Shown here piece by piece: positions 1 through 64,000 of a DNA stretch of 64,000 nucleotides. The first letter of the stretch is position 1. Every line of letters begins with the position of its first letter. The stretch spans positions 1 through 64,000 of the forward strand of contig PAQV01000005.1 of the NCBI GenBank assembly GCA_002709405.1. Reading direction: 5' to 3'. Source of the stretch: Paracoccaceae bacterium (GTDB lineage Bacteria > Pseudomonadota > Alphaproteobacteria > Rhodobacterales > Rhodobacteraceae). The translations under genes were made by a program, and so were the position numbers. The notes beneath the pieces are model-generated. The model saw nothing but the letters and a program-made list of their open reading frames with translations, searched no databases and was not told where the DNA came from.

Positions 1-698
1 CGGCGCTTGGGCTGCTTGATCTCGCCCGCCCGTTCCAGCAGCGTGTCCAGGTCGCCGTATTCGTTGATCAGCAGGGCCGCCGTCTTGATGCCGATGCCCG
101 GCGCGCCCGGCACGTTGTCGACCGAATCCCCGGCCAGCGCCTGCACGTCGACCACCCGCTCCGGCCCGACGCCGAACTTTGCCCGCACGCCATCGACATC
201 GATCCGCGCGTTCTTCATCGCGTCCAGCATCTCGACCCCGCCGCCGACCAGCTGCATCAGGTCCTTGTCCGAGCTGATGATCGTCACCCGCCCGCCGGCC
301 TCGCGCGCCTGGCAGGCCAGGGTCGCAATGATGTCGTCGGCCTCGAAGCCCTCCATCTCTTTGCAGGCGATGTTGAACGCCTCGGTCGCCGTCCGGGTCA
401 GGGGGATCTGCGGGCGCAGGTCCTCGGGCATGGCCTCGCGGTTGGCCTTGTACTGGTCATAAAGATCATTGCGGAACGTGTGGCTGCCCTTGTCGAAAAT
501 GACGGCCACGTGGGTCGGCGCGTCCGGGCCAGAGTTGTCCTCGACATAGCGGTGCAGCATGTTGCAGAAGCCCGACACCGCCCCGATCGGCAGCCCGTCC
601 GACTTGCGCGTGAGCGGCGGCAGCGCGTGGTAGGCCCGGAAGATGAAGGCCGACCCGTCGATCAGATGCAGGTGGCAACCTTTGCCGAAAGTGGACAT
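1..698 (-). CDS. polA: DNA polymerase I, N-terminal part (cut by window edge)
   Basis: The visible 232 residues form the 5'-3' exonuclease (FEN-like) domain of DNA polymerase I, which removes RNA primers and repair flaps. The protein starts MSTFGKGCHLHLIDGSAF, with the first metal-binding Asp at residue 14. Further nuclease motifs follow: FEADDIIATLA, VTIISSDKDLMQLV, and the helix-hairpin-helix stretch VQALAGDSVDNVPGAPGIGIKTAA. The polymerase domains (about 700 residues) lie beyond position 1. The start at 698 was chosen because the domain begins right there; a GGGAG lies about 10 bases upstream on the minus strand. It is a housekeeping gene divergent from the Hint-domain gene at 1276. Confidence 0.93.
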   Translation of the reverse strand, partial: MSTFGKGCHLHLIDGSAFIFRAYHALPPLTRKSDGLPIGAVSGFCNMLHRYVEDNSGPDAPTHVAVIFDKGSHTFRNDLYDQYKANREAMPEDLRPQIPLTRTATEAFNIACKEMEGFEADDIIATLACQAREAGGRVTIISSDKDLMQLVGGGVEMLDAMKNARIDVDGVRAKFGVGPERVVDVQALAGDSVDNVPGAPGIGIKTAALLINEYGDLDTLLERAGEIKQPKR

Positions 699-1275
699 GA
701 CCCGGGGTCTCCCATGCTGAGAACGGTCGCGGCGGCGCGACGAAAGCTGCGCTTTTCCTGACATGAACCGCCCGCGGATGCCAGCCGTCGCATGGGGCGT
801 GGGGGCGGGAAAGGGCCTTGGGGACACCTGTCATCAGCGTTGCGAAACCTGGCCCTGTTGTGCCTCGAAAGCGCGGGAAAATCCGTTTATTTTTCGTAAT
901 AGTTTTTCACGAGTTAATTAATTCGACGCGAATTGGCGTCTGAACGTTAACGGATCAAAAAGTTAACACTGCCCCCGACCTGCGCGGCAGAAAATTAACG
1001 TTTGAAGCAGTTTTCCCTCTAAATGTGGCGAAAATCAGGCCCTTCCGCGCAACTGTACGCGCCGTAGGTAGGCTTTGTCGCTCATTTGGCAACACAACCT
1101 TGAGTGTATTGATTTTTGGTTTTCGCCGTGTACCATTAACTCGGGAGGAGAGATCAGCCGGTCTTGCCTCTTGAGCGCAGGGATATGCTCACGTTTTCGG
1201 CACGCTGTTGTGCCGTGTGTTTTGGACGGCGGTCATCCGGCCATCGTTCGTGGTTTAGATCGAATGGAGTGTATC
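699..1275. promoter_or_regulatory. 577-base intergenic region between divergent polA and Hint gene
   Basis: No gene is seen here. The part from about 880 to 1000 is strikingly AT-rich against the GC-rich surroundings and carries several TTAA-type motifs: TTAATTAA near 914-921, GTTAAC at 946-951, GTTAAC at 962-967 and TTAACG at 995-1000. CtrA binds paired TTAA half-sites, but the spacings here do not match TTAA-N7-TTAA, so no assignment is made. The stretch presumably holds the promoters of both flanking genes. The frame of the downstream gene stays open back to 1075, but that extension has no family similarity. Confidence 0.4.
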
Positions 1276-2415
1276 ATGCCTGATCGCACAACGGAGCTGG
1301 ACTCCGTCTATTTCTACAACGGTAGCCTCGTCACGCTCGGTCCCAACATCATCGTGTCCAGCTTTGCCGGCCCCACGGTCGAAACGCTGGAATTCGACGA
1401 TGCCGATGACGATTTCATCTACGAAGCCGGAGAGCCCGCGACCTTTGCGGGCGAAACCGTGACCGCGACCGCCTCTGGCACCGTGGCCGTGGGGATAAAC
1501 CTTGGCCTGCTTCGGGTCGATCTCAGCGACCAGGTGCCGGTCGACGCCATCCAGACCACCGGCGGCACCTACCTGCATTACCCCCAGGACGAACCGGCGG
1601 CGCTGCTGGACGGGCTGGTGTCGCAGATCCTGGACATCCCGGGGATCAATTTCTTGCTGGGAATCCTGAACATCGACGACCTTGTCGAATATGTCGAACA
1701 GAACGCGCTTTTGACCTTCACCCTGGACGAGGCCATCGCCATTCCCGTCTGTTTCGGGGCGGGCACGATGATCCTGACGGACCGGGGCGAAAAGGCCGTG
1801 GAATGCCTGGTGCCGGGGGATCGGGTCATCACCCGGGACAACGGGTTCCAGACCGTGCGCTGGGTCGGCCATACCGCCGTCCGGGCTGAAGGCGCCTTTA
1901 CCCCGATCGAATTCCAGGCGGGCAGCATCGGCAACGACAGCCTGTTGCGGCTGTCCCCGGAGCATCGCGTGCTGATGACGGGCTGGGCGCCGGAACTGCT
2001 GACCGGCCAGCCCGAGGTCTTCGTGGCGGCCAAGCACCTGGTCAACGACAAGACCATCCGGCAGGCGCCGGGCGGGGTGATCACCTACGTGCATTTCCTG
2101 CTCGACCGGCATGAAATCGTCTTTGCCAACGGGGCGCAGTGTGAAAGCTTCCATCCCGGAGAGGTGGCGATCCGGGCGATGGATCGCGGCGCGCGGACCG
2201 AATTGTTCGCCCTGTTCCCCGAATTGCAGGACCGCAAGGCGCTGTTGTCGCGGGAAACGGCGCGCGAAGATGCCAACCGGCGGATCGGCCAGACCCTGGG
2301 CCGCATGACCTTCGAGTCTGCGGATACGGCTGCGGATACGGCTTCGGTTCGGGGCGCGGCAGCCTCTGCCGAGGCCGAGCTTCTGCCCCTCGACCTCTTC
2401 GAGGCCCGCTACTGA
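1276..2415 (+). CDS. Hint-domain (Hedgehog/intein-type) protein 1
   Basis: 379 residues. The C-terminal half is a Hint_2-type domain (as in Hedgehog and inteins, which perform protein self-splicing or self-cleavage). It opens with Cys159 in VCFGAGTMILTDRGEKAVE, continues with LVPGDRVITRDNGFQTVRWVGH, LSPEHRVLM, and closes with YVHFLLDRHEIVFANGAQCESF. The first ~155 residues are an acidic, Asp/Thr-rich region without a recognised fold and without a classical signal peptide. Many Rhodobacteraceae carry sets of such proteins of unknown role, often thought to be exported. Start: ATG 1276 has GGAG six bases upstream; ATG 1264 is in frame but lacks one. Two relatives lie at 43739 and 60730. Confidence 0.85.
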   Translation: MPDRTTELDSVYFYNGSLVTLGPNIIVSSFAGPTVETLEFDDADDDFIYEAGEPATFAGETVTATASGTVAVGINLGLLRVDLSDQVPVDAIQTTGGTYLHYPQDEPAALLDGLVSQILDIPGINFLLGILNIDDLVEYVEQNALLTFTLDEAIAIPVCFGAGTMILTDRGEKAVECLVPGDRVITRDNGFQTVRWVGHTAVRAEGAFTPIEFQAGSIGNDSLLRLSPEHRVLMTGWAPELLTGQPEVFVAAKHLVNDKTIRQAPGGVITYVHFLLDRHEIVFANGAQCESFHPGEVAIRAMDRGARTELFALFPELQDRKALLSRETAREDANRRIGQTLGRMTFESADTAADTASVRGAAASAEAELLPLDLFEARY

Positions 2416-2481
2416 AGCTTTCGTGATACCGACGCCGCGCACATCGGGTGGGGGCTCCAACTGAATGTGCCGCGTCGGTCA

Positions 2482-2525
2482 GCCGTGCCCGGGCTCGACC
2501 GCAACCCTGAGAGCCCGGGCACGGC
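2482..2525. terminator. 15-bp perfect hairpin, likely terminator
   Basis: Arms GCCGTGCCCGGGCTC (2482-2496) and its exact complement (2511-2525) surround a 14-base loop. It sits 66 bases after the Hint stop and between that gene and the convergent zinc-ribbon gene. There is no T-tract, so it may act as a Rho-assisted or bidirectional block. The rest of 2416-2729 holds no gene. Confidence 0.55.
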
Positions 2526-2679
2526 CCGTTTCCTGTCCTGGGCGGGTCGGGCCTTGTGTCTTCCACGTTGGTCTGGTGCGGTGAAAAGGCGGGGTCACGG
2601 CCAGGGCGCAAATCTTCGCAAATCCTAACGGATGGTAAATCCGCCTCTGCAAGCCCTTGATTTCATTGACACGGCCTGC

Positions 2680-2697
2680 TGTCCCACGCGTGGGACA
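2680..2697. repeat. 18-base perfect palindrome
   Basis: TGTCCCACG followed directly by its exact complement CGTGGGACA. It lies 33 bases past the 3' end of the zinc-ribbon gene, downstream of a TTGACA at 2666-2671. Either an operator-like site or part of a transcription stop; no gene start is close on the plus strand, so the role is unclear. Confidence 0.4.
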
Positions 2698-2729
2698 CCT
2701 TTGGATCCTGCCCCAGGTCAGGCGGCGGC

Positions 2730-2909
2730 TCAGGCGTCGTTTTCGCGACCCTTCAGGATGTATTTGCAGTCGCAATAGGGGCATTCCACAAAGCCCGTCT
2801 CGTCCGAGATCTGAAGCCAGACACGCGGGTGGCCCAGCGCGCCTTCTCCGCCGTCGCATGCCACGCGAGAGGTCTCGACGATCTTCGTTTCCGGGGCCTC
2901 GATGGTCAT
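2730..2909 (-). CDS. Small zinc-finger (CHCC type) protein
   Basis: 59 residues, starting MTIEAPETKIVETSRVACDG and ending with a zinc-binding segment HPRVWLQISDETG followed by VECPYCDCKYIL. The Cys18, His27, Cys43 and Cys46 set fits the zf-CHCC family (PF10276), which includes bacterial relatives of the NDUFS6 / 13 kDa subunit of respiratory complex I. The family is a stand-alone short protein in alphaproteobacteria. It lies between the Hint gene (convergent) and the divergent ABC ATPase gene at 3012. Full length for the family; role in complex I assembly is inferred from the family only. Confidence 0.85.
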   Translation of the reverse strand: MTIEAPETKIVETSRVACDGGEGALGHPRVWLQISDETGFVECPYCDCKYILKGRENDA

Positions 2910-3011
2910 GGGCTCATCCTCGCGAAATCCTGAGCGCCGGCGGTTGCCGGCCCGTGGGTGAGAAGCTAAGTCGCGTTATGCGCCATGCCAGGAACAGGAG
3001 CAAGTGTCGCG

Positions 3012-3941
3012 ATGTCCCAGGACGCCATCCGGATCGAAGCCTTGCGGAAGACCTACGCAGGGGGCAGGGGCCAGGCGCCCAAGGAGGCCCTGAAAGGCGT
3101 CGACCTCACGGTGCCGCGCGGATCCGTCTTCGGGCTGCTTGGACCCAACGGGGCGGGCAAGTCGACCCTGATCAACATCCTCGCCGGCCTGGTGGTGAAA
3201 AGCGCGGGCAAGGTGGAAATCTGGGGCTTTGACCAGGACGCCAATCCCCGCCAGTCCCGGGCCTCCATCGGCGTGATGCCGCAAGAGCTGAACCTCGATC
3301 CGTTCTTCACGCCCCGCGGCGCGCTGGATGTGCAGGCCGGCCTATACGGCGTGCCCCGCCGCCAGCGCCGGACCGACGAGATTCTCGAGCTGATCGGCCT
3401 GTCCGACAAGGCCGACGCCTATGCCCGGTCCCTGTCGGGCGGGATGCGCCGCCGTCTTCTTCTTGGCAAGGCCCTGGTCCACCGGCCCAACGTGCTGGTC
3501 CTGGACGAACCCACCGCCGGCGTCGATATCGAGCTGCGCCAGATGCTGTGGACGAACGTGCGAAAGCTGAATGACGAGGGCATGACGATCATCCTGACGA
3601 CCCATTACCTGGAAGAGGCCGAAGAGATGTGCGACGAGATCGCCATTATCGACCAGGGCAAGGTCGTGGCGCGCGACAGCACCGCGAACCTGCTGGGGCG
3701 GCTGGACGGAAAATGCCTGGTCATCCAGCCGGACCGGCCGGTCGAGGCCTTGCCGGAAGCGGCCGGGATCGAGGCGACGCGCCGTCCGGACGGGGCCATC
3801 GCCCTGAGCTACCGAAGCCAGGTGACAACGGCGGAAGATGTGCTGAGTGCAGTTCACGCGGCGGGCATTTCGATTCGGGACGTGCGGACCGAACAGGCGG
3901 ATCTCGAGGACGTCTTCCTGTCGCTGACCGGGGGGAATTGA
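3012..3941 (+). CDS. ABC transporter ATP-binding protein, ABC-2 (YadG/DrrA) type
   Basis: 309 residues. Energises an export-type ABC transporter at the inner face of the membrane. Walker A GPNGAGKST (near residue 45), signature LSGGMRRR, Walker B VLVLDEPTAGVD, and the His-switch TTHYLEEAEEM are all present. The C-terminal ~80 residues form the extra domain usual for this class. Start: ATG 3012 with GGAG at 2997-3000; an in-frame ATG at 2985 is possible. The odd point is that no permease gene is adjacent, although such ATPases usually sit in a pair with an ABC-2 membrane protein; the partner must be elsewhere. Tandem hairpins follow the stop directly. Confidence 0.88.
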   Translation: MSQDAIRIEALRKTYAGGRGQAPKEALKGVDLTVPRGSVFGLLGPNGAGKSTLINILAGLVVKSAGKVEIWGFDQDANPRQSRASIGVMPQELNLDPFFTPRGALDVQAGLYGVPRRQRRTDEILELIGLSDKADAYARSLSGGMRRRLLLGKALVHRPNVLVLDEPTAGVDIELRQMLWTNVRKLNDEGMTIILTTHYLEEAEEMCDEIAIIDQGKVVARDSTANLLGRLDGKCLVIQPDRPVEALPEAAGIEATRRPDGAIALSYRSQVTTAEDVLSAVHAAGISIRDVRTEQADLEDVFLSLTGGN

Positions 3942-3942
3942 C

Positions 3943-3993
3943 AGAATTTTCGGAGAAAATTCTCGGCCGTCGAGAAAATTCTCCGAATTTTCT
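3943..3993. terminator. Tandem AT-rich hairpins with alternative long fold
   Basis: Immediately after the ATPase stop come two perfect hairpins: AGAATTTT/AAAATTCT (3943-3950 with 3956-3963, loop CGGAG) and AGAAAATTC/GAATTTTCT (3973-3981 with 3985-3993, loop TCC). The whole block can also fold as one 23-bp stem with four mismatches around the loop 3966-3970. AT-rich arms stand out in this GC-rich DNA. Most simply it ends ABC-ATPase transcription and insulates the SOS-controlled dnaE2 that follows. Confidence 0.6.
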
Positions 3994-4029
3994 AAGTGCA
4001 GGTTCAGATCGACTGGGGACTCCACGCGA

Positions 4030-4044
4030 GAACAAAGGGGGAAT
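4030..4044 (+). promoter_or_regulatory. Candidate LexA box upstream of dnaE2
   Basis: GAAC-N7-GAAT, a 7-of-8 match to the alphaproteobacterial LexA direct repeat GAAC-N7-GAAC, ends 11 bases before the dnaE2 ATG. dnaE2 is a known SOS gene in this class. A perfect version of the box lies upstream of imuB (16628-16642), which supports reading this one as real. Confidence 0.5.
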
Positions 4045-4055
4045 ATTATCCCCCC

Positions 4056-6935
4056 ATGCCCGTCGAGTTTTGCATCACGTCGAATTTCACCTTCCTCACC
4101 GGGGCCTCGCATCCCGAGGAGCACATGGCCCGTGCCGCCGCCCTGGATCTGTCCGACATTGCGATTGCCGATGACAATTCGGTGGCCGGGATCGTTCGGG
4201 CGCATTCCGAGGGGCGCACCATCAAACGGCTGGTCAGGGAGCGCCTGGACTGGGACGCGGCCCATGGGCCCATCGGACCACCTTGCCCGGACACCCTGCC
4301 ACGCCCGCCGTCCTTTCCCATCCATGCTACGCCCCGGCTGATCCCCGCGGCACGGCTGGTCCTGACCGATGCGCCCCCGGTTACGGTCTTGCCCATGCAC
4401 CGCCGCGGATGGGCCAGCCTGTGCCGGGTCTTGTCGACCGGGCGGCTGAGAGCGGGCAAGGGCGATTGCATCCTGTCCCTGCAGGATCTGCTGGATCACA
4501 ATGACGGCCTGCACATGGTGCTTTGGCCGCAGGGCGCCTGGCAAGGTACTGCCCGCCGGCTGGCGGAGCATTGCCCCGGGCGTGTTCACCTGTTGCTGCA
4601 CCCGCATTACGACGGCGTGGACCGGCGGCGTTTCGATAGCCTTTCCACCAGGGCCGCGGCCTTGGGGCTGCCGACCGTCGCCAGCGCCGCGCCGCTCATG
4701 CACCACGGCGCGCGCCGGCGGATGGCTGATGTCCTGTCGGCCATCCGTCTTGGCTGCCGTGTCGAGGAGCTGGGCCGAAACGCCCAGGCCAATGCGGAAC
4801 AACGGCTGCGCGGACCGGCCGAGCTTGCCCGGATCTTTGCCGGCCACGAAGACGCCCTGGCCCGGGCCGACAGCCTGGCCCGTAGCCTGACCTTTTCGCT
4901 GGACGAGCTGCGCTACGAATACCCCTCCGAGGGGACAGAGACCGAAACGCCCAGCCAGCGCCTGGCCCGGCTGGCCCACGAGGGACTGGCCTGGCGCTAC
5001 CTGGCCGGCGCGCCCGAGAGGGTGCGTCATATGCTGGACCATGAGCTGACCCTGATCGCCAAGCTGGGCTACGAACCCTATTTCCTGACCGTCCGCGACA
5101 TCGTCCACTTTGCCCGCACGCGGGACATCCTGTGCCAGGGCCGGGGCTCGGCCGCCAACTCGGTGGTCTGCTATTGCCTGGGCGTGACCTCGGTCTCGCC
5201 CGAGATCGGCACCATGGTCTTTGAACGGTTCGTCTCCGAGGCCCGGGACGAGCCCCCAGACATCGACGTCGATTTCGAACACGAACGCCGCGAGGAGGTC
5301 ATCCAGCACATCTACGAGCGCTACGGCCGTCACCGCGCCGGGCTGTGCGCCACGGTCATCCATTACCGGGGCAAGCGCGCCATCCGCGAGGTGGGCCGGG
5401 TCATGGGCCTGACCGAAGACACGATCTCGGCCATGTCCTCGCAGCTGTGGGGGTTCTTCTCGGCCCAGGGGCTGGAGGCCGAACGCCTGGCCGAGATCGG
5501 GCTGGACGCCAATGACCGCCGGCTTCAGCAGACCCTGCAGCTGGTCCATGACATCGTCGGCTTCCCGCGCCACCTGTCACAGCATGTGGGCGGCTTCGTC
5601 ATCACCGAGGGCCGGCTGGACGAACTCGTGCCCATCGAGAACGCCGCGATGGAGGACCGTACGGTCATCTGCTGGGACAAGGACGATATCGACACGCTGG
5701 GCATCCTGAAGGTCGACGTGCTGAGCCTGGGCATGCTGACCTGCATCCGCAAGGCCTTCGACCTGATCGGCCAGCACCACCAGGTCTCCCATACGCTGGC
5801 CACCCTGCCGCCCGAGGACCCGGCGGTCTACGACATGCTGTGCCGGGCCGATTCCATCGGGGTCTTCCAGGTCGAAAGCCGGGCGCAGATGAACTTTCTG
5901 CCCCGCATGAAGCCGCGCAACTTCTACGACCTGGTCATCGAGGTCGCCATCATCCGCCCCGGTCCGATCCAGGGAGACATGGTCCATCCCTACATCCGGC
6001 GGCGCAATGGTGAAGAGGAGGTGTCCTTCCCCTCGGACGCGCTGGGAGAGGTGCTGGGCAAGACCCTGGGCGTGCCCCTGTTCCAGGAACAGGCCATGCA
6101 GATCGCCATTGTCGGGGCCGGGTTCACCCCCGAACAGGCCGACCGGCTGCGCCGATCGCTGGCCACGTTCAAGAAACACGGGTCGGTCAGCGAATTCCGG
6201 ACGCTGTTCCTGAAGGGCATGCGGAAGAACGGGTACGACGACGATTTCGCCGAACGCTGTTTCAGCCAGATCGAGGGGTTCGGGTCCTACGGCTTCCCCG
6301 AAAGCCATGCGGCCAGCTTTGCCCTGCTGGTCTATGCCTCGGCCTGGCTGAAGTGCCACCACCCGGGGATCTTCGCCTGCGCGCTGCTCAATTCCCAGCC
6401 GATGGGCTTCTATGCCCCGGCCCAGATCGTGCGGGATGCCCGCGAACACGGGGTGCCCGTGCGCCCGATCGACATCAACGCCAGCTACTGGGACAACGTG
6501 ATGGAACCCGACGGGCGGGGCGGGCTGGCCCTGCGGCTGGGCTTTCGCCAGATCAAGGGGCTGTCGGACGAGGACGCGGCCTGGCTGACGTCGGCCCGGG
6601 GGAACGGTTACCAGACGGTGCGCGACATCTGGCGGCGGGCCGGGCTTGGACCGGTGGTGTTGCAGCGCCTGGCCGAGGCGGATGCCTTCGCCTCGCTTGG
6701 CCTGACCCGGCGCCAGGCCCTGTGGGAGGCCAAGGCGATCACCCCGGCCAAGCCCCTGCCGCTGTTCTCCGGCGACCTCGACGGAGAACTGCAGGACGAA
6801 CCGGCCGCCCATCTGCCGGAAATGACCCTGGGCGAGCAGGTGGTCGAGGATTACGTGTCCACCCGGCTGAGCCTGAAGGCCCATCCGATGGCCCTGCTGC
6901 GGCCCTACCTGACGCCAGACCGGCGAAAGCGGTAA
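4056..6935 (+). CDS. dnaE2: Error-prone DNA polymerase III alpha-like subunit DnaE2
   Basis: 960 residues. Translesion polymerase of the SOS mutasome, working with ImuB and usually ImuA. N-terminal PHP domain begins FCITSNFTFLTGASHPEE; the C-family polymerase core includes CQGRGSAANSVVCYCLG and the catalytic acidic motif PDIDVDFEHERREEV (around residue 400), then QVESRAQMNFLPRMKPRNFYDL. The C-terminal beta-clamp/OB region is shorter than in replicative DnaE, as usual for DnaE2. Start: ATG 4056, where family similarity begins; the frame is open back to 3996. An AGGGGG lies 14 bases upstream, partly inside a small GGGGG/CCCCC hairpin. It ends 6 bases from convergent zapE. imuB is not next to it but lies at 14949-16616 on the other strand. 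Confidence 0.93.
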   Translation: MPVEFCITSNFTFLTGASHPEEHMARAAALDLSDIAIADDNSVAGIVRAHSEGRTIKRLVRERLDWDAAHGPIGPPCPDTLPRPPSFPIHATPRLIPAARLVLTDAPPVTVLPMHRRGWASLCRVLSTGRLRAGKGDCILSLQDLLDHNDGLHMVLWPQGAWQGTARRLAEHCPGRVHLLLHPHYDGVDRRRFDSLSTRAAALGLPTVASAAPLMHHGARRRMADVLSAIRLGCRVEELGRNAQANAEQRLRGPAELARIFAGHEDALARADSLARSLTFSLDELRYEYPSEGTETETPSQRLARLAHEGLAWRYLAGAPERVRHMLDHELTLIAKLGYEPYFLTVRDIVHFARTRDILCQGRGSAANSVVCYCLGVTSVSPEIGTMVFERFVSEARDEPPDIDVDFEHERREEVIQHIYERYGRHRAGLCATVIHYRGKRAIREVGRVMGLTEDTISAMSSQLWGFFSAQGLEAERLAEIGLDANDRRLQQTLQLVHDIVGFPRHLSQHVGGFVITEGRLDELVPIENAAMEDRTVICWDKDDIDTLGILKVDVLSLGMLTCIRKAFDLIGQHHQVSHTLATLPPEDPAVYDMLCRADSIGVFQVESRAQMNFLPRMKPRNFYDLVIEVAIIRPGPIQGDMVHPYIRRRNGEEEVSFPSDALGEVLGKTLGVPLFQEQAMQIAIVGAGFTPEQADRLRRSLATFKKHGSVSEFRTLFLKGMRKNGYDDDFAERCFSQIEGFGSYGFPESHAASFALLVYASAWLKCHHPGIFACALLNSQPMGFYAPAQIVRDAREHGVPVRPIDINASYWDNVMEPDGRGGLALRLGFRQIKGLSDEDAAWLTSARGNGYQTVRDIWRRAGLGPVVLQRLAEADAFASLGLTRRQALWEAKAITPAKPLPLFSGDLDGELQDEPAAHLPEMTLGEQVVEDYVSTRLSLKAHPMALLRPYLTPDRRKR

Positions 6936-6941
6936 GGCGAG

Positions 6942-8000
6942 TTACGTGCCCCAGTCCTTGCCCATCATCTCGCGCAGGCGCGATGCGGTGCGTTCGAATT
7001 CGAAGGCCCCGTCGCCTTCCAGGTACAGCATCTCGGGCTCGGCCTGGGCGGAGCAGATCAGGCGGACCTTGGCCTCGTAGAGGGCATCGACCAGGGTCAC
7101 GAACCGCTTGGCCTCGTTGAAATTGTTGCGCGAGAGCGAGGGGATGTCTTCGAGCACGAGGACCTTCACCGCCTCGGCCACGGCCAGGTAATCGGCCGGG
7201 CCCAGCATCTTGCCGCACAGATCATAGAACCGGGCGCGGGCGACGCCGTTGCGGTAGGCGGGCAGTTCGACCTCGCGGCCCTTGACCTGCAGCACCAGCG
7301 GTTCGGCCGGGCCGCCGGCCAGGTCGGCCCAGACCTCGGCGATGCGGGCCCGGGTGGTGTCGTTCACGGGGGTGAAATAGGTCGGCGCGCCTTCCAGCCG
7401 GTTCTGGCGGTAATCGGTTTCGCTGACCAGTTCGTGCACGACCATGCGGTCCTTGATCAGGGCGATGAAGGGCAGGAACAGCTGCCGGTTCAGCCCGTCC
7501 TTGTAGAGGTCGTCCGGGATCCGGTTCGAGGTCGTCACCACCACGATCCCGGCATCGAACAGCTTCTGGAACAACCGGCCCACGATCATCGCATCGGTGA
7601 TGTCGGTGATCTGCATTTCGTCGAAGGCCAGGCAGCGGACCGAGGAAATCACCGCATCGGCCACCGGGTCCAGCGCGTCGGGCACCTTGCGCTGCCGGGC
7701 CTCGTGCATGGCGTTGTGGATTTCCTGCATGAAGGCATGGAAATGTACCCGCCGGGTGGGGATGTCGCCCAGCCCGTCGACGAACAGGTCCATCAGCATC
7801 GACTTGCCCCGGCCGACCCCGCCCCACAGGTACAGGCCGCGGGGCGGCTCGGGCGCCTTGCGGAACAGCCCGCGCTTCTGCGGCTGCATCAGGCCCGCGC
7901 GAATCCGGTCGAATTCCGGCAGGACACGGGTCTGGGCCGGGTCGGGGCGGATCGTGCCGGCGGCAACTCCGGCATTATAGATGGACGTCATATCGGTCAT
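6942..8000 (-). CDS. zapE: Cell division protein ZapE / AFG1-like ATPase
   Basis: 352 residues. AAA+-related P-loop ATPase; in bacteria ZapE acts at the Z-ring during late division and stress, and the mitochondrial homologue AFG1 helps protein quality control. Walker A is GGVGRGKSML, followed by HFHAFMQEIH, Walker B LAFDEMQI and sensor-like VVVTTSNRIPDDLYKDGLNRQLFLPFI, all hallmarks of the family. Start: ATG 8000 (MTDMTSIYNAG); an upstream in-frame ATG at 8105 would add 35 residues with no family match. Divergent from the MFS gene, convergent and nearly touching dnaE2. In many alphaproteobacteria zapE sits near TCA-cycle genes; not here. Confidence 0.92.
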   Translation of the reverse strand: MTDMTSIYNAGVAAGTIRPDPAQTRVLPEFDRIRAGLMQPQKRGLFRKAPEPPRGLYLWGGVGRGKSMLMDLFVDGLGDIPTRRVHFHAFMQEIHNAMHEARQRKVPDALDPVADAVISSVRCLAFDEMQITDITDAMIVGRLFQKLFDAGIVVVTTSNRIPDDLYKDGLNRQLFLPFIALIKDRMVVHELVSETDYRQNRLEGAPTYFTPVNDTTRARIAEVWADLAGGPAEPLVLQVKGREVELPAYRNGVARARFYDLCGKMLGPADYLAVAEAVKVLVLEDIPSLSRNNFNEAKRFVTLVDALYEAKVRLICSAQAEPEMLYLEGDGAFEFERTASRLREMMGKDWGT

Positions 8001-8116
8001 GGGGCCTGACCTAGCGCGGGGGTGCGCGGAATGGCAAGCCGGCAGCACGACTGTGGGTTGCCGGGCGAACAGATCCGGGTAAAGTCGCGCGGATTCCCCA
8101 AGCAAGGGCTGTTTTC

Positions 8117-9370
8117 ATGTCACATGCCGTTTCCCGATCATCGTCCCTTGTTACACCGGTCCTGGTTACCGGGTGCCTGATCACCCTGATCAGTTTCGCG
8201 ATCCGCGCGTCCTTCGGGGTGTTCCAGATCCCCATCGCCGAGGAATTTTCCTGGGCCCGGTCCGAGTTCTCGCTGGCCCTGGCGTTCCAGAACCTGGCCT
8301 GGGGGATCGGCCAGCCGATCTTTGGCGCGATTGCCGAGAAGATCGGCGAGCGCAAGGCCGTGGTCATGGGCATCCTGATCTACACGCTGGGGCTGGTGCT
8401 GTCGGCCTATTCCGTCACGCCCATCGGCCACCAGACCTGGAACTGGCTGATCGGCTTCGGCATCGCGGGGACGGGCTTTGGCGTGATCCTGGCCATCGTC
8501 GGCCGCGCCGCGCGCCCCGAGCACCGGTCGATGGCCATGGCCATTGCCACCGCGGCGGGCAGCGCGGGGCAGGTCATCGGTGCGCCCGTGGCCGAGGCGC
8601 TGCTGAGCGTGATGTCCTGGTCCTCGGTCTTCCTGGTCTTCGCGGTGGCGATGATGCTGCTGCTGTTCCTGGTGCCCGGGCTGAAGGCTCCCGAGGCCGC
8701 CGACAAGGCCGAACTGGAGGAAACCCTAGGCGAGATCCTGGGCCGCGCCCTGCGCGACCCGTCCTTCACGCTGATCTTCCTGGGCTTTTTCAGCTGTGGC
8801 TACCAGCTGGGCTTCATCACCTCGCACTTCCCGGCGCTGGTGACCGAGATGTGCGGGCCGATCCTGCCGGGCAGCGTGCTGCACGGGCTGGGGGTGACGA
8901 CGACCTCGGCGCTGGGGGCGGTGGCGATTTCGCTGATCGGGCTGGCCAACGTGGCGGGCACCCTTCTGGCCGGCTGGGCGGGCAACCATTTCCCCAAGAA
9001 ATACCTGCTGGCCGGGATCTACACCGGGCGCACCTTCTTTGCAGCCATGTTCATCCTGCTGCCGATCACGCCGCTGACGGTGCTGGTGTTTTCGGTGGGC
9101 ATGGGATCGCTGTGGCTGGCCACGGTGCCCCTAACCTCGGGGCTGGTGGGGCATATCTACGGGCTGCGCTACATGGGCACGCTCTATGGGCTGGTGTTCT
9201 TCAGCCACCAGCTGGGGTCGTTCCTGGGCATCTGGCTGGGCGGGCGCATGTATGACGCCTTTGGCGATTACACCCTGGTCTGGTGGATTGGCGTCGGGAT
9301 CGGCGCGTTTTCGGCCATCGTGCACCTGCCGGTCAAGGAACGCCCCCTGCCCAGGCCGGTCGCGGCCTGA
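8117..9370 (+). CDS. MFS transporter (monocarboxylate/oxalate-formate antiporter-like)
   Basis: 417 residues with about 12 hydrophobic segments and no signal peptide, typical of the major facilitator superfamily. The start MSHAVSRSSSLVTPVLVTGCLITLI leads straight into TM1; the loop motif after TM2 reads GAIAEKIGERKAVVMG, the usual MFS signature region. Resemblance is to carriers of the OFA/monocarboxylate branch, but the substrate cannot be read from sequence. Single gene, divergent from zapE, convergent with the alpha/beta hydrolase (13-base gap). Confidence 0.82.
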   Translation: MSHAVSRSSSLVTPVLVTGCLITLISFAIRASFGVFQIPIAEEFSWARSEFSLALAFQNLAWGIGQPIFGAIAEKIGERKAVVMGILIYTLGLVLSAYSVTPIGHQTWNWLIGFGIAGTGFGVILAIVGRAARPEHRSMAMAIATAAGSAGQVIGAPVAEALLSVMSWSSVFLVFAVAMMLLLFLVPGLKAPEAADKAELEETLGEILGRALRDPSFTLIFLGFFSCGYQLGFITSHFPALVTEMCGPILPGSVLHGLGVTTTSALGAVAISLIGLANVAGTLLAGWAGNHFPKKYLLAGIYTGRTFFAAMFILLPITPLTVLVFSVGMGSLWLATVPLTSGLVGHIYGLRYMGTLYGLVFFSHQLGSFLGIWLGGRMYDAFGDYTLVWWIGVGIGAFSAIVHLPVKERPLPRPVAA

Positions 9371-9383
9371 GCGTCACCACAGT

Positions 9384-10322
9384 CTAATCGTCGGTCAGGG
9401 TGCCCCTGAGGGCGGCCAGAACCTCGGCCGTGTGGGTGTAGGGCAGGCCATGACCCGCGCCGTCGATGACATCCTGGCGGGCGTGGCGGCTCCATTCCGT
9501 CAGCTTGCCCATCGCTGTAAGGGGCACGACATCGTCGTCGCGCCCCCAGATCGCGATGACCGGCACGTTGCCCTTGCGAAGGGCGCGGTGGTCGGGTTCG
9601 AAATCCTCCGACAGGATGCCGCGCAGGCTGGACAGGACGGATGGGACAAAGCCGCGATAGGTCAGCTCGGCCTGCTGGCGGTCGACAATGCCGGTGACGC
9701 TGGAGGGCAGGTCGCGTTCGGCATCGGTGCCCCGGCGGAACTGGCGCGGGTAGGCGGCCAGCATCAGCCAGTCACCCAGGCCCGGCACGTCGCGGATGAT
9801 GCGGGTGGCCCGGTCAAGCTGCAGGCCCATGCCCGCCGGAGCCAGCAGGATCAGCCGGCGCACCCGGTCCGGCGCGCGGGCGGCAAAGGCGGTGGCGATG
9901 GCCCCGCCCATGGAATAGCCGAACAGGGTGATGTCGTCCTCGATGCCCTCGTGGGCCAGCAGGTCGTCCAGCTGGGTCAGGAAGAACGCCCGGTCCTGCG
10001 CACCGCGCGGCCGGTCGGAATAACCGCGCCCGTAAAGGTCGTAGATCAGCACGCGGTAGCCCCAGCCCGCCAACCCGCGGGCCAGCCCGCGCCAGACGAA
10101 GGACGGCGTGGTCATCCCGTGCACGCAGACCGCCACGGGCCCGCGCAGGGGGCCGATCCACTGGTAATGCGTCACGCCCTGCGACAGCTCGGCAAAGTCG
10201 CCCTCGGCCTCGCGCCGGGCCCCGGCATCCATCCGGGGTAGGGCCGTTTCGCGCAGCACCGGCCAGGCGATCAGCCCGGCAAGGGCGATTAGGACGATCA
10301 GCGAGACCACCACCCAGGTCAT
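9384..10322 (-). CDS. Alpha/beta hydrolase with N-terminal membrane anchor
   Basis: 312 residues. One N-terminal hydrophobic helix (residues 2-22) followed by an alpha/beta-hydrolase fold: oxyanion region VCVHGMTTPSFVW, nucleophile Ser137 in GYSMGG, acid in GRDDDVVPL, and His in GAGHGLPYTH. Likely an esterase- or lipase-like enzyme tethered at the membrane; substrate unknown. The ATG overlaps the stop of the ornithine cyclodeaminase gene by 4 bases (10319-10322), so it is the last gene of a translationally coupled three-gene operon. Confidence 0.82.
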   Translation of the reverse strand: MTWVVVSLIVLIALAGLIAWPVLRETALPRMDAGARREAEGDFAELSQGVTHYQWIGPLRGPVAVCVHGMTTPSFVWRGLARGLAGWGYRVLIYDLYGRGYSDRPRGAQDRAFFLTQLDDLLAHEGIEDDITLFGYSMGGAIATAFAARAPDRVRRLILLAPAGMGLQLDRATRIIRDVPGLGDWLMLAAYPRQFRRGTDAERDLPSSVTGIVDRQQAELTYRGFVPSVLSSLRGILSEDFEPDHRALRKGNVPVIAIWGRDDDVVPLTAMGKLTEWSRHARQDVIDGAGHGLPYTHTAEVLAALRGTLTDD

Positions 10323-11236
10323 GCCGCCCCGGTCCAGCGATCCAGGATATAGCGCGCGGTCATCAGGTCCAGGTGCGCTCCGCCGCCGTTCTTGAACAGC
10401 GTGATGTCATCGGGTCCGCCCCGGACGAAGCCTTCCAGATCGTAATAATCGGCGCGCACGTGGTCTTTTGTGATCACACCTTCCGCCAGGGGGATCTTGA
10501 GCTCTCCGATATGGTCAAGCGTGGTGTCGAAACTGTCGACATACACCGTTGCGCGGGTCAGGGCGGTGTCGTCGGCTTCGCGCATGTCGGGGCGATAGGC
10601 GCCGATCAGGTTGACGTGCTGGCCGGGGCGCAGCCAGTCGCCTTTCAGCACCGGTTCGGTCGACATGGTCGCGCCCAGGATGATGTCGGCCTTGGGCACG
10701 GCGGCTTCCAGGTCGGCCACGGCCACAACGTTGTGGTATTTCGCGGCCAGCGCCTCGGCCCGGGCGAAGGTGCGGTTCCAGATCGTGAAACGGGCTTGGG
10801 GGAAGCCGGCCGAGAAGGCCTCGACCAGGGTGCCCGACACGGTGCCCGCGCCCATGATCAGGATCTCGTGCACGTCGGACGGGGCCAGGAGGAGGGCGGC
10901 CAGCAGGCTGTCTCCGGCGGTCTTCCACTTGGTGACCAGGTGGAAATCGACCAGGGCCGACAGGGTGCCGTCGGTGTCGTCGAACAGCGTGACCGCCCCG
11001 TTGACCGAGGGCTTGCCGGCCGCGGCATTGCCCGGGAAGATCGTCGCCGTCTTGACCAGCTGGCCCAGCCCGTCGATCCAGGCCGCCCGAGACAGCAGGG
11101 TGTCGGGATCGCGGTACAGAAAGGTGTCGTCGATCTCGGCCTTGGGCAGGGTGTGGCCATGGGCCAGCGCTTCGGTCAGGTCCAGCCAGTCCAGCCGTGC
11201 TTCACCGGCCTCGAAGGGAATGATGGTCGGCGTCAT
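10319..11236 (-). CDS. Ornithine cyclodeaminase / mu-crystallin family protein
   Basis: 305 residues. Rossmann-fold family whose members include ornithine cyclodeaminase (ornithine to proline plus ammonia), alanine dehydrogenase and ketimine reductases. NAD-binding motif GAGTVSGTLVEAF follows EILIM; other family blocks are GNAAAGKPSVNGAVTLFDD, VDFHLVTKWKTAGDS and NLIGAYRPDMREAD. Start ATG 11236 overlaps the HAD stop by 4 bases; the in-frame extension to 11395 lacks similarity. Exact substrate is not predictable. Coupled with HAD and alpha/beta hydrolase genes. Confidence 0.85.
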   Translation of the reverse strand: MTPTIIPFEAGEARLDWLDLTEALAHGHTLPKAEIDDTFLYRDPDTLLSRAAWIDGLGQLVKTATIFPGNAAAGKPSVNGAVTLFDDTDGTLSALVDFHLVTKWKTAGDSLLAALLLAPSDVHEILIMGAGTVSGTLVEAFSAGFPQARFTIWNRTFARAEALAAKYHNVVAVADLEAAVPKADIILGATMSTEPVLKGDWLRPGQHVNLIGAYRPDMREADDTALTRATVYVDSFDTTLDHIGELKIPLAEGVITKDHVRADYYDLEGFVRGGPDDITLFKNGGGAHLDLMTARYILDRWTGAA

Positions 11237-11853
11237 GCGGCCTCCTCTTCGGTCAGCAGGCCACGGTCGACCAGGCAGGCGGCCCAGCCATCGGGCCCGG
11301 TGAAGAGGTGGGTCTGCCAGCCCCGCGCGTCGGCGGCCGCGATGTTGTCGGGGCGGTCGTCGGCGAACAGCAGGTTGCCCGGGGCGATGCCGCAATCGTC
11401 TTCGACCATGCGGTAGATCGCGGCGTCGGGCTTGGTGACCTTCATGTGTCCCGAGATGTACTTGCGGTCGAATTCATCCAGGAAGGGATAGTGGGTCAGG
11501 GCATAGTCAAAGCTTTCGATCCCGAAGTTGGTCAGCGAGAAGACCGGCACGCCCTTGGACCGCAATGCCCGCAACAGGCGGACAGAACGCGAGATTTCGG
11601 GCTGGGCCATCTCGATCCAGCGGTCGTGCCACATGCGGATCTCGGCCCGCCAGTCGGGATAGTCCTCGGCCGTGGCGTAGACCGTGTCGGTGAAATGATG
11701 GCCCTGGTCGACCTTGTCGTTCATGCCGTGCAGATCGACGGCCTCGAACATGGCCTTGCGGCGGTCCGCGCCGATCTCGCGGTCGTAAAATCGTTCCGGT
11801 TGCCATTCGATCAGCACGTTGCCGATGTCGAAAATGACGGCTTCTGGTCGCAT
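11233..11853 (-). CDS. HAD-family hydrolase (2-haloacid dehalogenase/phosphatase-like)
   Basis: 206 residues. HAD motif I is AVIFDIGNVLIEW (the second Asp is replaced by Gly-Asn, as in the YihX/HAD-IA epoxide-hydrolase-like branch), motif II is FSLTNFG, motif III Lys lies in KVTKPDAAIY and motif IV in LLFADDRPDNI. Likely a small-molecule phosphatase. Start ATG 11853 has AAGGGG plus AGAG just upstream; that ribosome site is one arm of an inverted repeat (see 11860-11933). First gene of the HAD / cyclodeaminase / hydrolase operon. Confidence 0.83.
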   Translation of the reverse strand: MRPEAVIFDIGNVLIEWQPERFYDREIGADRRKAMFEAVDLHGMNDKVDQGHHFTDTVYATAEDYPDWRAEIRMWHDRWIEMAQPEISRSVRLLRALRSKGVPVFSLTNFGIESFDYALTHYPFLDEFDRKYISGHMKVTKPDAAIYRMVEDDCGIAPGNLLFADDRPDNIAAADARGWQTHLFTGPDGWAACLVDRGLLTEEEAA

Positions 11854-11859
11854 TTCTCT

Positions 11860-11933
11860 GCCCCTTGCGTGGTCAAAAGTCTCGTCGAGACTTTTGGCAA
11901 ATTTCTTTGAAAGAAATTTGGGGCGCAAGGGGC
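11860..11933 (-). promoter_or_regulatory. Three-stem structured leader covering the HAD ribosome site
   Basis: An outer 10-bp perfect stem (GCCCCTTGCG 11860-11869 with CGCAAGGGGC 11924-11933) encloses two further perfect hairpins: CAAAAGTCTCG/CGAGACTTTTG (11874-11884, 11886-11896) and AAATTTCTTT/AAAGAAATTT (11899-11908, 11910-11919). The result is a three-way junction. On the minus strand one outer arm contains the AAGGGG ribosome site of the HAD gene, so the fold could mask it. It also lies 22 bases after the fghA stop and may act as its terminator. Which role holds is inference. Confidence 0.6.
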
Positions 11934-11954
11934 GGAAGCCGGAGTTCTGACCGA

Positions 11955-12785
11955 TCAGGCGAAAAGCGCCTCGGCATGGAAGGCGACATGCTCTTCCATG
12001 AAGCTCGACACGAAGAAATAGCTGTGATCGTAGCCCTTCTGCAGGCGGAAGGTGGCCGGCTGCCGGCGCGAGGCAATGGCGTCGGCCATGATTTCGGGGC
12101 GCAGCAGGTCGATGAACTGGTCGGTCGATCCGGTATCCATCAGCACCGGCCCGTCAAAGCCAACCTCGCGCATCAGGTGCGAGGCATCGTGCTTGGCCCA
12201 GGCGGTTTCGGTGCTGCCCAGGTAGGCGCCCAGCTGCTTGCGGCCCCAGTCGGACCCCATCGGGTTGCAGATCGGCGAGAAGGCCGAGACCGACTTGAAC
12301 CGGCCGGGCGTGTTCATCGCGATGGTCAGCGCGCCGTGGCCGCCCATGGAATGGCCGGTGATCGCCTGGCGCTCCATGTCGATGGGGAATTCGCGGCCCA
12401 CCAGGGCGGGCAGTTCCTCGACCACGTAATCCCACATCTTGAAGTGCTTGGCCCAGGGATCCTGGGTGGCATTGACGTAAAAGCCCGCGCCCTGGCCCAG
12501 GTCATAGGCGTCGTCGTCGGCCACGCCCTCGCCCCGGGGCGAGGTGTCGGGGAAGATCAGCGCGATCCCCTGTTCAGCGGCCCAGGCCTGGGCGCCGGCC
12601 TTGGTCATGGCGTTTTCATGGGTGCAGGTCAGGCCGGACAGGTACCACAGCACGGGCACCGGCCCGTCGGTGGCGTCTTCGGGCAGGAACAGGCCGAAGG
12701 TCATGTCGCAATCGCAGGCGCTGGACCGGTGGGTGTAAACGCCCTGTGTGCCGCCGAAGCAGCGGTTTTCGGAAACGGTGTCCAT
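11955..12785 (-). CDS. fghA: S-formylglutathione hydrolase
   Basis: 276 residues. Serine esterase that splits S-formylglutathione into glutathione and formate, the second step of glutathione-dependent formaldehyde detoxification. Family blocks: SENRCFGGTQGVYTH, YLSGLTCTHENAMTKAG, FPDTSPRG, and nucleophile Ser146 in GHSMGGHGALT; the Asp in DTGSTDQF and His in GYDHSYFF complete the triad. Full length for the family. Its usual partner, adhI/frmA dehydrogenase, is not in view. Single gene on the minus strand. Confidence 0.94.
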   Translation of the reverse strand: MDTVSENRCFGGTQGVYTHRSSACDCDMTFGLFLPEDATDGPVPVLWYLSGLTCTHENAMTKAGAQAWAAEQGIALIFPDTSPRGEGVADDDAYDLGQGAGFYVNATQDPWAKHFKMWDYVVEELPALVGREFPIDMERQAITGHSMGGHGALTIAMNTPGRFKSVSAFSPICNPMGSDWGRKQLGAYLGSTETAWAKHDASHLMREVGFDGPVLMDTGSTDQFIDLLRPEIMADAIASRRQPATFRLQKGYDHSYFFVSSFMEEHVAFHAEALFA

Positions 12786-12883
12786 GATCTCTCCCCCTTG
12801 GGACCGTCGTTGGATGTCGCGCTCGTACCTAACCGCCGGTTATCGGCCGGTAAAGACGGACGAAAGGCGCAAGGGGCCCGGGC

Positions 12884-13810
12884 CTAGCCGCCGACCCAGG
12901 CGATGACCAGGGGCACGGTCAGGATGCTGGCCGTCGTCGAAATGAGAATGGCCGCCGACACGCGCTGAGGGGCGATGCCGTAATGCTGGGCCAGCATGAA
13001 CACGTTCCCGGCCACGGGCAGGGCGGCGGCAGAGATGGTCACCATGGCCGCGAAGGGCTCCACCGGGAACAGCCACAGCACGCCGATGGCCACGAACAGC
13101 GGGTGCAGCATCAGCTTGCACATGCTCAGCCAGCCGGCAATGACGATCCGCTCGGCCGATTTGCCGGCCAGCGAGGCCCCGATGGCAAACAGAGCACCGG
13201 GCGTGGCGGCTCCGCCGAGGATCAGCAGGAAGTCCTCCATCGGGCGCGGAATAGGCCATTCCAGCGCCGACCAGGCCAGCCCGGCCACGATGGACACGAT
13301 CATCGGGTTCTTGAGCAGGCCCAGCCCGATCTGCCCGAAGGTGGCCACCGACAGCCGGCCCGTGCGCCCGGCATTGATCAGGATGACGATGAGGCTGGAA
13401 AAGACGATCAGATCGACGGTCAGCACCAGCATGTTGGGCCCGATGGCCTCTTCGCCGAACAGCGTGATGAACATCGGCAGGCCCAGGAACCCCACGTTGC
13501 CGATCGCCGCGCATTGGGCCTCGACCGCGGCGGTCGACATGTCGAGTCCGCGCAGGAAGGATATGGCCGTGGCGATCAGGTAGACGACGGCCGTGCCCCA
13601 GAGGTAGCCGGCCACCAGGTTCCAGTCGAGGATGTCGCCCAGGGACAGCGAGGCCGAGAACCGGAAGAGCATGGCCGACAGGGCGAAGAAGAAGACGAAC
13701 TTGGTCAGGTAGGCCGTCGCTTCCTCGGTGAAGAAGCGGGTGCGTCCTGCGAGGAACCCAAGGCCGATGATGGCAAAAAAGGGAAGGGTTCTCAGGAATA
13801 TCTCGACCAT
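12884..13810 (-). CDS. AEC-family (auxin efflux carrier-like) permease
   Basis: 308 residues with about ten hydrophobic helices. It begins MVEIFLRTLPFFAIIGLGFLAG, the normal N-terminus of bacterial AEC/MdcF-type carriers, which move malonate, malate or other organic acids. Start ATG 13810 was taken because the longer frame to 13912 is polar and unrelated. It is divergent from the TetR gene with a dyad between them, so TetR control of this carrier is plausible. Confidence 0.84.
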   Translation of the reverse strand: MVEIFLRTLPFFAIIGLGFLAGRTRFFTEEATAYLTKFVFFFALSAMLFRFSASLSLGDILDWNLVAGYLWGTAVVYLIATAISFLRGLDMSTAAVEAQCAAIGNVGFLGLPMFITLFGEEAIGPNMLVLTVDLIVFSSLIVILINAGRTGRLSVATFGQIGLGLLKNPMIVSIVAGLAWSALEWPIPRPMEDFLLILGGAATPGALFAIGASLAGKSAERIVIAGWLSMCKLMLHPLFVAIGVLWLFPVEPFAAMVTISAAALPVAGNVFMLAQHYGIAPQRVSAAILISTTASILTVPLVIAWVGG

Positions 13811-13933
13811 GCGGCAGGCGTAGCGAAGCCGGAGAGGCGCTGCAAGGGATCTGCTTAGTGCACATGTGAACAAATGGCCGATCGCCGATCCGGGCGTCCC
13901 CGATGCGGGCATTTGGCGGGCCTGTGCTTGTGG

Positions 13934-13952
13934 AAACTGAACCGATCAGTTT
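13934..13952. promoter_or_regulatory. Probable TetR operator
   Basis: Perfect dyad AAACTGA-N5-TCAGTTT, 14 bases before the TetR ATG and 124 bases from the AEC carrier start. Size and place fit autoregulation by the adjacent TetR protein, with possible control of the divergent carrier. Confidence 0.55.
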
Positions 13953-13965
13953 AAAGTAACGCGGG

Positions 13966-14601
13966 ATGACAATGAGGCACGACATGGGTGACGCCACGCA
14001 CGTGGTGCGCACGGGGCGCAAGTTCGAGCAGGTCCTCGCCGGTGCGCGCGAGGTCTTCATGGCCGACGGGTTCGAAGGGGCGAGCGTCGACGATATCGCG
14101 CGGGCGGCGGGGGTGTCGAAAGCCACGCTCTACAGCTATTTCCCCGACAAGCGGCTGCTGTTCATGGAAGTCGCCCGGCACGAATGCCACCGCATGTCCG
14201 AGGAAACCGCGGCCCGGATCGACAGCGCGGCCCCGGTGCGCGACGTGCTGAACATGGCAGCGGTGGAAATCATCACCTTCCTGACCTCGGGCTTCGGTCT
14301 GCAGATCTACCGGATCTGCGTGGCCGAGGCCGAACGCTTTCCCGAACTGGGCCAGGCCTTCTACCAGAACGGGCCGGAACGCGGCCGGGAACGGCTGGCG
14401 CGCTATTTTCGCCAGGCCTGCGAGGCAGGCGATTTGGCCATCGATGATATGACCATGGCGGCCGAGCAATTCTCGGAACTGTGCAAATGCCGGCTGTGGA
14501 CCCGGGCGGTGTTCGGTTTGCAGACAGAGTTCACCGCCGAGGAAATTGCCTATACCGGGCGCGAAGCGGTCGAAACCTTCCTGGCCCGCTACGGCACCTG
14601 A
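13966..14601 (+). CDS. TetR/AcrR-family transcriptional regulator
   Basis: 211 residues (205 if ATG 13984 is used). N-terminal TetR helix-turn-helix: ILxxAREVF-like region VLAGAREVFMADGFEGASVDDIARAAGVSKATLYSYFPDKRLLF. The C-terminal ligand domain belongs to the TetR_C AefR-like type (AVEIITFLTSGFGLQIYRICVAEAERFPELG), often linked to efflux or stress responses. Divergent from the AEC carrier; a perfect dyad lies just upstream. Confidence 0.87.
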   Translation: MTMRHDMGDATHVVRTGRKFEQVLAGAREVFMADGFEGASVDDIARAAGVSKATLYSYFPDKRLLFMEVARHECHRMSEETAARIDSAAPVRDVLNMAAVEIITFLTSGFGLQIYRICVAEAERFPELGQAFYQNGPERGRERLARYFRQACEAGDLAIDDMTMAAEQFSELCKCRLWTRAVFGLQTEFTAEEIAYTGREAVETFLARYGT

Positions 14602-14948
14602 CCGACCGCTCCTTGGCAGGGCTGTCCTTGAATGAGACGCCTGCGGCGTCACACGAGGCTTTGCGCGTCCTCCGGACGCGCGGTGGCCGCCTTGGCAGGT
14701 GGCCCGTGCACAACCTGCGGCCTGCCTTGGGGAAACGGGATCGACAAACGCCGGAGCAACCGCAAACGCCGCGCGCAAAAGCTCCACTTCGGTTGAAGGG
14801 AAAGCGCTGCGGCCGGTCTCGAATTCAAACCTGACAGGTCTCGGGCTCGAATGAACTCTCGCGACCCCGGACGGCATCAACAGATCGCGCTCCTGCTTCT
14901 TTCTCTTCACAAATACCCCGGCAAGACATCCCCGCCCCTGAAACTGCC
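14602..14948. other. 347-base intergenic stretch, no gene
   Basis: No coding region found between the convergent TetR and imuB genes. It holds an 8-bp perfect hairpin (GCGCGTCC 14663-14670 with GGACGCGC 14674-14681) that may end TetR transcription, and copy 1 of a repeated CTTCTTTCTCTTCA motif close to the imuB end. Confidence 0.4.
14895..14921 (+). repeat. Dispersed intergenic motif, copy 1
   Basis: GCTTCTTTCTCTTCACAAAT followed by ACCCCGG. The same motif occurs at 18739-18764 and 63692-63718, each time in an intergenic gap and in the same orientation. Copy 1 lies 27 bases beyond the imuB stop. Function unknown; a conserved transcript end or dispersed element is likely. Confidence 0.6.
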
Positions 14949-16616
14949 TCAGGCAAAGGCCCCCTGGCAGAACCACCCTCCCGACATCATGCCCCCATGC
15001 GCATAATACAGCCACAGACGGTCGCCTGCCCCGGTGGTCAGGGTCCAGTAATCCCGGACCCCGCTGCGCCATTCTGGCTCGTCCAGCCACCATTCCGGCG
15101 CGATCCGCTCGGGCCCGGTGGCTTCGGCCAGCGCGCACTCCCGGCTGCGCCAGCGGAACTGCACCGGCACCCCGGGCCCGTCCTCGGCCGTGACCGGCTC
15201 CGGACGCCAGAGGATCAGCGGGCGTTCCCGTCCCGGCCGCGGCCAATTCCGCGCCGGGTCCGACCAGGCCGCGGCCATCACTTGCGCGGCCTTCTCGGGA
15301 ATGTGGCTGGAGGCCGGGTGCAGCCGGGTAATCACCTCCAGGCCCATCCGCGCCCCCAGCCGGGCCACCAGGTCGTCCAGCGCCCCATTGCCCGTCAGCC
15401 GGTCCCGCACCGCCTGTCCCGCGCCAAGATGACCGACCTTGTCGCGGTCATGCACCGGCTCGGTCGCCACCGCCTCCAGCCGCAGCATGTCGATGCCGAA
15501 CCCCGCGTCGATCCCGTCAAGCTTCATCTCCACCAGCGGCCGGATCCGGTGGGGGGCCAGCGTCGGCCTGGCAAAGCCGACCTCGATCACCTCGGCGGCC
15601 TGGTCGGTGCGGTGCGCCTCGATCCGCAGCCGGCGCATGCCCCGGCCCTTGTCCTCCAGCGCTTCCGACAACCGAGGCAACATCCGGTCGACCGCCGCCA
15701 TCAGGTCGTCCACCAGCCCGATCGGCTCGGGGAAGGTCATGCGCACCGCGAAGTGGTGCGGCGGCGCGGCCGGAGACACCGGTTCCGGCGCGGCCCCCGT
15801 CGCCTGGTCCAGCCGCAGCACCAGGCCGGTCCCGAACCGGCGCGCCAGCCCCGCCCGGGGCTGGCCAAGCAGGTCGCCGATCCGCCGCAACCCCAGCCGG
15901 CCCAGCTGCGCCGTCGTGTCGTCATCCAGCCGCAGTGCCGCCACGGGCAGCGGGCCAAGCGCACCGTGGCTTTGCCCGGGCGGCGCGATCCGGCCCGGTG
16001 TCGCCCCCGAGACCTGGCCCCCTCCGGTCACCCGGGGGGCCGCGCCGCCCTTCGTCCAGTGCTTGCGGCGCGAGGCGCGCGCGCGCGTCGCCCGAGCCTC
16101 CTGGTCGATCGCATCGCCTGATCGCACCGCCGCGGGGGTGGCCCCCGCATAGCGTGCCAGCGCCCAGGCCGCGCCCAGCGTATCGGCCAGCCCCAGCCGC
16201 ACCGACAGGCCCATCCCGGCGCAATCGGCTTCGACCACGGCCAGCAGGGGCTCTTCCCCGCCGAACAGGTGCGCGCAGCCCGACAGGTCGATCACCAGCC
16301 CGTCCGGAGCCTCTTCCGCGACCCAGGGGCTGAACTTGCCGGCCCACCGGCGCAAGGCCGTCAGGAAGGCGGCCTCGGCCGGGACATTGCGCGTGCGCGT
16401 CAGCAGGCCCGCGCACATGGCATGGGCATCGCGCACGGGCTGGCCCCGGCGGATCCCGGCGGCGAAGGCCGGGGCATTGACCGAGGACACCAGTTGCATG
16501 TTGCCCCGGTCCTCGACCACGGCCAGGGGCATGTCCAGGGTGCCCCGGGCGGCCCGCATGAGCCGTTCGGCGCCAAGGCGGGGAAACCAGAGCGAGAGGA
16601 TGCGACGTTTCGGCAT
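14949..16616 (-). CDS. imuB: ImuB, Y-family polymerase-like mutasome protein
   Basis: 555 residues. Non-catalytic DinB/UmuC relative that links DnaE2 to the beta clamp in the SOS mutasome. It begins RRILSLWFPRLGAERLMR, then LAVVEDRGNMQLVSSVNAPAFAAGIRRGQPV and WVAEEAPDGLVIDLSGCAHLFGGE; the thumb-like region DDDTTAQLGRLGLRRIGDLLGQPRAGLARRFG is clear. The C-terminus ends WLDEPEWRSGVRDYWTLTTGAGDRLWLYY, typical of ImuB. Start ATG 16616. A perfect LexA box is 12 bases upstream, leaving no room for imuA, which is normally first in the operon and is not in this window. dnaE2 is 8 kb away on the other strand. Confidence 0.9.
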   Translation of the reverse strand: MPKRRILSLWFPRLGAERLMRAARGTLDMPLAVVEDRGNMQLVSSVNAPAFAAGIRRGQPVRDAHAMCAGLLTRTRNVPAEAAFLTALRRWAGKFSPWVAEEAPDGLVIDLSGCAHLFGGEEPLLAVVEADCAGMGLSVRLGLADTLGAAWALARYAGATPAAVRSGDAIDQEARATRARASRRKHWTKGGAAPRVTGGGQVSGATPGRIAPPGQSHGALGPLPVAALRLDDDTTAQLGRLGLRRIGDLLGQPRAGLARRFGTGLVLRLDQATGAAPEPVSPAAPPHHFAVRMTFPEPIGLVDDLMAAVDRMLPRLSEALEDKGRGMRRLRIEAHRTDQAAEVIEVGFARPTLAPHRIRPLVEMKLDGIDAGFGIDMLRLEAVATEPVHDRDKVGHLGAGQAVRDRLTGNGALDDLVARLGARMGLEVITRLHPASSHIPEKAAQVMAAAWSDPARNWPRPGRERPLILWRPEPVTAEDGPGVPVQFRWRSRECALAEATGPERIAPEWWLDEPEWRSGVRDYWTLTTGAGDRLWLYYAHGGMMSGGWFCQGAFA

Positions 16617-16627
16617 GGCAGCAAGAT

Positions 16628-16642
16628 GTTCTTGTTATGTTC
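16628..16642 (-). promoter_or_regulatory. LexA (SOS) box of imuB
   Basis: Plus strand reads GTTC-TTGTTAT-GTTC, that is GTTC-N7-GTTC, the exact alphaproteobacterial LexA direct repeat. It ends 12 bases before the imuB start, so LexA bound here would block the promoter until DNA damage. Confidence 0.85.
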
Positions 16643-16830
16643 TAGCTTTTACCCCGAGTCGCCCGGCAGAGTCGAGATCCCGGTTCCGCCCGGCCCCTCT
16701 TGCGGCGCCGGAAATCGGCCCATCCCTCACGCTTCCGCGATCACAGTTCCGACAGTACGCCGCCAAATCGTGGCGTGACCGGACGAATCCCCACATTGTC
16801 GACCATGCCAGACCCAAGAGGATTTCCTTG

Positions 16831-17286
16831 ATGACCAGCAAATTCTTCACCCTCGCCCTGACCGGAGCCACGGCCGCCGTGCTTGCCCTTGCCCCGGCCA
16901 CCGATGCCCACAGCGATGCGTCCAACCCGGCCGTCAAGGCGCGCATGGAGGCGATGAAGGTGATCGGCGCCCAGACCAAGGTGCTGGGCGACATGGCCAA
17001 GGGGGCCACCGAATTCGACGCTGCCGCCGCCCAGGCCGCCGCCGCCACCATGGCTGCCGAAGCCGCCAAGATCCCCGCTCTGTTCGAGCCACAGGAAGAC
17101 GACCCGGAATCCGAAGCCAAGCCGATCATCTGGGACGATTGGGACGATTTCACCGCCAAGGCGATGGATCTCGAAGCCGCGGCTACCGCGGCCGAGGCCT
17201 CTCTGACCGAAGCCGGTGCCGTTGGCCCGGCCCTCGGCCAGATCGGCGGCGCCTGCAAGGCCTGCCACTCGACCTACCGCGAGTGA
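16831..17286 (+). CDS. Cytochrome c' (class II c-type cytochrome)
   Basis: 151 residues. Signal peptide (MTSKFFTLALTGATAAVLALAPATDAHS) followed by a four-helix bundle with a C-terminal haem site CKACH: Cys142, Cys145 and His146, six residues from the end, as in cytochrome c'/PF01322. Such periplasmic proteins bind NO or act in electron transfer; the NO role here is from family knowledge. Start ATG 16831 has AAGAGGA upstream; the open frame reaching back to 16336 is unrelated. A strong terminator follows. Confidence 0.87.
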   Translation: MTSKFFTLALTGATAAVLALAPATDAHSDASNPAVKARMEAMKVIGAQTKVLGDMAKGATEFDAAAAQAAAATMAAEAAKIPALFEPQEDDPESEAKPIIWDDWDDFTAKAMDLEAAATAAEASLTEAGAVGPALGQIGGACKACHSTYRE

Positions 17287-17328
17287 CCGTTCCGGCCTGA
17301 AGGCCAGACACGGGCCAGAGACACGGGA

Positions 17329-17352
17329 AAGCCCGGCCAACTGGCCGGGCTT
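17329..17352. terminator. Hairpin terminator between cytochrome c' and uspA
   Basis: AAGCCCGGCC (17329-17338), loop AACT, GGCCGGGCTT (17343-17352): perfect 10-bp stem with a short T-run on the plus strand and A/T flank on the minus strand. It can serve both convergent genes. Confidence 0.75.
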
Positions 17353-17382
17353 TGTCATATCGTTCATACGATGGCCCGATCC

Positions 17383-17829
17383 TCAGACCACGGTGAGAAC
17401 CGCGCATTTGGCGTGATGCATGATCCGCTGCGAGGTCGACCCCAGCACGAGGCCCGCCAGGTTGCCCAGGCCACGCCGCCCGGTCACGATCAGGTCGGCC
17501 CCGATGCGCTCGGCGCAGGCAATAAGCTGATCGGCGGGATCCCCGCGCAGCATGTGGGTCTGCACGCCGCCCTGGCCAGCCTCGGTCGCCAGCGCCACGG
17601 CCATCTTCATCACCTCTTCACCGGCCTGGTCCAGTTCCTCCTGGGTGGGCATCTCGGCGACGGCGGGAAATCCGGCCACGGCGGCCGTGGCATAAACAGC
17701 CGTTTCGGGCTGCGGGCTGTGCACCAGGTGCAGCTCTGTTCCGTATTTCTGCGCCAGGTCACACGCCATGCGGATCGCCTTGTCCGACGCTTCGGACCCG
17801 TCCACACCGACAACAATCGTTTCAAACAT
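17383..17829 (-). CDS. Universal stress protein, UspA family
   Basis: 148 residues. Begins MFETIVVGVDGSEASDKAIRMA and carries the ATP-binding loop GADLIVTGRRGLGNLAGLVLGSTSQRIMHHAKCAVLTVV, the G-2X-G-9X-G(S/T) signature of nucleotide-binding USPs. Start ATG 17829 has a strong AGGAGGC site; the extension to 17898 would run through the Fnr-type dyad. The 14-base dyad 56 bases upstream suggests induction at low oxygen. Confidence 0.9.
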   Translation of the reverse strand: MFETIVVGVDGSEASDKAIRMACDLAQKYGTELHLVHSPQPETAVYATAAVAGFPAVAEMPTQEELDQAGEEVMKMAVALATEAGQGGVQTHMLRGDPADQLIACAERIGADLIVTGRRGLGNLAGLVLGSTSQRIMHHAKCAVLTVV

Positions 17830-17884
17830 GATAGCCTCCTGGCCTTGATTATGCGTTACCCTACCATGACAGCTTGGCATGGCC

Positions 17885-17898
17885 TTGACTTGCGTCAA
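17885..17898 (-). promoter_or_regulatory. Fnr/FnrL-type binding site
   Basis: TTGAC-TTGC-GTCAA, a perfect dyad with the geometry of Fnr sites (TTGAT-N4-ATCAA) and matching the FnrL variant of Rhodobacteraceae. It is centred about 62 bases before the uspA ATG and 81 before the divergent NYN gene. Control of uspA is the simpler reading. Confidence 0.6.
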
Positions 17899-17972
17899 GC
17901 GGTTGCGACGAAATCCCGCCCCGGGCCTTATCGGCTCTGGCTTGGCCCCCGAACACGGCGTACACAGCCCCC

Positions 17973-18686
17973 ATGACCGACCGCACCGACACCCCGCTGA
18001 TCGCTGTCCTGATCGACGCCGACAACACCTCTCCGAAATATGCCAAGGCGATCTTCGACGAGATCGCCCGCCTGGGCGAGGCCTCGGTCCGGCGCTGCTA
18101 CGGCGATTTCTCCAGCCAGCAGATGGCGGGATGGTCCAAGGTCCAGGCCGAATTCGGGCTGGTCCCCCACCACCAGCCGGCCAATACGGTGGGCAAGAAC
18201 GCCAGCGACATCGCCCTGGTGATCGACGCCATGGACCTCATGCACTCGGGCCGGTTCGACGGCTTTGCCCTCGTGTCCTCCGACAGCGATTTCACCCGCC
18301 TCGCCTCGCGCCTGCGCGAACAGGGGCTGGATGTCTACGGGATGGGCAAGATGAACACGCCCGAGGCCTTCCGCAAGGCCTGCAAGCGCTTCATCTTCCT
18401 GGAAAACATCGGCGCCGAAGGCGAAAAACCGGCGGACGAGGCGCCCAAGGCCCAACGATCCGTGAACGAGGTGCGCGACCTGGTCTACCGGGCCATGGAC
18501 ACGATCGAGCAGGAAGACGACTGGTACGCGCTGGGGCCCATCGGCCAGTTCATCACCGCGTCCAACCCCGATTTCGACACGCGCTCCTACGGCAAGCGCA
18601 AACTCTCCGACCTGATCCGCGCCATCCGCACGCTGGAAACCCGCCGCGACGACAGCAACCAGCTGCTGGTGCGCCGCCTGGACTGA
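17973..18686 (+). CDS. NYN-domain protein with OST-HTH/LOTUS-like C-terminus
   Basis: 237 residues. The N-terminal NYN (PIN-like RNase) domain shows the acidic clusters LIDADN (Asp15, Asp17), KNASDIALVIDAMDLM and ALVSSDSDFTRLASRLREQG. The linker around residues 148-160 is charged, and residues ~160-235 (VYRAMDTIEQEDDWYALGPIGQFITASNPDFDTRSYGKRKLSDLI) match the OST-HTH/LOTUS RNA-binding fold. LabA/DUF88 relatives are thought to act on RNA. Divergent from uspA; copy 2 of the CTTCTTTCTCTTCA repeat follows 52 bases after the stop. Confidence 0.85.
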   Translation: MTDRTDTPLIAVLIDADNTSPKYAKAIFDEIARLGEASVRRCYGDFSSQQMAGWSKVQAEFGLVPHHQPANTVGKNASDIALVIDAMDLMHSGRFDGFALVSSDSDFTRLASRLREQGLDVYGMGKMNTPEAFRKACKRFIFLENIGAEGEKPADEAPKAQRSVNEVRDLVYRAMDTIEQEDDWYALGPIGQFITASNPDFDTRSYGKRKLSDLIRAIRTLETRRDDSNQLLVRRLD

Positions 18687-18738
18687 TCGCCCGGGCCATG
18701 CCCTTGCAGGACAGCGCCCGCCGAGGACACCCCCTCCT

Positions 18739-18764
18739 GCTTCTTTCTCTTCACAAATACCCGG
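18739..18764 (+). repeat. Dispersed intergenic motif, copy 2
   Basis: GCTTCTTTCTCTTCACAAAT followed by ACCCGG, one C shorter than copy 1. It lies between the NYN and DUF2794 genes, both on the plus strand. Confidence 0.6.
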
Positions 18765-18858
18765 CAGACCCTCTCCATCCCGGCACCGTCCCGGGGCAAG
18801 GGCGCGCGAAATATCGCAAGAGGCTTGAAACGGCCGGATATTGGCGCAACTCTGGGCC

Positions 18859-19212
18859 ATGACCATACAGCCCCCCCCGCCGCTCACTCCGTCCGGGTCC
18901 CGCGGTATCCCCGAACAGGTCGCCTTCGACCGGCGCGAGATGTCCGTCATCCTGTCCGTCTACGGCCGCATGGTGGCGGCCGGGGAATGGCGCGACTACG
19001 GGATCTCCTGCCTCCGGGACATGGCGGTCTTTTCCGTCTTCCGCCGCACCGCCGAAAACCCGCTCTACCGGATCGAGAAACGCCCCAAGTTGAGAAACCG
19101 TCAGGGCATGTACTCGGTCGTGGGCATCGATGGGCAGATCCTCAAGCGCGGGCATGACCTGAAATCGGTGCTGCGCGTGCTGGAACGCAAGCTGATCCGC
19201 TCGGTCGAGTGA
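18859..19212 (+). CDS. DUF2794 domain-containing protein
   Basis: 117 residues, small soluble protein of a family seen almost only in alphaproteobacteria, function unknown. The core FDRREMSVILSVYGRMVAAG, WRDYGISCLRDMAVFSVFRR, and RNRQGMYSVVGIDGQILKRGHDL is near the family consensus. Start ATG 18859 (MTIQPPPPLTPSG); a TTG at 18841 is in frame. No ribosome site is evident, so the message may be leaderless. Convergent with the NlpC/P60 gene. Confidence 0.83.
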   Translation: MTIQPPPPLTPSGSRGIPEQVAFDRREMSVILSVYGRMVAAGEWRDYGISCLRDMAVFSVFRRTAENPLYRIEKRPKLRNRQGMYSVVGIDGQILKRGHDLKSVLRVLERKLIRSVE

Positions 19213-19234
19213 CACAGGGCAACCCCGCGCCGGA

Positions 19235-20068
19235 TCACCGCGCGGGCCGGGTGATGCGCAACACGTCTCCGAATTCCTTGGCCTGGATACGGGCGCGGGC
19301 CTCGGCGAAGGGCTCGACGGCAACGGCCATGTGATGGGCGTTGGCGTGGATCATGTCGGTGTCGCTCACCATCATCGCCACGTGGCCCTTCCAGAACACC
19401 AGGTCGCCGCGCTGTGCCGGACCGGTGATCTCGGGCCAGGCCACCGACTGAAGATCCGAATCCCGGGGGCAGGGGACACCTGCGGCCAGCAAGGCCTGCT
19501 GGACAAGACCCGAGCAATCGATGCCCGCCCCGTTGTTGCCTCCCCAAAGATACGGCGTGCCCAGGAAGGCCTCGGCTTGTGCCACCGGATCGGCCGCAAC
19601 CCAGCCCAGCGGGGCCACGTGCTGGCGGGGCACGAAGCCCCCGGTCGCCAGCTCGACGAAAGCCCCCGTCTCGCCTGTCTCGCCCGTCACGGCCAGCAGC
19701 GACCCGTAGCTCAGCGCCATCAGATCCGCAGACTTGATATCCGCCCGGGTATACAGGTGGCTGGACCGGGCCGTGACGCGGTGGGTCGCCGTGACCGGCT
19801 CTGACAGGCTGGGCGAGGGCAGGTAGCCCACGTAGCCGTCGGTCGGATCAAAGCCAAAGGCCCAACCCTCGTGATCCTCCAGCACGGTGAAGGCCTGGCC
19901 GAACAGCATCTGCTTGTCCCGCCCGCCGTCCGGCGCGGCGCAGAGGTCCGCCACGGGGACGCCGACCCGCCGGGTCGTGCCCTCGGTTAGGCGCAGGCCG
20001 GGATGGGCCTCGATCAGGCCGGCATGGCCGACCCGGGCATTGGCCCGGTGGAACCGGCGGTCGGTCAT
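19235..20068 (-). CDS. NlpC/P60 (C40) cell-wall peptidase
   Basis: 277 residues. N-terminal SH3-like segments (residues ~30-150: VADLCAAPDGG, GQAFTVLEDHEGWAFG) precede a C40 cysteine peptidase: Cys185 in GIDCSGLVQQAL, His229 in WKGHVAMMV and His241 in MIHANAH. Enzymes of this kind cut peptide stems of murein between D-Glu and the diamino acid. No signal peptide is seen, pointing to turnover of imported muropeptides in the cytoplasm. Its ATG overlaps the aminopeptidase stop by 4 bases (20065-20068); the two probably act in sequence on the same peptides. Confidence 0.88.
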   Translation of the reverse strand: MTDRRFHRANARVGHAGLIEAHPGLRLTEGTTRRVGVPVADLCAAPDGGRDKQMLFGQAFTVLEDHEGWAFGFDPTDGYVGYLPSPSLSEPVTATHRVTARSSHLYTRADIKSADLMALSYGSLLAVTGETGETGAFVELATGGFVPRQHVAPLGWVAADPVAQAEAFLGTPYLWGGNNGAGIDCSGLVQQALLAAGVPCPRDSDLQSVAWPEITGPAQRGDLVFWKGHVAMMVSDTDMIHANAHHMAVAVEPFAEARARIQAKEFGDVLRITRPAR

Positions 20069-21447
20069 AGCTCCAGCAGCTCGGGCAGGGCGTCCAGCAA
20101 GGCACGGGCGCCCATGCCCACGCCCCCCTTGGGCCGGGCCGGGAACGACGACCGGGTCCAGCCGAAGATGTCGAAATGCATGTAGGGCGTTTCGGTCACG
20201 AAGCGGCGCAGGAACAGCGCGGCGGTGATCGACCCGGCAAACCCGCCCGACGGCGCGTTGTCCAGATCGGCGATCCCCGGCTCGATCAGCGGCTCGTAGG
20301 GGTCATGGAAGGGCATGCGCCAGACCGGGTCCGACACCCGGGCCGCCGCCGCCGACAGGGCCATGGCCGAGGCATCGCTGTCGACATAGAACGGCGCCAG
20401 GTCCTGGCCCACGGCCACCCGCGCCGCCCCGGTCAGGGTGGCCATCGACACGATCAGGTCGGGCTTCCCTTCGTCCGCCAGGGCCAGTGCATCGGCCAGC
20501 ACCAGCCGGCCCTCGGCATCGGTATTGTTGATCTCGACCGTCAGGCCCTTGCGCGAGTGCAGGATGTCCCCGGGCCGGAAGGCATTGCCGGACACCGCGT
20601 TTTCCACCGCCGGGATCAGCACCCGCAATTGCAGCGGCAGTCCCAGGGCCATGATGTCATGGGCCAGCCCCAGCACGGTCGCCGCCCCGCCCATGTCCTT
20701 TTTCATCAGCCCCATCGAGGCCCCGGGCTTCAGGTTCAGCCCGCCGGTGTCGAAACAGACGCCCTTGCCGACCAGCGTCAGCTTGGGCCCCGCGCTACCC
20801 CAGGACATGTCGATCAGCCGGGGCGTCCGGGTCGAGGCTCGGCCTACCGCATGGATCATCGGGTGGTTGGCCGCCAGCAGGTCCTCGCCCTCGGTCACCG
20901 CGATGGTGGCCCCGAATTGGTCGGCCAGGGCGCGGGCGGCGGCTTCAAGCTCGGCCGGTCCCATGTCCGACGCGGGCGTGTTGATCAGGTCGCGGGTCAG
21001 GGCTTCGCCGGCGGCCAGGGCCTCGATCCGGGCGGCGTCGATGCCGTCGGGGGCCACCAGTTGCGCGCCGGGCGTCGCCTCGCCCGCATAGGTCGTGAAG
21101 GCGTAGCCGGTCAGCAGCCAGCCCAGGCATTCGGTTTCCAGGTCGCCCGAAGGCAGGGACGAGGCCAGGCTGTAGGTGCCCGCGGGCAGGGCGGCGGCAA
21201 CGGCGGCCAGCGGGAAGCGGCCGCGCGCCCGGCCCGCCGCCGAGCCGAACCCGCCCAGGGCATAGGTCGGGGCACCATCAGGTCCGGGGATCAGCAGCGC
21301 CTGGCCCGGCCCGGCGGCAAATCCGCTGGCCTTGACCCAGGCGGTCACGGTGTCGGGCTGGTCCGTCAGGAAGCTGTCCAGCCCGTCCTGGTCCAGAATG
21401 AACAGGGGCAGGGCGGGGGTGTCGGGCGCGGCAAAGGTGAGGGGCAT
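20065..21447 (-). CDS. Leucyl aminopeptidase family protein (M17)
   Basis: 460 residues. Dizinc aminopeptidase that removes N-terminal residues from peptides. Active-site blocks: LVGKGVCFDTGGLNLKP, LMKKDMGGAATVLG and the family signature EINNTDAEGRLVLADALA; the N-terminal domain is shorter than in E. coli PepA. Upstream of and coupled to the NlpC/P60 gene, a common pairing in Rhodobacteraceae suggesting murein-peptide recycling. Start ATG 21447. Confidence 0.9.
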   Translation of the reverse strand: MPLTFAAPDTPALPLFILDQDGLDSFLTDQPDTVTAWVKASGFAAGPGQALLIPGPDGAPTYALGGFGSAAGRARGRFPLAAVAAALPAGTYSLASSLPSGDLETECLGWLLTGYAFTTYAGEATPGAQLVAPDGIDAARIEALAAGEALTRDLINTPASDMGPAELEAAARALADQFGATIAVTEGEDLLAANHPMIHAVGRASTRTPRLIDMSWGSAGPKLTLVGKGVCFDTGGLNLKPGASMGLMKKDMGGAATVLGLAHDIMALGLPLQLRVLIPAVENAVSGNAFRPGDILHSRKGLTVEINNTDAEGRLVLADALALADEGKPDLIVSMATLTGAARVAVGQDLAPFYVDSDASAMALSAAAARVSDPVWRMPFHDPYEPLIEPGIADLDNAPSGGFAGSITAALFLRRFVTETPYMHFDIFGWTRSSFPARPKGGVGMGARALLDALPELLEL

Positions 21448-21571
21448 GGAGTGTGGTCTCTTGGGAGTGTCGCGCCCAGACTAGGCGCGGGGCAGGGAAC
21501 CGCAAGAGGCCGAAACGGGAAAGCCGCGCCCGCAGGCGCCGAGGATGCGTTAGCGATACGTCAGGAAGGTG

Positions 21572-21991
21572 TCAGACCGACAGGTCCTGCAGATCCCACA
21601 CGGCGGTCAGCGACCGCGCGCCGATGCGCAGCAATCGGGTCAGGGTGGCCGATGTCGCCACGTCGTCCAGGCTGTCGATCGCCTGGGTCACGTCGCCGGC
21701 GACCCGGGCCAGCGAGTTCATGCCCACCTGTTCGGCAATGGCAATGAGAGACCGCGCACATTTGCGCAACCCCTCCAAGTCGTCGCGCCGCCAAAGACGT
21801 TCGCAATGGGACAGGCGCACGGCCAGTTCCTCGATCGCGCGGCACACCACGTCTTCGGCCCCGGCCTCGCCCAGTTGAAGATACAGGTCTCCGAGCCGGG
21901 ATGGGTCCAGTCGCACGGTTTCATCCGGCGTCAGGGTAATAATCTCCACCACATCTTCCCCACATATGTTCGCCCCCACGGCAACGCCCAT
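21572..21991 (-). CDS. Hypothetical protein, helical, HPt-like
   Basis: 139 residues (or 125 from GTG 21949, which has GGGGAAG upstream and may be the true start). The region DLYLQLGEAGAEDVVCRAIEELAVRLSHCERLW and GLRKCARSLIAIAEQVGMNSLARVAGDV is a helical bundle whose spacing recalls histidine phosphotransfer domains, but the position of the phospho-accepting His seems occupied by another residue. That resemblance is my inference. It stands alone between the aminopeptidase and the divergent carbonic anhydrase. Confidence 0.6.
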   Translation of the reverse strand: MGVAVGANICGEDVVEIITLTPDETVRLDPSRLGDLYLQLGEAGAEDVVCRAIEELAVRLSHCERLWRRDDLEGLRKCARSLIAIAEQVGMNSLARVAGDVTQAIDSLDDVATSATLTRLLRIGARSLTAVWDLQDLSV

Positions 21992-22111
21992 TGATGTGGG
22001 AAAGACCTTTGCAAAAGGTTGCGCCCAGAGTGCGTTCTCTCTCGAATTTTGCCTGAAATCGGCCTATCTGCTTTCAAACGCACTGAAATGATCACGCGAG
22101 GACATCGGACC

Positions 22112-22762
22112 ATGAAACATGCCCGGCCGCTGCCGACCTACCTGCTACAGCGCTATCACGGCTGGAAAGCAACGTCTTTTGCCGAGAACAAGTCCTGGTA
22201 CCGCCGTCTTGCGGACGAAGGTCAGCGCCCCCGGGCGATGGTCATTTCGTGCTGCGACAGCCGGGTGCACGTGACCTCGATCTTCGGAGCGGATTCGGGT
22301 GAATTCTTTATCCACCGCAACATTGCCAACCTGGTGCCCCCCTACGAGCCCGACGGCGACCACCACGGGACCTCGGCGGCCGTGGAATATGCGGTGACGG
22401 TGCTCAAGGTGTCTCATTTGCTGGTGCTGGGCCATTCCCAGTGCGGCGGGGTCAAGGGCTGCCTGGACATGTGCAAGGGCTCGGCCCCCGAGCTGGAGGT
22501 CAAGGAAAGCTTCGTCGGCCGCTGGATGGATATCCTCAAGCCCAAGTACGACAAGGTGGCCGATCTTCCGGACCAGGCCGCACAGGAACGGGCGCTGGAA
22601 AAAGAGGCGGTGCTGACCTCGCTCGACAACCTGATGAGCTTCCCCTTCGTGGAAGAACGGGTGACCGCCGGAGAGCTGGGTTTGCACGGGCTCTGGACCG
22701 ATATCGGCGAGGGCGGATTGCAGGTGTATGATCCGGCGAGCGGAGCATTTCACCCGGTCTGA
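22112..22762 (+). CDS. Beta-class carbonic anhydrase
   Basis: 216 residues. Zinc enzyme interconverting CO2 and bicarbonate. The zinc/activity motifs are CCDSRV (Cys47, Asp49, Arg51) and VLGHSQCGGVKG (His108, Cys111). Family blocks FFIHRNIANLVPP and WTDIGEGGLQVYD are also present. Start ATG 22112 has GAGGA nine bases upstream; the in-frame ATG at 22019 has no support. A strong hairpin follows, shared with the convergent secreted protein. Confidence 0.94.
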   Translation: MKHARPLPTYLLQRYHGWKATSFAENKSWYRRLADEGQRPRAMVISCCDSRVHVTSIFGADSGEFFIHRNIANLVPPYEPDGDHHGTSAAVEYAVTVLKVSHLLVLGHSQCGGVKGCLDMCKGSAPELEVKESFVGRWMDILKPKYDKVADLPDQAAQERALEKEAVLTSLDNLMSFPFVEERVTAGELGLHGLWTDIGEGGLQVYDPASGAFHPV

Positions 22763-22787
22763 TCCGGTCTGATCCGGACGCAAAAAT

Positions 22788-22814
22788 GGCGCGCGTATGG
22801 CAGATACGCGCGCC
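22788..22814. terminator. 11-bp hairpin, likely bidirectional terminator
   Basis: GGCGCGCGTAT (22788-22798), loop GGCAG, ATACGCGCGCC (22804-22814): perfect stem between two convergent genes. AAAAA precedes it, which becomes a T-run for the minus-strand transcript. Confidence 0.75.
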
Positions 22815-22892
22815 CCAGGTTGAGCTTTGGACAGTGCATGTGGGTCCGGCTGTGCCGGCAATGGACCGGGCGGGGATAACGCCCGGTTCAGG

Positions 22893-23261
22893 TCATTTCT
22901 GGTCGACGAGGTAGGCAAAGACCTTGCAATTGCCCATGTCGGCGCCGCGCTGCGCTTCGCAGGATGCGGTGGCGGCCGCGGCGGCCTCTTCATAGCTCGT
23001 GTAACCGTAAGCCACGCCACCCATAGCGATTTTCGCGGTGTCGCACTGGCCAACCTTGGTGTCCATGTCGACGGGCATCGCGTAGGCGCCGATGCCCGAG
23101 CCATTGGCCTTGGCGGCCCAGTCGGTCATGGCCGACACGGTCTGGGGGCACAGGCCCTGCGGGATCTTCAGCACGCGGGCAGGTGCGTCGGAGGCAGCGG
23201 CAAGGGTTGCGATTGCCGACATGGCAACAGCGGTAGTCACGATTTTGATGAAGGGGGTCAT
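22893..23261 (-). CDS. Small secreted protein of unknown function
   Basis: 122 residues. N-terminal signal peptide (MTPFIKIVTTAVAMSAIATLAAASDA) and a mature part with four Cys (QGLCPQTVSAM, VGQCDTAKIAM, ATASCEAQRG, MGNCKVFAYL), which could form two disulfides in the periplasm. The stretch GVAYGYTSYEEAAAAATASC has a pattern seen in DUF4189-like small proteins; I do not assign it. Start ATG 23261 fits the signal peptide and has AGAGG upstream. Confidence 0.7.
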   Translation of the reverse strand: MTPFIKIVTTAVAMSAIATLAAASDAPARVLKIPQGLCPQTVSAMTDWAAKANGSGIGAYAMPVDMDTKVGQCDTAKIAMGGVAYGYTSYEEAAAAATASCEAQRGADMGNCKVFAYLVDQK

Positions 23262-23583
23262 TTCAACCTCTGGGGGAGCTCGGCGGAGCGCCGAGCAGCT
23301 GTCGGAACCAACCGACAGCCGTCCATCTAGGGCCTTTCGATGAGTCGGTATATAGGCTTGTAGGCCAGCACGTCGGGCATGAGCCAAAAGGCGCTTATTC
23401 CCCCTCTAGATGAGCGCTGCGGCGCCCGTTGTGACCCTGTCGCCGATGTCCGGGGTGTCGGGTTCGTAAATACAGCTTTGGGGTGAGTGAGTCGGCGGTT
23501 CCTTGGCCTTTTGCTGGGGGCGGGCCCGTTGCAGGGATCGGGCCTTTCAGCACTTGTTAGGCTCTGGCTGGCAAGCATCGGGC
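23262..23583. other. 322-base intergenic region, no gene seen
   Basis: Lies between the divergent secreted-protein gene and the ribbon-helix-helix gene. No convincing coding frame, RNA or repeat was found; it presumably carries the two promoters. Confidence 0.35.
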
Positions 23584-24066
23584 ATGGACCAGGAAACCGA
23601 ATCGATCCGCTTGCCGCGCGAGTTGAAAGTGGCCCTGCACGACATGGCTGGCCAGGACGGCGTGTCTCCGGGTCATTTCGTGCGCTGCCTGATCCGTAGC
23701 GAGCTGTCCCGCAGATCAGGGTCACGGCCGCCGGTCAGGCCCGAAGAACGACTCATAGGGCCCCTGCGGGCCAACCTGTCCGAAGATCTTGCCCATGCGT
23801 CGGGATGGGGTGATCTTGAATGGCGGCTGCGATCGAAAGGGGCAACCCTGCGCCAGGCCGGAGGCGGCCTGACCGTGCACGCGCAACTGGGCGGGCACCG
23901 GTTGTGCAACGTCTGTGACCTGGGGTTCAGCTACAGCAGGCTGATGCGCCGCTTCGGCTCGCCGTTTCCGGGGCATACGCACCGATGGCTGGCCGAGGTT
24001 GTCCTGACTGCCCCTGACTCGGGGCCGAAAGCGCAGGACGGGGACATGTACGAACGGTTCGACTGA
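23584..24066 (+). CDS. Protein with ribbon-helix-helix-like N-terminus
   Basis: 160 residues. Residues ~6-42 (ESIRLPRELKVALHDMAGQD, then SPGHFVRCLIRSELSRR) show the beta-helix-helix pattern of Arc/MetJ-type DNA-binding domains. The remainder contains a compact block: LRQAGGGLTVHAQLGGHRLC, DLGFSYSRLMRRF, PFPGHTHRWLAE, which I cannot place in a named family. It may be a DNA-binding regulator with a novel C-terminal module. Start ATG 23584; a longer frame to 23503 is unlikely. Confidence 0.6.
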   Translation: MDQETESIRLPRELKVALHDMAGQDGVSPGHFVRCLIRSELSRRSGSRPPVRPEERLIGPLRANLSEDLAHASGWGDLEWRLRSKGATLRQAGGGLTVHAQLGGHRLCNVCDLGFSYSRLMRRFGSPFPGHTHRWLAEVVLTAPDSGPKAQDGDMYERFD

Positions 24067-24078
24067 GGCCCTTCGATC

Positions 24079-24101
24079 GAGGCGCGCGACCCGCGCGCCT
24101 C
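24079..24101. terminator. 10-bp GC-rich hairpin between convergent genes
   Basis: GAGGCGCGCG (24079-24088), loop ACC, CGCGCGCCTC (24092-24101). Placed between the ribbon-helix-helix gene and asd; no T-tract. Confidence 0.6.
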
Positions 24102-24117
24102 GCCAGGCTTGAAGGGA

Positions 24118-25140
24118 TCAGGCCTTTTGCAGGACCCGGTTGCCCAGAACTTCGGCGATTTGCACCGCGTTCAGGGCAGCGCCCTTGCGCAGGTTGTCGC
24201 TGACGCACCAGATGTTCAGGCCGTTGTCGATCGTCGAATCCTGGCGGATCCGGCTGATGAAGGTGGCGAAATCGCCGACGCATTCGATCGGCGTCACGTA
24301 GCCACCGTCCTCGCGCTTGTCGATCACCATGACGCCCGGAGCTTCGCGCAGGATGTCGCGGGCCTCGTCCTCGTCCAGGAAATCCTCGAACTCGATGTTG
24401 ATCGATTCGGCATGGCCCACGAAGACCGGCACCCGGACGCAGGTCGCGGTGACCTTGATCGACGGGTCGACGATCTTCTTGGTCTCGACGACCATCTTCC
24501 ATTCTTCCTTGGTCGAACCGTCTTCCATGAAGACGTCGATATGCGGGATCACGTTGAAGGCGATCTGCTTCTGGAACTTCTTCGGCGGCTTGTCGTCGGT
24601 CGGGTTGTAGACGGCCTTGGTCTGGTCCCAAAGCTCGTCCATGCCTTCCTTGCCCGCGCCGGACACCGACTGGTAGGTCGACACGACAACGCGCTTGATC
24701 CGCGCACGTTCGTGCAGGGGCTTGAGCGCGACAACCATCTGGGCGGTCGAGCAATTTGGATTGGCGATGATGTTCTTCTTGGAATAGCCCGTGATCGCGT
24801 CGGCATTCACTTCCGGCACGATCAGCGGCACCTCGGGGTCGTAGCGATAGAGCGACGAGTTGTCGATCACCACGCAGCCTGCGGCCGCGGCCTTGGGGGC
24901 GTATTTCTTCGTCGCGTCCGAGCCGATGGCAAACAGCGCCATGTCCCAGCCGGTGAAGTCGAACGTGTCGAGGTCCTTGGTCTTGAGGGTCGTCTCGCCA
25001 AACGTCACCTCGGTGCCCAGCGATTTTCGGCTGGCCAGTACGGCGATTTCATCCACGGGGAATTCGCGTTCAGCGAGGATGTTCAGCATTTCCCGGCCCA
25101 CGTTGCCCGTGGCGCCGGCGACGACGACTTTGTAACCCAT
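24118..25140 (-). CDS. asd: Aspartate-semialdehyde dehydrogenase
   Basis: 340 residues. NADP-dependent reduction of aspartyl phosphate to aspartate semialdehyde, the branch point to lysine/diaminopimelate, threonine and methionine. NADP loop VAGATGNVGREML at the N-terminus, catalytic Cys130 in ANPNCSTAQMV, and His in the VRVPVFVGHAESINIEF block. Start ATG 25140 has an AAAGGAG site; the frame to 25170 adds only ten residues. Single gene; essential for the cell wall. Confidence 0.95.
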   Translation of the reverse strand: MGYKVVVAGATGNVGREMLNILAEREFPVDEIAVLASRKSLGTEVTFGETTLKTKDLDTFDFTGWDMALFAIGSDATKKYAPKAAAAGCVVIDNSSLYRYDPEVPLIVPEVNADAITGYSKKNIIANPNCSTAQMVVALKPLHERARIKRVVVSTYQSVSGAGKEGMDELWDQTKAVYNPTDDKPPKKFQKQIAFNVIPHIDVFMEDGSTKEEWKMVVETKKIVDPSIKVTATCVRVPVFVGHAESINIEFEDFLDEDEARDILREAPGVMVIDKREDGGYVTPIECVGDFATFISRIRQDSTIDNGLNIWCVSDNLRKGAALNAVQIAEVLGNRVLQKA

Positions 25141-25268
25141 CTCTTGGTTCTCCTTTGACGGGCGCGACATAATGGATTGGCTGCGAGAATGAAATAGCCC
25201 GGGTCATGGAAACCTGTGGTCCCGGCCATGAAACCCCGTGATCTGTCGCGGACGGCCGGGCCTGGCCG

Positions 25269-25290
25269 AGATTTTTCGTACGAAAAATCT
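25269..25290. terminator. 22-base perfect AT-rich palindrome
   Basis: AGATTTTTCGT joined directly to its complement ACGAAAAATCT. It lies 23 bases after the stop of the HpcH/HpaI gene on the minus strand. Likely a transcription stop; similar AT-rich palindromes occur at 3943-3993 and 11874-11919. Confidence 0.6.
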
Positions 25291-25313
25291 TGACCGACCC
25301 GCCGGTGCGCCGA

Positions 25314-26084
25314 TTACCCGGGTTTGTACGTCGCGACCAGTCGACGCGCGGCATTGATCATCAGGTGCACGTCGATGCCCACGGCCAGGAACCGCGTGCC
25401 GTGATCCAGGTACAATTGCGCCGTCTCGTCATCCAGCGACAGGCACCCGGCGGGCTTGTCCGATGCCGCGATCCGATCCAGTGCGTCCAGGATCACCTTG
25501 CGGGCCTCGGGGTGCTTGGAATTGCCCTTGTAACCCATGTCGGCCGACAGGTCGGCTGGGCCGATGAACACGCCGTCGATGCCCTCTACCGCCAGGATCT
25601 CGTCCAGGTTTTCCACGCCCTTCACGCTTTCCACCTGAACCAGCACGCAGATCTGGTCGTCGGCCGTAGGCACGTAGTCGGGGATGCCGCCGAACCGCCC
25701 GGACCGGGCCGCCGCCGCGCCCACGCCGCGGATGCCGGCGGTGGGATAGCGGCAGGCCCGCACGATCTCGGTCGCCTGGTCCGCCGTTTCGACCAGCGGC
25801 ACCAGGACGGTCTGCGCCCCGATATCCAGCGTCTGCTTCAGGACCCAGTCCAGGCCCGTGGGCACGCGGACCACCGGCGAGGACGCGCTGGCCTCGAGCG
25901 CGATCAGCTGGTCGCGGATCGAGCGGATGTCGTTCGGCCCGTGTTCTCCGTCGATCAGCAGCCAGTCGAACCCGGCCGAGCCCATGATCTCGGCCGGGGC
26001 CATTTCCGCGAAACTCAGCCAGCAGCCGATCAGGGTTTCGCCGGCTGCCAGGCGTTGCTTGAAGATGTTTGTCGGGGCGGGCAT
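25314..26084 (-). CDS. HpcH/HpaI-family class II aldolase
   Basis: 256 residues. Divalent-metal pyruvate aldolase family, which includes 4-hydroxy-2-oxoheptanedioate aldolase (HpaI) of homoprotocatechuate breakdown. Family blocks: GCWLSFAEMAPAEIMGSAGFDWLLIDGEHG, VRVPTGLDWVLKQTLDIGAQTVLVPLVET, VQVESVKGVENLDEI, GVFIGPADLSADMG. The Glu and Asp metal ligands lie in VQVESV and PADLSAD. Last gene after the PLP decarboxylase (12-base gap). Substrate not certain, since many HpaI-like enzymes are general. Confidence 0.87.
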   Translation of the reverse strand: MPAPTNIFKQRLAAGETLIGCWLSFAEMAPAEIMGSAGFDWLLIDGEHGPNDIRSIRDQLIALEASASSPVVRVPTGLDWVLKQTLDIGAQTVLVPLVETADQATEIVRACRYPTAGIRGVGAAAARSGRFGGIPDYVPTADDQICVLVQVESVKGVENLDEILAVEGIDGVFIGPADLSADMGYKGNSKHPEARKVILDALDRIAASDKPAGCLSLDDETAQLYLDHGTRFLAVGIDVHLMINAARRLVATYKPG

Positions 26085-26096
26085 GGGATCCTCCTC

Positions 26097-27515
26097 TTAT
26101 CCGTTGCTCAATGCGTGGGCGATCTCGCGGATCACGTCCAGTGTCATCATCACGTCGTCCTCGGTGGTGCCAAAGGATCCGGCCTGGAAGCGGATCACCA
26201 GCTGGTCGTCGACCCGGGTCTGGGTCAGGTAGATCCGCCCGTCATCGTTGATCGCATCCACCATCCGCTGGTTCAGCGCGTCGAGATCGGCCGCCCCATC
26301 AGGCACATAGCGGAAGGAAAACAGCGACCACATGGGCGGGGTGACGATTTCGATGTCCGGTTCCTGGGCCAGCCGGTCGTGCAGGGCGACCGCCCAGCGG
26401 ACATGGTTGCGCAGGATCTCGCGCAGCCCGTCCAGCCCGTAGCTGCGGATCAGGAACCACAGTTTCAGCGCGCGGAACCGTCGGCCAAGGGGCACCGACC
26501 ATTCGGAATAGTTGATGATGCCATCCGCGCCGTGGGTCTTGAGGTACTCGGGCCGGATCGCCAGCGTGCGCACGAGGTCTTCGGGCGCGCGCACGAAATG
26601 CGCCGAGCAATCGAAATTCGCGCCAAGCCACTTGTGCGGGTTGAAGACAACGCTGTCGGCCTGTTCGATCCCCGCCCACATTGGCCGGAATTCGGGGCAG
26701 ATCATCGCGGATCCGGACCAGGCGGCATCGACATGGGTGTAAAGGCCCTCGGCCCGGGCGATGGCCATGATTTCGGTCACGGGGTCGGTCGCGCCCACGC
26801 CGGTTGCGCCCACGCACAGGATCACCCCGGCCGGCTGCAGCCCGGCGGCCCTGTCCTGCGCGATCATCTCCCGCAGGGCATCGGGGTCCATGCCCCGTGA
26901 CGGCCCCTTGATCGGCACGCGCACCAGGTTCTGCGCGCCGATCCCCGAAATCCAGGCCGCCCGGTCGATCGAGGTATGCACCTCGGCCGAGCAATAGATG
27001 CGCAGGGGCGGCCGGCCAAAAAGGCCCTCGCTGTTGCCAGTGAACTCCAGCGCCCGTTCCCGCATGGTCAGCACCGCGGCCAGCGTCGCGGTCGAGGCGC
27101 TGTCCTGGATCACCCCGGAGAACTCCTCGGGCAGGGCCACGGCCTGGCGCAGCCAGTCCATCACCCGGGTTTCCAGCTCGGTCCCGGCGGGAGAGGTCTG
27201 CCAGATCATGCAATTGGGCGCGATCGCCGAGACCAGGAATTCGGCCAGCACCGACGGCGGCGCCGCGTTCGCGTTGAAGTAGGCGAAGAACCGGGGATGC
27301 TGCCAATGGGTGATGCCCGGCATGATCACCTGTTCGAAATCCTCGAAGATCCGGTCCATCGGCTCGCCGCTTTCGGGCGGGGCCGCGGGCAGGGCGCCAA
27401 GCACCTCTCCGGGGCGGACCTGAGCGCGCACGGGGCGGTCCCCGACGGTTTCGCGGTAGGCCTGGGACCAGTCCGCCACGCGGTGCGCCCAGTCGCCGAA
27501 TTCACTCCACTCCAT
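26097..27515 (-). CDS. Group II pyridoxal-phosphate decarboxylase (aromatic amino acid type)
   Basis: 472 residues. PLP enzyme resembling DOPA/tryptophan/tyrosine decarboxylases. PLP-Lys is in VVFNPHKWLGANFDCSAHFVR; the Asp that pairs with the pyridine nitrogen is in HVDAAWSG; substrate-site blocks are HPRFFAYFNANAAPPSVLAEFL and GVIQDSASTATLAAVLTMRE. It would turn an aromatic amino acid into an amine. Neighbours (MarR/HpaR regulator and HpaI aldolase) suggest aromatic compound metabolism, but the ring-cleavage genes are not here. Confidence 0.88.
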   Translation of the reverse strand: MEWSEFGDWAHRVADWSQAYRETVGDRPVRAQVRPGEVLGALPAAPPESGEPMDRIFEDFEQVIMPGITHWQHPRFFAYFNANAAPPSVLAEFLVSAIAPNCMIWQTSPAGTELETRVMDWLRQAVALPEEFSGVIQDSASTATLAAVLTMRERALEFTGNSEGLFGRPPLRIYCSAEVHTSIDRAAWISGIGAQNLVRVPIKGPSRGMDPDALREMIAQDRAAGLQPAGVILCVGATGVGATDPVTEIMAIARAEGLYTHVDAAWSGSAMICPEFRPMWAGIEQADSVVFNPHKWLGANFDCSAHFVRAPEDLVRTLAIRPEYLKTHGADGIINYSEWSVPLGRRFRALKLWFLIRSYGLDGLREILRNHVRWAVALHDRLAQEPDIEIVTPPMWSLFSFRYVPDGAADLDALNQRMVDAINDDGRIYLTQTRVDDQLVIRFQAGSFGTTEDDVMMTLDVIREIAHALSNG

Positions 27516-27563
27516 CCGTCTCCTCCTCGGTGGCCGACTGCCTGTCGGGGCCGGTTTTTGCTT

Positions 27564-27581
27564 AACAAGTCAACTAATTGT
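27564..27581. promoter_or_regulatory. Candidate MarR/HpaR operator
   Basis: AACAAGTCAACTAATTGT contains ACAA and TTGT half-sites in mirror order, midway between the divergent decarboxylase and hpaR-like genes. AT-rich relative to surroundings. Symmetry is imperfect, so confidence is moderate. Confidence 0.4.
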
Positions 27582-27663
27582 CGGGCGGTCAACCGGAAAA
27601 GAAGTCCCCAAAGGTCTGGGTTTCCGGAATTGCGCCGGGCATTGACAGGGGGGATTATTAACC

Positions 27664-28137
27664 ATGGATGACCTGATCACGACAGAGCCAAGACCGCTTC
27701 CGGTACTGCCGACCTCCCGATCGCTGCCGATCGTGCTGCTGCGTGCGCGCGAACAGGTGATGGGACCGATCCGGGCCATGCTGACCGATGTGGGCATCAC
27801 CGAACAGCAATGGCGGGTGCTGCGGGTCCTGGACGAATTCGGGCCCTCGGACCCGACGCGCATCGCGGACACCGCCTCGTTGCTGCTGCCCAGCCTGACG
27901 CGCATCCTGCAAAAGCTGGAGGCCAAGCGCCTGATCGCCCGCTCCATCGACCCCTGCGACCGCCGCCGCCAGATCGTGCAGATCACGACCCTGGGCAAGC
28001 AGCTGATCGCCGAGAACCGCGAAACCTCTGTCCAGTTGATGTGCACGATCGAAGACCGCCTTGGCCGCGAGAAATACGACATGCTGCTGGAGCTTCTGAC
28101 AGAGCTCAGCGACATCGATATGGCCGGCAAATCCTGA
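27664..28137 (+). CDS. hpaR: MarR-family regulator, HpaR-like
   Basis: 157 residues. Winged-helix regulator: ITEQQWRVLRVLDEFGPSDPTRIADTASLLLPSLTRILQKLEAKRLIARSIDPCDRRRQIVQIT covers the DNA-binding fold. The start LPTSRSLPIVLLRAREQVMGPIR is typical of HpaR, repressor of homoprotocatechuate genes. Divergent from the decarboxylase-aldolase pair with a dyad between them. An alternative is control of another aromatic pathway. Confidence 0.82.
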   Translation: MDDLITTEPRPLPVLPTSRSLPIVLLRAREQVMGPIRAMLTDVGITEQQWRVLRVLDEFGPSDPTRIADTASLLLPSLTRILQKLEAKRLIARSIDPCDRRRQIVQITTLGKQLIAENRETSVQLMCTIEDRLGREKYDMLLELLTELSDIDMAGKS

Positions 28138-28271
28138 CCAACCGGTTCCATTCCGCCAACAGCTTGATCAATCCACCGCATGCGTCGCAATTATATTACG
28201 CAGTTTGTGCTTCGGCGCCTCTGGCTGCTTGGGGCTTTTGAATTTACCAACCTTGCTGCTACGGTCGCCTC

Positions 28272-29699
28272 ATGACTGATAAACCGTCCTTCTTCGATGA
28301 AATGTATGGCTTCGGCGAAACCGCCCGTGCGCCCTACAGTGCCTATAGTTCCTGGTTCAACCAGGAGGACGTGGCCCGGCTCAGAAAGAAGAGCGAGCAG
28401 GCCGAGGCGTTCTTCCGCCTGACCGGAATCACCTTCAACGTCTATGGGGTCGAAGAGGCCACCGAGCGGTTGATTCCCTTCGACCTGGTGCCGCGCATCA
28501 TAACCGGGCGTGAATGGGGGATCCTGGAAAAGGGGATCGAGCAGCGGGTCCGCGCGATCAACTCGTTCCTTCATGACATCTACCACCGGCAGGAAATCGT
28601 CCGGGCGGGCCGCATCCCGGTCGAGATGATCGCCCGCAACGATGCCTTCCTGCCGCAGATGATCGGGGTGGCGCCTCCGGGCAACATCTATACGCACATT
28701 ACCGGCACCGACCTGGTGCGCACCGGCGAAGACGAGTTCTACGTGCTGGAGGACAATGCGCGTACGCCGTCCGGGGTCTCCTACATGCTGGAGAACCGCG
28801 AGACGATGCTGCACATGTTCCCGGAATTGTTCAGCCAGATCAACGTGCGCGGGGTCAGCCAGTATCCGCGCAGCCTGCGCCGCTCGCTCAGCTCGTGCCG
28901 GCCGTCGATCTGCGACGGGCCGCCGACCCTGGCGGTGCTGACGCCGGGTATTCATAACTCGGCCTATTACGAACATGCCTTCCTGGCCGACCAGATGGGT
29001 GTCGAGCTGGTCGAAGGCCATGACCTGCGGGTCGTCGACGGCCGCGTGGCCATGCGCACGACGCGGGGCTACAAGCCGATCGACGTGCTGTATCGCCGGG
29101 TGGATGACGATTTCCTTGATCCGATGACCTTCAACCCAGACAGCGTTCTGGGTGTGCCGGGGATCATGGATGTCTATCGCGCGGGCGGCATCACCATTGC
29201 CAACGCCCCGGGCACGGGGATTGCCGACGACAAGGCGATCTATTCCTACATGCCCGAAATCGTTGAATTCTACACGGGCGAACAGCCGATCCTGAAGAAC
29301 GTGCCGACGTGGCGCTGTTCCGAACCGGACGCGTTCAAATACGTGCTCGAACATCTGGAAGAGCTGGTCGTGAAAGAGGTCCACGGCTCGGGCGGGTACG
29401 GCATGCTGGTCGGGCCGGCGGCGTCCAAGAAGGAAATCGCCGATTTCCGCGCCAAGCTGGAAACCAAGCCGGGCAACTACATCGCTCAGCCCACGCTGTC
29501 GCTGTCGACGGTGCCGATCTTGACCAAGGCCGGCCTTGCGCCGCGCCACGTGGATCTTCGGCCCTTTGCGCTGGCTTCGCCCGGCGGCGTCGAAATCATT
29601 CCCGGCGGGCTGACGCGGGTGGCACTGAAGAAAGGATCGCTGGTCGTGAATTCCAGCCAAGGAGGCGGCACCAAGGACACCTGGGTGCTGGAGGACTAA
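28272..29699 (+). CDS. Circularly permuted ATP-grasp protein (CP_ATPgrasp type)
   Basis: 475 residues. Family DUF404/DUF407, predicted ATP-dependent amide ligases with a permuted ATP-grasp fold; no reaction is established. Typical blocks: FFRLTGITFNVYG, IPFDLVPRIITGREWGILEKGIEQRVRAINSFLHDIYH, YVLEDNARTPSGVSYMLENR and VVKEVHGSGGYGMLVGP. First gene of a four-gene run with alpha-E, transglutaminase and Anbu genes; this combination recurs around Anbu in proteobacteria and suggests a peptide synthesis or tagging step coupled to proteolysis. Confidence 0.92.
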   Translation: MTDKPSFFDEMYGFGETARAPYSAYSSWFNQEDVARLRKKSEQAEAFFRLTGITFNVYGVEEATERLIPFDLVPRIITGREWGILEKGIEQRVRAINSFLHDIYHRQEIVRAGRIPVEMIARNDAFLPQMIGVAPPGNIYTHITGTDLVRTGEDEFYVLEDNARTPSGVSYMLENRETMLHMFPELFSQINVRGVSQYPRSLRRSLSSCRPSICDGPPTLAVLTPGIHNSAYYEHAFLADQMGVELVEGHDLRVVDGRVAMRTTRGYKPIDVLYRRVDDDFLDPMTFNPDSVLGVPGIMDVYRAGGITIANAPGTGIADDKAIYSYMPEIVEFYTGEQPILKNVPTWRCSEPDAFKYVLEHLEELVVKEVHGSGGYGMLVGPAASKKEIADFRAKLETKPGNYIAQPTLSLSTVPILTKAGLAPRHVDLRPFALASPGGVEIIPGGLTRVALKKGSLVVNSSQGGGTKDTWVLED

Positions 29700-29703
29700 G
29701 GCA

Positions 29704-30645
29704 ATGCTTGGCAAGACCGCAGGCGGTATTTTCTGGATGCTGCGCTACATGGAGCGCAGCGAGAACACGGCACGGATGATCGACGCGGGCCTTCGCATTT
29801 CGCTGACGCGCTCCAGCGCGGCGGACAGCGAATGGTCCTCGATCCTTCAGGCCACGGGCGTGGCGAGCCAGTATTTCGCCCAGCACGACAAGATCGACGG
29901 GCAGAAGGTCATTAACTTCCTTCTGCGCGACCAGACCAACGACGGGTCGGTCATGGCCAATGTCGAATGGGCCCGGACCAATGCGCGGATGGTGCGCACG
30001 GCGCTGACCAAGGAAGTCTGGGAGGCCGTCAATGAATGCTGGATGGTGCTGAAAAGCCAGCTGTCCAAGCCCGTCAAACAGCAGGACCTGCCCGAGATCC
30101 TCAGCTCGATCCGTCAGCGCACGGCCTACGTGCGCGGGTCGCTGCACGGATCCATGGTGCGCAACGACATCTATGATTTCGCCCGGATGGGCACGTTCTT
30201 TGAACGGGCCGACAATGCGGCGCGGGTGCTGGACGTGAAATACTACATCCTGCTGCCGTCGATCATGCACGTGGGCACCGTCAGCGACAACGTGCAGTGG
30301 GAAACGATCCTGCGGGCGACCTCGTCCGTGCGGGCGTACCAGTCGCTGCACGACGGCGAATTCGACCCGCGCAAGATTGCGCGCTTCCTGATCCTGGACA
30401 AGCGTCTGCCCCGGTCCCTGGCCTTCTGCTACCACAAGATCCAGGCCAACCTGGCCTACCTGGCCGAGGACTACGGAGAGCGCCGCGAGTGCCACAAGAT
30501 GGTCGACCAGATCTGTCACAAGTTCGACCATTCCACCATCGACCAGATCTTCGAATACGGCCTGCATGAATTCGTCACCGACTTCCTGTCCGAAAGTCAT
30601 GCGCTTGGCCGCCAGATCGAACGCGATTACCGTTTTTACGAATAG
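29704..30645 (+). CDS. Alpha-E domain protein (DUF403)
   Basis: 313 residues, all-helical. The family name comes from a conserved ER motif: here YMERSENTARMIDAGLR near the start and FFERADNAARVLDVKYY in the middle, plus YGERRECHKMVDQICHKF near the end. Function unknown; it nearly always sits next to the permuted ATP-grasp gene. Four bases separate it from that gene, three from the transglutaminase. Confidence 0.92.
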   Translation: MLGKTAGGIFWMLRYMERSENTARMIDAGLRISLTRSSAADSEWSSILQATGVASQYFAQHDKIDGQKVINFLLRDQTNDGSVMANVEWARTNARMVRTALTKEVWEAVNECWMVLKSQLSKPVKQQDLPEILSSIRQRTAYVRGSLHGSMVRNDIYDFARMGTFFERADNAARVLDVKYYILLPSIMHVGTVSDNVQWETILRATSSVRAYQSLHDGEFDPRKIARFLILDKRLPRSLAFCYHKIQANLAYLAEDYGERRECHKMVDQICHKFDHSTIDQIFEYGLHEFVTDFLSESHALGRQIERDYRFYE

Positions 30646-30648
30646 GCC

Positions 30649-31452
30649 ATGCATCTGAAAATCTCGCACACCACCTCGTATCACTACGACACGCCGGTCC
30701 CCTACGCGCTGCAGCAATTGCGGCTGCGGCCCAAGTCGCGGCCCGAACAGAACGTGATTTCCTGGGACGTGACCGTCGATGGCGGGCAACGGCAGGTGTC
30801 GTTCGAGGACGAGCACGCCAACCGGGTCGACCTGATCAGCTTTGATGCCGGGGTCGAAACCATCGTCATCACCTGCGAAGGCGAGGTCGAGGTCACCGAC
30901 AACAACGGTGTCGTGGGCAAGCACACCGGGTTCACCCCGCTGTGGCTGTTCAACCGGACGACCAAGCTGACCAAGCCGGGCACCGGTCTGCGGGCGCTGA
31001 TGTCGGACTTCAAGAAACCCGAGGGCGACCTGGCCATGTTGCATGCCATGTCCGACCACATCCTGGAAAAGGTGCCCTATTCCAAGGAACAGACCTCGTC
31101 GATGCTGACGGTCGAACAGGCTTTGGCCGCGGGGCACGGGGTGTGCCAGGACCACGCCCACATCTTCATTTCGGCCGTGCGCCAGATGGGCTATCCGGCG
31201 CGTTATGTCAGCGGCTACCTGATGATGGACGGCACCGTCGAACAGAATGCCAGCCACGCCTGGGCCGAGGCCTATGTCGACGGGCTGGGCTGGGTCGGGT
31301 TCGACGTGTCGAACGGCCAAAGCCCGGATGCGCGTTACGTGCGCGTGGCGACCGGCCTTGATTACTCCCAGGCGGCGCCGACATCGGGCATGCGCTTCGG
31401 AGACGGGCCCGAATCCATGCGTGTGACGCTGGTGGTCGAACAGCAACAGTGA
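30649..31452 (+). CDS. Bacterial transglutaminase-like protein
   Basis: 267 residues. N-terminal bact_transglu_N domain (MHLKISHTTSYHYDTPVPYALQ...), then a transglutaminase/protease core with the Cys166 (GHGVCQDHAHIF), His203 (ASHAWAEAYV), Asp219 (WVGFDVSNG) triad. Such proteins may act as peptidases or amide-forming enzymes. No signal peptide. Third gene of the Anbu operon, 83 bases before the Anbu start. Confidence 0.92.
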   Translation: MHLKISHTTSYHYDTPVPYALQQLRLRPKSRPEQNVISWDVTVDGGQRQVSFEDEHANRVDLISFDAGVETIVITCEGEVEVTDNNGVVGKHTGFTPLWLFNRTTKLTKPGTGLRALMSDFKKPEGDLAMLHAMSDHILEKVPYSKEQTSSMLTVEQALAAGHGVCQDHAHIFISAVRQMGYPARYVSGYLMMDGTVEQNASHAWAEAYVDGLGWVGFDVSNGQSPDARYVRVATGLDYSQAAPTSGMRFGDGPESMRVTLVVEQQQ

Positions 31453-31535
31453 CCCCGGCCTCACAAGGCGCTAGTAACCGATTCGAATGAAGGTTCGGGT
31501 ATAAGCCGAACCAGCTGAGTCGGATGCGTGGAACG

Positions 31536-32270
31536 ATGACCTATTGCGTTGGAATGCGACTGGATCGCGGGTTGGTCTTCATGTCCGACACGCGCACGAA
31601 TGCCGGGCTGGATAACATTGCCACGGCCCGCAAGATGCACACGTGGGAAGTGCCCGGCGACCGGGTCATCACGCTGATGACCGCCGGCAACCTGGCCACG
31701 ACCCAATCCGTGGTGGGCATCCTCGATGAACGGACCAAGGCGCCGGGGGACCGGTCTCCGTCGATCCTGCAATCGCCGTCGATGTTCCAGATCGCGCGCG
31801 AGGTCGGCAAGACCCTGAAAGAGGTCATCCAGTCCAATTCCGACAGCGGGGCCGAGGCCGCGGCCTTCGGGGCGACGATGATCCTGGGCGGCCAGATCAA
31901 GGGCAGCGCGCCGCGCCTGTTCCTGATCTATCCCGAGGGCAACTTTATCGAGGCGTCCGAGGACAACCCGTTCTTCCAGATCGGCGAAACCAAGTACGGC
32001 AAGCCGATCCTGGTGCGGGCCTTCGACCGCGAGGCGAGCTTTGAAAATGCCATCAAGCTGCTGCTGGTCAGCTTCGATTCGACGATCAAGTCCAACCTGT
32101 CGGTCGGCCTCCCCATCGACTACGTGACCTATAGCGGCGACAGCCTGCGGTTTGGCGAACAGGGGCGGATCCTCGACAGCGACCCGTATTTCCAAGAAAT
32201 TTCAAACGGTTGGGGAGAGGCGCTGAAATCCGCCTTCAGCCAGTTGCCGGATTTCGCCTTTCCGGCCTGA
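31536..32270 (+). CDS. Anbu, proteasome-type N-terminal-threonine hydrolase
   Basis: 244 residues. Ancestral beta-subunit-like member of the proteasome/HslV family. After removal of Met, Thr1 becomes the nucleophile (MTYCVGMRLDRGLVFMSDTRT); Asp17 lies in MSDTRT and Lys32 in TARKM, the expected catalytic positions. The C-terminal extension relative to HslV is normal for Anbu. Start ATG 31536 was chosen because the mature protein must begin with Thr; ATG 31524 would bury it. No ATPase unfoldase is nearby, in line with other Anbu loci. True substrate is not known. Confidence 0.9.
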   Translation: MTYCVGMRLDRGLVFMSDTRTNAGLDNIATARKMHTWEVPGDRVITLMTAGNLATTQSVVGILDERTKAPGDRSPSILQSPSMFQIAREVGKTLKEVIQSNSDSGAEAAAFGATMILGGQIKGSAPRLFLIYPEGNFIEASEDNPFFQIGETKYGKPILVRAFDREASFENAIKLLLVSFDSTIKSNLSVGLPIDYVTYSGDSLRFGEQGRILDSDPYFQEISNGWGEALKSAFSQLPDFAFPA

Positions 32271-32323
32271 CACCTGGCGAACCGCGCCAGCGTGCCAAGT
32301 CGGCGCAGTTTCCGGGGCGGGTC

Positions 32324-32354
32324 TTGACCTTCCAGCTACTGGAACCCCTATCTG
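32324..32354 (+). promoter_or_regulatory. CueR-type copA promoter with 19-bp spacer
   Basis: -35 TTGACC (32324-32329), 19-base spacer, -10 TATCTG (32349-32354). Inside the spacer is the dyad TTCCAG-CTA-CTGGAA (32330-32344). MerR-family activators untwist exactly this overlong spacer. The predicted transcript start falls at about 32361, the A of the copA ATG. Confidence 0.8.
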
Positions 32355-32360
32355 AGGGGC

Positions 32361-34841
32361 ATGACACAGAACGCCGCCTCCCCGCTTCATCTGCCCATAA
32401 CCGGGATCACCTGCGCCGGATGTGCGCGCCGTGTTGAAACGGCGCTGGCCGAGGTGCCCGGGGTGCAATCGGCCCATGTCAACGTCGCGACGCACCGCGC
32501 AACCGTCAGCCCGGGGGACCTCAGCCTGCCCACCCTGGTCGAGGCCCTCGACCGCGCGGGCTACCCTTTGGCCCAGGCCGAAGTCACGCTCGACCTCGAC
32601 GGCATGAGCTGCGCGGGATGCGCACGCCGGGCCCAAACCGCCCTGGCAGAGGCGCCCGGCGTCATTGCGGCCGAGGTCAACTTTGCCACCCGCGCCGCCC
32701 GCGTGCGCTACCTGGATGGCGAGACCACGCCCGAGGCCCTGGGCGCGGCGTCGGCCAAGGCCGGCTATCCCGGAACCGTTCATGCCGAGGACACCGGCCA
32801 GCGCGCCGCCGACGAGGCCGAAACCGCCCGCCGGTCCATGCTGCTGGCCCTGGCCCTGACCCTGCCGGTCTTCCTGCTGGAAATGACCGGCCATGTGATT
32901 CCCGCCTTCCATCACTGGATTGCCGCGACCATCGGCACCACCACGTCCTGGACCATCCAGGCGGTGCTGGCCACCTTGGTCCTGGCCGGGCCGGGGCGCG
33001 ATTTCTTCCGCCAGGGCCTGCCGCGCCTGCTCAAGGGCGAACCGGACATGAACTCGCTGGTGGCCCTTGGCTCTGGCGCGGCGTGGATCTTTTCCATGGT
33101 CGCCCTGCTTGCGCCCGCCGTGCTGCCGGACGGCACCCGCGCCGTCTTCTTCGAGGCCGCCGCCGTCATCGTCACGCTCATCCTCACCGGCCGTTGGCTG
33201 GAAACCCGGGCCAGGGGGCGCACCGGCGCGGCCATCCGCAAGCTGATCGCCCTGCGGCCGGACACCGCCCTGGTCGACACCCCCGACGGCCCCGAGGATC
33301 GCCCGGTGGACCGCCTGCAGGTGGGCGACACGCTGATCGTGCCCCCGGGCCGCAGCCTGGCCGCGGATGGAGAGGTCATTTCCGGCGAAAGCTATATCGA
33401 CGAATCGATGATCTCGGGCGAGCCAGTGCCGGTTCTGCGCGGCCCCGGCGCTGGGGTCGTGGGCGGCACGGTCAACGGGTCGGGCACCCTGCGCGTGCGG
33501 GTCACCCAGGTCGGGGCCGACAGCGTGCTGTCGCGCATCGTCGCCATGGTCGAAGAGGCCCAGGGCGCGCGCCTGCCGATCCAGGCCCTGGCCGATACGG
33601 TGGTGCGGTACTTTGTGCCCGCCGTCCTGGCCGTGGCCGTGGTCACGTGCCTCACCTGGCTGTCCTTCGGCCCGTCTCCGGCCCTGTCCCACGCGCTGGT
33701 TGCCGCGATTTCCGTCCTGATCATCGCCTGCCCCTGTGCCATGGGCCTGGCCACGCCGACCTCGATCATGGTGGGCACGGGCCGGGCGGCCGAACTTGGC
33801 GTGCTGTTCCGCAAGGGCGCCGCGCTGGAAACGCTGGCCGGGGTCCGGGCCGTGGCCTTCGACAAGACCGGTACGCTCACCGAGGGGCGTCCGACCCTGA
33901 CGGCCCTGTCGGCCATCGACGGCTGGACCGAGGACCGGGCCCTGGGCCTGGCCGCCGCGGTCGAGAGCAGCTCCGACCACCCGCTGGCCCGGGCCATCCT
34001 GACCGCCGCCGAAACGCGCGGGCTGACCCTTCCGCAAGCGCAGGACGAACAGGCCCTGCCGGGCTATGGCCTGTCGGCCACAATCGAAGGTCAGCGCATC
34101 CTGCTGGGCGCGCCGCGCCTGATGCAGCGCGAGGGCATTGCGTTGCCCTTTGATCCCGACCCGGACGTCACGCCGGTCTGGCTGGCGGTCGATGGGCAGG
34201 CGGTGGCGCACCTGGGTGTCACCGACCCGGTCAAGCCGGACGCCGCCGCCGCCATAGCCGCCCTGCGGCAGGCCGGGGTGCAGGTTGCCATGATCACCGG
34301 CGATGCCAGCGCGCCCGCTAGGGCGATTGCCGAAAAGCTGGGCATCTCTCATGTCGAGGCCGAGGTCCTGCCCGATGGCAAGCGCGACGCGGTGCGCCGG
34401 TTGCAGGCGCAACTGGGGCGCGTGGCCTTTGTCGGCGACGGCATCAATGACGCGCCAGCCCTGGCCGAGGCCGACGTGGGCCTGGCCATGGGCACCGGCA
34501 CCGACATCGCGGTCGAGGCGGCCGACGTGGTGATGGTCTCGGGGGCCGTGGCCGGGGCGGTCAACGCCCATCACATGGCCCGGCGGACCCTGGCGAACAT
34601 CCGTCAGAACCTGTTCTGGGCCTTCGCCTACAACACCGCGTTGATCCCGGTGGCCGCCGGCGTGCTGTACCCGCTGACCGGAACGCTGCTGTCGCCGATG
34701 CTGGCGGCCGGGGCGATGGCCCTGTCCTCGGTCTTCGTGATCACGAACGCGCTGCGCCTGCGCCGGGTGCGACCGGCCCTGGCCGAGCCCACGCCGCGCG
34801 TGCCGGAGGCCCGGACGGCCAAGCGGCCGGTGATGCCATGA
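32361..34841 (+). CDS. copA: Copper-exporting P1B-type ATPase
   Basis: 826 residues. Pumps Cu(I) out of the cytoplasm. Two N-terminal metal-binding domains with CxxC: GITCAGC (Cys18, Cys21) and GMSCAGC (Cys84, Cys87). Membrane Cu site Cys457-Pro-Cys459 in IACPCAMGLATPTS; phosphorylated Asp501 in DKTGTLTEG; TGD block AMITGDASAPA; hinge GDGINDAPAL. Eight transmembrane helices expected. GAGGGG sits directly against the ATG, too close to be a useful ribosome site, consistent with a leaderless message. The stop overlaps the cueR start by 4 bases. Confidence 0.94.
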   Translation: MTQNAASPLHLPITGITCAGCARRVETALAEVPGVQSAHVNVATHRATVSPGDLSLPTLVEALDRAGYPLAQAEVTLDLDGMSCAGCARRAQTALAEAPGVIAAEVNFATRAARVRYLDGETTPEALGAASAKAGYPGTVHAEDTGQRAADEAETARRSMLLALALTLPVFLLEMTGHVIPAFHHWIAATIGTTTSWTIQAVLATLVLAGPGRDFFRQGLPRLLKGEPDMNSLVALGSGAAWIFSMVALLAPAVLPDGTRAVFFEAAAVIVTLILTGRWLETRARGRTGAAIRKLIALRPDTALVDTPDGPEDRPVDRLQVGDTLIVPPGRSLAADGEVISGESYIDESMISGEPVPVLRGPGAGVVGGTVNGSGTLRVRVTQVGADSVLSRIVAMVEEAQGARLPIQALADTVVRYFVPAVLAVAVVTCLTWLSFGPSPALSHALVAAISVLIIACPCAMGLATPTSIMVGTGRAAELGVLFRKGAALETLAGVRAVAFDKTGTLTEGRPTLTALSAIDGWTEDRALGLAAAVESSSDHPLARAILTAAETRGLTLPQAQDEQALPGYGLSATIEGQRILLGAPRLMQREGIALPFDPDPDVTPVWLAVDGQAVAHLGVTDPVKPDAAAAIAALRQAGVQVAMITGDASAPARAIAEKLGISHVEAEVLPDGKRDAVRRLQAQLGRVAFVGDGINDAPALAEADVGLAMGTGTDIAVEAADVVMVSGAVAGAVNAHHMARRTLANIRQNLFWAFAYNTALIPVAAGVLYPLTGTLLSPMLAAGAMALSSVFVITNALRLRRVRPALAEPTPRVPEARTAKRPVMP

Positions 34842-35239
34842 ACATCGGCGCCGCCGCCCGGCGCACGGGCCTGCCCTCCAAGACGATCCGCTATTACGAA
34901 GAGATCGGCCTGATCCGCCCCGCCCGGGATTCCAACGGCTACCGGGACTTTTCCGAAACCGACGTGCACAAGCTGGCGTTCCTCGGCCGGGCCCGGTCCT
35001 TTGACTTCTCGATCGAGGATTGCCGCTCGCTGCTGGCGCTCTATGAGGACAGTTCGCGCGCGTCGGGCGACGTCAAGCGCATTGCCCAGGGGCACCTTGA
35101 CCGCATCGACGCCCGCCTGGCCGAGCTGAACGAGATGCGCCGCACCCTGTCTTCGCTGGTGGACACCTGCGCCGGAGACGGCCGTCCCGACTGCCCGATC
35201 CTGCAGGACCTGGCGGCGGAAGAGACTGATTTGTCTTGA
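34838..35239 (+). CDS. cueR: Cu(I)-responsive MerR-family activator CueR
   Basis: 133 residues. MerR DNA-binding domain MNIGAAARRTGLPSKTIRYYEEIGLIRPARDSNGYR, dimerisation helix, and a C-terminal metal loop with Cys111 and Cys119 (CAGDGRPDC), spacing as in E. coli CueR. Ser76 in RASGDVK is the residue that marks monovalent-metal sensors. It is coupled to copA and would activate the promoter at 32324. Confidence 0.92.
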   Translation: MNIGAAARRTGLPSKTIRYYEEIGLIRPARDSNGYRDFSETDVHKLAFLGRARSFDFSIEDCRSLLALYEDSSRASGDVKRIAQGHLDRIDARLAELNEMRRTLSSLVDTCAGDGRPDCPILQDLAAEETDLS

Positions 35240-35520
35240 TTTTTGCCGCAATGCAGCGTTGATGCTGCGGTGCGGAATGGGGCATATCGTCAGGGTGAAA
35301 AGATATGCGTCCGGTATATTTATGTATACGATACAACGCATTATACACGGGCTTCCCATGCGGTCAAACTCATAGCAGCTATGCGCAGAACCCGGTTGTT
35401 CCAGCAGCCAAAACGCCAATATTCTGCATTGCAGCACAACAGGGCACACCAGCGCCGAACCGGGCGCTTCCGCAACATTCCGGGCCAGACCGCCCGTGAC
35501 CGACCGATAGGACGATGAAG

Positions 35521-35862
35521 ATGAAAACCCTCGCAACCGCTTTTGCCCTGGCCGCCATCGCTGGCGCCGCCTCCGCAGACCAGATCACCCTGACCCAGCC
35601 GATGTCGGGCGCAACCCTGCACGACGGTGGCACCGACATGGCCGTCTACATGACCGAAGTCGATGCCGGCCTGGAAGTCGTGGCCACCTACACGCCCGCC
35701 GAAACCTATGCGCCGATGCGCGTGGCCATGGTGCTGGCCGATGGCGATGACGTCAGCTTTGGCCTGCCCGGCGCACCCGGCGCGCATTACACCTTTGCCC
35801 GCGCCGGCGAAGACGTGACCGTGACCGCAAGCCCGGTCGGGATCCGCTTCGCAAGCAACTGA
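35521..35862 (+). CDS. Small secreted protein of unknown function
   Basis: 113 residues (115 from ATG 35515). Signal peptide MKTLATAFALAAIAGAASA, then a beta-rich mature part: DQITLTQPMSGATLHDGG, DMAVYMTEVDAGLEVVATYTPAE, VAMVLADGDDVSFGLPGAPG, AHYTFARAGEDVTVTASPVGIRF. No Cys or obvious metal-site Met/His cluster, so I do not assign a copper role despite its place after cueR. The 281-base upstream gap is AT-rich near 35300-35345 and likely holds its promoter. AGGA is 8 bases from ATG 35521. Confidence 0.72.
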   Translation: MKTLATAFALAAIAGAASADQITLTQPMSGATLHDGGTDMAVYMTEVDAGLEVVATYTPAETYAPMRVAMVLADGDDVSFGLPGAPGAHYTFARAGEDVTVTASPVGIRFASN

Positions 35863-35873
35863 TATCAAGGTTT

Positions 35874-35953
35874 GGTCCCGGCTCCTCCTCCTCCCGCCTG
35901 GATCAATTTCGACCGCCGCGCCTCCTCCTCCCTGGCGCGGCGGTTTCTTTTTG
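35874..35953 (+). ncRNA. Candidate CcsR-type small RNA (two stem-loops with CCUCCUCCC loops)
   Basis: Two adjacent hairpins. Stem 1: 35874-35882 with 35896-35904 (nine pairs including one G-U and one mismatch), loop TCCTCCTCCTCCC. Stem 2: CCGCCGCGCC (35913-35922) with GGCGCGGCGG (35934-35943), loop TCCTCCTCCCT, followed by TTTCTTTTT, a Rho-independent terminator. Both loops carry an anti-ribosome-site CCUCC core. This matches the described layout of CcsR RNAs of Rhodobacter, which are processed from the 3' end of a small protein gene. Here the host message would be the secreted protein gene at 35521. Confidence 0.7.
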
Positions 35954-35984
35954 TCTGAAGGCCGGTTTGGTCAGAGGGCTTTGG

Positions 35985-36719
35985 TCAGAGGATGAGGGGG
36001 CTGACCCGCGCGGTTCCGTCGAACGCCGCATGATGACGCAGCCAGCCCGTCGCGGATCTTTCCAGCACACACTGGCCTTCCCGGAACGGGTTGGTGCACA
36101 GATCGGCGATGCCCCTGTCCCCATCCCAATGGCCAAAGGCGTATTCGGTGTCGAAATGCGCAGGCAGACCGGCGGGGATGTCGCCGTTTTCCAGTTCTTC
36201 TACCATCGCCCCCGTGGCCTCGGCGTCGAGCCGGCCCAGGCCCATCAGGAACATGTCGTCCGACAGCACCAGCACCCCGGTCAGATCTCCCGAACGCACC
36301 CGATGCGCCGTCAGCGGCGGTGGTGCGCCGGCCAGCCAGCGTTCGCGGTACTCGGCATGGACGCCGTCCTCGATCAGCGCGCCATCCTCGGCGAACCACA
36401 TCTGTCCGGCGTCGATCCCGTCGGGGAGCCCATGCCAGTTGATCTCGCGCGCCCAGGTGCAGATGCTGTCGGCAACGGTGATGGTCCCGGCAAAGCCCTC
36501 GGCCTTCATCAGGCCCAGCAGGGCCCCGGCATCCAGCTCGGCCAGGCAGCGCGCGCCATCGGGCAGGGGCCGGTGGACCGGAATGCGCAGATCGGCATAA
36601 AGCGCCCCCGCCTGGGCCCAGAACACCCGGGTCGAGGCGTCTTCGAACCCCGGCGCGCGGATCCAGTCCCGCCGCCACAGACCTTGCAGGGCGTCCGGCC
36701 CGATCACGTCGCCCGTCAC
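35985..36719 (-). CDS. Conserved protein of unknown function
   Basis: 244 residues, GTG start at 36719 overlapping the stop of the cysteine hydrolase (GTGA). I do not recognise a named family. Visible blocks: LWRRDWIRAPGFEDASTRVFWAQAGALYADLRIP, FAGTITVADSICTWAREINWHG, GQMWFAEDGALIEDGVHAEYRERW and LVLSDDMFLMGLGRLD. Alternating beta strands suggest a barrel-like fold (inference). No signal peptide. Last gene of the polyamine-type importer operon, so it may act on the imported compound or its product. Confidence 0.7.
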   Translation of the reverse strand: MTGDVIGPDALQGLWRRDWIRAPGFEDASTRVFWAQAGALYADLRIPVHRPLPDGARCLAELDAGALLGLMKAEGFAGTITVADSICTWAREINWHGLPDGIDAGQMWFAEDGALIEDGVHAEYRERWLAGAPPPLTAHRVRSGDLTGVLVLSDDMFLMGLGRLDAEATGAMVEELENGDIPAGLPAHFDTEYAFGHWDGDRGIADLCTNPFREGQCVLERSATGWLRHHAAFDGTARVSPLIL

Positions 36720-37339
36720 GCCGCGGTCGAGGTCTTGCCCCAGTCGTGCATGGCCGCGCAGATGTCGTCCGACACCATGACCGCGCCTTCCTGAAGGTAT
36801 TCCATCGCGTTCAAGGACGCCTCGTGCGCCTGCGGAGACGTCCCGCCCACGCAATCGCTGATCACGCGCATGTAGTAATCGTGCTGGTGCCCGTCGGCGA
36901 AGGTATAGTGCACGCAGACATCCGTCATCGCGCCGACCAGGATCAGGGTCTGGGCCTTCAGCCCCTTCAGCAGGATTTCCAGTTCGGTGCCGAAAAAGCA
37001 GGAATAGCGCCGCTTGTGGATGAAGTAATCGGTGGGCCGCATGTCCATTTCCTCGGCCGCGACCGGGGTGCCGGGGTTGCCCTCCAGGCAGTGCACGTCT
37101 TCGGAGCCGTCCAGTTCCCGGCCATAATCGACCATGTCGCGCCGGTGGATTTCCTGGAAGAAGATCACCGGGATGCCGGCATCGTGGGCCGCATCCACGA
37201 CCTTGCGCGCGCGGGCCTGGTTGTCGCGGAACCCGGGCATGGACGGAATGCCGGCATCGGCCCGGTCCAGGAAGGCGCCTTTCTGGATGTCGACGACGAT
37301 CAGCACGGGCTGACCGACAAGGGTGGGCTGTCGGGCCAT
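36716..37339 (-). CDS. Cysteine hydrolase, isochorismatase-like
   Basis: 207 residues. Isochorismatase superfamily (includes nicotinamidase and carbamoyl hydrolases). Catalytic Asp in VLIVVDIQKGAF, Lys in YFIHKRRYSCFFGTEL, nucleophilic Cys in LVGAMTDVCVHYTFADG. It would hydrolyse an amide or ureide. Located after four genes for a polyamine-type ABC importer (20-base gap from the permease), hinting that the importer brings in its substrate. Only distantly similar to the BiuH-like enzymes at 51935 and 55171. Confidence 0.87.
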   Translation of the reverse strand: MARQPTLVGQPVLIVVDIQKGAFLDRADAGIPSMPGFRDNQARARKVVDAAHDAGIPVIFFQEIHRRDMVDYGRELDGSEDVHCLEGNPGTPVAAEEMDMRPTDYFIHKRRYSCFFGTELEILLKGLKAQTLILVGAMTDVCVHYTFADGHQHDYYMRVISDCVGGTSPQAHEASLNAMEYLQEGAVMVSDDICAAMHDWGKTSTAA

Positions 37340-37359
37340 TGGGGTCTCCTTTGGCGGCT

Positions 37360-38157
37360 TTAGCGGCGCGACTGGTCGGCACCCATCAGGCGCGGCAGGT
37401 CCCCCCAGCGGGCGACGGCCGAGAAGACCAGCAGTGAAACGGTGATGAAGGTGATGGCGGCCACGGCCATGGTCGGCGTGTAGCCATTGCGCAGCGAGTT
37501 GAAGATCTGCAGCGTCACCGTCGAATAGTTCGAGGCCGAGACGAAGAACATCACGATGAATTCGTTGAACGACAGCACCAGGGCGAAGAAGAAGCCCGAG
37601 GCGGTGTAGGGCAGGGTCTGCGGCAGGATGATGGTGCGGAAGGTGACCCGCTCGGTCGCGCCCATGGTGGCGGCGGCATCCAGGTGGGCGCGGTCGATGC
37701 TTTGCAGGCCGATGGAAATGGTGACCAGCGGCAGGGCCAGGAACAGGGCGGCATGGCTGATGATCCCGGCCGCCAATGAGCCCAGGCCCCCCAGGAAGGC
37801 CCAGAAGAACCCAAGCCCCACGCCAAAGACGATGGGCGGCAGGGCGAAGGGCATGGATCCCAGGGCGGCCACGGTTTTGGACAGTTTCGATCCCGACGCC
37901 CACAGCCAGTAGGCAATGGGCCAGGCCAGCAGCACGGCCAGGGCGGCCGACCCGAAGGCCACGATGACCGAATGCCACAGGGCGTTCGTCCAGACGCTTT
38001 CGGACACGAAGAATTCCACGAACCGGCCAAAGCTGGGATCGCGCGGAGGAAAGAACATGGTCCGCCCGCCGTTCAGGGCGGCGGCCGACACGACGACGAT
38101 GGGCAAGGACAGGCCCAGTGCGGCAAGGCCCATGAAGACCGGTCCGATCCACTTCAT
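37360..38157 (-). CDS. ABC transporter permease, spermidine/putrescine (PotC) type
   Basis: 265 residues, six hydrophobic helices. The cytoplasmic EAA loop reads IDRAHLDAAATMGATERVTFRTIILPQTLPY, contacting the ATPase. Part of an importer with genes 38154-41278; the ATG overlaps the previous stop by 4 bases. Substrate may be a polyamine or another cationic or amide compound. Confidence 0.88.
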   Translation of the reverse strand: MKWIGPVFMGLAALGLSLPIVVVSAAALNGGRTMFFPPRDPSFGRFVEFFVSESVWTNALWHSVIVAFGSAALAVLLAWPIAYWLWASGSKLSKTVAALGSMPFALPPIVFGVGLGFFWAFLGGLGSLAAGIISHAALFLALPLVTISIGLQSIDRAHLDAAATMGATERVTFRTIILPQTLPYTASGFFFALVLSFNEFIVMFFVSASNYSTVTLQIFNSLRNGYTPTMAVAAITFITVSLLVFSAVARWGDLPRLMGADQSRR

Positions 38158-39125
38158 GCCTTGGCTCCCGCGGCGGATGTCAGCTTTTGGCCGAAGAACA
38201 GGAACAGCGCGGCGGTCAGCAGCAGGATCACGGCCTGGGCGGCTCCGAACGGGGCGTTCAGGTTGGCCCCGCGCACGGCCTCGTAGATGGCGATGGCCGT
38301 GGTGTGCTTGGCCGGTTCGGCAAAGACGGTGACCGACACGTAGGCCCCCAGCAGGAAGACGAAGAGCAGCAGGGTCGACCCGATCAGGGGCATCCGCACC
38401 GAGGGCAGCACCACCGTCCGCGCCACCGTCCAGGGGCCGGCGCCCATGGTCCGGGCGGCCTCGGACAGCGACGGATCAAGGCGCGACAGGGCGGGGTACA
38501 GCAGGATCACGGCATAGGGCCAGACCAGGTAGGACATGCACAGCACGGTGGCCAGTTCCGACGTCTTGAACTTGACGTTGCGGGGCGAGGCCAGGCCCCA
38601 TTCGCGCAGGGTGTCGAACCAGCCCACGGCCTTCAGCCAGTCGGTCAGCCCGGTGACCTTGAACAGCTTCGGCAGGCCCGAGTTGTTGGACAGCAGGATG
38701 TCCCAGCCCATGACGATAAAGACCTCGGACAGGGACAGCGAGGCCAGCAGGAACACCAGCCAGCGCGCCTGGGCTGCACGGCTGAGCCGGGTCATCAGGT
38801 AGGTGAAGGGCAGGGCGCTGATCACGGCCAGGACAGAGGCGATGATGGCATAGCGCAACGACCAGTACAGCTGTTGCAGGTAGAGATAGGTGATTTCCTC
38901 GGGATAAAGCGCACCCACGAAGAACCGCTTGTAGTTCTCGAGGGTGAAGGCCCATTCCCAGCCCGCGCCCTGGATCTTGTGGCCGAAGGAAATGGCCAGC
39001 ACCAGGATGAAGGGCACCACGCACAGGAACACGATCACCCCGGTCAGCAGCCAGGGCCAGACCGGTTTCTTCGGGGCCGGTTCGGGCAGGGGGGCCGGGG
39101 CGTCGATATCCAGCGCCGCGGTCAT
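38154..39125 (-). CDS. ABC transporter permease, spermidine/putrescine (PotB) type
   Basis: 323 residues. N-terminal Pro-rich tail (PAPLPEPAPKKPVWPW), then about six membrane helices and an EAA loop LDPSLSEAARTMGAGPWTVARTVVLPSVRMPL. Start overlaps the ATPase stop (39122-39125) and its own stop overlaps the next permease start, so the operon is tightly coupled. Confidence 0.88.
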   Translation of the reverse strand: MTAALDIDAPAPLPEPAPKKPVWPWLLTGVIVFLCVVPFILVLAISFGHKIQGAGWEWAFTLENYKRFFVGALYPEEITYLYLQQLYWSLRYAIIASVLAVISALPFTYLMTRLSRAAQARWLVFLLASLSLSEVFIVMGWDILLSNNSGLPKLFKVTGLTDWLKAVGWFDTLREWGLASPRNVKFKTSELATVLCMSYLVWPYAVILLYPALSRLDPSLSEAARTMGAGPWTVARTVVLPSVRMPLIGSTLLLFVFLLGAYVSVTVFAEPAKHTTAIAIYEAVRGANLNAPFGAAQAVILLLTAALFLFFGQKLTSAAGAKA

Positions 39126-40192
39126 TCGGCGGCCATGGCCGGGGTGTCCCCGGGAAAGACGTGCAGGTGATCGGGGGGCAGGCGCACGGGCACCGTCTGG
39201 CCGACCGAGAAGACCGGGGCCTCTTCGCCCAGGGCGTATTCGACGATCATCCGCCCCAGGGCGGTGTCCAGGTGGATGTCGCGCACAGGCCCCAGGTCGC
39301 GGACAAAGGTCACCGTGGCCGGCAGCACGTTTTCCGGCTGTGCATCGTCCAGCGCCGCCATTTCCGGGCGCACGGCCACGCGTACGGGCCGTCCGGGCGT
39401 GAAGTTCAGGGGTTTCTTGACCGTCAGCAGGGTCTCTCCGACCCGGATGCCCCCGGCCTCGGCTGTGCCGTCGAAGAAGTTCGCCCGGCCGATGAAATCG
39501 GCGACAAAGGCATTGGCGGGCCGGTGGTAGATGTCCTGGGGCGAGCCCGATTGCTCCACCCGCCCGTTTGACATGACCACGATCCGGTCGGCCATGGTCA
39601 TGGCCTCGCGCTGGTCGTGGGTGACGACGATGGTCGTGATGCCCAGCCGTTGCTGCAGCAGGCGCAGTTCCACCTGCATTTCCTCGCGCAGCTTGGCATC
39701 AAGCGCCGACATCGGTTCGTCCAGCAGGAAGACGTCGGGTTCCTGGGCGAGCGCCCGGGCAATGGCCACGCGCTGGCGCTGGCCGCCGGACAATTCCCCG
39801 ATGCGCCGGTCGCCGAAGGTCTTCAGCTGCACCAGGTCCAGCAGGGTGTCGGCCTTGGCCCAGGCCTCGGACTTGGACACGCCGCCGATGGTCAGCGAAT
39901 AGGCCACGTTCTCGCGCACCGACAGATGCGGGAACAGGGCGAAGCTTTGGAACACCATGCCGAACTTGCGCTTGTGCGCGGGCAGCAGGGTAATGTCCTG
40001 GCCCGACAGGAAGATCTGGCCGAAGGACGGGTCTTCGAGCCCGGCGATCATCCGCAGCAGGGTTGTCTTGCCGCAGCCCGAGGGCCCCAGCAGGGCGGTC
40101 AGCTCGCCCTCGGCAAAGGTCAGGTCGACCCGTTCGACAGCGCGCACGCTGCCGAACTCTTTCACGATGTCCTTCAGGACAAGCCCGGCCAT
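39122..40192 (-). CDS. ABC transporter ATP-binding protein, PotA type
   Basis: 356 residues. Walker A GPSGCGKTT, Q-loop FQSFALFPHLSVRENVAYSL, signature LSGGQRQR, Walker B VFLLDEPMSALD, switch VTHDQREAM. C-terminal TOBE domain (residues ~270-345: VRPEMAALDDAQ, VTFVRDLGPVRDIHLDT) as in polyamine/iron importers. Three bases separate it from the binding-protein gene. Confidence 0.92.
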   Translation of the reverse strand: MAGLVLKDIVKEFGSVRAVERVDLTFAEGELTALLGPSGCGKTTLLRMIAGLEDPSFGQIFLSGQDITLLPAHKRKFGMVFQSFALFPHLSVRENVAYSLTIGGVSKSEAWAKADTLLDLVQLKTFGDRRIGELSGGQRQRVAIARALAQEPDVFLLDEPMSALDAKLREEMQVELRLLQQRLGITTIVVTHDQREAMTMADRIVVMSNGRVEQSGSPQDIYHRPANAFVADFIGRANFFDGTAEAGGIRVGETLLTVKKPLNFTPGRPVRVAVRPEMAALDDAQPENVLPATVTFVRDLGPVRDIHLDTALGRMIVEYALGEEAPVFSVGQTVPVRLPPDHLHVFPGDTPAMAAE

Positions 40193-40195
40193 GGA

Positions 40196-41278
40196 TCAGG
40201 CCCCGGCGAGCATCTTGTCCCAGGATTCCTTCATGAAGGTTTCCTTGTCGAGGTACGCCTCGTAGGCGATCTTGATCGCGGGCGTGCCGGACACGAACGA
40301 GAATTCCTCGTCCGTCAGGTCGGTGGCCGATTGCGGCACCAGCGGCGCGGTGCCGATCTTGCGCGACATCAGCGCCTGGGTCGCGGGCATGGAGGCGAAG
40401 TTGATGAACTCGGCCGCCTCGGCGGATTTTTCCGACAGCGACGACAGGCACCACGATCCGTAATCCTGCGGGTTGCCTTCCTCGGGGAAGATCGGCTGGA
40501 TCGGGAAGCCGTCGGCCTTCATCAGGTTGGCCACGTCCAGGTAATACTGGCCGCCGATGACGTCGCCGTTCTTCATCGACTGTTCCATCTGGCTTTCGGC
40601 CGACCACCACAGCGCCACGTTGGGCTTCAGCTCGGCCGCCTTTTCGATCAGGGCCAGGATGCCTTCGTCGGTGTCGAAGGTGGATGCGCCGTCAAAGAAG
40701 GTGGCCGCGATGATGTCCAGCAGGTTCGAATTGTAGTTCTTCGACAGGCCCAGCGAGGCCTCGTAGGTGTCGGTGTCCCAGAACTCGGCCCAGCTGACGG
40801 GCGCGGTCACTTCGTTGGGGTTGATGACCATGGCGGTGAACCAGGCCATGGCGCCCACGCCGATCGGGCCGGTGCCGTCCTCGAAGATGAAATAGCCGTC
40901 CATCGACGAGGTTTCGGGCATGGTCGACATGTCCAGCGGCTTGAGCAGGCCGCCGATGCGGCTGGCCTTGATCATGGTCGCCCGGCCATACAGCGACAGG
41001 TCGGCGGGCACGGTGCCGGCGGCCTGGGCCTGCTGCATGGTCACCAGCCAGTCGGTCGAGTTGGGCTGGGTGACGCTTTCGACCGCGATACCGGTGGCCT
41101 CGGTGAAGGCGGGGTAGACATGTTCCTTGAAGGAGTTCTCGAAGTAGCCGCCGTAAGAGCCGATCTTCAGGCTGCGCTCCTGGGCGATCAGCGGCGTGCC
41201 GATGACGCTGGAGGCGGCGGCGAGGCCGGCGGCGCTGGCGCCGGTCTTCAGAAGGGTACGTCGGTTGATATTGGTCAT
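40196..41278 (-). CDS. ABC importer substrate-binding protein, PotD/PotF-like, Tat-exported
   Basis: 360 residues. Twin-arginine signal NINRRTLLKTGASAAGLAAA, so it is exported folded. Mature part RSLKIGSYGGYFENSFKEHVYPAFTEATGIAVESV begins a type II periplasmic-binding fold (SBP_bac_8-like). Start: ATG 41278 has GGGGA six bases upstream; ATG 41284 would add two residues and has no gap to the site. First gene of a six-gene operon reaching 35985. Ligand unknown. Confidence 0.87.
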   Translation of the reverse strand: MTNINRRTLLKTGASAAGLAAASSVIGTPLIAQERSLKIGSYGGYFENSFKEHVYPAFTEATGIAVESVTQPNSTDWLVTMQQAQAAGTVPADLSLYGRATMIKASRIGGLLKPLDMSTMPETSSMDGYFIFEDGTGPIGVGAMAWFTAMVINPNEVTAPVSWAEFWDTDTYEASLGLSKNYNSNLLDIIAATFFDGASTFDTDEGILALIEKAAELKPNVALWWSAESQMEQSMKNGDVIGGQYYLDVANLMKADGFPIQPIFPEEGNPQDYGSWCLSSLSEKSAEAAEFINFASMPATQALMSRKIGTAPLVPQSATDLTDEEFSFVSGTPAIKIAYEAYLDKETFMKESWDKMLAGA

Positions 41279-41518
41279 GGTCATCCCCGTCTTTGGTTCG
41301 GCTTATGATGCGGTGCCGATGGTTGTCGGGCCAATGGTGGCCGGGCGGCCCCGGTATCCGTCAACGAACGAGGCCCCTTTGCGCATCAAATGTGCGATTG
41401 GGCGTCTATTTTTTAGGCAAGTGCAGCGGGCCGCTCCGGCAATTTGACCGAAACGCGGACGCCGCCGACCGGGCCGGGCCATGGTGTGGCCGGAAAGACC
41501 AGACCAGAGGAGAGGGTC

Positions 41519-42595
41519 ATGAGAGCCGAGATTTCCGCAGATCAGCGCGCGCTGACCATTGAAGATGCGACCCTGCCGGTGGTCGATCTGTCGGGCCTGT
41601 TCACGGGCGACGAGGCCGACAAGCAGGCCGTCGCCTCCGCCCTGGGCGAGGCCGCGCGCACGTCGGGCTTTTTCTACATCACCGGCCATGGCATCAGCCA
41701 GGAGCTGATCGACGCCGTCTTCGCGGCCTCGAAGGAATTCCACGAAAAGCCGCGCAGCTTCAAGATGAAGTACTGGTCGGGCTTTTCGACCAACCATCGG
41801 GGCTATGTGCCGTTCGAGGAAAACGGGTCGAACTTTCCCAAGTCGATCAATTTCAACGAGGCCTGGGACATGTCCTACGAGGCTCCGGCCGATCACCCCG
41901 ATTACCTGGCCAAGTGGCGCCTGACCGGGCCCAACATCTGGCCCGACATCCCCGGCTGGAAAGAGACCATTTCGACCTATTACGACGAGGTCTTCAGCCT
42001 GGGCCTGCGTCTGCTGGACGCCCTGGCTCTGGAACTGGGGGTCGAAACCGAAGAGCTGACGCGCCACATTACCTATCCCTGCTCGCAGTTGCGGCTGCTG
42101 CGGTACATCGAAAACGACATGCCGGCGACCAAGGAACTGGTCGGCATCGGCGAGCATTCCGATTTCGAGTGCTTCACCATCCTGGCCACCGGCGCGCCCG
42201 GCCTGCAGGTGATGAACGCCGAGGACCACTGGGTCGAGGCGCCGCCGATCCCGGGCTGTTTCGTGGTCAACATCGGCGACATCTTTGAAACCTGGTCGGG
42301 GGGGCTGTTCAAGTCGACCCAGCACCGGGTGATCAACCTGGGCAAGGAGCGCTATTCCTTCCCGCTGTTCTTCGGGCTGGATTACCATGCCGTGGCCGAG
42401 GTGCTGGAAAAGTTCCGCACGCCCGAAACGGTCGAGAAATATCCGCCGCTGAAGGCCGGCGAACACGTGATGCGCATGTCGGTGAAGGGCTTCCGCTACA
42501 TGTGGGAGGAATACAAGGCGGGGAACATGGTGCTGGATTACGAGATCCCCGACGAAAACCCCTTCAAGCGCGAGGCGAAAGAGCCCGGGGCCTGA
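41519..42595 (+). CDS. 2-oxoglutarate/Fe(II) oxygenase, isopenicillin N synthase-like
   Basis: 358 residues. DIOX_N region LPVVDLSGLFTG, EAARTSGFFYITGHGI; catalytic core with His-x-Asp in GEHSDFECFT, second His in KSTQHRVIN, and the RYSFPLFFG strand that binds 2-oxoglutarate. Oxidises a small molecule, substrate unknown. Start ATG 41519 has a strong GAGGAGAGGG site. Divergent from the importer operon, with a 240-base gap, so both may act on one compound. Followed after 3 bases by a GNAT-like gene. Confidence 0.9.
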   Translation: MRAEISADQRALTIEDATLPVVDLSGLFTGDEADKQAVASALGEAARTSGFFYITGHGISQELIDAVFAASKEFHEKPRSFKMKYWSGFSTNHRGYVPFEENGSNFPKSINFNEAWDMSYEAPADHPDYLAKWRLTGPNIWPDIPGWKETISTYYDEVFSLGLRLLDALALELGVETEELTRHITYPCSQLRLLRYIENDMPATKELVGIGEHSDFECFTILATGAPGLQVMNAEDHWVEAPPIPGCFVVNIGDIFETWSGGLFKSTQHRVINLGKERYSFPLFFGLDYHAVAEVLEKFRTPETVEKYPPLKAGEHVMRMSVKGFRYMWEEYKAGNMVLDYEIPDENPFKREAKEPGA

Positions 42596-42598
42596 GCC

Positions 42599-43051
42599 AT
42601 GCAGCCCCATCCCGACTTTGCCGACACCCAACTGCCGCGCGAGGCCGAGGTGGGGCCATTCCGGCTGGGCCCGCTCGGGCCCGCCCAGGCCGAAGAGGAT
42701 TACGCGGTCGTCATGGGCTCAGAGCCGGTGCTGGTCGGCGTCTTTGGGGACACCTGGCCCACAGGGCTGACCCTGGACGAGAACCGGATCGACATGGGCT
42801 GGCATGACCGCGAGTTCACGGCCCGGCGGTCCTTTGCCTGGATCGTGCGGGACGGGGCGGGGGACTACCTGGGCTGCGCCTACCTTTATCCCGACATCGG
42901 CACCCTGGGGCAGGGCGAGGTGGTGACCTGGATGCGCGACCGGCCCGACCGGCTGGCCCTGCTGGAGGCGTTCAACATCGCGTTCAGTGCCTGGCTGGAG
43001 CCCTACCTGCCCAAGGGTTACGAGACGCGCTGGATGTCGAACGGGGGCTGA
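42599..43051 (+). CDS. GNAT-like acetyltransferase family protein
   Basis: 150 residues. The pattern FRLGPLGPAQAEEDYAVVMGS, then RRSFAWIVRDGAGDYLGCAYLYPDIG matches the beta strands of GNAT-fold proteins found in Rhodobacteraceae, although the acetyl-CoA P-loop is weak. Three bases after the oxygenase, so co-transcribed. Possible role in modifying the oxygenase product is inference. Confidence 0.62.
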   Translation: MQPHPDFADTQLPREAEVGPFRLGPLGPAQAEEDYAVVMGSEPVLVGVFGDTWPTGLTLDENRIDMGWHDREFTARRSFAWIVRDGAGDYLGCAYLYPDIGTLGQGEVVTWMRDRPDRLALLEAFNIAFSAWLEPYLPKGYETRWMSNGG

Positions 43052-43063
43052 CACGGTTGGGGG

Positions 43064-43124
43064 GCGCCGGGCAGCGGGCGAACGCTCCCACTCGCCCACC
43101 CCGCGTCCGCCCGCTGCCCGGCGC
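43064..43124. terminator. 17-bp perfect inverted repeat
   Basis: GCGCCGGGCAGCGGGCG (43064-43080) and its exact complement (43108-43124), 27-base loop. It starts 12 bases after the GNAT-like stop. Very stable; likely ends the oxygenase operon. The rest of the gap to 43339 shows a TATAAG at about 43175 that may belong to the next gene. Confidence 0.6.
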
Positions 43125-43338
43125 GCGCGTTATGACGGCGTTGGGGCGGTTGTCATGGGCCGGGCAGATCCCATATAAGATCCGTGAAACACCGCCCAGC
43201 AAGGGAATTGTTGATGTTGGAGCTTGTCCGGAGCTGATCCGGATCTCGATCGACCGGGATCCGAGGTAACGCCGCCGCCCGCGCCTGATGCGCCGGGGGG
43301 ATCGGTACGTCTTGCCCAATCCATTCCGGATCAATCCA

Positions 43339-43596
43339 ATGAACATATCGAAGAACGAACAGCGCGTGCTGCACGCGTTGGCGCAGGGTGGCCGCATTCT
43401 GTATGAACGCGCGCCCAACGGGCGGGTGACAGAGGTTCAGTGCTACACCCGTGAGGGTTACGTCCTGGAAAACTGCACCATGGATGTCTTTGCCAAGCTG
43501 CGCCGCAAGCGGTTCATCGAATCGCTGAACTCCAGCCCCTACCGGATTTCCGCCAAGGGCCGCCGCAACGTGCGCGCCCAGCTGGATAACCGCTAG
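43339..43596 (+). CDS. YjhX/UPF0386-family protein (putative toxin)
   Basis: 85 residues, full family length. MNISKNEQRVLHALAQGGRI, EVQCYTREGYVLENCTMDVF, KLRRKRFIESLNSSPYRISAKGRRNVRAQLDNR fits UPF0386/YjhX, listed as the toxin of the YjhX-YjhQ pair in E. coli. No YjhQ-like antitoxin adjoins it, although a GNAT-like gene (YjhQ is a GNAT protein) lies 290 bases upstream on the same strand. Winged-helix fold is predicted for the family. Confidence 0.85.
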   Translation: MNISKNEQRVLHALAQGGRILYERAPNGRVTEVQCYTREGYVLENCTMDVFAKLRRKRFIESLNSSPYRISAKGRRNVRAQLDNR

Positions 43597-43600
43597 GCCA

Positions 43601-43624
43601 GGGTCGGCCCTTCGGGGCCGGCCC
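43601..43624 (+). terminator. 10-bp hairpin with UUCG tetraloop
   Basis: GGGTCGGCCC (43601-43610), loop TTCG, GGGCCGGCCC (43615-43624), one G-U pair. Four bases after the YjhX stop. No T-tract. Confidence 0.6.
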
Positions 43625-43738
43625 GCATGTCGGTTTGCATCAAGCCGGTCTGCCTTAACCCTGTCTGAAGGAACCTGTCCTAGGCTTGGCCGCTGATGCG
43701 GCAGGGCCAGGCGTGTCCGGCGCGGCAAGGGGTCTTCG

Positions 43739-44812
43739 GTGAGCACGACATTCCAGGTCATCTATCTTGGCACGGCAGCCGACCTGGACCCGGTCGAGGG
43801 CAACCAGGACAGCGAGGACGCCGCAACGCTGGTCGGCACCACCTTCGGGACGGTGGCCGATCCGCTGGGCCTGCACATTCACACGCTGACGCCCGGGACC
43901 ACGGGCTATGCGGCGGGCGAGGTGGATTACTACGACACCAATGACGCGGGCGACACGTTTTCCATCGACGGCGGGCCGGACCAGGTCTTTGACAGCACGG
44001 TCGGCTACAATGCCACGATAACCTATACCGATGGCACCACGGCGACGCTGACCGCCGTGATCATCCAGGACACGGCTGGCCGGCTTTATCTGACCACCGA
44101 ACTGTTGGGCGATCCGGACCAGGCCGTGCTGGATGCCAAGCCGATCCGGTCGATCTCGTTCGACAGTGGCAATGGGTTCAGCAACGTCGGGCTGTTCCAC
44201 ATTCGCGAGCCGGGCAATTTCCAGGCCCCGATCTGCTTTGCCGCGGGCACGATGATCCTGACACCCGCGGGCGAGGTGCCTGTCGAAACGCTGCGCCCGG
44301 GCGATCGGGTGTGTACGGCCGACAACGGGCCGCAACGCCTGCTGTGGAGCGGCGGCCACGCCTTCGGCAAAAGCCAGCTGGCCGCCTGGCCCAGGGCGCG
44401 GCCCGTGCTGATCCCCGCGGGGCGGTACGGGGCCCGGCGCCCCCTGCTGGTGTCTCAGCAGCATGGCATCCTGTGCGGCGATGCCGGGCTGATCCGGGCC
44501 CGGCACCTGTGCGACATTCCCGGCAGCGGGGCGCGGATCGCGGCCGGCAAGCGGCGGGTGCGCTATATCCACCTGTTGTTCGAACGCCATCAGATCATCT
44601 TTGCCGACGGGGTGGCCTCGGAAAGCTTCTATCCCGGGCCGATGGCCCTGCGGGCGCTGTCTCCGCTGTCACGCCGGCGCCTGTTTTCGCTGTCGGGCGA
44701 CCTGCCCGCCCTGGCCAGGGCCTCTGCGCGGGCAGAGGACGTCTTTGGCCACCGCGCCCGCCCGCTGCTGTCCCGGCGGGACCTGCCGGCCTGGATACCG
44801 GCCCATATCTAG
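43739..44812 (+). CDS. Hint-domain (Hedgehog/intein-type) protein 2
   Basis: 357 residues from GTG 43739. The N-terminal ~160 residues are Thr/Asp-rich beta strands (GEVDYYDTNDAGDTFSIDGG, ATITYTDGTTATLTAVIIQD). Hint domain starts at Cys166 in ICFAAGTMILTPAGEVPVE, then LRPGDRVCTADNGPQRLLW, LVSQQHGILC, and VRYIHLLFERHQIIFADGVASESFYPG. No classical signal peptide. Same architecture as 1276-2415 and 60730-61833. Convergent with the allophanate hydrolase gene (9-base gap). Confidence 0.85.
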   Translation: MSTTFQVIYLGTAADLDPVEGNQDSEDAATLVGTTFGTVADPLGLHIHTLTPGTTGYAAGEVDYYDTNDAGDTFSIDGGPDQVFDSTVGYNATITYTDGTTATLTAVIIQDTAGRLYLTTELLGDPDQAVLDAKPIRSISFDSGNGFSNVGLFHIREPGNFQAPICFAAGTMILTPAGEVPVETLRPGDRVCTADNGPQRLLWSGGHAFGKSQLAAWPRARPVLIPAGRYGARRPLLVSQQHGILCGDAGLIRARHLCDIPGSGARIAAGKRRVRYIHLLFERHQIIFADGVASESFYPGPMALRALSPLSRRRLFSLSGDLPALARASARAEDVFGHRARPLLSRRDLPAWIPAHI

Positions 44813-44821
44813 ATCTCAGGA

Positions 44822-46606
44822 TCAGTTGATGTAGCGCCGCCAGTCCCCCAGGTGCGAAATGTCCGTCGCGCCCTCGGCCGCGGCGGTTTCACACAGGAAG
44901 CCCTGCACCGTGCTGCCGTCGTCCAGCTGGATCGTGCCGATGCCAAGCGGCGCGGGAATGGTCTTCATGAAGGACCCGAAGGCCGTTTCGGGCATCCGCC
45001 AGATTTCCAGCGCGATGGAACTGCCCTTGCCCGCGCCAACCCGGATCAACCCGGGCCGGGCCACCCCTTCGCCGGGTAGGGCGAAGAAGGAATAATCGGG
45101 CGCGGTCAGGGACTTGGCCAGCAGCGTCGCGCCCCGGTCGGTCAGTGTGTGGTTCAGGGGCAGCCCGTCCATATGCGCCCCGCAGACGGCGATGTCGATC
45201 AGGCCCGCCGGCGTGCCGCCCGTGGGCAGGGCGGTCTCGGGCCGGGCCCAGCCGGTGGCGCCCAGGGTGCGGGTCCCGGCGGCCTCGATCACCGTGGCCA
45301 GGCCCGCCACCATGGCATCCTGCCCGGCCGGGGCCAGGAAGGTCAGGCTGCCCGGCCGCCCGTCGCCGCGCGCAGGGGCGGGCACGGCGATGCCGCACAT
45401 GTCCATGAGGTTCACGAAGTTCGTATAAGTGCCAAAGTTGGAATTGGGCGTCACCGGATCGGCCTGCAGATCGGCCACCGTGTAGAAGGTGGGGATCGTC
45501 GGCACGCACAGGGCGTCGATGCCCTCCAGCAGCGGTTCCGCCTGCCGGATCAGGTCCTTGAGCCGGTACATCCCCTTGAACGCATCCGCCGCCGAAAGCT
45601 TCTCCGCCGCCCCGATGATCTGGCGCGTCACCGGAAAGACCTCGTCGGGCCGGTTGGTCATCATGTCTTCGATGGCCGCATAGCGTTCGGCCACCCAGGC
45701 CCCGTAATACAGCATCTCGGCCACGGCATAGAAGGGCGAGAAGTCGATCTCGACGATCTCGCAGCCGAAGGTCTTCATGATCTCCAGCGCCGCGTAAAAG
45801 GCCTGTTCCTGCTGCTGGTCCCCGAAGAACTGGATCGACCCGGGCGAGGGGATGCCCAGCCGGACCGGGGCAGGGGCCACAAGGTCGCCCGCGGGGATGT
45901 CGCGCGAATAGCTGTCGGCCGCATCGTACCCGGACGCGGCGGCATAGGCGGTGAAGGCGTCCTCGACCGTCAGTGCAAAGACGGAAATGGTGTCGAGCGT
46001 CCGGCAGGCCGGCACCAGCCCGCTGGCCGATAGTGTGCCCAACGTCGGTTTGACCCCCACGATGTTGTTCAGAGCGGCCGGAACCCGGCCCGACCCGGCG
46101 GTGTCGGTGCCCAGGGCAAAGCTGACGATCCCATGGCCCACGGCCACGCCCGACCCACCCGAGGACCCACCCGGCACGATCTCGGGGTCGATGGAATTCA
46201 GCGGCGCGCCATAGGGCGTGCGCACGCCGACCAGCCCGGTGGCGAACTGGTCCAGGTTGGTCTTGCCGATCAGCAACGCCCCGGCCTCGCGGTAGCGCGC
46301 GACCACGAAGGCATCGGTTTCGGCGGTGTAGGCAAAGGCCGGGCAGGCCGCCGTGGTGGGCTTTCCAGCCGCGTCGATGTTGTCCTTGATGGCAAAGGGC
46401 ACGCCCCACAGCGGTTTCGTCGGGTCATAGGGGCCAAGCGCATCGGCGGCGGCCAGGACCTCGGCCTTGTCGAAGAGACACAGGAAGATATGCGGGTCTC
46501 CGACGGCCTCGATCCGGGCGTAGACCTGCTCGACCACCTCGCGCGGAGAGGTTCCCGCGGCATAAGCGGTACGAAGCGACGACAGGGTGAGCGGCAGATC
46601 GGCCAT
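44822..46606 (-). CDS. atzF: Allophanate hydrolase, AtzF type
   Basis: 594 residues. Amidase-signature enzyme splitting allophanate into ammonia and CO2. Triad Lys74 (FAIKDNID), Ser148 (VPGGSSGGSG) and Ser172 (DTAGSGR), each offset 17 from the AtzF residues K91/S165/S189. A C-terminal domain (from about residue 470: LIDIAVCGAHMDGLPLNHTL to FLCETAAAEGATDISHLGDWRRYI) is the allophanate-hydrolase C-domain and separates it from AtzE. Start ATG 46606. No urea carboxylase adjoins, so allophanate likely comes from biuret. Divergent from the LysR gene. Confidence 0.9.
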   Translation of the reverse strand: MADLPLTLSSLRTAYAAGTSPREVVEQVYARIEAVGDPHIFLCLFDKAEVLAAADALGPYDPTKPLWGVPFAIKDNIDAAGKPTTAACPAFAYTAETDAFVVARYREAGALLIGKTNLDQFATGLVGVRTPYGAPLNSIDPEIVPGGSSGGSGVAVGHGIVSFALGTDTAGSGRVPAALNNIVGVKPTLGTLSASGLVPACRTLDTISVFALTVEDAFTAYAAASGYDAADSYSRDIPAGDLVAPAPVRLGIPSPGSIQFFGDQQQEQAFYAALEIMKTFGCEIVEIDFSPFYAVAEMLYYGAWVAERYAAIEDMMTNRPDEVFPVTRQIIGAAEKLSAADAFKGMYRLKDLIRQAEPLLEGIDALCVPTIPTFYTVADLQADPVTPNSNFGTYTNFVNLMDMCGIAVPAPARGDGRPGSLTFLAPAGQDAMVAGLATVIEAAGTRTLGATGWARPETALPTGGTPAGLIDIAVCGAHMDGLPLNHTLTDRGATLLAKSLTAPDYSFFALPGEGVARPGLIRVGAGKGSSIALEIWRMPETAFGSFMKTIPAPLGIGTIQLDDGSTVQGFLCETAAAEGATDISHLGDWRRYIN

Positions 46607-46686
46607 CGGCACGGTCCTTCTTGGAAAAACAATCGAGTGAACCTTCGGACTTACCCAGCGTTTCCACAAATGCTAAGTTTTCACAA

Positions 46687-46711
46687 AAGCGGTGCGCAAT
46701 TTGCACCGCTT
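46687..46711. promoter_or_regulatory. LysR-type operator between atzF and lysR
   Basis: AAGCGGTGC-N7-GCACCGCTT, perfect 9-bp dyad containing a T-N11-A core (46693 to 46705). It lies 12 bases before the LysR ATG and 80 from atzF. Placement fits autoregulation and control of the divergent gene. Confidence 0.7.
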
Positions 46712-46723
46712 CAAGGGGTGCAC

Positions 46724-47626
46724 ATGCGACATCTACAGGATTTCGACGTTGTCGAAGCCATCATCCGTGCGGGATCCATCCGCAAGGCGGCCGAGGACAT
46801 GAACATCACGGCCTCGGCGCTGAACCGGCGCATCAACCGGTTCGAGGAAGAACTGGGCTATGAGATCTTTGAACGGCTGCCGCGCGGGGTCCGGCTGAAC
46901 CCGGCCGGAGAGCTGGTCCTGCATCATATCCGGGCCCAGCGGTCGGACTTTGCGCGCCTGCAATCGCAGGTGGCTGACCTGTCGGGGGTGCGCCGGGGGC
47001 ATGTGTCGATCGCCTGTTCCCAGGCCCTGCTGCCCTATTTCCTGCCCGAGCAGATCGCCCGCTACCGGGCCGAGCACAAGGGCGTCACCTTTTCCGTCAA
47101 GACCCGCGACCGTGTCGAGGCCGAGCAGGATCTGTCGACCTTCGCCAGCGACATCGCCCTGGTCTTCGAGCCTCAGCACATGGTCGATTTCGAGGTCATC
47201 CTGCGCATCCGCCAGCCGATCTTCGTGCTGATGCGGGCCGACAATCCCTTGGCCGCCCTGCCCGAAATCCGTCTGCGCGATTGCCTTGACCAGCCTTGCG
47301 TTGCACCGTCGGAACGCTATGGCGTGCGGGTGCTGATGGATGCGGCCGTGCGCAAGACGACCTACCGGCGGGTCGAACCGGTGGTGGAATCGGAAAGCTT
47401 CGACTTCATGCGCCACTACGTGCTGCACGAAAATGCGCTGGCCTTCCAGTTTCCCATCGGCCTGGACATGACCGGAGCCCGGGGCTACGTCGCTCGACCC
47501 CTGTCGGAACGGGACGTGGCGCCGGGCAACCTGTTCCTGGGCCAGTTGCGCGGGCGTATCCTGCCTGTCGCCTCGAACCGGTTCCTGCACCAGCTGGCCA
47601 CGGCCTTGCAGGCCCATGCGGCCTGA
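46724..47626 (+). CDS. LysR-family regulator of the ureide/triazine cluster
   Basis: 300 residues. N-terminal winged HTH: DFDVVEAIIRAGSIRKAAEDMNITASALNRRINRFEEELGYEIFERLPRGVRLNPAGELV, followed by a periplasmic-binding-like effector domain (HVSIACSQALLPYFLPEQIARYRAE). Position between atzF and the transporter/hydrolase operon parallels atzR of Pseudomonas ADP, which answers to cyanuric acid and nitrogen limitation. Effector here is inferred. A TGTCC-rich 139-base gap follows before the binding-protein gene. Confidence 0.87.
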   Translation: MRHLQDFDVVEAIIRAGSIRKAAEDMNITASALNRRINRFEEELGYEIFERLPRGVRLNPAGELVLHHIRAQRSDFARLQSQVADLSGVRRGHVSIACSQALLPYFLPEQIARYRAEHKGVTFSVKTRDRVEAEQDLSTFASDIALVFEPQHMVDFEVILRIRQPIFVLMRADNPLAALPEIRLRDCLDQPCVAPSERYGVRVLMDAAVRKTTYRRVEPVVESESFDFMRHYVLHENALAFQFPIGLDMTGARGYVARPLSERDVAPGNLFLGQLRGRILPVASNRFLHQLATALQAHAA

Positions 47627-47765
47627 GCGGTGCGTTTCATGCACCAGTCTTGGCAAAAACTAGCATAGGACAACACCGCAAATCGGCCCTACGCTTCTGG
47701 CATCTCTCACTGCGCCCCACACGCCATCCACCACTCACGGGGCACGCCACAGGAGCACGCACGCC

Positions 47766-48887
47766 TTGCCGACCAAGTCTTCCCTGTCCCGCCGCCATTT
47801 CCTGGCCTCCACCGCCGCCTTCGGGGGCGTGGCCGCCGCCGGGTCCCTGACACCGTCCCGCGCCCGGGCCGCCAACCTGACCGTGGGCTTCATCTACGTC
47901 GGGCCGAAGGACGACTTCGGCTACAACCAGGCCCATGCCGAGGGCGCGGCCGCCGTCAAGGAAATGGCTGGCGTCACCGTCGTCGAGGAAGAAAACGTCC
48001 CCGAGACCAACGATGTCCAGAACACCATGGAATCGATGATCAACTTCGACGGAGCCGGGCTGCTGTTCCCGACCTCGTTCGGCTATTTCGACCCGCACGT
48101 CCTGGAAGTCGCGCCGAAATACCCGGACGTGCGCTTTGAACACGCCGCGGGCCTGTGGTCCGAGGGCATGCCCACCAATGTCGGGTCGTATTTCGGCTAT
48201 ATCGGCATGGGCCAGTACCTGAACGGCATCGTTGCCGGCCACATGACCCAGTCGAAGAAGATCGGCTTTGTCGCGGCCAAGCCGATCCCCCAGGTGCTGC
48301 TGAACATCAACTCGTTCCTGCTGGGCGCCCGGGCCGTCGATCCCGAGATCACCTGCCAGGTCATCTTCACCGGCGAATGGTCGCTGGCCGTCAAGGAGGC
48401 CGAGGCCACCAACGCGCTGTGTGACCAGGGGTGCGACGTGATCACCTGCCACGTCGACGGGCCCAAGGTCGTCATGGAAACCGCGGCCGGCCGGGGCGCC
48501 TATATCTGTGGCTACCACGCCGACCAGTCGCCGCTGGCGCCTGAAAAGTACCTGACCGGGGCCGAATGGAACTGGGCCGGGGTCTATACCGGCATGGTCC
48601 AGACCATGCTCGACGGCGGCACCATCGACAATTTCGTGCGCGGCGGCCTGGCCGACGGCTTCATCAAGATGTCGCCCCTGGGCCCCGCCGTCACCGACGC
48701 CGCCCGCGAACAGTTCGAAGCCACCAAGGCCGAGATCATGAAAGGCGGCTTCTCGGTCATCAAGGGCCCGCTGAACGACAACAAGGGCAATGTCATCGCC
48801 GCCGAAGGCGAGGCCTTTGTCGAAACCGACATCGCCCTGGAAAGCATGGACTACCTCGTCGAAGGCGTCATCGGGTCCACAAGCTGA
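47766..48887 (+). CDS. BMP-family ABC substrate-binding protein (AtzT-like), Tat-exported
   Basis: 373 residues from TTG 47766 with AGGAG 11 bases upstream; no closer start fits. Twin-arginine signal LSRRHFLASTAAFGGVAAAG, then NLTVGFIYVGPKDDFGYNQAHAEGA, the PnrA/BMP fold that binds nucleosides, purines or related rings. AtzT of the atrazine cluster is of the same family, so a triazine or ureide ring is a likely ligand. First gene of a nine-gene operon up to 56158. Confidence 0.88.
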   Translation: MPTKSSLSRRHFLASTAAFGGVAAAGSLTPSRARAANLTVGFIYVGPKDDFGYNQAHAEGAAAVKEMAGVTVVEEENVPETNDVQNTMESMINFDGAGLLFPTSFGYFDPHVLEVAPKYPDVRFEHAAGLWSEGMPTNVGSYFGYIGMGQYLNGIVAGHMTQSKKIGFVAAKPIPQVLLNINSFLLGARAVDPEITCQVIFTGEWSLAVKEAEATNALCDQGCDVITCHVDGPKVVMETAAGRGAYICGYHADQSPLAPEKYLTGAEWNWAGVYTGMVQTMLDGGTIDNFVRGGLADGFIKMSPLGPAVTDAAREQFEATKAEIMKGGFSVIKGPLNDNKGNVIAAEGEAFVETDIALESMDYLVEGVIGSTS

Positions 48888-49993
48888 TGGCGGACATGAC
48901 GGCGGCATCGCAGACGCGGTCCCGTGTGGCCCTGGCCAAATGGCTGCCACGGCTCGAGGCCGTCGTCATCCCGCTGGGCGCGCTTGTCGCGGGCCTGGCC
49001 GTGTTCTCGGTCTTCCTGCTTCTGCTTGGCAAGTCGCCCGTGGATTTCTATGCGCTGATCTACAAGGCCGGGTTCAGCTCGGCCTTTTCGTGGCAGAATA
49101 CCCTGTCGCGCGTGTCGCCCCTGCTGTTTGCCGGCCTGTGCGTCGCCCTGCCGGCCCGGCTGGGCCTGGTTGTCATCGGCGGGGAAGGGGCCATCGCGCT
49201 GGGCGGCCTGGCCGCCGCCGTCACCGGGTTGGCCTTTGCCTGGGCCCCGTCGGCCCTGGGCTTCATCGCCATGGGCCTTGCGGCCATGGTCATCGGCGGG
49301 GCCTGGATCGGGGCCGTCGGCTGGCTGCGCATCCGGCGGGGCGTGAACGAAACCATCGGCTCGCTGCTGATGGCCTACATCGCCATCGCCCTTATGAATC
49401 ACTGGGTCGAGGGCCTCTTCCGCGATCCCGCCTCGCTCAACAAGCCCTCCACCGCGCCCTTGCCGGACCATCTGCGCATCGGTGACATGCCGGTGGGGAT
49501 CGACGTGCACTGGGGCTTCTTCTTTGGCCTCCTGGCCTGTGTCCTCGCCTGGATCCTGACCGACCGCACCACCATCGGCTTCGCCGCCCGCATCGCCGGA
49601 GACAACATCCGCGCGGCCCAAGTCCAGGGCCTGCCCGTCGGTCCGCTGGTCATCGGCTTCACCGCCCTGGGCGGCGCGGCGGCCGGGCTGGCCGGCCTGT
49701 TCGAGGTCGCCGCCATCCACGGGGCGGCCAATGCCTCGCTGGTGGTGGGGTACGGCTATACCGGCATCCTCGTGGCCTTCCTGGCCCGCCACAACCCGCT
49801 GGCCATCATCCCCGTTGCCATCCTTCTGGCCGGGTTCGAGGCCTCCTCCGGCCTGGTCCAGCGCCGCATGGACCTGCCCGACGCGACCATCCTGGTGATG
49901 GAGGGCATCGTCTTCGTCGCCATCCTGTTGTCGGAAACGCTGTACGGGCGGATCGGCATCTTCAAGGCATCCTTCTGGAGGGCCGACCCATGA
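48887..49993 (+). CDS. ABC permease, BMP/nucleoside importer type 1
   Basis: 368 residues, about ten helices. BPD_transp_2 family: LARLG-like block ALPARLGLVVIGGEGAIALGG, RIRRGVNETIGSLLMAYIAI, FAARIAGDNIRAAQVQGLPV. Start overlaps the binding-protein stop by one base (TGATG). Imports the ligand with the next permease and the ATPase at 53663. Confidence 0.88.
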   Translation: MADMTAASQTRSRVALAKWLPRLEAVVIPLGALVAGLAVFSVFLLLLGKSPVDFYALIYKAGFSSAFSWQNTLSRVSPLLFAGLCVALPARLGLVVIGGEGAIALGGLAAAVTGLAFAWAPSALGFIAMGLAAMVIGGAWIGAVGWLRIRRGVNETIGSLLMAYIAIALMNHWVEGLFRDPASLNKPSTAPLPDHLRIGDMPVGIDVHWGFFFGLLACVLAWILTDRTTIGFAARIAGDNIRAAQVQGLPVGPLVIGFTALGGAAAGLAGLFEVAAIHGAANASLVVGYGYTGILVAFLARHNPLAIIPVAILLAGFEASSGLVQRRMDLPDATILVMEGIVFVAILLSETLYGRIGIFKASFWRADP

Positions 49994-50910
49994 CCGACAT
50001 CGGCATCTGGGGCGTGCCCCTGGCCATCCTCGGCGGCGCGATCCGCGTGTCCACGCCCTTTCTCTTCGTGTCGCTGGGCGAATGCCTGACCGAACGCTCG
50101 GGGCGCATCAACCTCGGGTTGGAAGGCACGCTGGTCTTCGGGGCCATGTCCGGCTACGCCATCGCCTACCAGACCGGATCGCCCTGGATCGGCGTCCTGG
50201 CCGCCGCCCTGGCCGGAGCGCTTTTCGGCCTGTTCCACGGCTGGATCTGCAAGTTCAAGGGCGTGAACGACGTGGCCATCGGCATCGCGCTGATGCTGCT
50301 GGGCATGGGCCTCGCCTTCTTCTTCGGCAAGCCCTACATCCAGCCCGTCGCCCCCGACCTGCCCGCCATTCCCCTTGGCTGGTGGTCCGACATCCCCCAG
50401 GTCAAGGCCGCGCTGCAGGTCAACGTCCTGTTCCTCGTGGGCGCCGTGCTGGCCGTGGCGATGGCCTGGATGTTCCGCTCGACCCGGATCGGCCTGACCA
50501 TCCGCGTTGTCGGGGACAGCACCGATGCCGCCCGGGCCATCGGCCTGAACCCCAACACGGTCCGCCTGCTGGCCACCGCTGCCGGCGGCGCGCTGGCCGG
50601 GATCGGCGGGGCCTACCTGTCGCTGTACTACCCCGGCAGCTGGAACGAAGGCGTGTCCTCGGGCCAGGGCCTGATGGCCGTCGCGCTGGTCATCTTCGCC
50701 CGCTGGAACCCGGTCTACTGCTTCTGGGCAGCGCTGCTGTTCGGCGGCGCAGGCGCCCTTGGCCCGGCCCTGCAATCGGTCGGCGTGACCTCGGGCTATT
50801 ACCTCTTTTTCGCCGCGCCATATGTCCTGACACTGGCGCTGCTCATCTTCACCTCCTCCCCGGACAAGGCCATGGACGGCGCACCCGGAGAGCTGAGCCT
50901 CAACAAGTAG
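49990..50910 (+). CDS. ABC permease, BMP/nucleoside importer type 2
   Basis: 306 residues, about eight to nine helices. Blocks GECLTERSGRINLGLEGTLVFGAM, KGVNDVAIGIALMLLGMGLAFF and TIRVVGDSTDAARAIGLNP belong to the second permease of BMP-type importers. Overlaps the first permease by 4 bases. Confidence 0.88.
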   Translation: MTDIGIWGVPLAILGGAIRVSTPFLFVSLGECLTERSGRINLGLEGTLVFGAMSGYAIAYQTGSPWIGVLAAALAGALFGLFHGWICKFKGVNDVAIGIALMLLGMGLAFFFGKPYIQPVAPDLPAIPLGWWSDIPQVKAALQVNVLFLVGAVLAVAMAWMFRSTRIGLTIRVVGDSTDAARAIGLNPNTVRLLATAAGGALAGIGGAYLSLYYPGSWNEGVSSGQGLMAVALVIFARWNPVYCFWAALLFGGAGALGPALQSVGVTSGYYLFFAAPYVLTLALLIFTSSPDKAMDGAPGELSLNK

Positions 50911-50921
50911 GGAGCCCCCTC

Positions 50922-51938
50922 ATGAACGGCCTCGGCGGTCTGAACAAATCCGAAAATGGCGTGGTCATCGGGCTGGTGCAGCTGAAGCTGCCGGTTGTGA
51001 TCACAAAAGACGACCTGGCCGCGCAGACCGCGCGCATCGTCGAACTGGTCGGCAAGGCCCGGCGCAACATGGGCACGATGGACCTTGTGGTCTTCCCCGA
51101 ATACGCGCTGCACGGCCTGTCGATGGACATCAATCCCGACATCATGTGCTCGCTCGACGGGCCCGAGGTCGCGGCGTTCAAGCAGGCCTGTATCGACAAC
51201 AAGATCTGGGGCTGCTTTTCCATCATGGAGCTCAACCCCGGGGGCATGCCCTACAATTCCGGCCTGATCATCGACGACACGGGCGAGATCCAGCTTTATT
51301 ACCGCAAGATGCACCCCTGGGTGCCGGTCGAACCTTGGGAGCCGGGCGACCAGGGCATTCCGGTCTGCGACGGGCCGAACGGCAGCAAGCTCGCGCTGAT
51401 CATCTGCCATGACGGCATGTTCCCCGAAATGGCCCGCGAATGCGCCTACAAGGGCGCCGAGATCATGATCCGCACCGCCGGCTATACCGCGCCGATCCGC
51501 GACAGCTGGCGATTCACCAACCAATCCAACGCCTTCTGCAACCTCATGGCCACGGTCAACGTCTGCATGTGCGGATCGGATGGCACCTTCGATTCGATGG
51601 GCGAGGGCATGATCTGCAATTTCGACGGCTCGGTCATCGCTCACGGAACCTCCGGCCGGGCGGACGAGATCATCACCGCCGAGCTGCGCCCCGACCTGAT
51701 CCGCGAGGCGCGCACCGGCTGGGGCGTGGAAAACAACCCCTACCAGTTCGGCCATCGCGGCTACGTGGCGGTGAAAGGCGGGGCGCAGGATTGCCCCTAT
51801 ACCTACATGACCGACCTGGCCGCCGGCCAATACCGCCTGCCCTGGGAGGACGAGGTCAAGGTCACCGACGGAACCGGCTTCGGATTCCCCGAACCGACAC
51901 GCCTTTACGGCGAAACCCAGAAGGATGCCGCCGAATGA
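50922..51938 (+). CDS. amiF: Formamidase (AmiF-type nitrilase-superfamily amidase)
   Basis: 338 residues. Nitrilase-superfamily Glu-Lys-Cys enzyme: Glu60 ([10 protein letters not shown]), Lys129 (LYYRKMHPW), Cys162 ([14 protein letters not shown]). The AmiF-like pattern extends along the chain: [47 protein letters not shown]-like [20 protein letters not shown]. Hydrolyses formamide to formate and ammonia. Its place between the importer and biuret hydrolase is unexplained; it may act on another short amide from the pathway. 11 bases after the permease and overlaps biuH by 4. Confidence 0.88.
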
Positions 51939-52612
51939 CCCATGTCGACGCCAACCCCTATCAATGGCCCTGGAACGGTGACCTGCGCCCGGACAACACC
52001 GCCCTGATCATCATCGATATGCAGACCGATTTCTGCGGCAAGGGCGGCTATGTCGATGCCATGGGCTATGACCTGTCGCTGACCCAGGCCCCGATCCAGC
52101 CGATCAAGACGGTCCTGACCAAGATGCGCGACCTGGGCTACCACATCATCCACACCCGCGAAGGCCACCGCCCCGACCTGTCGGACCTGCCCGCCAACAA
52201 GCGCTGGCGCTCGCAACAGATCGGCGCGGGCATCGGCGATCCCGGCCCCTGCGGCAAGATCCTGATCCGGGGCGAACCGGGTTGGGACATCATCGAAGAA
52301 CTGTACCCCGCCCCAGGCGAGATCATCATCGACAAGCCCGGCAAGGGATCTTTCTGTGCCACCGACCTGGAACTGATCCTGCGCACGCGCGGCATCGACA
52401 ACCTGATCATCTGCGGCATCACCACCGATGTCTGCGTGTCGACCACCATGCGCGAAGGCAACGACCGCGGGTTCGAATGCCTGGTCCTGTCCGATTGCTG
52501 CGGAGCCACTGACAAGGGCAATCACGACGCGGCCCTGAAGATGGTCACGATGCAGGGCGGTGTCTTCGGCGCGGTGAGCGACAGCGCTAGCCTGATCGAG
52601 GCGCTCGGCTGA
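51935..52612 (+). CDS. biuH: Biuret amidohydrolase
   Basis: 225 residues. Cysteine hydrolase that turns biuret into allophanate and ammonia. The sequence closely follows rhizobial BiuH as I recall it: ADPYPWP-like start, [60 protein letters not shown]. Triad Asp28, Lys134 (IDKPGKGSF) and Cys167 ([14 protein letters not shown]), each eight less than the D36/K142/C175 of that enzyme. One base precedes the ring-opening hydrolase gene. Confidence 0.9.
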
Positions 52613-52613
52613 C

Positions 52614-53666
52614 ATGCCCCGCGCCCGCCTGCACCTGATCCACACCTCGGCGCCCGACGATACCTCGGGCCTGACCGACCGCATTGCCGCGGGCGACATC
52701 GACCCCAAGCGCCTCGTCGCCATCCTCGGCAAGACCGAGGGCAACGGCTGCGTCAATGACTTCACCCGCGCGTTCTCTGTCCAGGCCCTGACCGCCGCTC
52801 TGGGCGAGGACGCGGCCGGCGTGGCCATGGTCATGTCGGGGGGCACCGAAGGCGGGCTGGCGCCGCACATCCTGACCTTCGAGGTGCTGGACGAAGACGG
52901 CGACGGCCCGGCGCTGGCCATCGGGTCGGTCATCACCCCGGACCTCAAGCCCGAGGACATCGGCACCGCCACCCAGATCGACATGGTCGCCAGCGGCGTG
53001 ACCGAGGCAATGGCCCGGGCCGGCATCTCGGATCCGGCCAACGTGCATTTTGTCCAGATCAAGTGCCCCCTGCTGACGGCCGCCCGTGTCGCCGACGCCG
53101 CATCGCGCGGGCAGGCGACCGCCACCACCGACACATTGAAATCCATGGGTTTTTCCCGGGGCGCCTCGGCCCTTGGGGTCGCGGTTGCCCTGAACGAGGC
53201 CAGCTTTGACGACGCCGTCTCGGCCCTTCTCAGCGATCCGTCGGTCTGGTCGGCGCGCGCCTCCACCTCGGCCGGGATCGAGCTGATGGGCCACGAGATC
53301 ATCGTCATGGGCATGAGCAACGCCTGGACCGGCTCGCTGGCCATCGACCACGCGGTCATGGCCGACCAGATCGATATTCACCCGGTCCTGGACGCCATGG
53401 CCCGGCTGGCAATCGGGTCGGATGCCACGCTCAAGGCGCTGCTGGCCAAGGCCGAACCCGGCTCGACCGGGCTGATCCGGGGCAACCGCCACATCATGCT
53501 GGACGACAGCGACATTTCCGCCCCCCGCCATGCCCGGGCCTTTGTCGGCGGGGCGCTGGCCGGGCTGGCCGGGCGCACCGACATCTACGTGTCGGGCGGG
53601 GCCGAACACCAGGGGCCGGACGGCGGCGGGCCGGTAGCCATCATCGCGGAAAGGATGTCGTCATGA
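52614..53666 (+). CDS. atzD: Ring-opening amidohydrolase: cyanuric acid hydrolase/barbiturase family
   Basis: 350 residues. Three-repeat 'toblerone' fold family that opens cyanuric acid (to carboxybiuret) or barbituric acid (to ureidomalonate). Each repeat supplies a Lys and a Ser: Lys40 (ILGKTEGNG) and Ser75 (MVMSGGTEGG), Lys150 (VQIKCPLL) and Ser217/219 (RASTSAG), Lys279 (ALLAKAEPG) and Ser327 (YVSGGAEHQGPDGGGP). Whether the ring is cyanuric or barbituric acid cannot be decided from sequence here, but the adjacent biuH and atzF favour cyanuric acid. Stop overlaps the ATPase start by 4 bases. Confidence 0.88.
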   Translation: MPRARLHLIHTSAPDDTSGLTDRIAAGDIDPKRLVAILGKTEGNGCVNDFTRAFSVQALTAALGEDAAGVAMVMSGGTEGGLAPHILTFEVLDEDGDGPALAIGSVITPDLKPEDIGTATQIDMVASGVTEAMARAGISDPANVHFVQIKCPLLTAARVADAASRGQATATTDTLKSMGFSRGASALGVAVALNEASFDDAVSALLSDPSVWSARASTSAGIELMGHEIIVMGMSNAWTGSLAIDHAVMADQIDIHPVLDAMARLAIGSDATLKALLAKAEPGSTGLIRGNRHIMLDDSDISAPRHARAFVGGALAGLAGRTDIYVSGGAEHQGPDGGGPVAIIAERMSS

Positions 53667-55171
53667 CCCAGGCGATCGACGTGGAAGCCGTTGCCATGAC
53701 CATGCGGTTCGGGGCCTTCACCGCGCTCGACAACGTCACGATGAAGGTCCGCAAGGGCACGTTTCACGCGTTGTTGGGCGAAAACGGGGCGGGCAAGTCG
53801 ACCCTGGTGAAATGCATGATGGGCTTTTACCACGCGACCGAAGGCAATGTCCTGGTCGATGGCAAGGACGCCGTCATCCGCGACCCGGTCGACGCGCAAA
53901 AGCTGGGCCTGGGCATGGTTTACCAGCATTTCACGCTGGTGCCCTCGCTCACCGGGGCGGAAAACCTGGTGATCTCGCGCGCCGATGCGCCCTCGGTCAT
54001 CCAGTGGCGGGCGGAACGCGCCCGGCTTGATGCGTTCCTGTCCTCGATGCCCTTCAAGGTGCCGCTGGATCGCCCCGTGTCGCGCCTGTCGGCCGGCGAA
54101 AAGCAGAAGCTGGAGATCCTGAAGCAGCTTTATCTCGGGTCGCGGTTCCTGATCCTGGACGAGCCGACATCGGTTCTGACCCCGGCCGAGGCCGACGAGG
54201 TTCTGGGCCATGTCCGCGCGCTGTGCGAGGCCGGGCAGATCTCGGTCCTGATGATCACCCACAAGTTCCGCGAAGTGACCACATTTGCGGATGATGTCTC
54301 TGTTCTGAGACGCGGGGTGCTGGCCGGGCATGGGGCGGTCAAGGATCTGACCCATGATGACATGGCCCGCATGATGATGGGGGCACAGCCCGAAGCGGCG
54401 CAGGTCACCCGCACCGCAACCGCCGGTGCGCCGGTGCTGACGCTGAACCAGGCCCGGGCCTCTGACCGGTCGGGGCTCAAGACCATCGACATCGAGGCGT
54501 TGGACGTGAAAGCCGGAGAGATCCTGGGCATCGCCGGGGTGTCGGGGAATGGTCAGACCGAGCTGATGGAGATGCTCACCGGCCAGCGCCGCCTGACGGG
54601 CGGCGACATCCGCATTCACGGCGCGCCCTACCACGCCACGCGCAAGGAGCAGAAGGCACTGAAGGTGCGCTACCTGCCCGAAGAGCCGTTGCAGAACGCC
54701 TGCGCGCCGCGCATGTCGGTGGCCGAAAACATCGCCTTCCGGATCTTCGACGAGGACAATGGGGAACGACGGCTTTGGAAAAGCGCGCGTCAGATCCTGT
54801 CCAATGCAGAGGCCCGGATCGCCGAGTTCAACGTCAAGACGGCCTCGCCCCACGCGCCGATCGCCTCGCTGTCGGGGGGCAATGTCCAGCGCGCGGTGCT
54901 GTCCCGGGAACTGACCGGGGACGTCGACCTGTTGATCGTCGCAAACCCCTGTTTCGGCTTGGATTTTGCCGCCGTTGCCGCCATCCGCGAACGCATCGTC
55001 GAGGCCCGGAACCGGGGCGTTGCCGTGCTGCTGATTTCCGAGGACCTAGACGAGATCCTGGAACTGTCCGACCGTATCGTGGTGATGAGCGACGGGCAGA
55101 TCGTATTTGAGACAACCTCTCAAAACGCGGACACAGCTGAGATCGGATCCTACATGGCAGGGCATGGCTGA
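53663..55171 (+). CDS. ABC importer double ATPase, BMP/nucleoside type
   Basis: 502 residues with two ATPase halves. First: Walker [10 protein letters not shown], signature [12 protein letters not shown], Walker [19 protein letters not shown]. Second: degenerate P-loop GVSGNGQTE, signature [11 protein letters not shown], as normal for this class. Serves the binding protein and permeases at 47766-50910 although four genes downstream. Overlaps the next ATG by one base. Confidence 0.9.
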
Positions 55172-55833
55172 TGAAGATCGACGCGCAGCCCTTCGACTTT
55201 CCTTTTGATCCGCAGACCATCGGTCTTGTGGTCATCGACATGCAGCGCGACTTTTGCGAACCGGGCGGGTTCGGGGAAACGTTGGGGAACGACGTCTCAC
55301 TTCTGAGACAGATCATCCCGACCACCGCCCGCCTGATCGACGCCTTCCGGACCGCCGGCCGGCCCGTCATCCACACCCGCGAATGCCACCGCCCCGACCT
55401 GTCCGACCTGCCGTCCGCCAAGCGCGACAGGGGCGCGCCGACGCTGAGGATCGGCGATCCGGGCCCGATGGGCCGCATCCTGATCGCCGGAGAGGACGGG
55501 GCCGACATCATCCCTGAACTCTACCCGCTGCCCGGTGAAACCGTCATCGACAAGCCCGGCAAGGGGGCCTTCTATGCCACGCCCTTCGGCGAGGTGCTGC
55601 AGCGGATGGGCCTGAAGCAACTGGTTTTTGCCGGTGTCACCACCGAGGTCTGCGTCCAGACCACCATGCGCGAGGCCAATGACCGGGGCTATGATTGCCT
55701 GCTGGCCACGGATGCCACGGAAAGCTATTTCCCCGCCTTCAAACAGGCCGCGATCGAGATGATCACCGCCCAGGGCGCCATCGTCGGCTGGGCCACGCCC
55801 ACCGACAAGATCGTGCAGGCTCTGAATGCTTGA
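55171..55833 (+). CDS. Second BiuH-like cysteine hydrolase
   Basis: 220 residues. Paralogue of the enzyme at 51935: [19 protein letters not shown] (Asp23), [47 protein letters not shown] (Lys128), [20 protein letters not shown] (Cys161). It lacks the PYxWP N-terminal segment and differs around residues 85-110, the lid over the pocket, so its substrate is probably different: triuret, carboxybiuret or another ureide. Overlaps the cupin gene by 8 bases. Confidence 0.87.
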
Positions 55834-56158
55834 TCCGGCGATCACCCGGAACCTGGTGGGCGGCGGCTGGAAGGATCTGCCCTACGAGCCCTTCAAGCCG
55901 GGCATCACCGCCCATTGGCTGCTGAAGGGCACGCCGGGCATTGCCATCCTGTGGTACGAACCGGGGGCCTGCGCGCCTTTGCACCTGCACGTCGACGTGG
56001 AAACCATCCTGGTGCTTGAGGGCAGCCAGTCGGACGAATTCGGCACCTATGAAAAGGGCGACTACGTCATCAACCCCAAGGGCAGCCAGCACAGCGTGCA
56101 CAGCGAAGAGGGCTGTGTCGTCCTGCTGACCTACACCAAGCCCGTCCGCTTCCTGTAG
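55826..56158 (+). CDS. Small cupin-domain protein
   Basis: 110 residues, single cupin: motif 1 [16 protein letters not shown] (two His, one Glu) and motif 2 [17 protein letters not shown], giving a metal site. ChrR-cupin-like. Last gene of the operon; function in ureide breakdown is not known. It may bind or process a pathway intermediate, or sense it. Confidence 0.82.
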
Positions 56159-56475
56159 CGCGGGGGGCAGGCACCGATCAGACCCGCCCCAAAATACCCG
56201 AAATTTTTCTTTGAACCGAAACCCATTGTTAAACGACCTATGGGTACAACCGCATGGAGCAGGGGGCTCCGGGCGGAGTTCCAAAGGAGATTGCCACAGA
56301 AGCCATATTTCAGTCGGTTCAACGGCCGGGCCCCGCAATTACGCAGCCTCTCGCGGGCAAGGGGTCCGGTTCGCCCCGGCTACTTTTTCCCTTTTAGTTT
56401 CCATGTGTTTGGACACCGGCGGGCGCGATGGCCCGGACATGCAAAAGGCGCCCCGAGGGGCGCCTTGCTTGTATT
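56159..56475. other. 317-base gap after the ureide operon
   Basis: No gene recognised between the cupin and tRNA-Pro genes. It is less GC-rich in places (56195-56235, 56382-56402). The only clear element is the tRNA terminator hairpin at 56445-56466. An RNA gene cannot be excluded but no known structure was found. Confidence 0.35.
56445..56466 (-). terminator. tRNA-Pro terminator
   Basis: AAGGCGCCCC / GGGGCGCCTT, 10-bp perfect stem with a two-base centre, followed on the minus strand by TTTTGC. Ten bases after the tRNA CCA end. Confidence 0.8.
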
Positions 56476-56552
56476 TGGTCGGAGTAGCAGGATTCGAACC
56501 TACGACCCCTGCCTCCCGAAGACAGTGCTCTACCAGGCTGAGCTATACTCCG
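56476..56552 (-). tRNA. tRNA-Pro (CGG anticodon)
   Basis: 77 bases including the encoded CCA. Acceptor stem CGGAGTA/TACTCCG, D-arm AGCTCAGCCTGGTAGAGC, anticodon stem CTGTC/GGCAG with loop TTCGGGA (anticodon CGG, reads CCG), T-arm GTAGGTTCGAATCCTAC-like. All four arms pair. CCG is a common Pro codon in this GC-rich genome. Confidence 0.93.
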
Positions 56553-56598
56553 ACCGTGACGGACCCCGTAAAGGGTCCGCAGGGGATTTGCAAGGGCC

Positions 56599-57582
56599 TC
56601 AGGCAGGTCTTTTGCGCGACCGCTTCACAAGGGCCTGCAACATCGAAACGCGCGGCGCCGTGGGCAGGCCCACGCGCGACTTGACGCTGACCACCGGGCG
56701 GTTGGCCGAGGTGCCCGCGAAGTTCTCGCGCACGACGATGTAAAGCCCCGAGGCGATGATGATTCCCGCCCCGATCCAGGTCACCGTGTCGGGCACTTCG
56801 TCGAAGAACAGCCCGCCGTAGATCGCCGCCCAGATCATCTGGGAATATTGCATCGGCGCGACGATGGCCGCGTCACCGGACTTGTAGGCCTGGATCAGGC
56901 ACAGCCCGCCCAGAAAGGCGAAACAGGCCATGATACCCTGCAGGCCCAGGCCCTCGATATGGATCGGTTCGTAGACGAAGGGCATCGCCGCGGCCATGAC
57001 CAGGAAGTTGGCCATCATCGGGTAGAGCAGCAGCACGGCGTTGCGTTCCTCGTGGCCGATCTTGCGCACGATGATCGCGGCCAGCGCCCCGAAGAAGGCC
57101 CCCGTCAGGGCGGCCAGGTGGCCCAGCCCCAGTTCGGTCCCGCCGGGGCGCAGCACGACGACCACGCCCAGCAGGCCGACGCCCACGGCGCCCCAGCGGT
57201 GCATGCCGACAGATTCGCCCAGGATGGGGATCGACAGCACGGTGATCAGCAGGGGCATGGTGAAGATGATGGCATAGACCTGGGCCATCGGCAGGGTCGA
57301 GAAGGCGTAGAAGACGCAGATGCCCGAGATCATCGCGGACACCGTGCGCAGGGCTGTCCACCAGGGGTGGCGGGGCAGCAGATTGCCCTGGGTGGTGTCG
57401 CGCATCAGCATCAGCATCACCAGCGGAAAGCTGAAGAGGACGCCGAAGAAGATGATCTGGAAGGTCGAGTAATCGACCCCCAACACCTTCACGATGACAT
57501 CGTGGGTGGAAAAGATCGCGAAAGCGGCCAGCGCAAAGGCCACGCCGCGAAGATTGTTCTTTGCGGTATCGGTCATGTTCAT
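56599..57582 (-). CDS. EamA/DMT-superfamily transporter
   Basis: 327 residues, ten membrane helices in two EamA repeats (LRGVAFALAAFAIFSTHDVIVK and AALTGAFFGALAAIIVRKIG). RarD/YdcZ-like metabolite exporters or carriers; substrate unknown. The basic C-terminal tail (SMLQALVKRSRKRPA) is cytoplasmic. Start: ATG 57576 has AGGA nine bases upstream and may be preferred over ATG 57582. Confidence 0.85.
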   Translation of the reverse strand: MNMTDTAKNNLRGVAFALAAFAIFSTHDVIVKVLGVDYSTFQIIFFGVLFSFPLVMLMLMRDTTQGNLLPRHPWWTALRTVSAMISGICVFYAFSTLPMAQVYAIIFTMPLLITVLSIPILGESVGMHRWGAVGVGLLGVVVVLRPGGTELGLGHLAALTGAFFGALAAIIVRKIGHEERNAVLLLYPMMANFLVMAAAMPFVYEPIHIEGLGLQGIMACFAFLGGLCLIQAYKSGDAAIVAPMQYSQMIWAAIYGGLFFDEVPDTVTWIGAGIIIASGLYIVVRENFAGTSANRPVVSVKSRVGLPTAPRVSMLQALVKRSRKRPA

Positions 57583-57731
57583 AATTCCTGGCTGTTGACG
57601 GCGACCAAAACGTCAACATCCGGAAACGTCAAGCGATCCCGGGCCATTGGGTGGGTGCCGTGCCCCGGCCCGGGGGCTTTGTGCTGCCCGTCGCGGCAGG
57701 AAACCGCCGCGCAGGGCCCTTTGAGCGCCGA

Positions 57732-58430
57732 TCAGGCCTGTGCGGGTACCCGGCCGATGGCGGTGTAGCACAGGGCGCCCAGGGCGCCTCCGGCCAGGGG
57801 CGCCAGCCAGAACAGCCACAGCTGCGCGATCCACGGGCCGCCGGCGAACAGCGCTTGCGAGGTGCTGCGGGCCGGGTTCACCGATGTATTGGTGATCGGA
57901 ATGCTGATCAGGTGGATCAGCACCAGCGCCAGCCCGATCGCAATCGGGGCAAAACCGTCGGGGGCCCGGGTGTCCGTGGCCCCCAGGATGACGATCAGGA
58001 AGAAGGCGGTCAGCACGATTTCGGCCACCAGCCCCGCGCCCATGGTGTACCCGCCCGGAGACAGCGCCCCGTAGCCATTTGCGGCAAAGCCGTCGGCGGT
58101 GGTAAAGCCCTCGACCCCGCTGGCGATGATGTAAAGGACCAGCGCGGCCAGGATCGCTCCGACAAGCTGGGCGGCCCAGTAGGGCAGCAGTTCAGCCTTG
58201 TCATGACGCCCGGCCACCACCAGGCCCAGCGTGACGGCGGGGTTGAAATGCCCGCCCGAGATATGGCCGACCGCGAAGGCCATGGTCAGCACGGTCAACC
58301 CGAAGGCGAAGGCCACACCGGCAAATCCGATGCCCAGCCCGGGAAAGGCCGCCGCGAAAATGGCTGCGCCGCAGCCTCCGAAGACAAGCCAGAAGGTGCC
58401 GAATGCCTCGGCCGCCAGTTTCTGTTGCAT
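57732..58430 (-). CDS. aqpZ: Aquaporin Z
   Basis: 232 residues, six helices plus two half-helices with NPA motifs at 63-65 (GGHFNPAVT) and 185-187 (SVNPARST). His173 and Arg188 form the water-selective filter, so it should pass water rather than glycerol. Start ATG 58430; the frame open to 58601 is unrelated. Single gene. Confidence 0.94.
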
Positions 58431-58499
58431 GATGAACGTACCCCTTACCTGCCGGTCCCTGCACCGGCCCACGGGGGGTACCCTACCATGATCGCAACA

Positions 58500-58525
58500 A
58501 AAAAGCGCCCGTGAAGGCGCTTTTT
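58500..58525 (-). terminator. leuB terminator
   Basis: AAAAAGCGCC (58500-58509), loop CGTGAA, GGCGCTTTTT (58516-58525). A perfect 10-bp stem with a run of T on either strand, 50 bases after the leuB stop. Confidence 0.88.
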
Positions 58526-58575
58526 CATGTGTCTTGCGACATGTTGCCCGGGATGGGTCCCGGATCAGCCCGAGA

Positions 58576-59679
58576 TCAGAGCGAGGCGTCCAGCGCCGCA
58601 AGGATCGCGTCGCCCATGCCTTCGGTCGTCACGGGTTCAACGCCCTCTTCGCCCAGCAGGTCCGGAGTGCGCTTGCCCTCGGCCAGGACCGTCTCGATCG
58701 AGGCCTCCAGCCGGTCGGCTTCCTCGCCCGCGTCGAAGGAATAGCGCAGGGCCATGGCAAAGCTGAGGATGCAGGCGATCGGGTTGGCCTTGCCCTGGCC
58801 GGCGATGTCGGGGGCCGAGCCGTGCACCGGTTCATAGAGCGCCTTGGGCCGGCCATTGGCCATCGGCAGGCCAAGCGAGGCCGAGGGCAGCATGCCCAGC
58901 GAGCCGGTCAGCATGGCGGCCAGGTCCGACAGCATGTCGCCGAACAGGTTGTCGGTGACGATCACGTCGAACTGCTTGGGCCAGCGGGTCAGCTGCATGG
59001 CGCCGGCGTCAGCATACATGTGGCTCAGCGCGACCTCGGGGTAGTCCTTGCCCACCTCGGTCACGACTTCGCGCCATAGCACGCCCGATTCCATGACGTT
59101 GGCCTTTTCCATGGAACACAGCTTCTTGTCGCGCCGCATCGCCAGTTCAAAGGCCGAGCGCGCCACCCGGTCGATTTCGGATTCGGTGTAGCGCTGGGTG
59201 TTGATGCCCACCCGCTCGTTGCCTTCCTCGATGATGCCGCGCGGCTCGCCGAAGTAGATGCCCGAGGTCAGCTCGCGCACGATCATGATGTCCAGCCCGG
59301 CCACCACGTCGCGCTTCAGCGACGAGAAATCGGCCAGCGCGTCGAAGCACTGGGCGGGGCGCAGGTTGGCGAACAGGTCCATTTCCTTGCGCAGGCGCAG
59401 CAGGCCGCGTTCCGGTTTGACCGAGAAATCCAGCACGTCGTACTTGGGCCCGCCCACCGCGCCCAGCAGCACGGCGTCGACTTCCTGGGCCTTGGCCATC
59501 GTGGCATCCGTCAGGGGCGTGCCATGGGCGTCATAGGCCGCCCCGCCGACCAGGTCTTCGCTTACGTCGAACACCAGGCCGCGCTTGGTCCCGTACCAGT
59601 CGATGATGCGCCGGACCTGGGCCATGACCTCGGGGCCGATGCCGTCACCCGGCAGGATCAGAATGGACGGATTGGACAT
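58576..59679 (-). CDS. leuB: 3-isopropylmalate dehydrogenase
   Basis: 367 residues. Oxidative decarboxylation of 3-isopropylmalate in leucine synthesis. Blocks [41 protein letters not shown], and [30 protein letters not shown]-like [17 protein letters not shown] carry the Mg/NAD residues; [19 protein letters not shown] is the signature. Single gene here; leuCD usually lie upstream in relatives but not in view. Confidence 0.96.
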
Positions 59680-59727
59680 GGGCTCCCCCTTTGCGTCAGA
59701 TCGGCTCTCAGCTACCGCCAGCGCGCC

Positions 59728-59768
59728 ACAGGGTCAACTGCAGATGGACCCTGTCCAATTGGACAGGG
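59728..59768. promoter_or_regulatory. Overlapping operator-like dyads between leuB and 59836 gene
   Basis: Three half-sites ACAGGG/CCCTGT: ACAGGGTC (59728-59735), GACCCTGT (59747-59754) and ACAGGG (59763-59768). The last two form a 20-base perfect palindrome, CCCTGTCCAA joined to TTGGACAGGG (59749-59768). It lies about 70 bases from each divergent start. Confidence 0.55.
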
Positions 59769-59835
59769 CTCGCTTCTGGATTGTCCCATTTTGTGCTATC
59801 ATCGGAATAATTGGTGCCAGGTCCAGGAGTGAGCC

Positions 59836-60594
59836 ATGGGTGGTCCGATAGTCAGCCCGATCGGTGGCAGTATATTGCAGCCCGTGACGGACCGTGTGTT
59901 CACGAGTTCAATGACCCGCACGATCACCAAAGGCCTGAAGAAGGGCGATCAGGGCGAGGCGGTCCAGAACCTGCAGGAGACAATCAAAAGCCTGGGTGGC
60001 CGTATCCAGGTGACCGGCACCTACGACAGGCAGACCGAAGCCGCATTGCGCGACCTCCAGAAGCGCCACAAGCTGAAGGCCAGCGGCAAGCTGGATACCG
60101 CGACGATTTACGTGCTCAACGAGGGCAGTCTGCCCAAACTGGAGCCTTACTCCATCGGTTCAATGAAAGAGGCCCTGCGCGCGGTCGAGCAACTGGATGC
60201 GCTGCAGGCTGTCCAGCGTCAGCAGATCGAAAGCCTCGCGGCCGACCTGAAACGCGCCTGCCAGGCCCTGAGTTGGGTCGATTTCAGGCGGGACATCGCG
60301 GACGCCCGGAAAAAACTGGCGGAGCTGGAAAAGTGGGAGTCCGACTTTCCAGGCCTGCTTGAAAAAAGCCCACAAAAGGCCGAGCGGCTGGTGAAGGACC
60401 ACAAGAGGCGCGGCAAGGATTGCGACGGGCTCAGGGGCCAGCTGAAAAAGTCGGTGTCCGGCTACCAGACCAAGCTGCCCAAAGAGATGACGCAGATCGA
60501 AAAGGCTGCCCGGTCGCTCAAGGACCGGCTGAAGGACGTGACGGACAACGGCTCGGTGGCCAAAAGCGCCCTGAAGGCCCTGGACGACCGCTGA
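59836..60594 (+). CDS. Peptidoglycan-binding-like domain with coiled coil
   Basis: 252 residues. Residues ~34-95 (GLKKGDQGEAVQNLQETIKSLGGRIQVTGTYDRQTEAALRDLQKRHKLKASGKLD) are a PG_binding_1-type module. Residues ~105-250 are charged helix (AVEQLDALQAVQRQQIESLAADLKRA, ARKKLAELEKWES), likely coiled coil. No signal peptide, though it starts with a Gly/Pro-rich tail (MGGPIVSPIGGSIL). AGGAG lies before the ATG. Function unknown; the Hint gene follows after 135 bases on the same strand. Confidence 0.75.
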   Translation: MGGPIVSPIGGSILQPVTDRVFTSSMTRTITKGLKKGDQGEAVQNLQETIKSLGGRIQVTGTYDRQTEAALRDLQKRHKLKASGKLDTATIYVLNEGSLPKLEPYSIGSMKEALRAVEQLDALQAVQRQQIESLAADLKRACQALSWVDFRRDIADARKKLAELEKWESDFPGLLEKSPQKAERLVKDHKRRGKDCDGLRGQLKKSVSGYQTKLPKEMTQIEKAARSLKDRLKDVTDNGSVAKSALKALDDR

Positions 60595-60729
60595 ACGACT
60601 TCTGATCGGGCCCGTGCGGGCCACCGGCATCCATTGGGAAAATCGAAAGGGTTTTCCGGCAGGCTTTGTCGGCCGGGGCGGTGATCCGTTCATCTGGTCC
60701 CCGGGCGCAGGCAGCAACCGGAGATCCAC

Positions 60730-61833
60730 GTGCCCGTCACCTACGGTGTTCTCGACACGACCAATTACACCGACCCCGGGCAGCTGTTCAGCGACACCAA
60801 TTCCGGGTCGAATGGCACTGTCGGCGACCAGCTGACCATCACCAGCTACAGCTATACCCAGCTGACCTCCGATGCCTATCCCGACGACGCCGGCACGCCC
60901 CTGGTGGGCGCGACCACGATCAACGGCATCACTTATGCCGATGGCGCCGACGTGGAAATGAACTACGAGGTCATCGTCTACGATCCCGGCTCGGGCCTCT
61001 ATCACCGCATTTCCGGCGTCTGGATCAACAATGATCTGGTCGGCATTTCCATATCGCTCGGCTGGGACGCCACGACCGGCCAATATGTCGACAACAGCCT
61101 GCCCGCGCCCGGCACCGCCCTGTCGGCCATCGACGGCGACGACCTGGATGGCACGCCCAACGTCACCAGCTTCGTCACCGACAGCAATTACTCGGGCGTC
61201 AGCGGCAACGACGCCGTCTTCGTGCCCACTGGCCTGCCGGTCTGCTTCACCGCCGATGTCCGGGTCGACACCGCCCGCGGCCCCACCGCTATCCGGGACC
61301 TTCTGACAGGCGACCTGCTGGTCACCCGCGACAACGGCCTGCAACCCGTCCGCCATGTCTGCCGCTCCCGGCTCAGCGCCCAGACCCTGGCGGACAACCC
61401 CGCGTTCCGCCCGATCCGCATCGCCGCCGGGGCTATGGGCGGCGGCCTGCCGCGCCGCGACCTGGCCGTGTCGCCCCAGCACCGGCTGCTGGTGCGCTCG
61501 CGCATCGCCCACCGTATGTTCGGCTGTGCCGAGGTGCTCGTGGCCGCGCGCCAGCTGCTGGCCCTGCCGGGGATCGAGGTGATCCGCGACCGCGCCCCGG
61601 TCGATTACGTGCACCTCATCTGTCCCCGGCATGAACTCATCCTGGCCGAAGGCGTCCTGACCGAAACCCTGTTTCCCGGGCCCCAATGCCAGAAGGCGCT
61701 GCCCCCCGCCGCCCTGCGCGAGGCGCGGCTGATCCTGGACCGGCCCGCCCGCCCGCTGGTCGCCGGCCGCCGCGCCCGGCGGCTTGCCGACCGCCACCTG
61801 AAGAACCGCGTGCCGCTTCAGGCCGCGCCCTGA
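60730..61833 (+). CDS. Hint-domain (Hedgehog/intein-type) protein 3
   Basis: 367 residues from GTG 60730. N-terminal ~165 residues are Thr/Asp/Tyr-rich and similar in tone to protein 2 (YGVLDTTNYTDPGQLFSDTN, INGITYADGADVEMNYEVIVYDPGSG). Hint domain from Cys172 in VCFTADVRVDTARGPTAIRD, then LLTGDLLVTRDNGLQPVRHV, AVSPQHRLLV and VDYVHLICPRHELILAEGVLTETLFPG. More Arg-rich C-terminus than the others. Overlaps the convergent LysR gene by 16 bases. Confidence 0.85.
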   Translation: MPVTYGVLDTTNYTDPGQLFSDTNSGSNGTVGDQLTITSYSYTQLTSDAYPDDAGTPLVGATTINGITYADGADVEMNYEVIVYDPGSGLYHRISGVWINNDLVGISISLGWDATTGQYVDNSLPAPGTALSAIDGDDLDGTPNVTSFVTDSNYSGVSGNDAVFVPTGLPVCFTADVRVDTARGPTAIRDLLTGDLLVTRDNGLQPVRHVCRSRLSAQTLADNPAFRPIRIAAGAMGGGLPRRDLAVSPQHRLLVRSRIAHRMFGCAEVLVAARQLLALPGIEVIRDRAPVDYVHLICPRHELILAEGVLTETLFPGPQCQKALPPAALREARLILDRPARPLVAGRRARRLADRHLKNRVPLQAAP

Positions 61834-62735
61834 TCGCGTGACCGGCAGCGCGCCGGCAGGTCCCGCACCAGCAGGTCCCAGACCCGCCGGATGCGCGGTG
61901 TCCGCCGCATTTTCTCGTGTGCCGCCAGCCACAGGGGCAGGGGCGGCACGCCCAGGTCCAGCGGGATCTGTTCCAGCACCGGGTCGGCCCGGCCCACCGG
62001 CACCTGCGCAAAGCCGATCCCGCAGCCCGCCCGCACCAGGGCCAGGTAGGTCGCCTGGTTGTCGCAGCGCACCGCGAAATCCCCGGGGCCGATGTCGAAC
62101 CCCAGGGCCCGCACCGTGTCGACGATCAGCGGGTTGCGGTCGAACCCCACCAGGTCATGGCCCAGCAAGGCCTCGATCCGCTCGGGCCGCCCGGCCCGGT
62201 CCAGGTAGGACGCCGCCGCAAAGGCCCCGATCTCGATATCCGCCAGGTGCCGCGTCACCAGGTCAAGCTGGCGCGGGCGGTACATCCTCAGGGCGATGTC
62301 GGCCTCGCGGAAATGCAGGCTCTCGCTGTCGTCCGAGGCCACCAGCTCGATCCGGATCTCGGGCGCGGCCCGCCGGATGCCCGCCAGCACCGGGGGCAGC
62401 AGGTAATGGGCCAGGAACACGCTCGCGGTCAGGCGCACGGTGCCCGCCAGCTCTCCGGCCTGTTCTGACGCCGCCAGCGTCAGCCCGTTCAAAGCCGCCC
62501 GCATCGCCCGGGCATGGGGCAGCAACTCGGCCCCAGCCGCGCTGACCGACAGGCCCCGGGCATGACGGTCGAACAGCTGCGTGCCCAAAGCCGTTTCCAG
62601 GGCCTGCACCTGGCGGCCCAAGGTCGGCTGGCTGCGCCCCAGGGCCTGCGCCGCCGCCGACAGGGACCCGGTTTCAGCCACCGCCAGGAAGCTTTGCACA
62701 AGGGTCCAGTCCTGCAGGGTCTCTCCATAAGCCAT
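61818..62735 (-). CDS. LysR-family transcriptional regulator
   Basis: 305 residues. HTH: WTLVQSFLAVAETGSLSAAAQALGRSQPTLGRQVQALETALGTQLFDRHARGLSVSAAGAELL; effector domain from about residue 90 (AGTVRLTASVFLAHYLLPPVLAGIRRAAPEIRIELVASD). Start ATG 62735 with a weak GAGCG; ATG 62756 is possible (312 residues). Divergent from the epimerase-like gene and the probable regulator of it. Confidence 0.87.
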   Translation of the reverse strand: MAYGETLQDWTLVQSFLAVAETGSLSAAAQALGRSQPTLGRQVQALETALGTQLFDRHARGLSVSAAGAELLPHARAMRAALNGLTLAASEQAGELAGTVRLTASVFLAHYLLPPVLAGIRRAAPEIRIELVASDDSESLHFREADIALRMYRPRQLDLVTRHLADIEIGAFAAASYLDRAGRPERIEALLGHDLVGFDRNPLIVDTVRALGFDIGPGDFAVRCDNQATYLALVRAGCGIGFAQVPVGRADPVLEQIPLDLGVPPLPLWLAAHEKMRRTPRIRRVWDLLVRDLPARCRSRDQGAA

Positions 62736-62826
62736 TCGCTCATGAATAACCAACATGCGCGAACATGCAATTCTCCATGCGCTTGGGAATAGCTATCTGT
62801 GCCTTACCCGAGCAGGAGATCCCCAA

Positions 62827-63690
62827 ATGCCCCGTTCCGTCCTCATCCTTGGCCCCACCGGCCGCCTGGGCCGCAATGCCGCCCAGGCCTTTGCCGCCGC
62901 CGGCTGGTCCGTCACCCCCTTCGACCGCAAGACCGGAAACCTCATGGCCGAGGCACGCGGCAAGGATGTCATCGTCAACGGCTGGAACCCGCTGTATTCC
63001 GATTGGCAGGCCCAGCTGCCAAGGCTGACCGAACAGGTCCAGGCCGCCGCCCGCGCCTCGGGCGCGACGATCATCCAGCCCGGCAACGTCTATGTCTTCG
63101 GCCCGGGCACGCCGCCGCCCTGGTCCGCCCGGTCACCCCATGCCGCGACCAACCCGCTCGGCCGCCTGCGCATCGACATGGAGTCCAGCTACCGCGCCTC
63201 CGGCCTTCGCACGATCCTGCTGCGCGCGGGCGATTTCCTGGACACCGAGGCCTCGGGCAACTGGTTCGACCGGGTCATCGCCCCCAAGGTCCACCAGGGC
63301 CGCTTCACCTGGCCCGGAGACCCGGATGTCCCCCACGCCTGGGCCTTCCTGCCCGACCTCGCCCGCGCCATGGTCTGCCTGGCCGAACGGGCCGAATCCC
63401 TGCCCACCTACGCCGACATCCCCTTCCCCGGCCACACAGTGACGGGCCGCGAGATGGCCGACCACATCGCCCGCATCACCGGCCGCAAGATCCGGATCAA
63501 ACCCTTCCCCTGGTGGACGCTCCACGCGGCCCAGCCGTTCTGGCCGATGGCCAAACACATGCGCGAAATGCGCTACCTCTGGACCACGCCCCACTGGCTC
63601 GACGGCACCGACTTCCGCGCCCTCTGCCCCGATTGCCCGGACACCCCCCTGGACGACGCGCTCCGCCAGGCGATCGAGCCCTTCCGCTAG
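62827..63690 (+). CDS. NAD(P)-binding epimerase/reductase-like protein (extended SDR)
   Basis: 287 residues. Rossmann start SVLILGPTGRLGRNAAQAFAAAGWSVT, but the catalytic YxxxK is modified (GNVYVFGPG), so it is an atypical SDR. The C-terminal part (PHAWAFLPDLARAMVCLAERA, TGREMADHIARITGRKIRIKPFPWWTLHAAQPFWPMAKHMREMRYLW) fits sugar-nucleotide epimerase or NmrA-like proteins. Start ATG 62827 with AGGAG. Substrate unknown. Confidence 0.82.
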   Translation: MPRSVLILGPTGRLGRNAAQAFAAAGWSVTPFDRKTGNLMAEARGKDVIVNGWNPLYSDWQAQLPRLTEQVQAAARASGATIIQPGNVYVFGPGTPPPWSARSPHAATNPLGRLRIDMESSYRASGLRTILLRAGDFLDTEASGNWFDRVIAPKVHQGRFTWPGDPDVPHAWAFLPDLARAMVCLAERAESLPTYADIPFPGHTVTGREMADHIARITGRKIRIKPFPWWTLHAAQPFWPMAKHMREMRYLWTTPHWLDGTDFRALCPDCPDTPLDDALRQAIEPFR

Positions 63691-63691
63691 G

Positions 63692-63718
63692 GCTTCTTTC
63701 TCTTCAAAAATACCCCGG
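63692..63718 (+). repeat. Dispersed intergenic motif, copy 3
   Basis: GCTTCTTTCTCTTCAAAAAT followed by ACCCCGG, starting two bases after the epimerase stop. One base differs from copies 1 and 2 (A for C). Confidence 0.6.
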
Positions 63719-63780
63719 CGACCGGCCGCCCGAAAGCGCGCCGCCCGGGGCAAGGGCGCGTCCCATATCAAGACGCACAC

Positions 63781-64000
63781 TTAAGGCAGGGCCAGGTCCA
63801 CCCAGACCAACCGATGCCGACTGGCCGCCTCGACCACCTCCAGGAAAGGATCCTCCGGCCCGGGCCAAAGCACCCCGCTGCCCAGCACGTGCCAGTCCGG
63901 GGCGGGCAGGACATAATCCACCCGCAACCGCCCGATCCCGTCCCACTCCACCGTATCCGTCCCGGCACCGGCTCCCGTGGGGCCCGTATCCACGAACCGG
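63781..64000 (-). CDS. Endonuclease/exonuclease/phosphatase-family protein, C-terminal end
   Basis: Last ~73 residues only; the rest is beyond the window. WDGIGRLRVDYVLPAPDWHVLGSGVLWP, then ASRHRLVWVDLALP match the end of EEP-fold proteins, where RxDYVL and SxHR-type motifs hold catalytic Asp and His. Such proteins hydrolyse phosphodiesters; specificity cannot be judged from this part. Confidence 0.75.
   Translation of the reverse strand, partial: RFVDTGPTGAGAGTDTVEWDGIGRLRVDYVLPAPDWHVLGSGVLWPGPEDPFLEVVEAASRHRLVWVDLALP

Follow-up and report, generated by a model that had tools for sequence, protein, structure and literature searches.

How does a small RNA with the looks of the CcsR family come to lie behind the gene of a small secreted protein, and which signal is likely to switch it on? 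The RNA in question belongs to a stretch of 64,000 nt from the genome of a Paracoccaceae bacterium (the window). The initial annotation had described here two hairpins with anti-ribosome-site loops and a terminator, placed next to copA-cueR and not behind a DUF1127 gene, and had considered release of the RNA from the 3' end of the preceding gene and had named oxidative and copper stress as conditions under which to look for it. Our analysis supports the RNA and its setting. The switch, here and in many relatives, is likely PhaR and not copper, as judged from the sequence comparisons presented below.

The two-hairpin RNA element

Both hairpins and the terminator were found on the plus strand as described (Table 1), and each hairpin exposes an anti-Shine-Dalgarno (anti-SD) loop with CUCCUCCC. 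The fold energy of the region 35860-35960 is -41.4 kcal/mol, while shuffled sequences have a mean of -25.9 kcal/mol (z -5.07), and none of 200 shuffles equalled the natural sequence.

Table 1. Features of the host gene, its upstream region and the RNA element (positions in the window).
Feature	Position	Strand	Description	Basis
cueR	34838-35239	+	Context neighbour; Pfam MerR	
Imperfect PhaR-like palindrome	35246-35256		CCGCAATGCAG; just behind cueR	
Imperfect PhaR-like palindrome	35265-35275		CTGCGGTGCGG	
Degenerate upstream element	35371-35378		CATAGCAG; GCAG 21 nt before the -35 TTG	
Putative host promoter	35396-35424	+	-35 TTGTTC at 35396-35401, -10 at about 35418-35424, touching the operator	Inferred, three-species comparison
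Candidate PhaR-type operator	35424-35434		CTGCATTGCAG; exact; TTCTGCATTGCAGCA including flanks (35422-35436); at the putative -10 or immediately 3' of it	
Host gene	35515-35862	+	115-aa protein, signal-peptide-like start, predicted all-beta	ORF, Pfam, AF2 model
Hairpin 1	35872-35906	+	10 pairs, one C-U stem mismatch; loop UCCUCCUCCUCCC (35883-35895)	Sequence, folding
Hairpin 2	35911-35945	+	12 unbroken pairs; loop UCCUCCUCCCU (35923-35933)	Sequence, folding
Intrinsic terminator, U-rich tail	35946-35952	+	UCUUUUU	Read from sequence

The covariance search proposed in the initial annotation supported the likeness to CcsR and did not support formal membership. In E-value mode, the Rfam model of ar14 (RF02344) matched the element with 42.1 bits (E 3e-6; gathering score 58.8 missed) and that of ar7 with 27.6 bits (E 0.0025; below the gathering score), and CcsR1 (RF02791) matched with 32.0 bits and E 8.6e-6, missing its gathering score of 65.3. 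At the gathering level, a scan of the whole window gave no match to the element. The sole match of that scan is a tRNA gene on the minus strand (56479-56552). Since the CcsR1 threshold was reached in just 10 of 290 genomes of the family, the name CcsR rests on likeness.

Hairpins of this kind can be counted strictly, as an unbroken stem of at least 6 pairs beside a CTCCTCC loop. In the window, hairpin 2 and an unrelated hairpin at 49837 pass this count, and hairpin 1 fails because its stem is interrupted. As 1.17 such hairpins are expected by chance per random window of the same dinucleotide make-up, a single one is within chance, and the significance comes from the Rfam E-values, the fold and the paralogues. 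A MAFFT alignment of ten units placed hairpin 1 poorly, and the Rfam models served for the family comparison.

Among known RNAs, CcsR1-4 of R. sphaeroides (RF02791; CIN1 locus with the DUF1127 protein CcaF1) share with the window RNA the two CCUCCUCCC-loop hairpins in a 3' UTR and the terminator at the end. The best Rfam match, ar14/NfeR1 of rhizobia, has anti-SD hairpins as well, three of them in place of two, and is reported to be regulated by LsrB and NtrC (PMC10746234). The cuckoo RNA family (Reinkensmeier and Giegerich 2015), compared here by its description (PMC3927594, PMC10746234), combines the anti-SD loop motif with diverged stems. Cuckoo-type features in the broad sense, consecutive CCUCCUCCC-loop hairpins with variable stems, are indeed present in the window. 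The element thus resembles CcsR/cuckoo RNAs, outside formal membership in Rfam CcsR1 and ar14, and is probably a descendant of this family.

Host gene and conservation

The AF2 model of the host protein has a mean pLDDT of 84 and 8 strands, and a fold search with it against the PDB gave no match at E<=1e-3. The sole Pfam match, a weak one to YDG below the cut-off, was rejected, and the protein was left unnamed. Protein matches were found in 17 of 295 genomes of the family including its own (weakest E 4.8e-4) and in all three species of the genus; the contigs of named genomes gave no match. The paired part of the RNA element begins 9 nt past the host stop codon, so the window RNA is probably a 3'UTR-derived sRNA, in agreement with the release from the host 3' end considered at the outset. 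The CcsR RNAs of R. sphaeroides are described as 3'UTR-derived and processed by RNase E (PMC8625941, PMC8307010), which makes release plausible here. A sigma-70 scan of the plus strand from 35240 to 36000 detected no promoter of the RNA's own inside the gene; the proposed host promoter was likewise unlisted. The terminator scan was blind to hairpin 2 because it allowed loops of up to 8 only.

Conservation of the loops and stems, on which the initial annotation had made its proposal depend, is limited overall. One sister species (G239) has both hairpins 3' of the host gene, and the other (G295) has lost the anti-SD loop of hairpin 1 and kept the terminator, whose loop holds CUCCUCCUCC. CTCCTCC was absent from the 250 bp next to the stop codon in all 15 homologues outside the genus, several of which (L017, L023, L024, L025, L026) have ordinary terminator-like hairpins. 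Together with the quality of hairpin 2 and its U tail as a terminator, this would fit a reading in which the hairpins only end host transcription, and the CUCC loops are a functionless legacy of a duplicated CcsR unit. In G239, however, both loop motifs are kept (loop 2 reads UCUUCCUCCCU, with one base changed) despite stem changes which give an unbroken stem 1, and the whole window unit resembles ar14 and CcsR1. We regard a plain intrinsic terminator as unlikely.

Paralogues in the window genome

A search of the whole genome with the ar14 model resulted in 11 matches at E<=10, seven of them below 1e-4. In control genomes, matches occurred in 9 of 14 at E<=10 and in none of 14 at E<=0.001. Among them are the window copy, four full-length matches within a tandem array (contig C36), single units on C87 and C100, and a weaker unit on C54 (E 0.003). 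With 39.7-45.1 bits, the four array matches are close to the window copy (42.1 bits), and so the missed threshold is not peculiar to the latter. By eye and folding, the array comprises six two-hairpin units with 12 of the 35 CCTCCTCCC motifs of the genome. It lies directly 3' of a DUF1127 gene (Pfam), which is the arrangement reported for the CIN1 locus, where the CcsR array stands behind the DUF1127 gene (PMC10253847). No convincing gene was found directly in front of the C87 and C100 units, which seem to carry promoter-like sequence of their own. The C54 unit (49824-49917) has two hairpins with CTCC-rich loops and is without a U tail.

The window copy is a paralogue in a new genomic setting, with four sibling loci in the same genome. 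The DUF1127 linkage of CcsR1-4 is found in this genome at the C36 array, whereas the window RNA is a single unit behind an unrelated gene, whose product has no Pfam family. The initial annotation had anticipated the position behind an unrelated secreted-protein gene, and had missed the sibling loci and the PhaR-type operator of the promoter.

Putative promoter and candidate PhaR operator at the host gene

The promoter region of the host gene contains the exact regulon motif of PhaR, CTGCNNNGCAG. This motif is bound by PhaR of R. sphaeroides, which is drawn off to PHB granules, as reported in PMC12542648. PhaR is encoded in the window genome (G000:C77:6814-6996, PF07879, E 2.1e-27). An exact PhaR-type site at the -10 distinguishes the window promoter from CcsR1-4. 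The sequence TTCTGCNNNGCAGCA occurs eight times in the genome, its reversed control once. Three of the eight belong to the host gene of the window, the CcsR array and the phaC/phasin/phaR locus, the last assigned by Pfam with a phasin match under the cut-off; the surroundings of the other five were viewed as ORF lists only. At the C36 array, the PhaR-type site starts 105 bp before the ATG. The C87 and C100 units have palindromes with one mismatch starting 30 bp before a -35-like TTG, and the C54 unit is the one of the five loci without a PhaR-type site.

Of the 18 host-gene homologues compared, 11 have the exact palindrome in the promoter at a distance of up to 180 bp; the next best of 256 palindromic arms occurs in only 2. 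Outside the genus it is present in 8 of 15 homologues and absent from 7. The element CATAGCAG resembles CcsR operon promoters, which have GCAG at the same distance from the -35 TTG. Its counterparts in the sister species are weaker (GCGG, ACAG), and a role as an upstream promoter element is suggestive only. The intergenic stretch that holds CCGCAATGCAG in the window contains one exact palindrome each in the loci L013 (1224) and L029 (1257). On the minus strand of the window, a strong sigma-70-like promoter match (35340-35367; 11/12, TTGACC-16-TATAAT) points leftwards to cueR and is possibly antisense.

The suggested copper context did not withstand the comparison. The host gene has cueR and copA at most 1.5 kb away in 3/3 species of the genus vs 0/15 other homologues, and two patterns for a CueR-type box gave no hit in 32001-36000. 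The copper link was consequently rejected.

The palindrome before DUF1127-CcsR loci of relatives

Two sets of DUF1127 loci were searched for the palindrome up to 400 bp before the DUF1127 match. The first set, the best DUF1127 loci of 149 genomes, comprised 29 loci besides the own one; 19 of them have the exact palindrome, 7 have it with one mismatch and 3 lack it. The second set consisted of 80 named loci, the best 80 of 319, with 50 exact palindromes, 21 with one mismatch and 9 loci without; here the next best of 256 arms was found in 6 of 80. Eight loci are common to both sets, leaving 101 distinct ones. With the second set restricted to the best 80 of 319, the exact palindrome precedes 61 of the 101 distinct loci; among the 89 array loci the number is 56. 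In control stretches it was present in 3 of 240. Since 61 of the 240 control stretches meet the one-mismatch criterion, one mismatch alone is weak evidence.

The palindrome has a preferred position. Its start is located 28 or 29 bp before the -35 TTG in 70 of the 82 distinct loci that have both elements (the second set again being the best 80 of 319). Across the -35 and the spacer lies a second half-palindrome with the pattern TTGTGC-N3..5-GCAG, for which 150,426 control bases gave 5 hits. For S. meliloti phaP1 and phaP2, a -35 flanked by two palindromes is reported (PMC12542648). Of the three operons with the top RF02791 scores (L186-L188), one has the first palindrome without a mismatch and two have it with a single mismatch. 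The same palindrome is the commonest of the 256 arms upstream of phaR (1500 bp searched), with 19 of 30 loci against 10 of 30 for the next arm, and 13 of these 19 loci have it as pairs 27-30 bp apart.

Exact upstream palindromes are also present at two DUF1127 genes, L049 (identical to L112) and L122, whose 700 bp of downstream sequence contain no CTCCTCC. The operator may therefore extend to DUF1127 genes beyond those with an array.

Operator elements and the presence of PhaR

PhaR (PF07879) is absent from 6 of 291 genomes of the family. Two of the PhaR-less genomes, G003 and G150, keep a DUF1127-CcsR array, and by the criteria used here neither has either operator element. Among the named loci (best 80 of 319), PhaR status was determined for 50 from 49 genomes, all nine site-less loci included. 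Three of the 49 genomes lack PhaR, those of L127, L137 and L139, and all three loci are without the site. Altogether, 82 loci with PhaR status were reduced to 77 by deduplication and to 66 array loci by dropping 11 with fewer than two CTCCTCC motifs downstream. Either operator element is present in 60 of the 61 array loci with PhaR vs 0 of 5 without (Fisher P 6.7e-7). As three of the PhaR-less loci come from close relatives, the five stand for at most three independent losses (P ~1e-4, calculated by hand). When only exact palindromes are considered, the numbers are 37 of 61 and 0 of 5, a weak association (P 0.013). The 61 PhaR-positive array loci include 56 with at most one mismatch in the site and 58 with the second element; L042 is the sole one without an operator element.

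These data bear on the alternative that the window RNA is an ordinary CcsR made under RpoH/oxidative or copper stress, and that the palindromes are part of a sigma-factor promoter and no PhaR operator. The R. sphaeroides CcsR operon is reported to be driven by an RpoHI/RpoHII promoter (PMC10253847), the palindrome keeps its preferred distance from the -35, and the host gene adjoins copA-cueR. However, the palindromes are missing in all five PhaR-less array loci, including that of G150, which retains TTGTGC at the -35. Further, promoters with another layout, those of phasin genes and of the host gene, carry the same motif, and the copper neighbourhood is, as described above, confined to the genus. 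We consider an ordinary stress-induced CcsR quite improbable.

Proposed mechanism

The most likely reading of the comparisons is that PHB status controls the CcsR-type RNA family through PhaR. In the window, the host gene would be transcribed from its putative promoter, with PhaR bound as a repressor, and the RNA element would serve as both the terminator and the 3' UTR of the small secreted-protein gene. Formation of PHB granules would titrate PhaR away, and host mRNA and RNA would be made together. RNase E, perhaps with the aid of a DUF1127 protein, would then release the two-hairpin RNA by cleavage. Through its CUCCUCCC loops the RNA would pair with the ribosome-binding sites of target mRNAs, resulting in silencing. 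Loops of this type in NfeR1 are reported to silence mRNAs at the ribosome-binding site (PMC10746234), and this mechanism is proposed for the window RNA by analogy. Other targets of the PhaR switch would be the DUF1127-CcsR array and the two free-standing paralogues of the window genome, together with many DUF1127-CcsR operons across the family. The levels of CcsR-type RNAs could then depend jointly on PHB status and on stress sigma factors, whose action is established for R. sphaeroides; nothing in our data contradicts such joint control.

As a whole, the explanation that a PhaR-controlled host transcript yields a cuckoo/CcsR-type anti-SD RNA, under a PhaR switch common to CcsR operons, seems moderately probable to us. 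A broader reading is that the CcsR/CIN1 anti-SD RNAs of the Rhodobacteraceae in the broad sense belong directly to the PhaR regulon. Two operators would then frame the -35 of the DUF1127-CcsR operons, PHB would gate a global translational silencer, and RNA copies would have spread to further transcripts under PhaR control, that of the window among them. We hold this broader reading to be probable. It is very improbable that the element acts in cis, its loops pairing with the ribosome-binding site of its own mRNA and controlling host translation or decay: the predicted fold leaves the loops unpaired, and they share a transcript with the host SD, but only a short AGGA-type SD precedes the host start, and the C87 and C100 copies have their own promoter-like sequence.

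A parallel exists in Sinorhizobium meliloti, where PhaR (AniA) is reported to repress the small RNA gene mmgR (PMC12542648). MmgR is a different RNA from the window RNA, and its circuit has experimental support. Our literature searches retrieved no paper joining CcsR or DUF1127 with PhaR control; key CcsR papers are outside their coverage, so novelty is unproven, and the PhaR-CcsR link may be a new regulatory point. If true, a PhaR promoter switch would tie CcsR-type RNAs to a polymer store which draws on acetyl-CoA, and one physiological signal would reach several scattered RNA copies, in parallel to the rhizobial PhaR-MmgR circuit with a different RNA.

CcsR-like RNAs at other loci

In genome G006, a three-hairpin CcsR-like RNA (L073, contig C13) is located away from the DUF1127 matches of this genome. 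PhaR-like sites are present 71 and 49 bp before its Rfam match, and the first one is exact. In G021, G022 and G020, hairpins, one or two of them with CCUCC-type loops, follow immediately after genes for ammonium transporters (L068, L074 and L075, respectively; Pfam Ammonium_transp, E<=3.5e-102). The 450 bp before these hairpins contain no PhaR-like palindrome. The 3' UTR of ammonium transporter genes is possibly another home of CcsR-type RNA.
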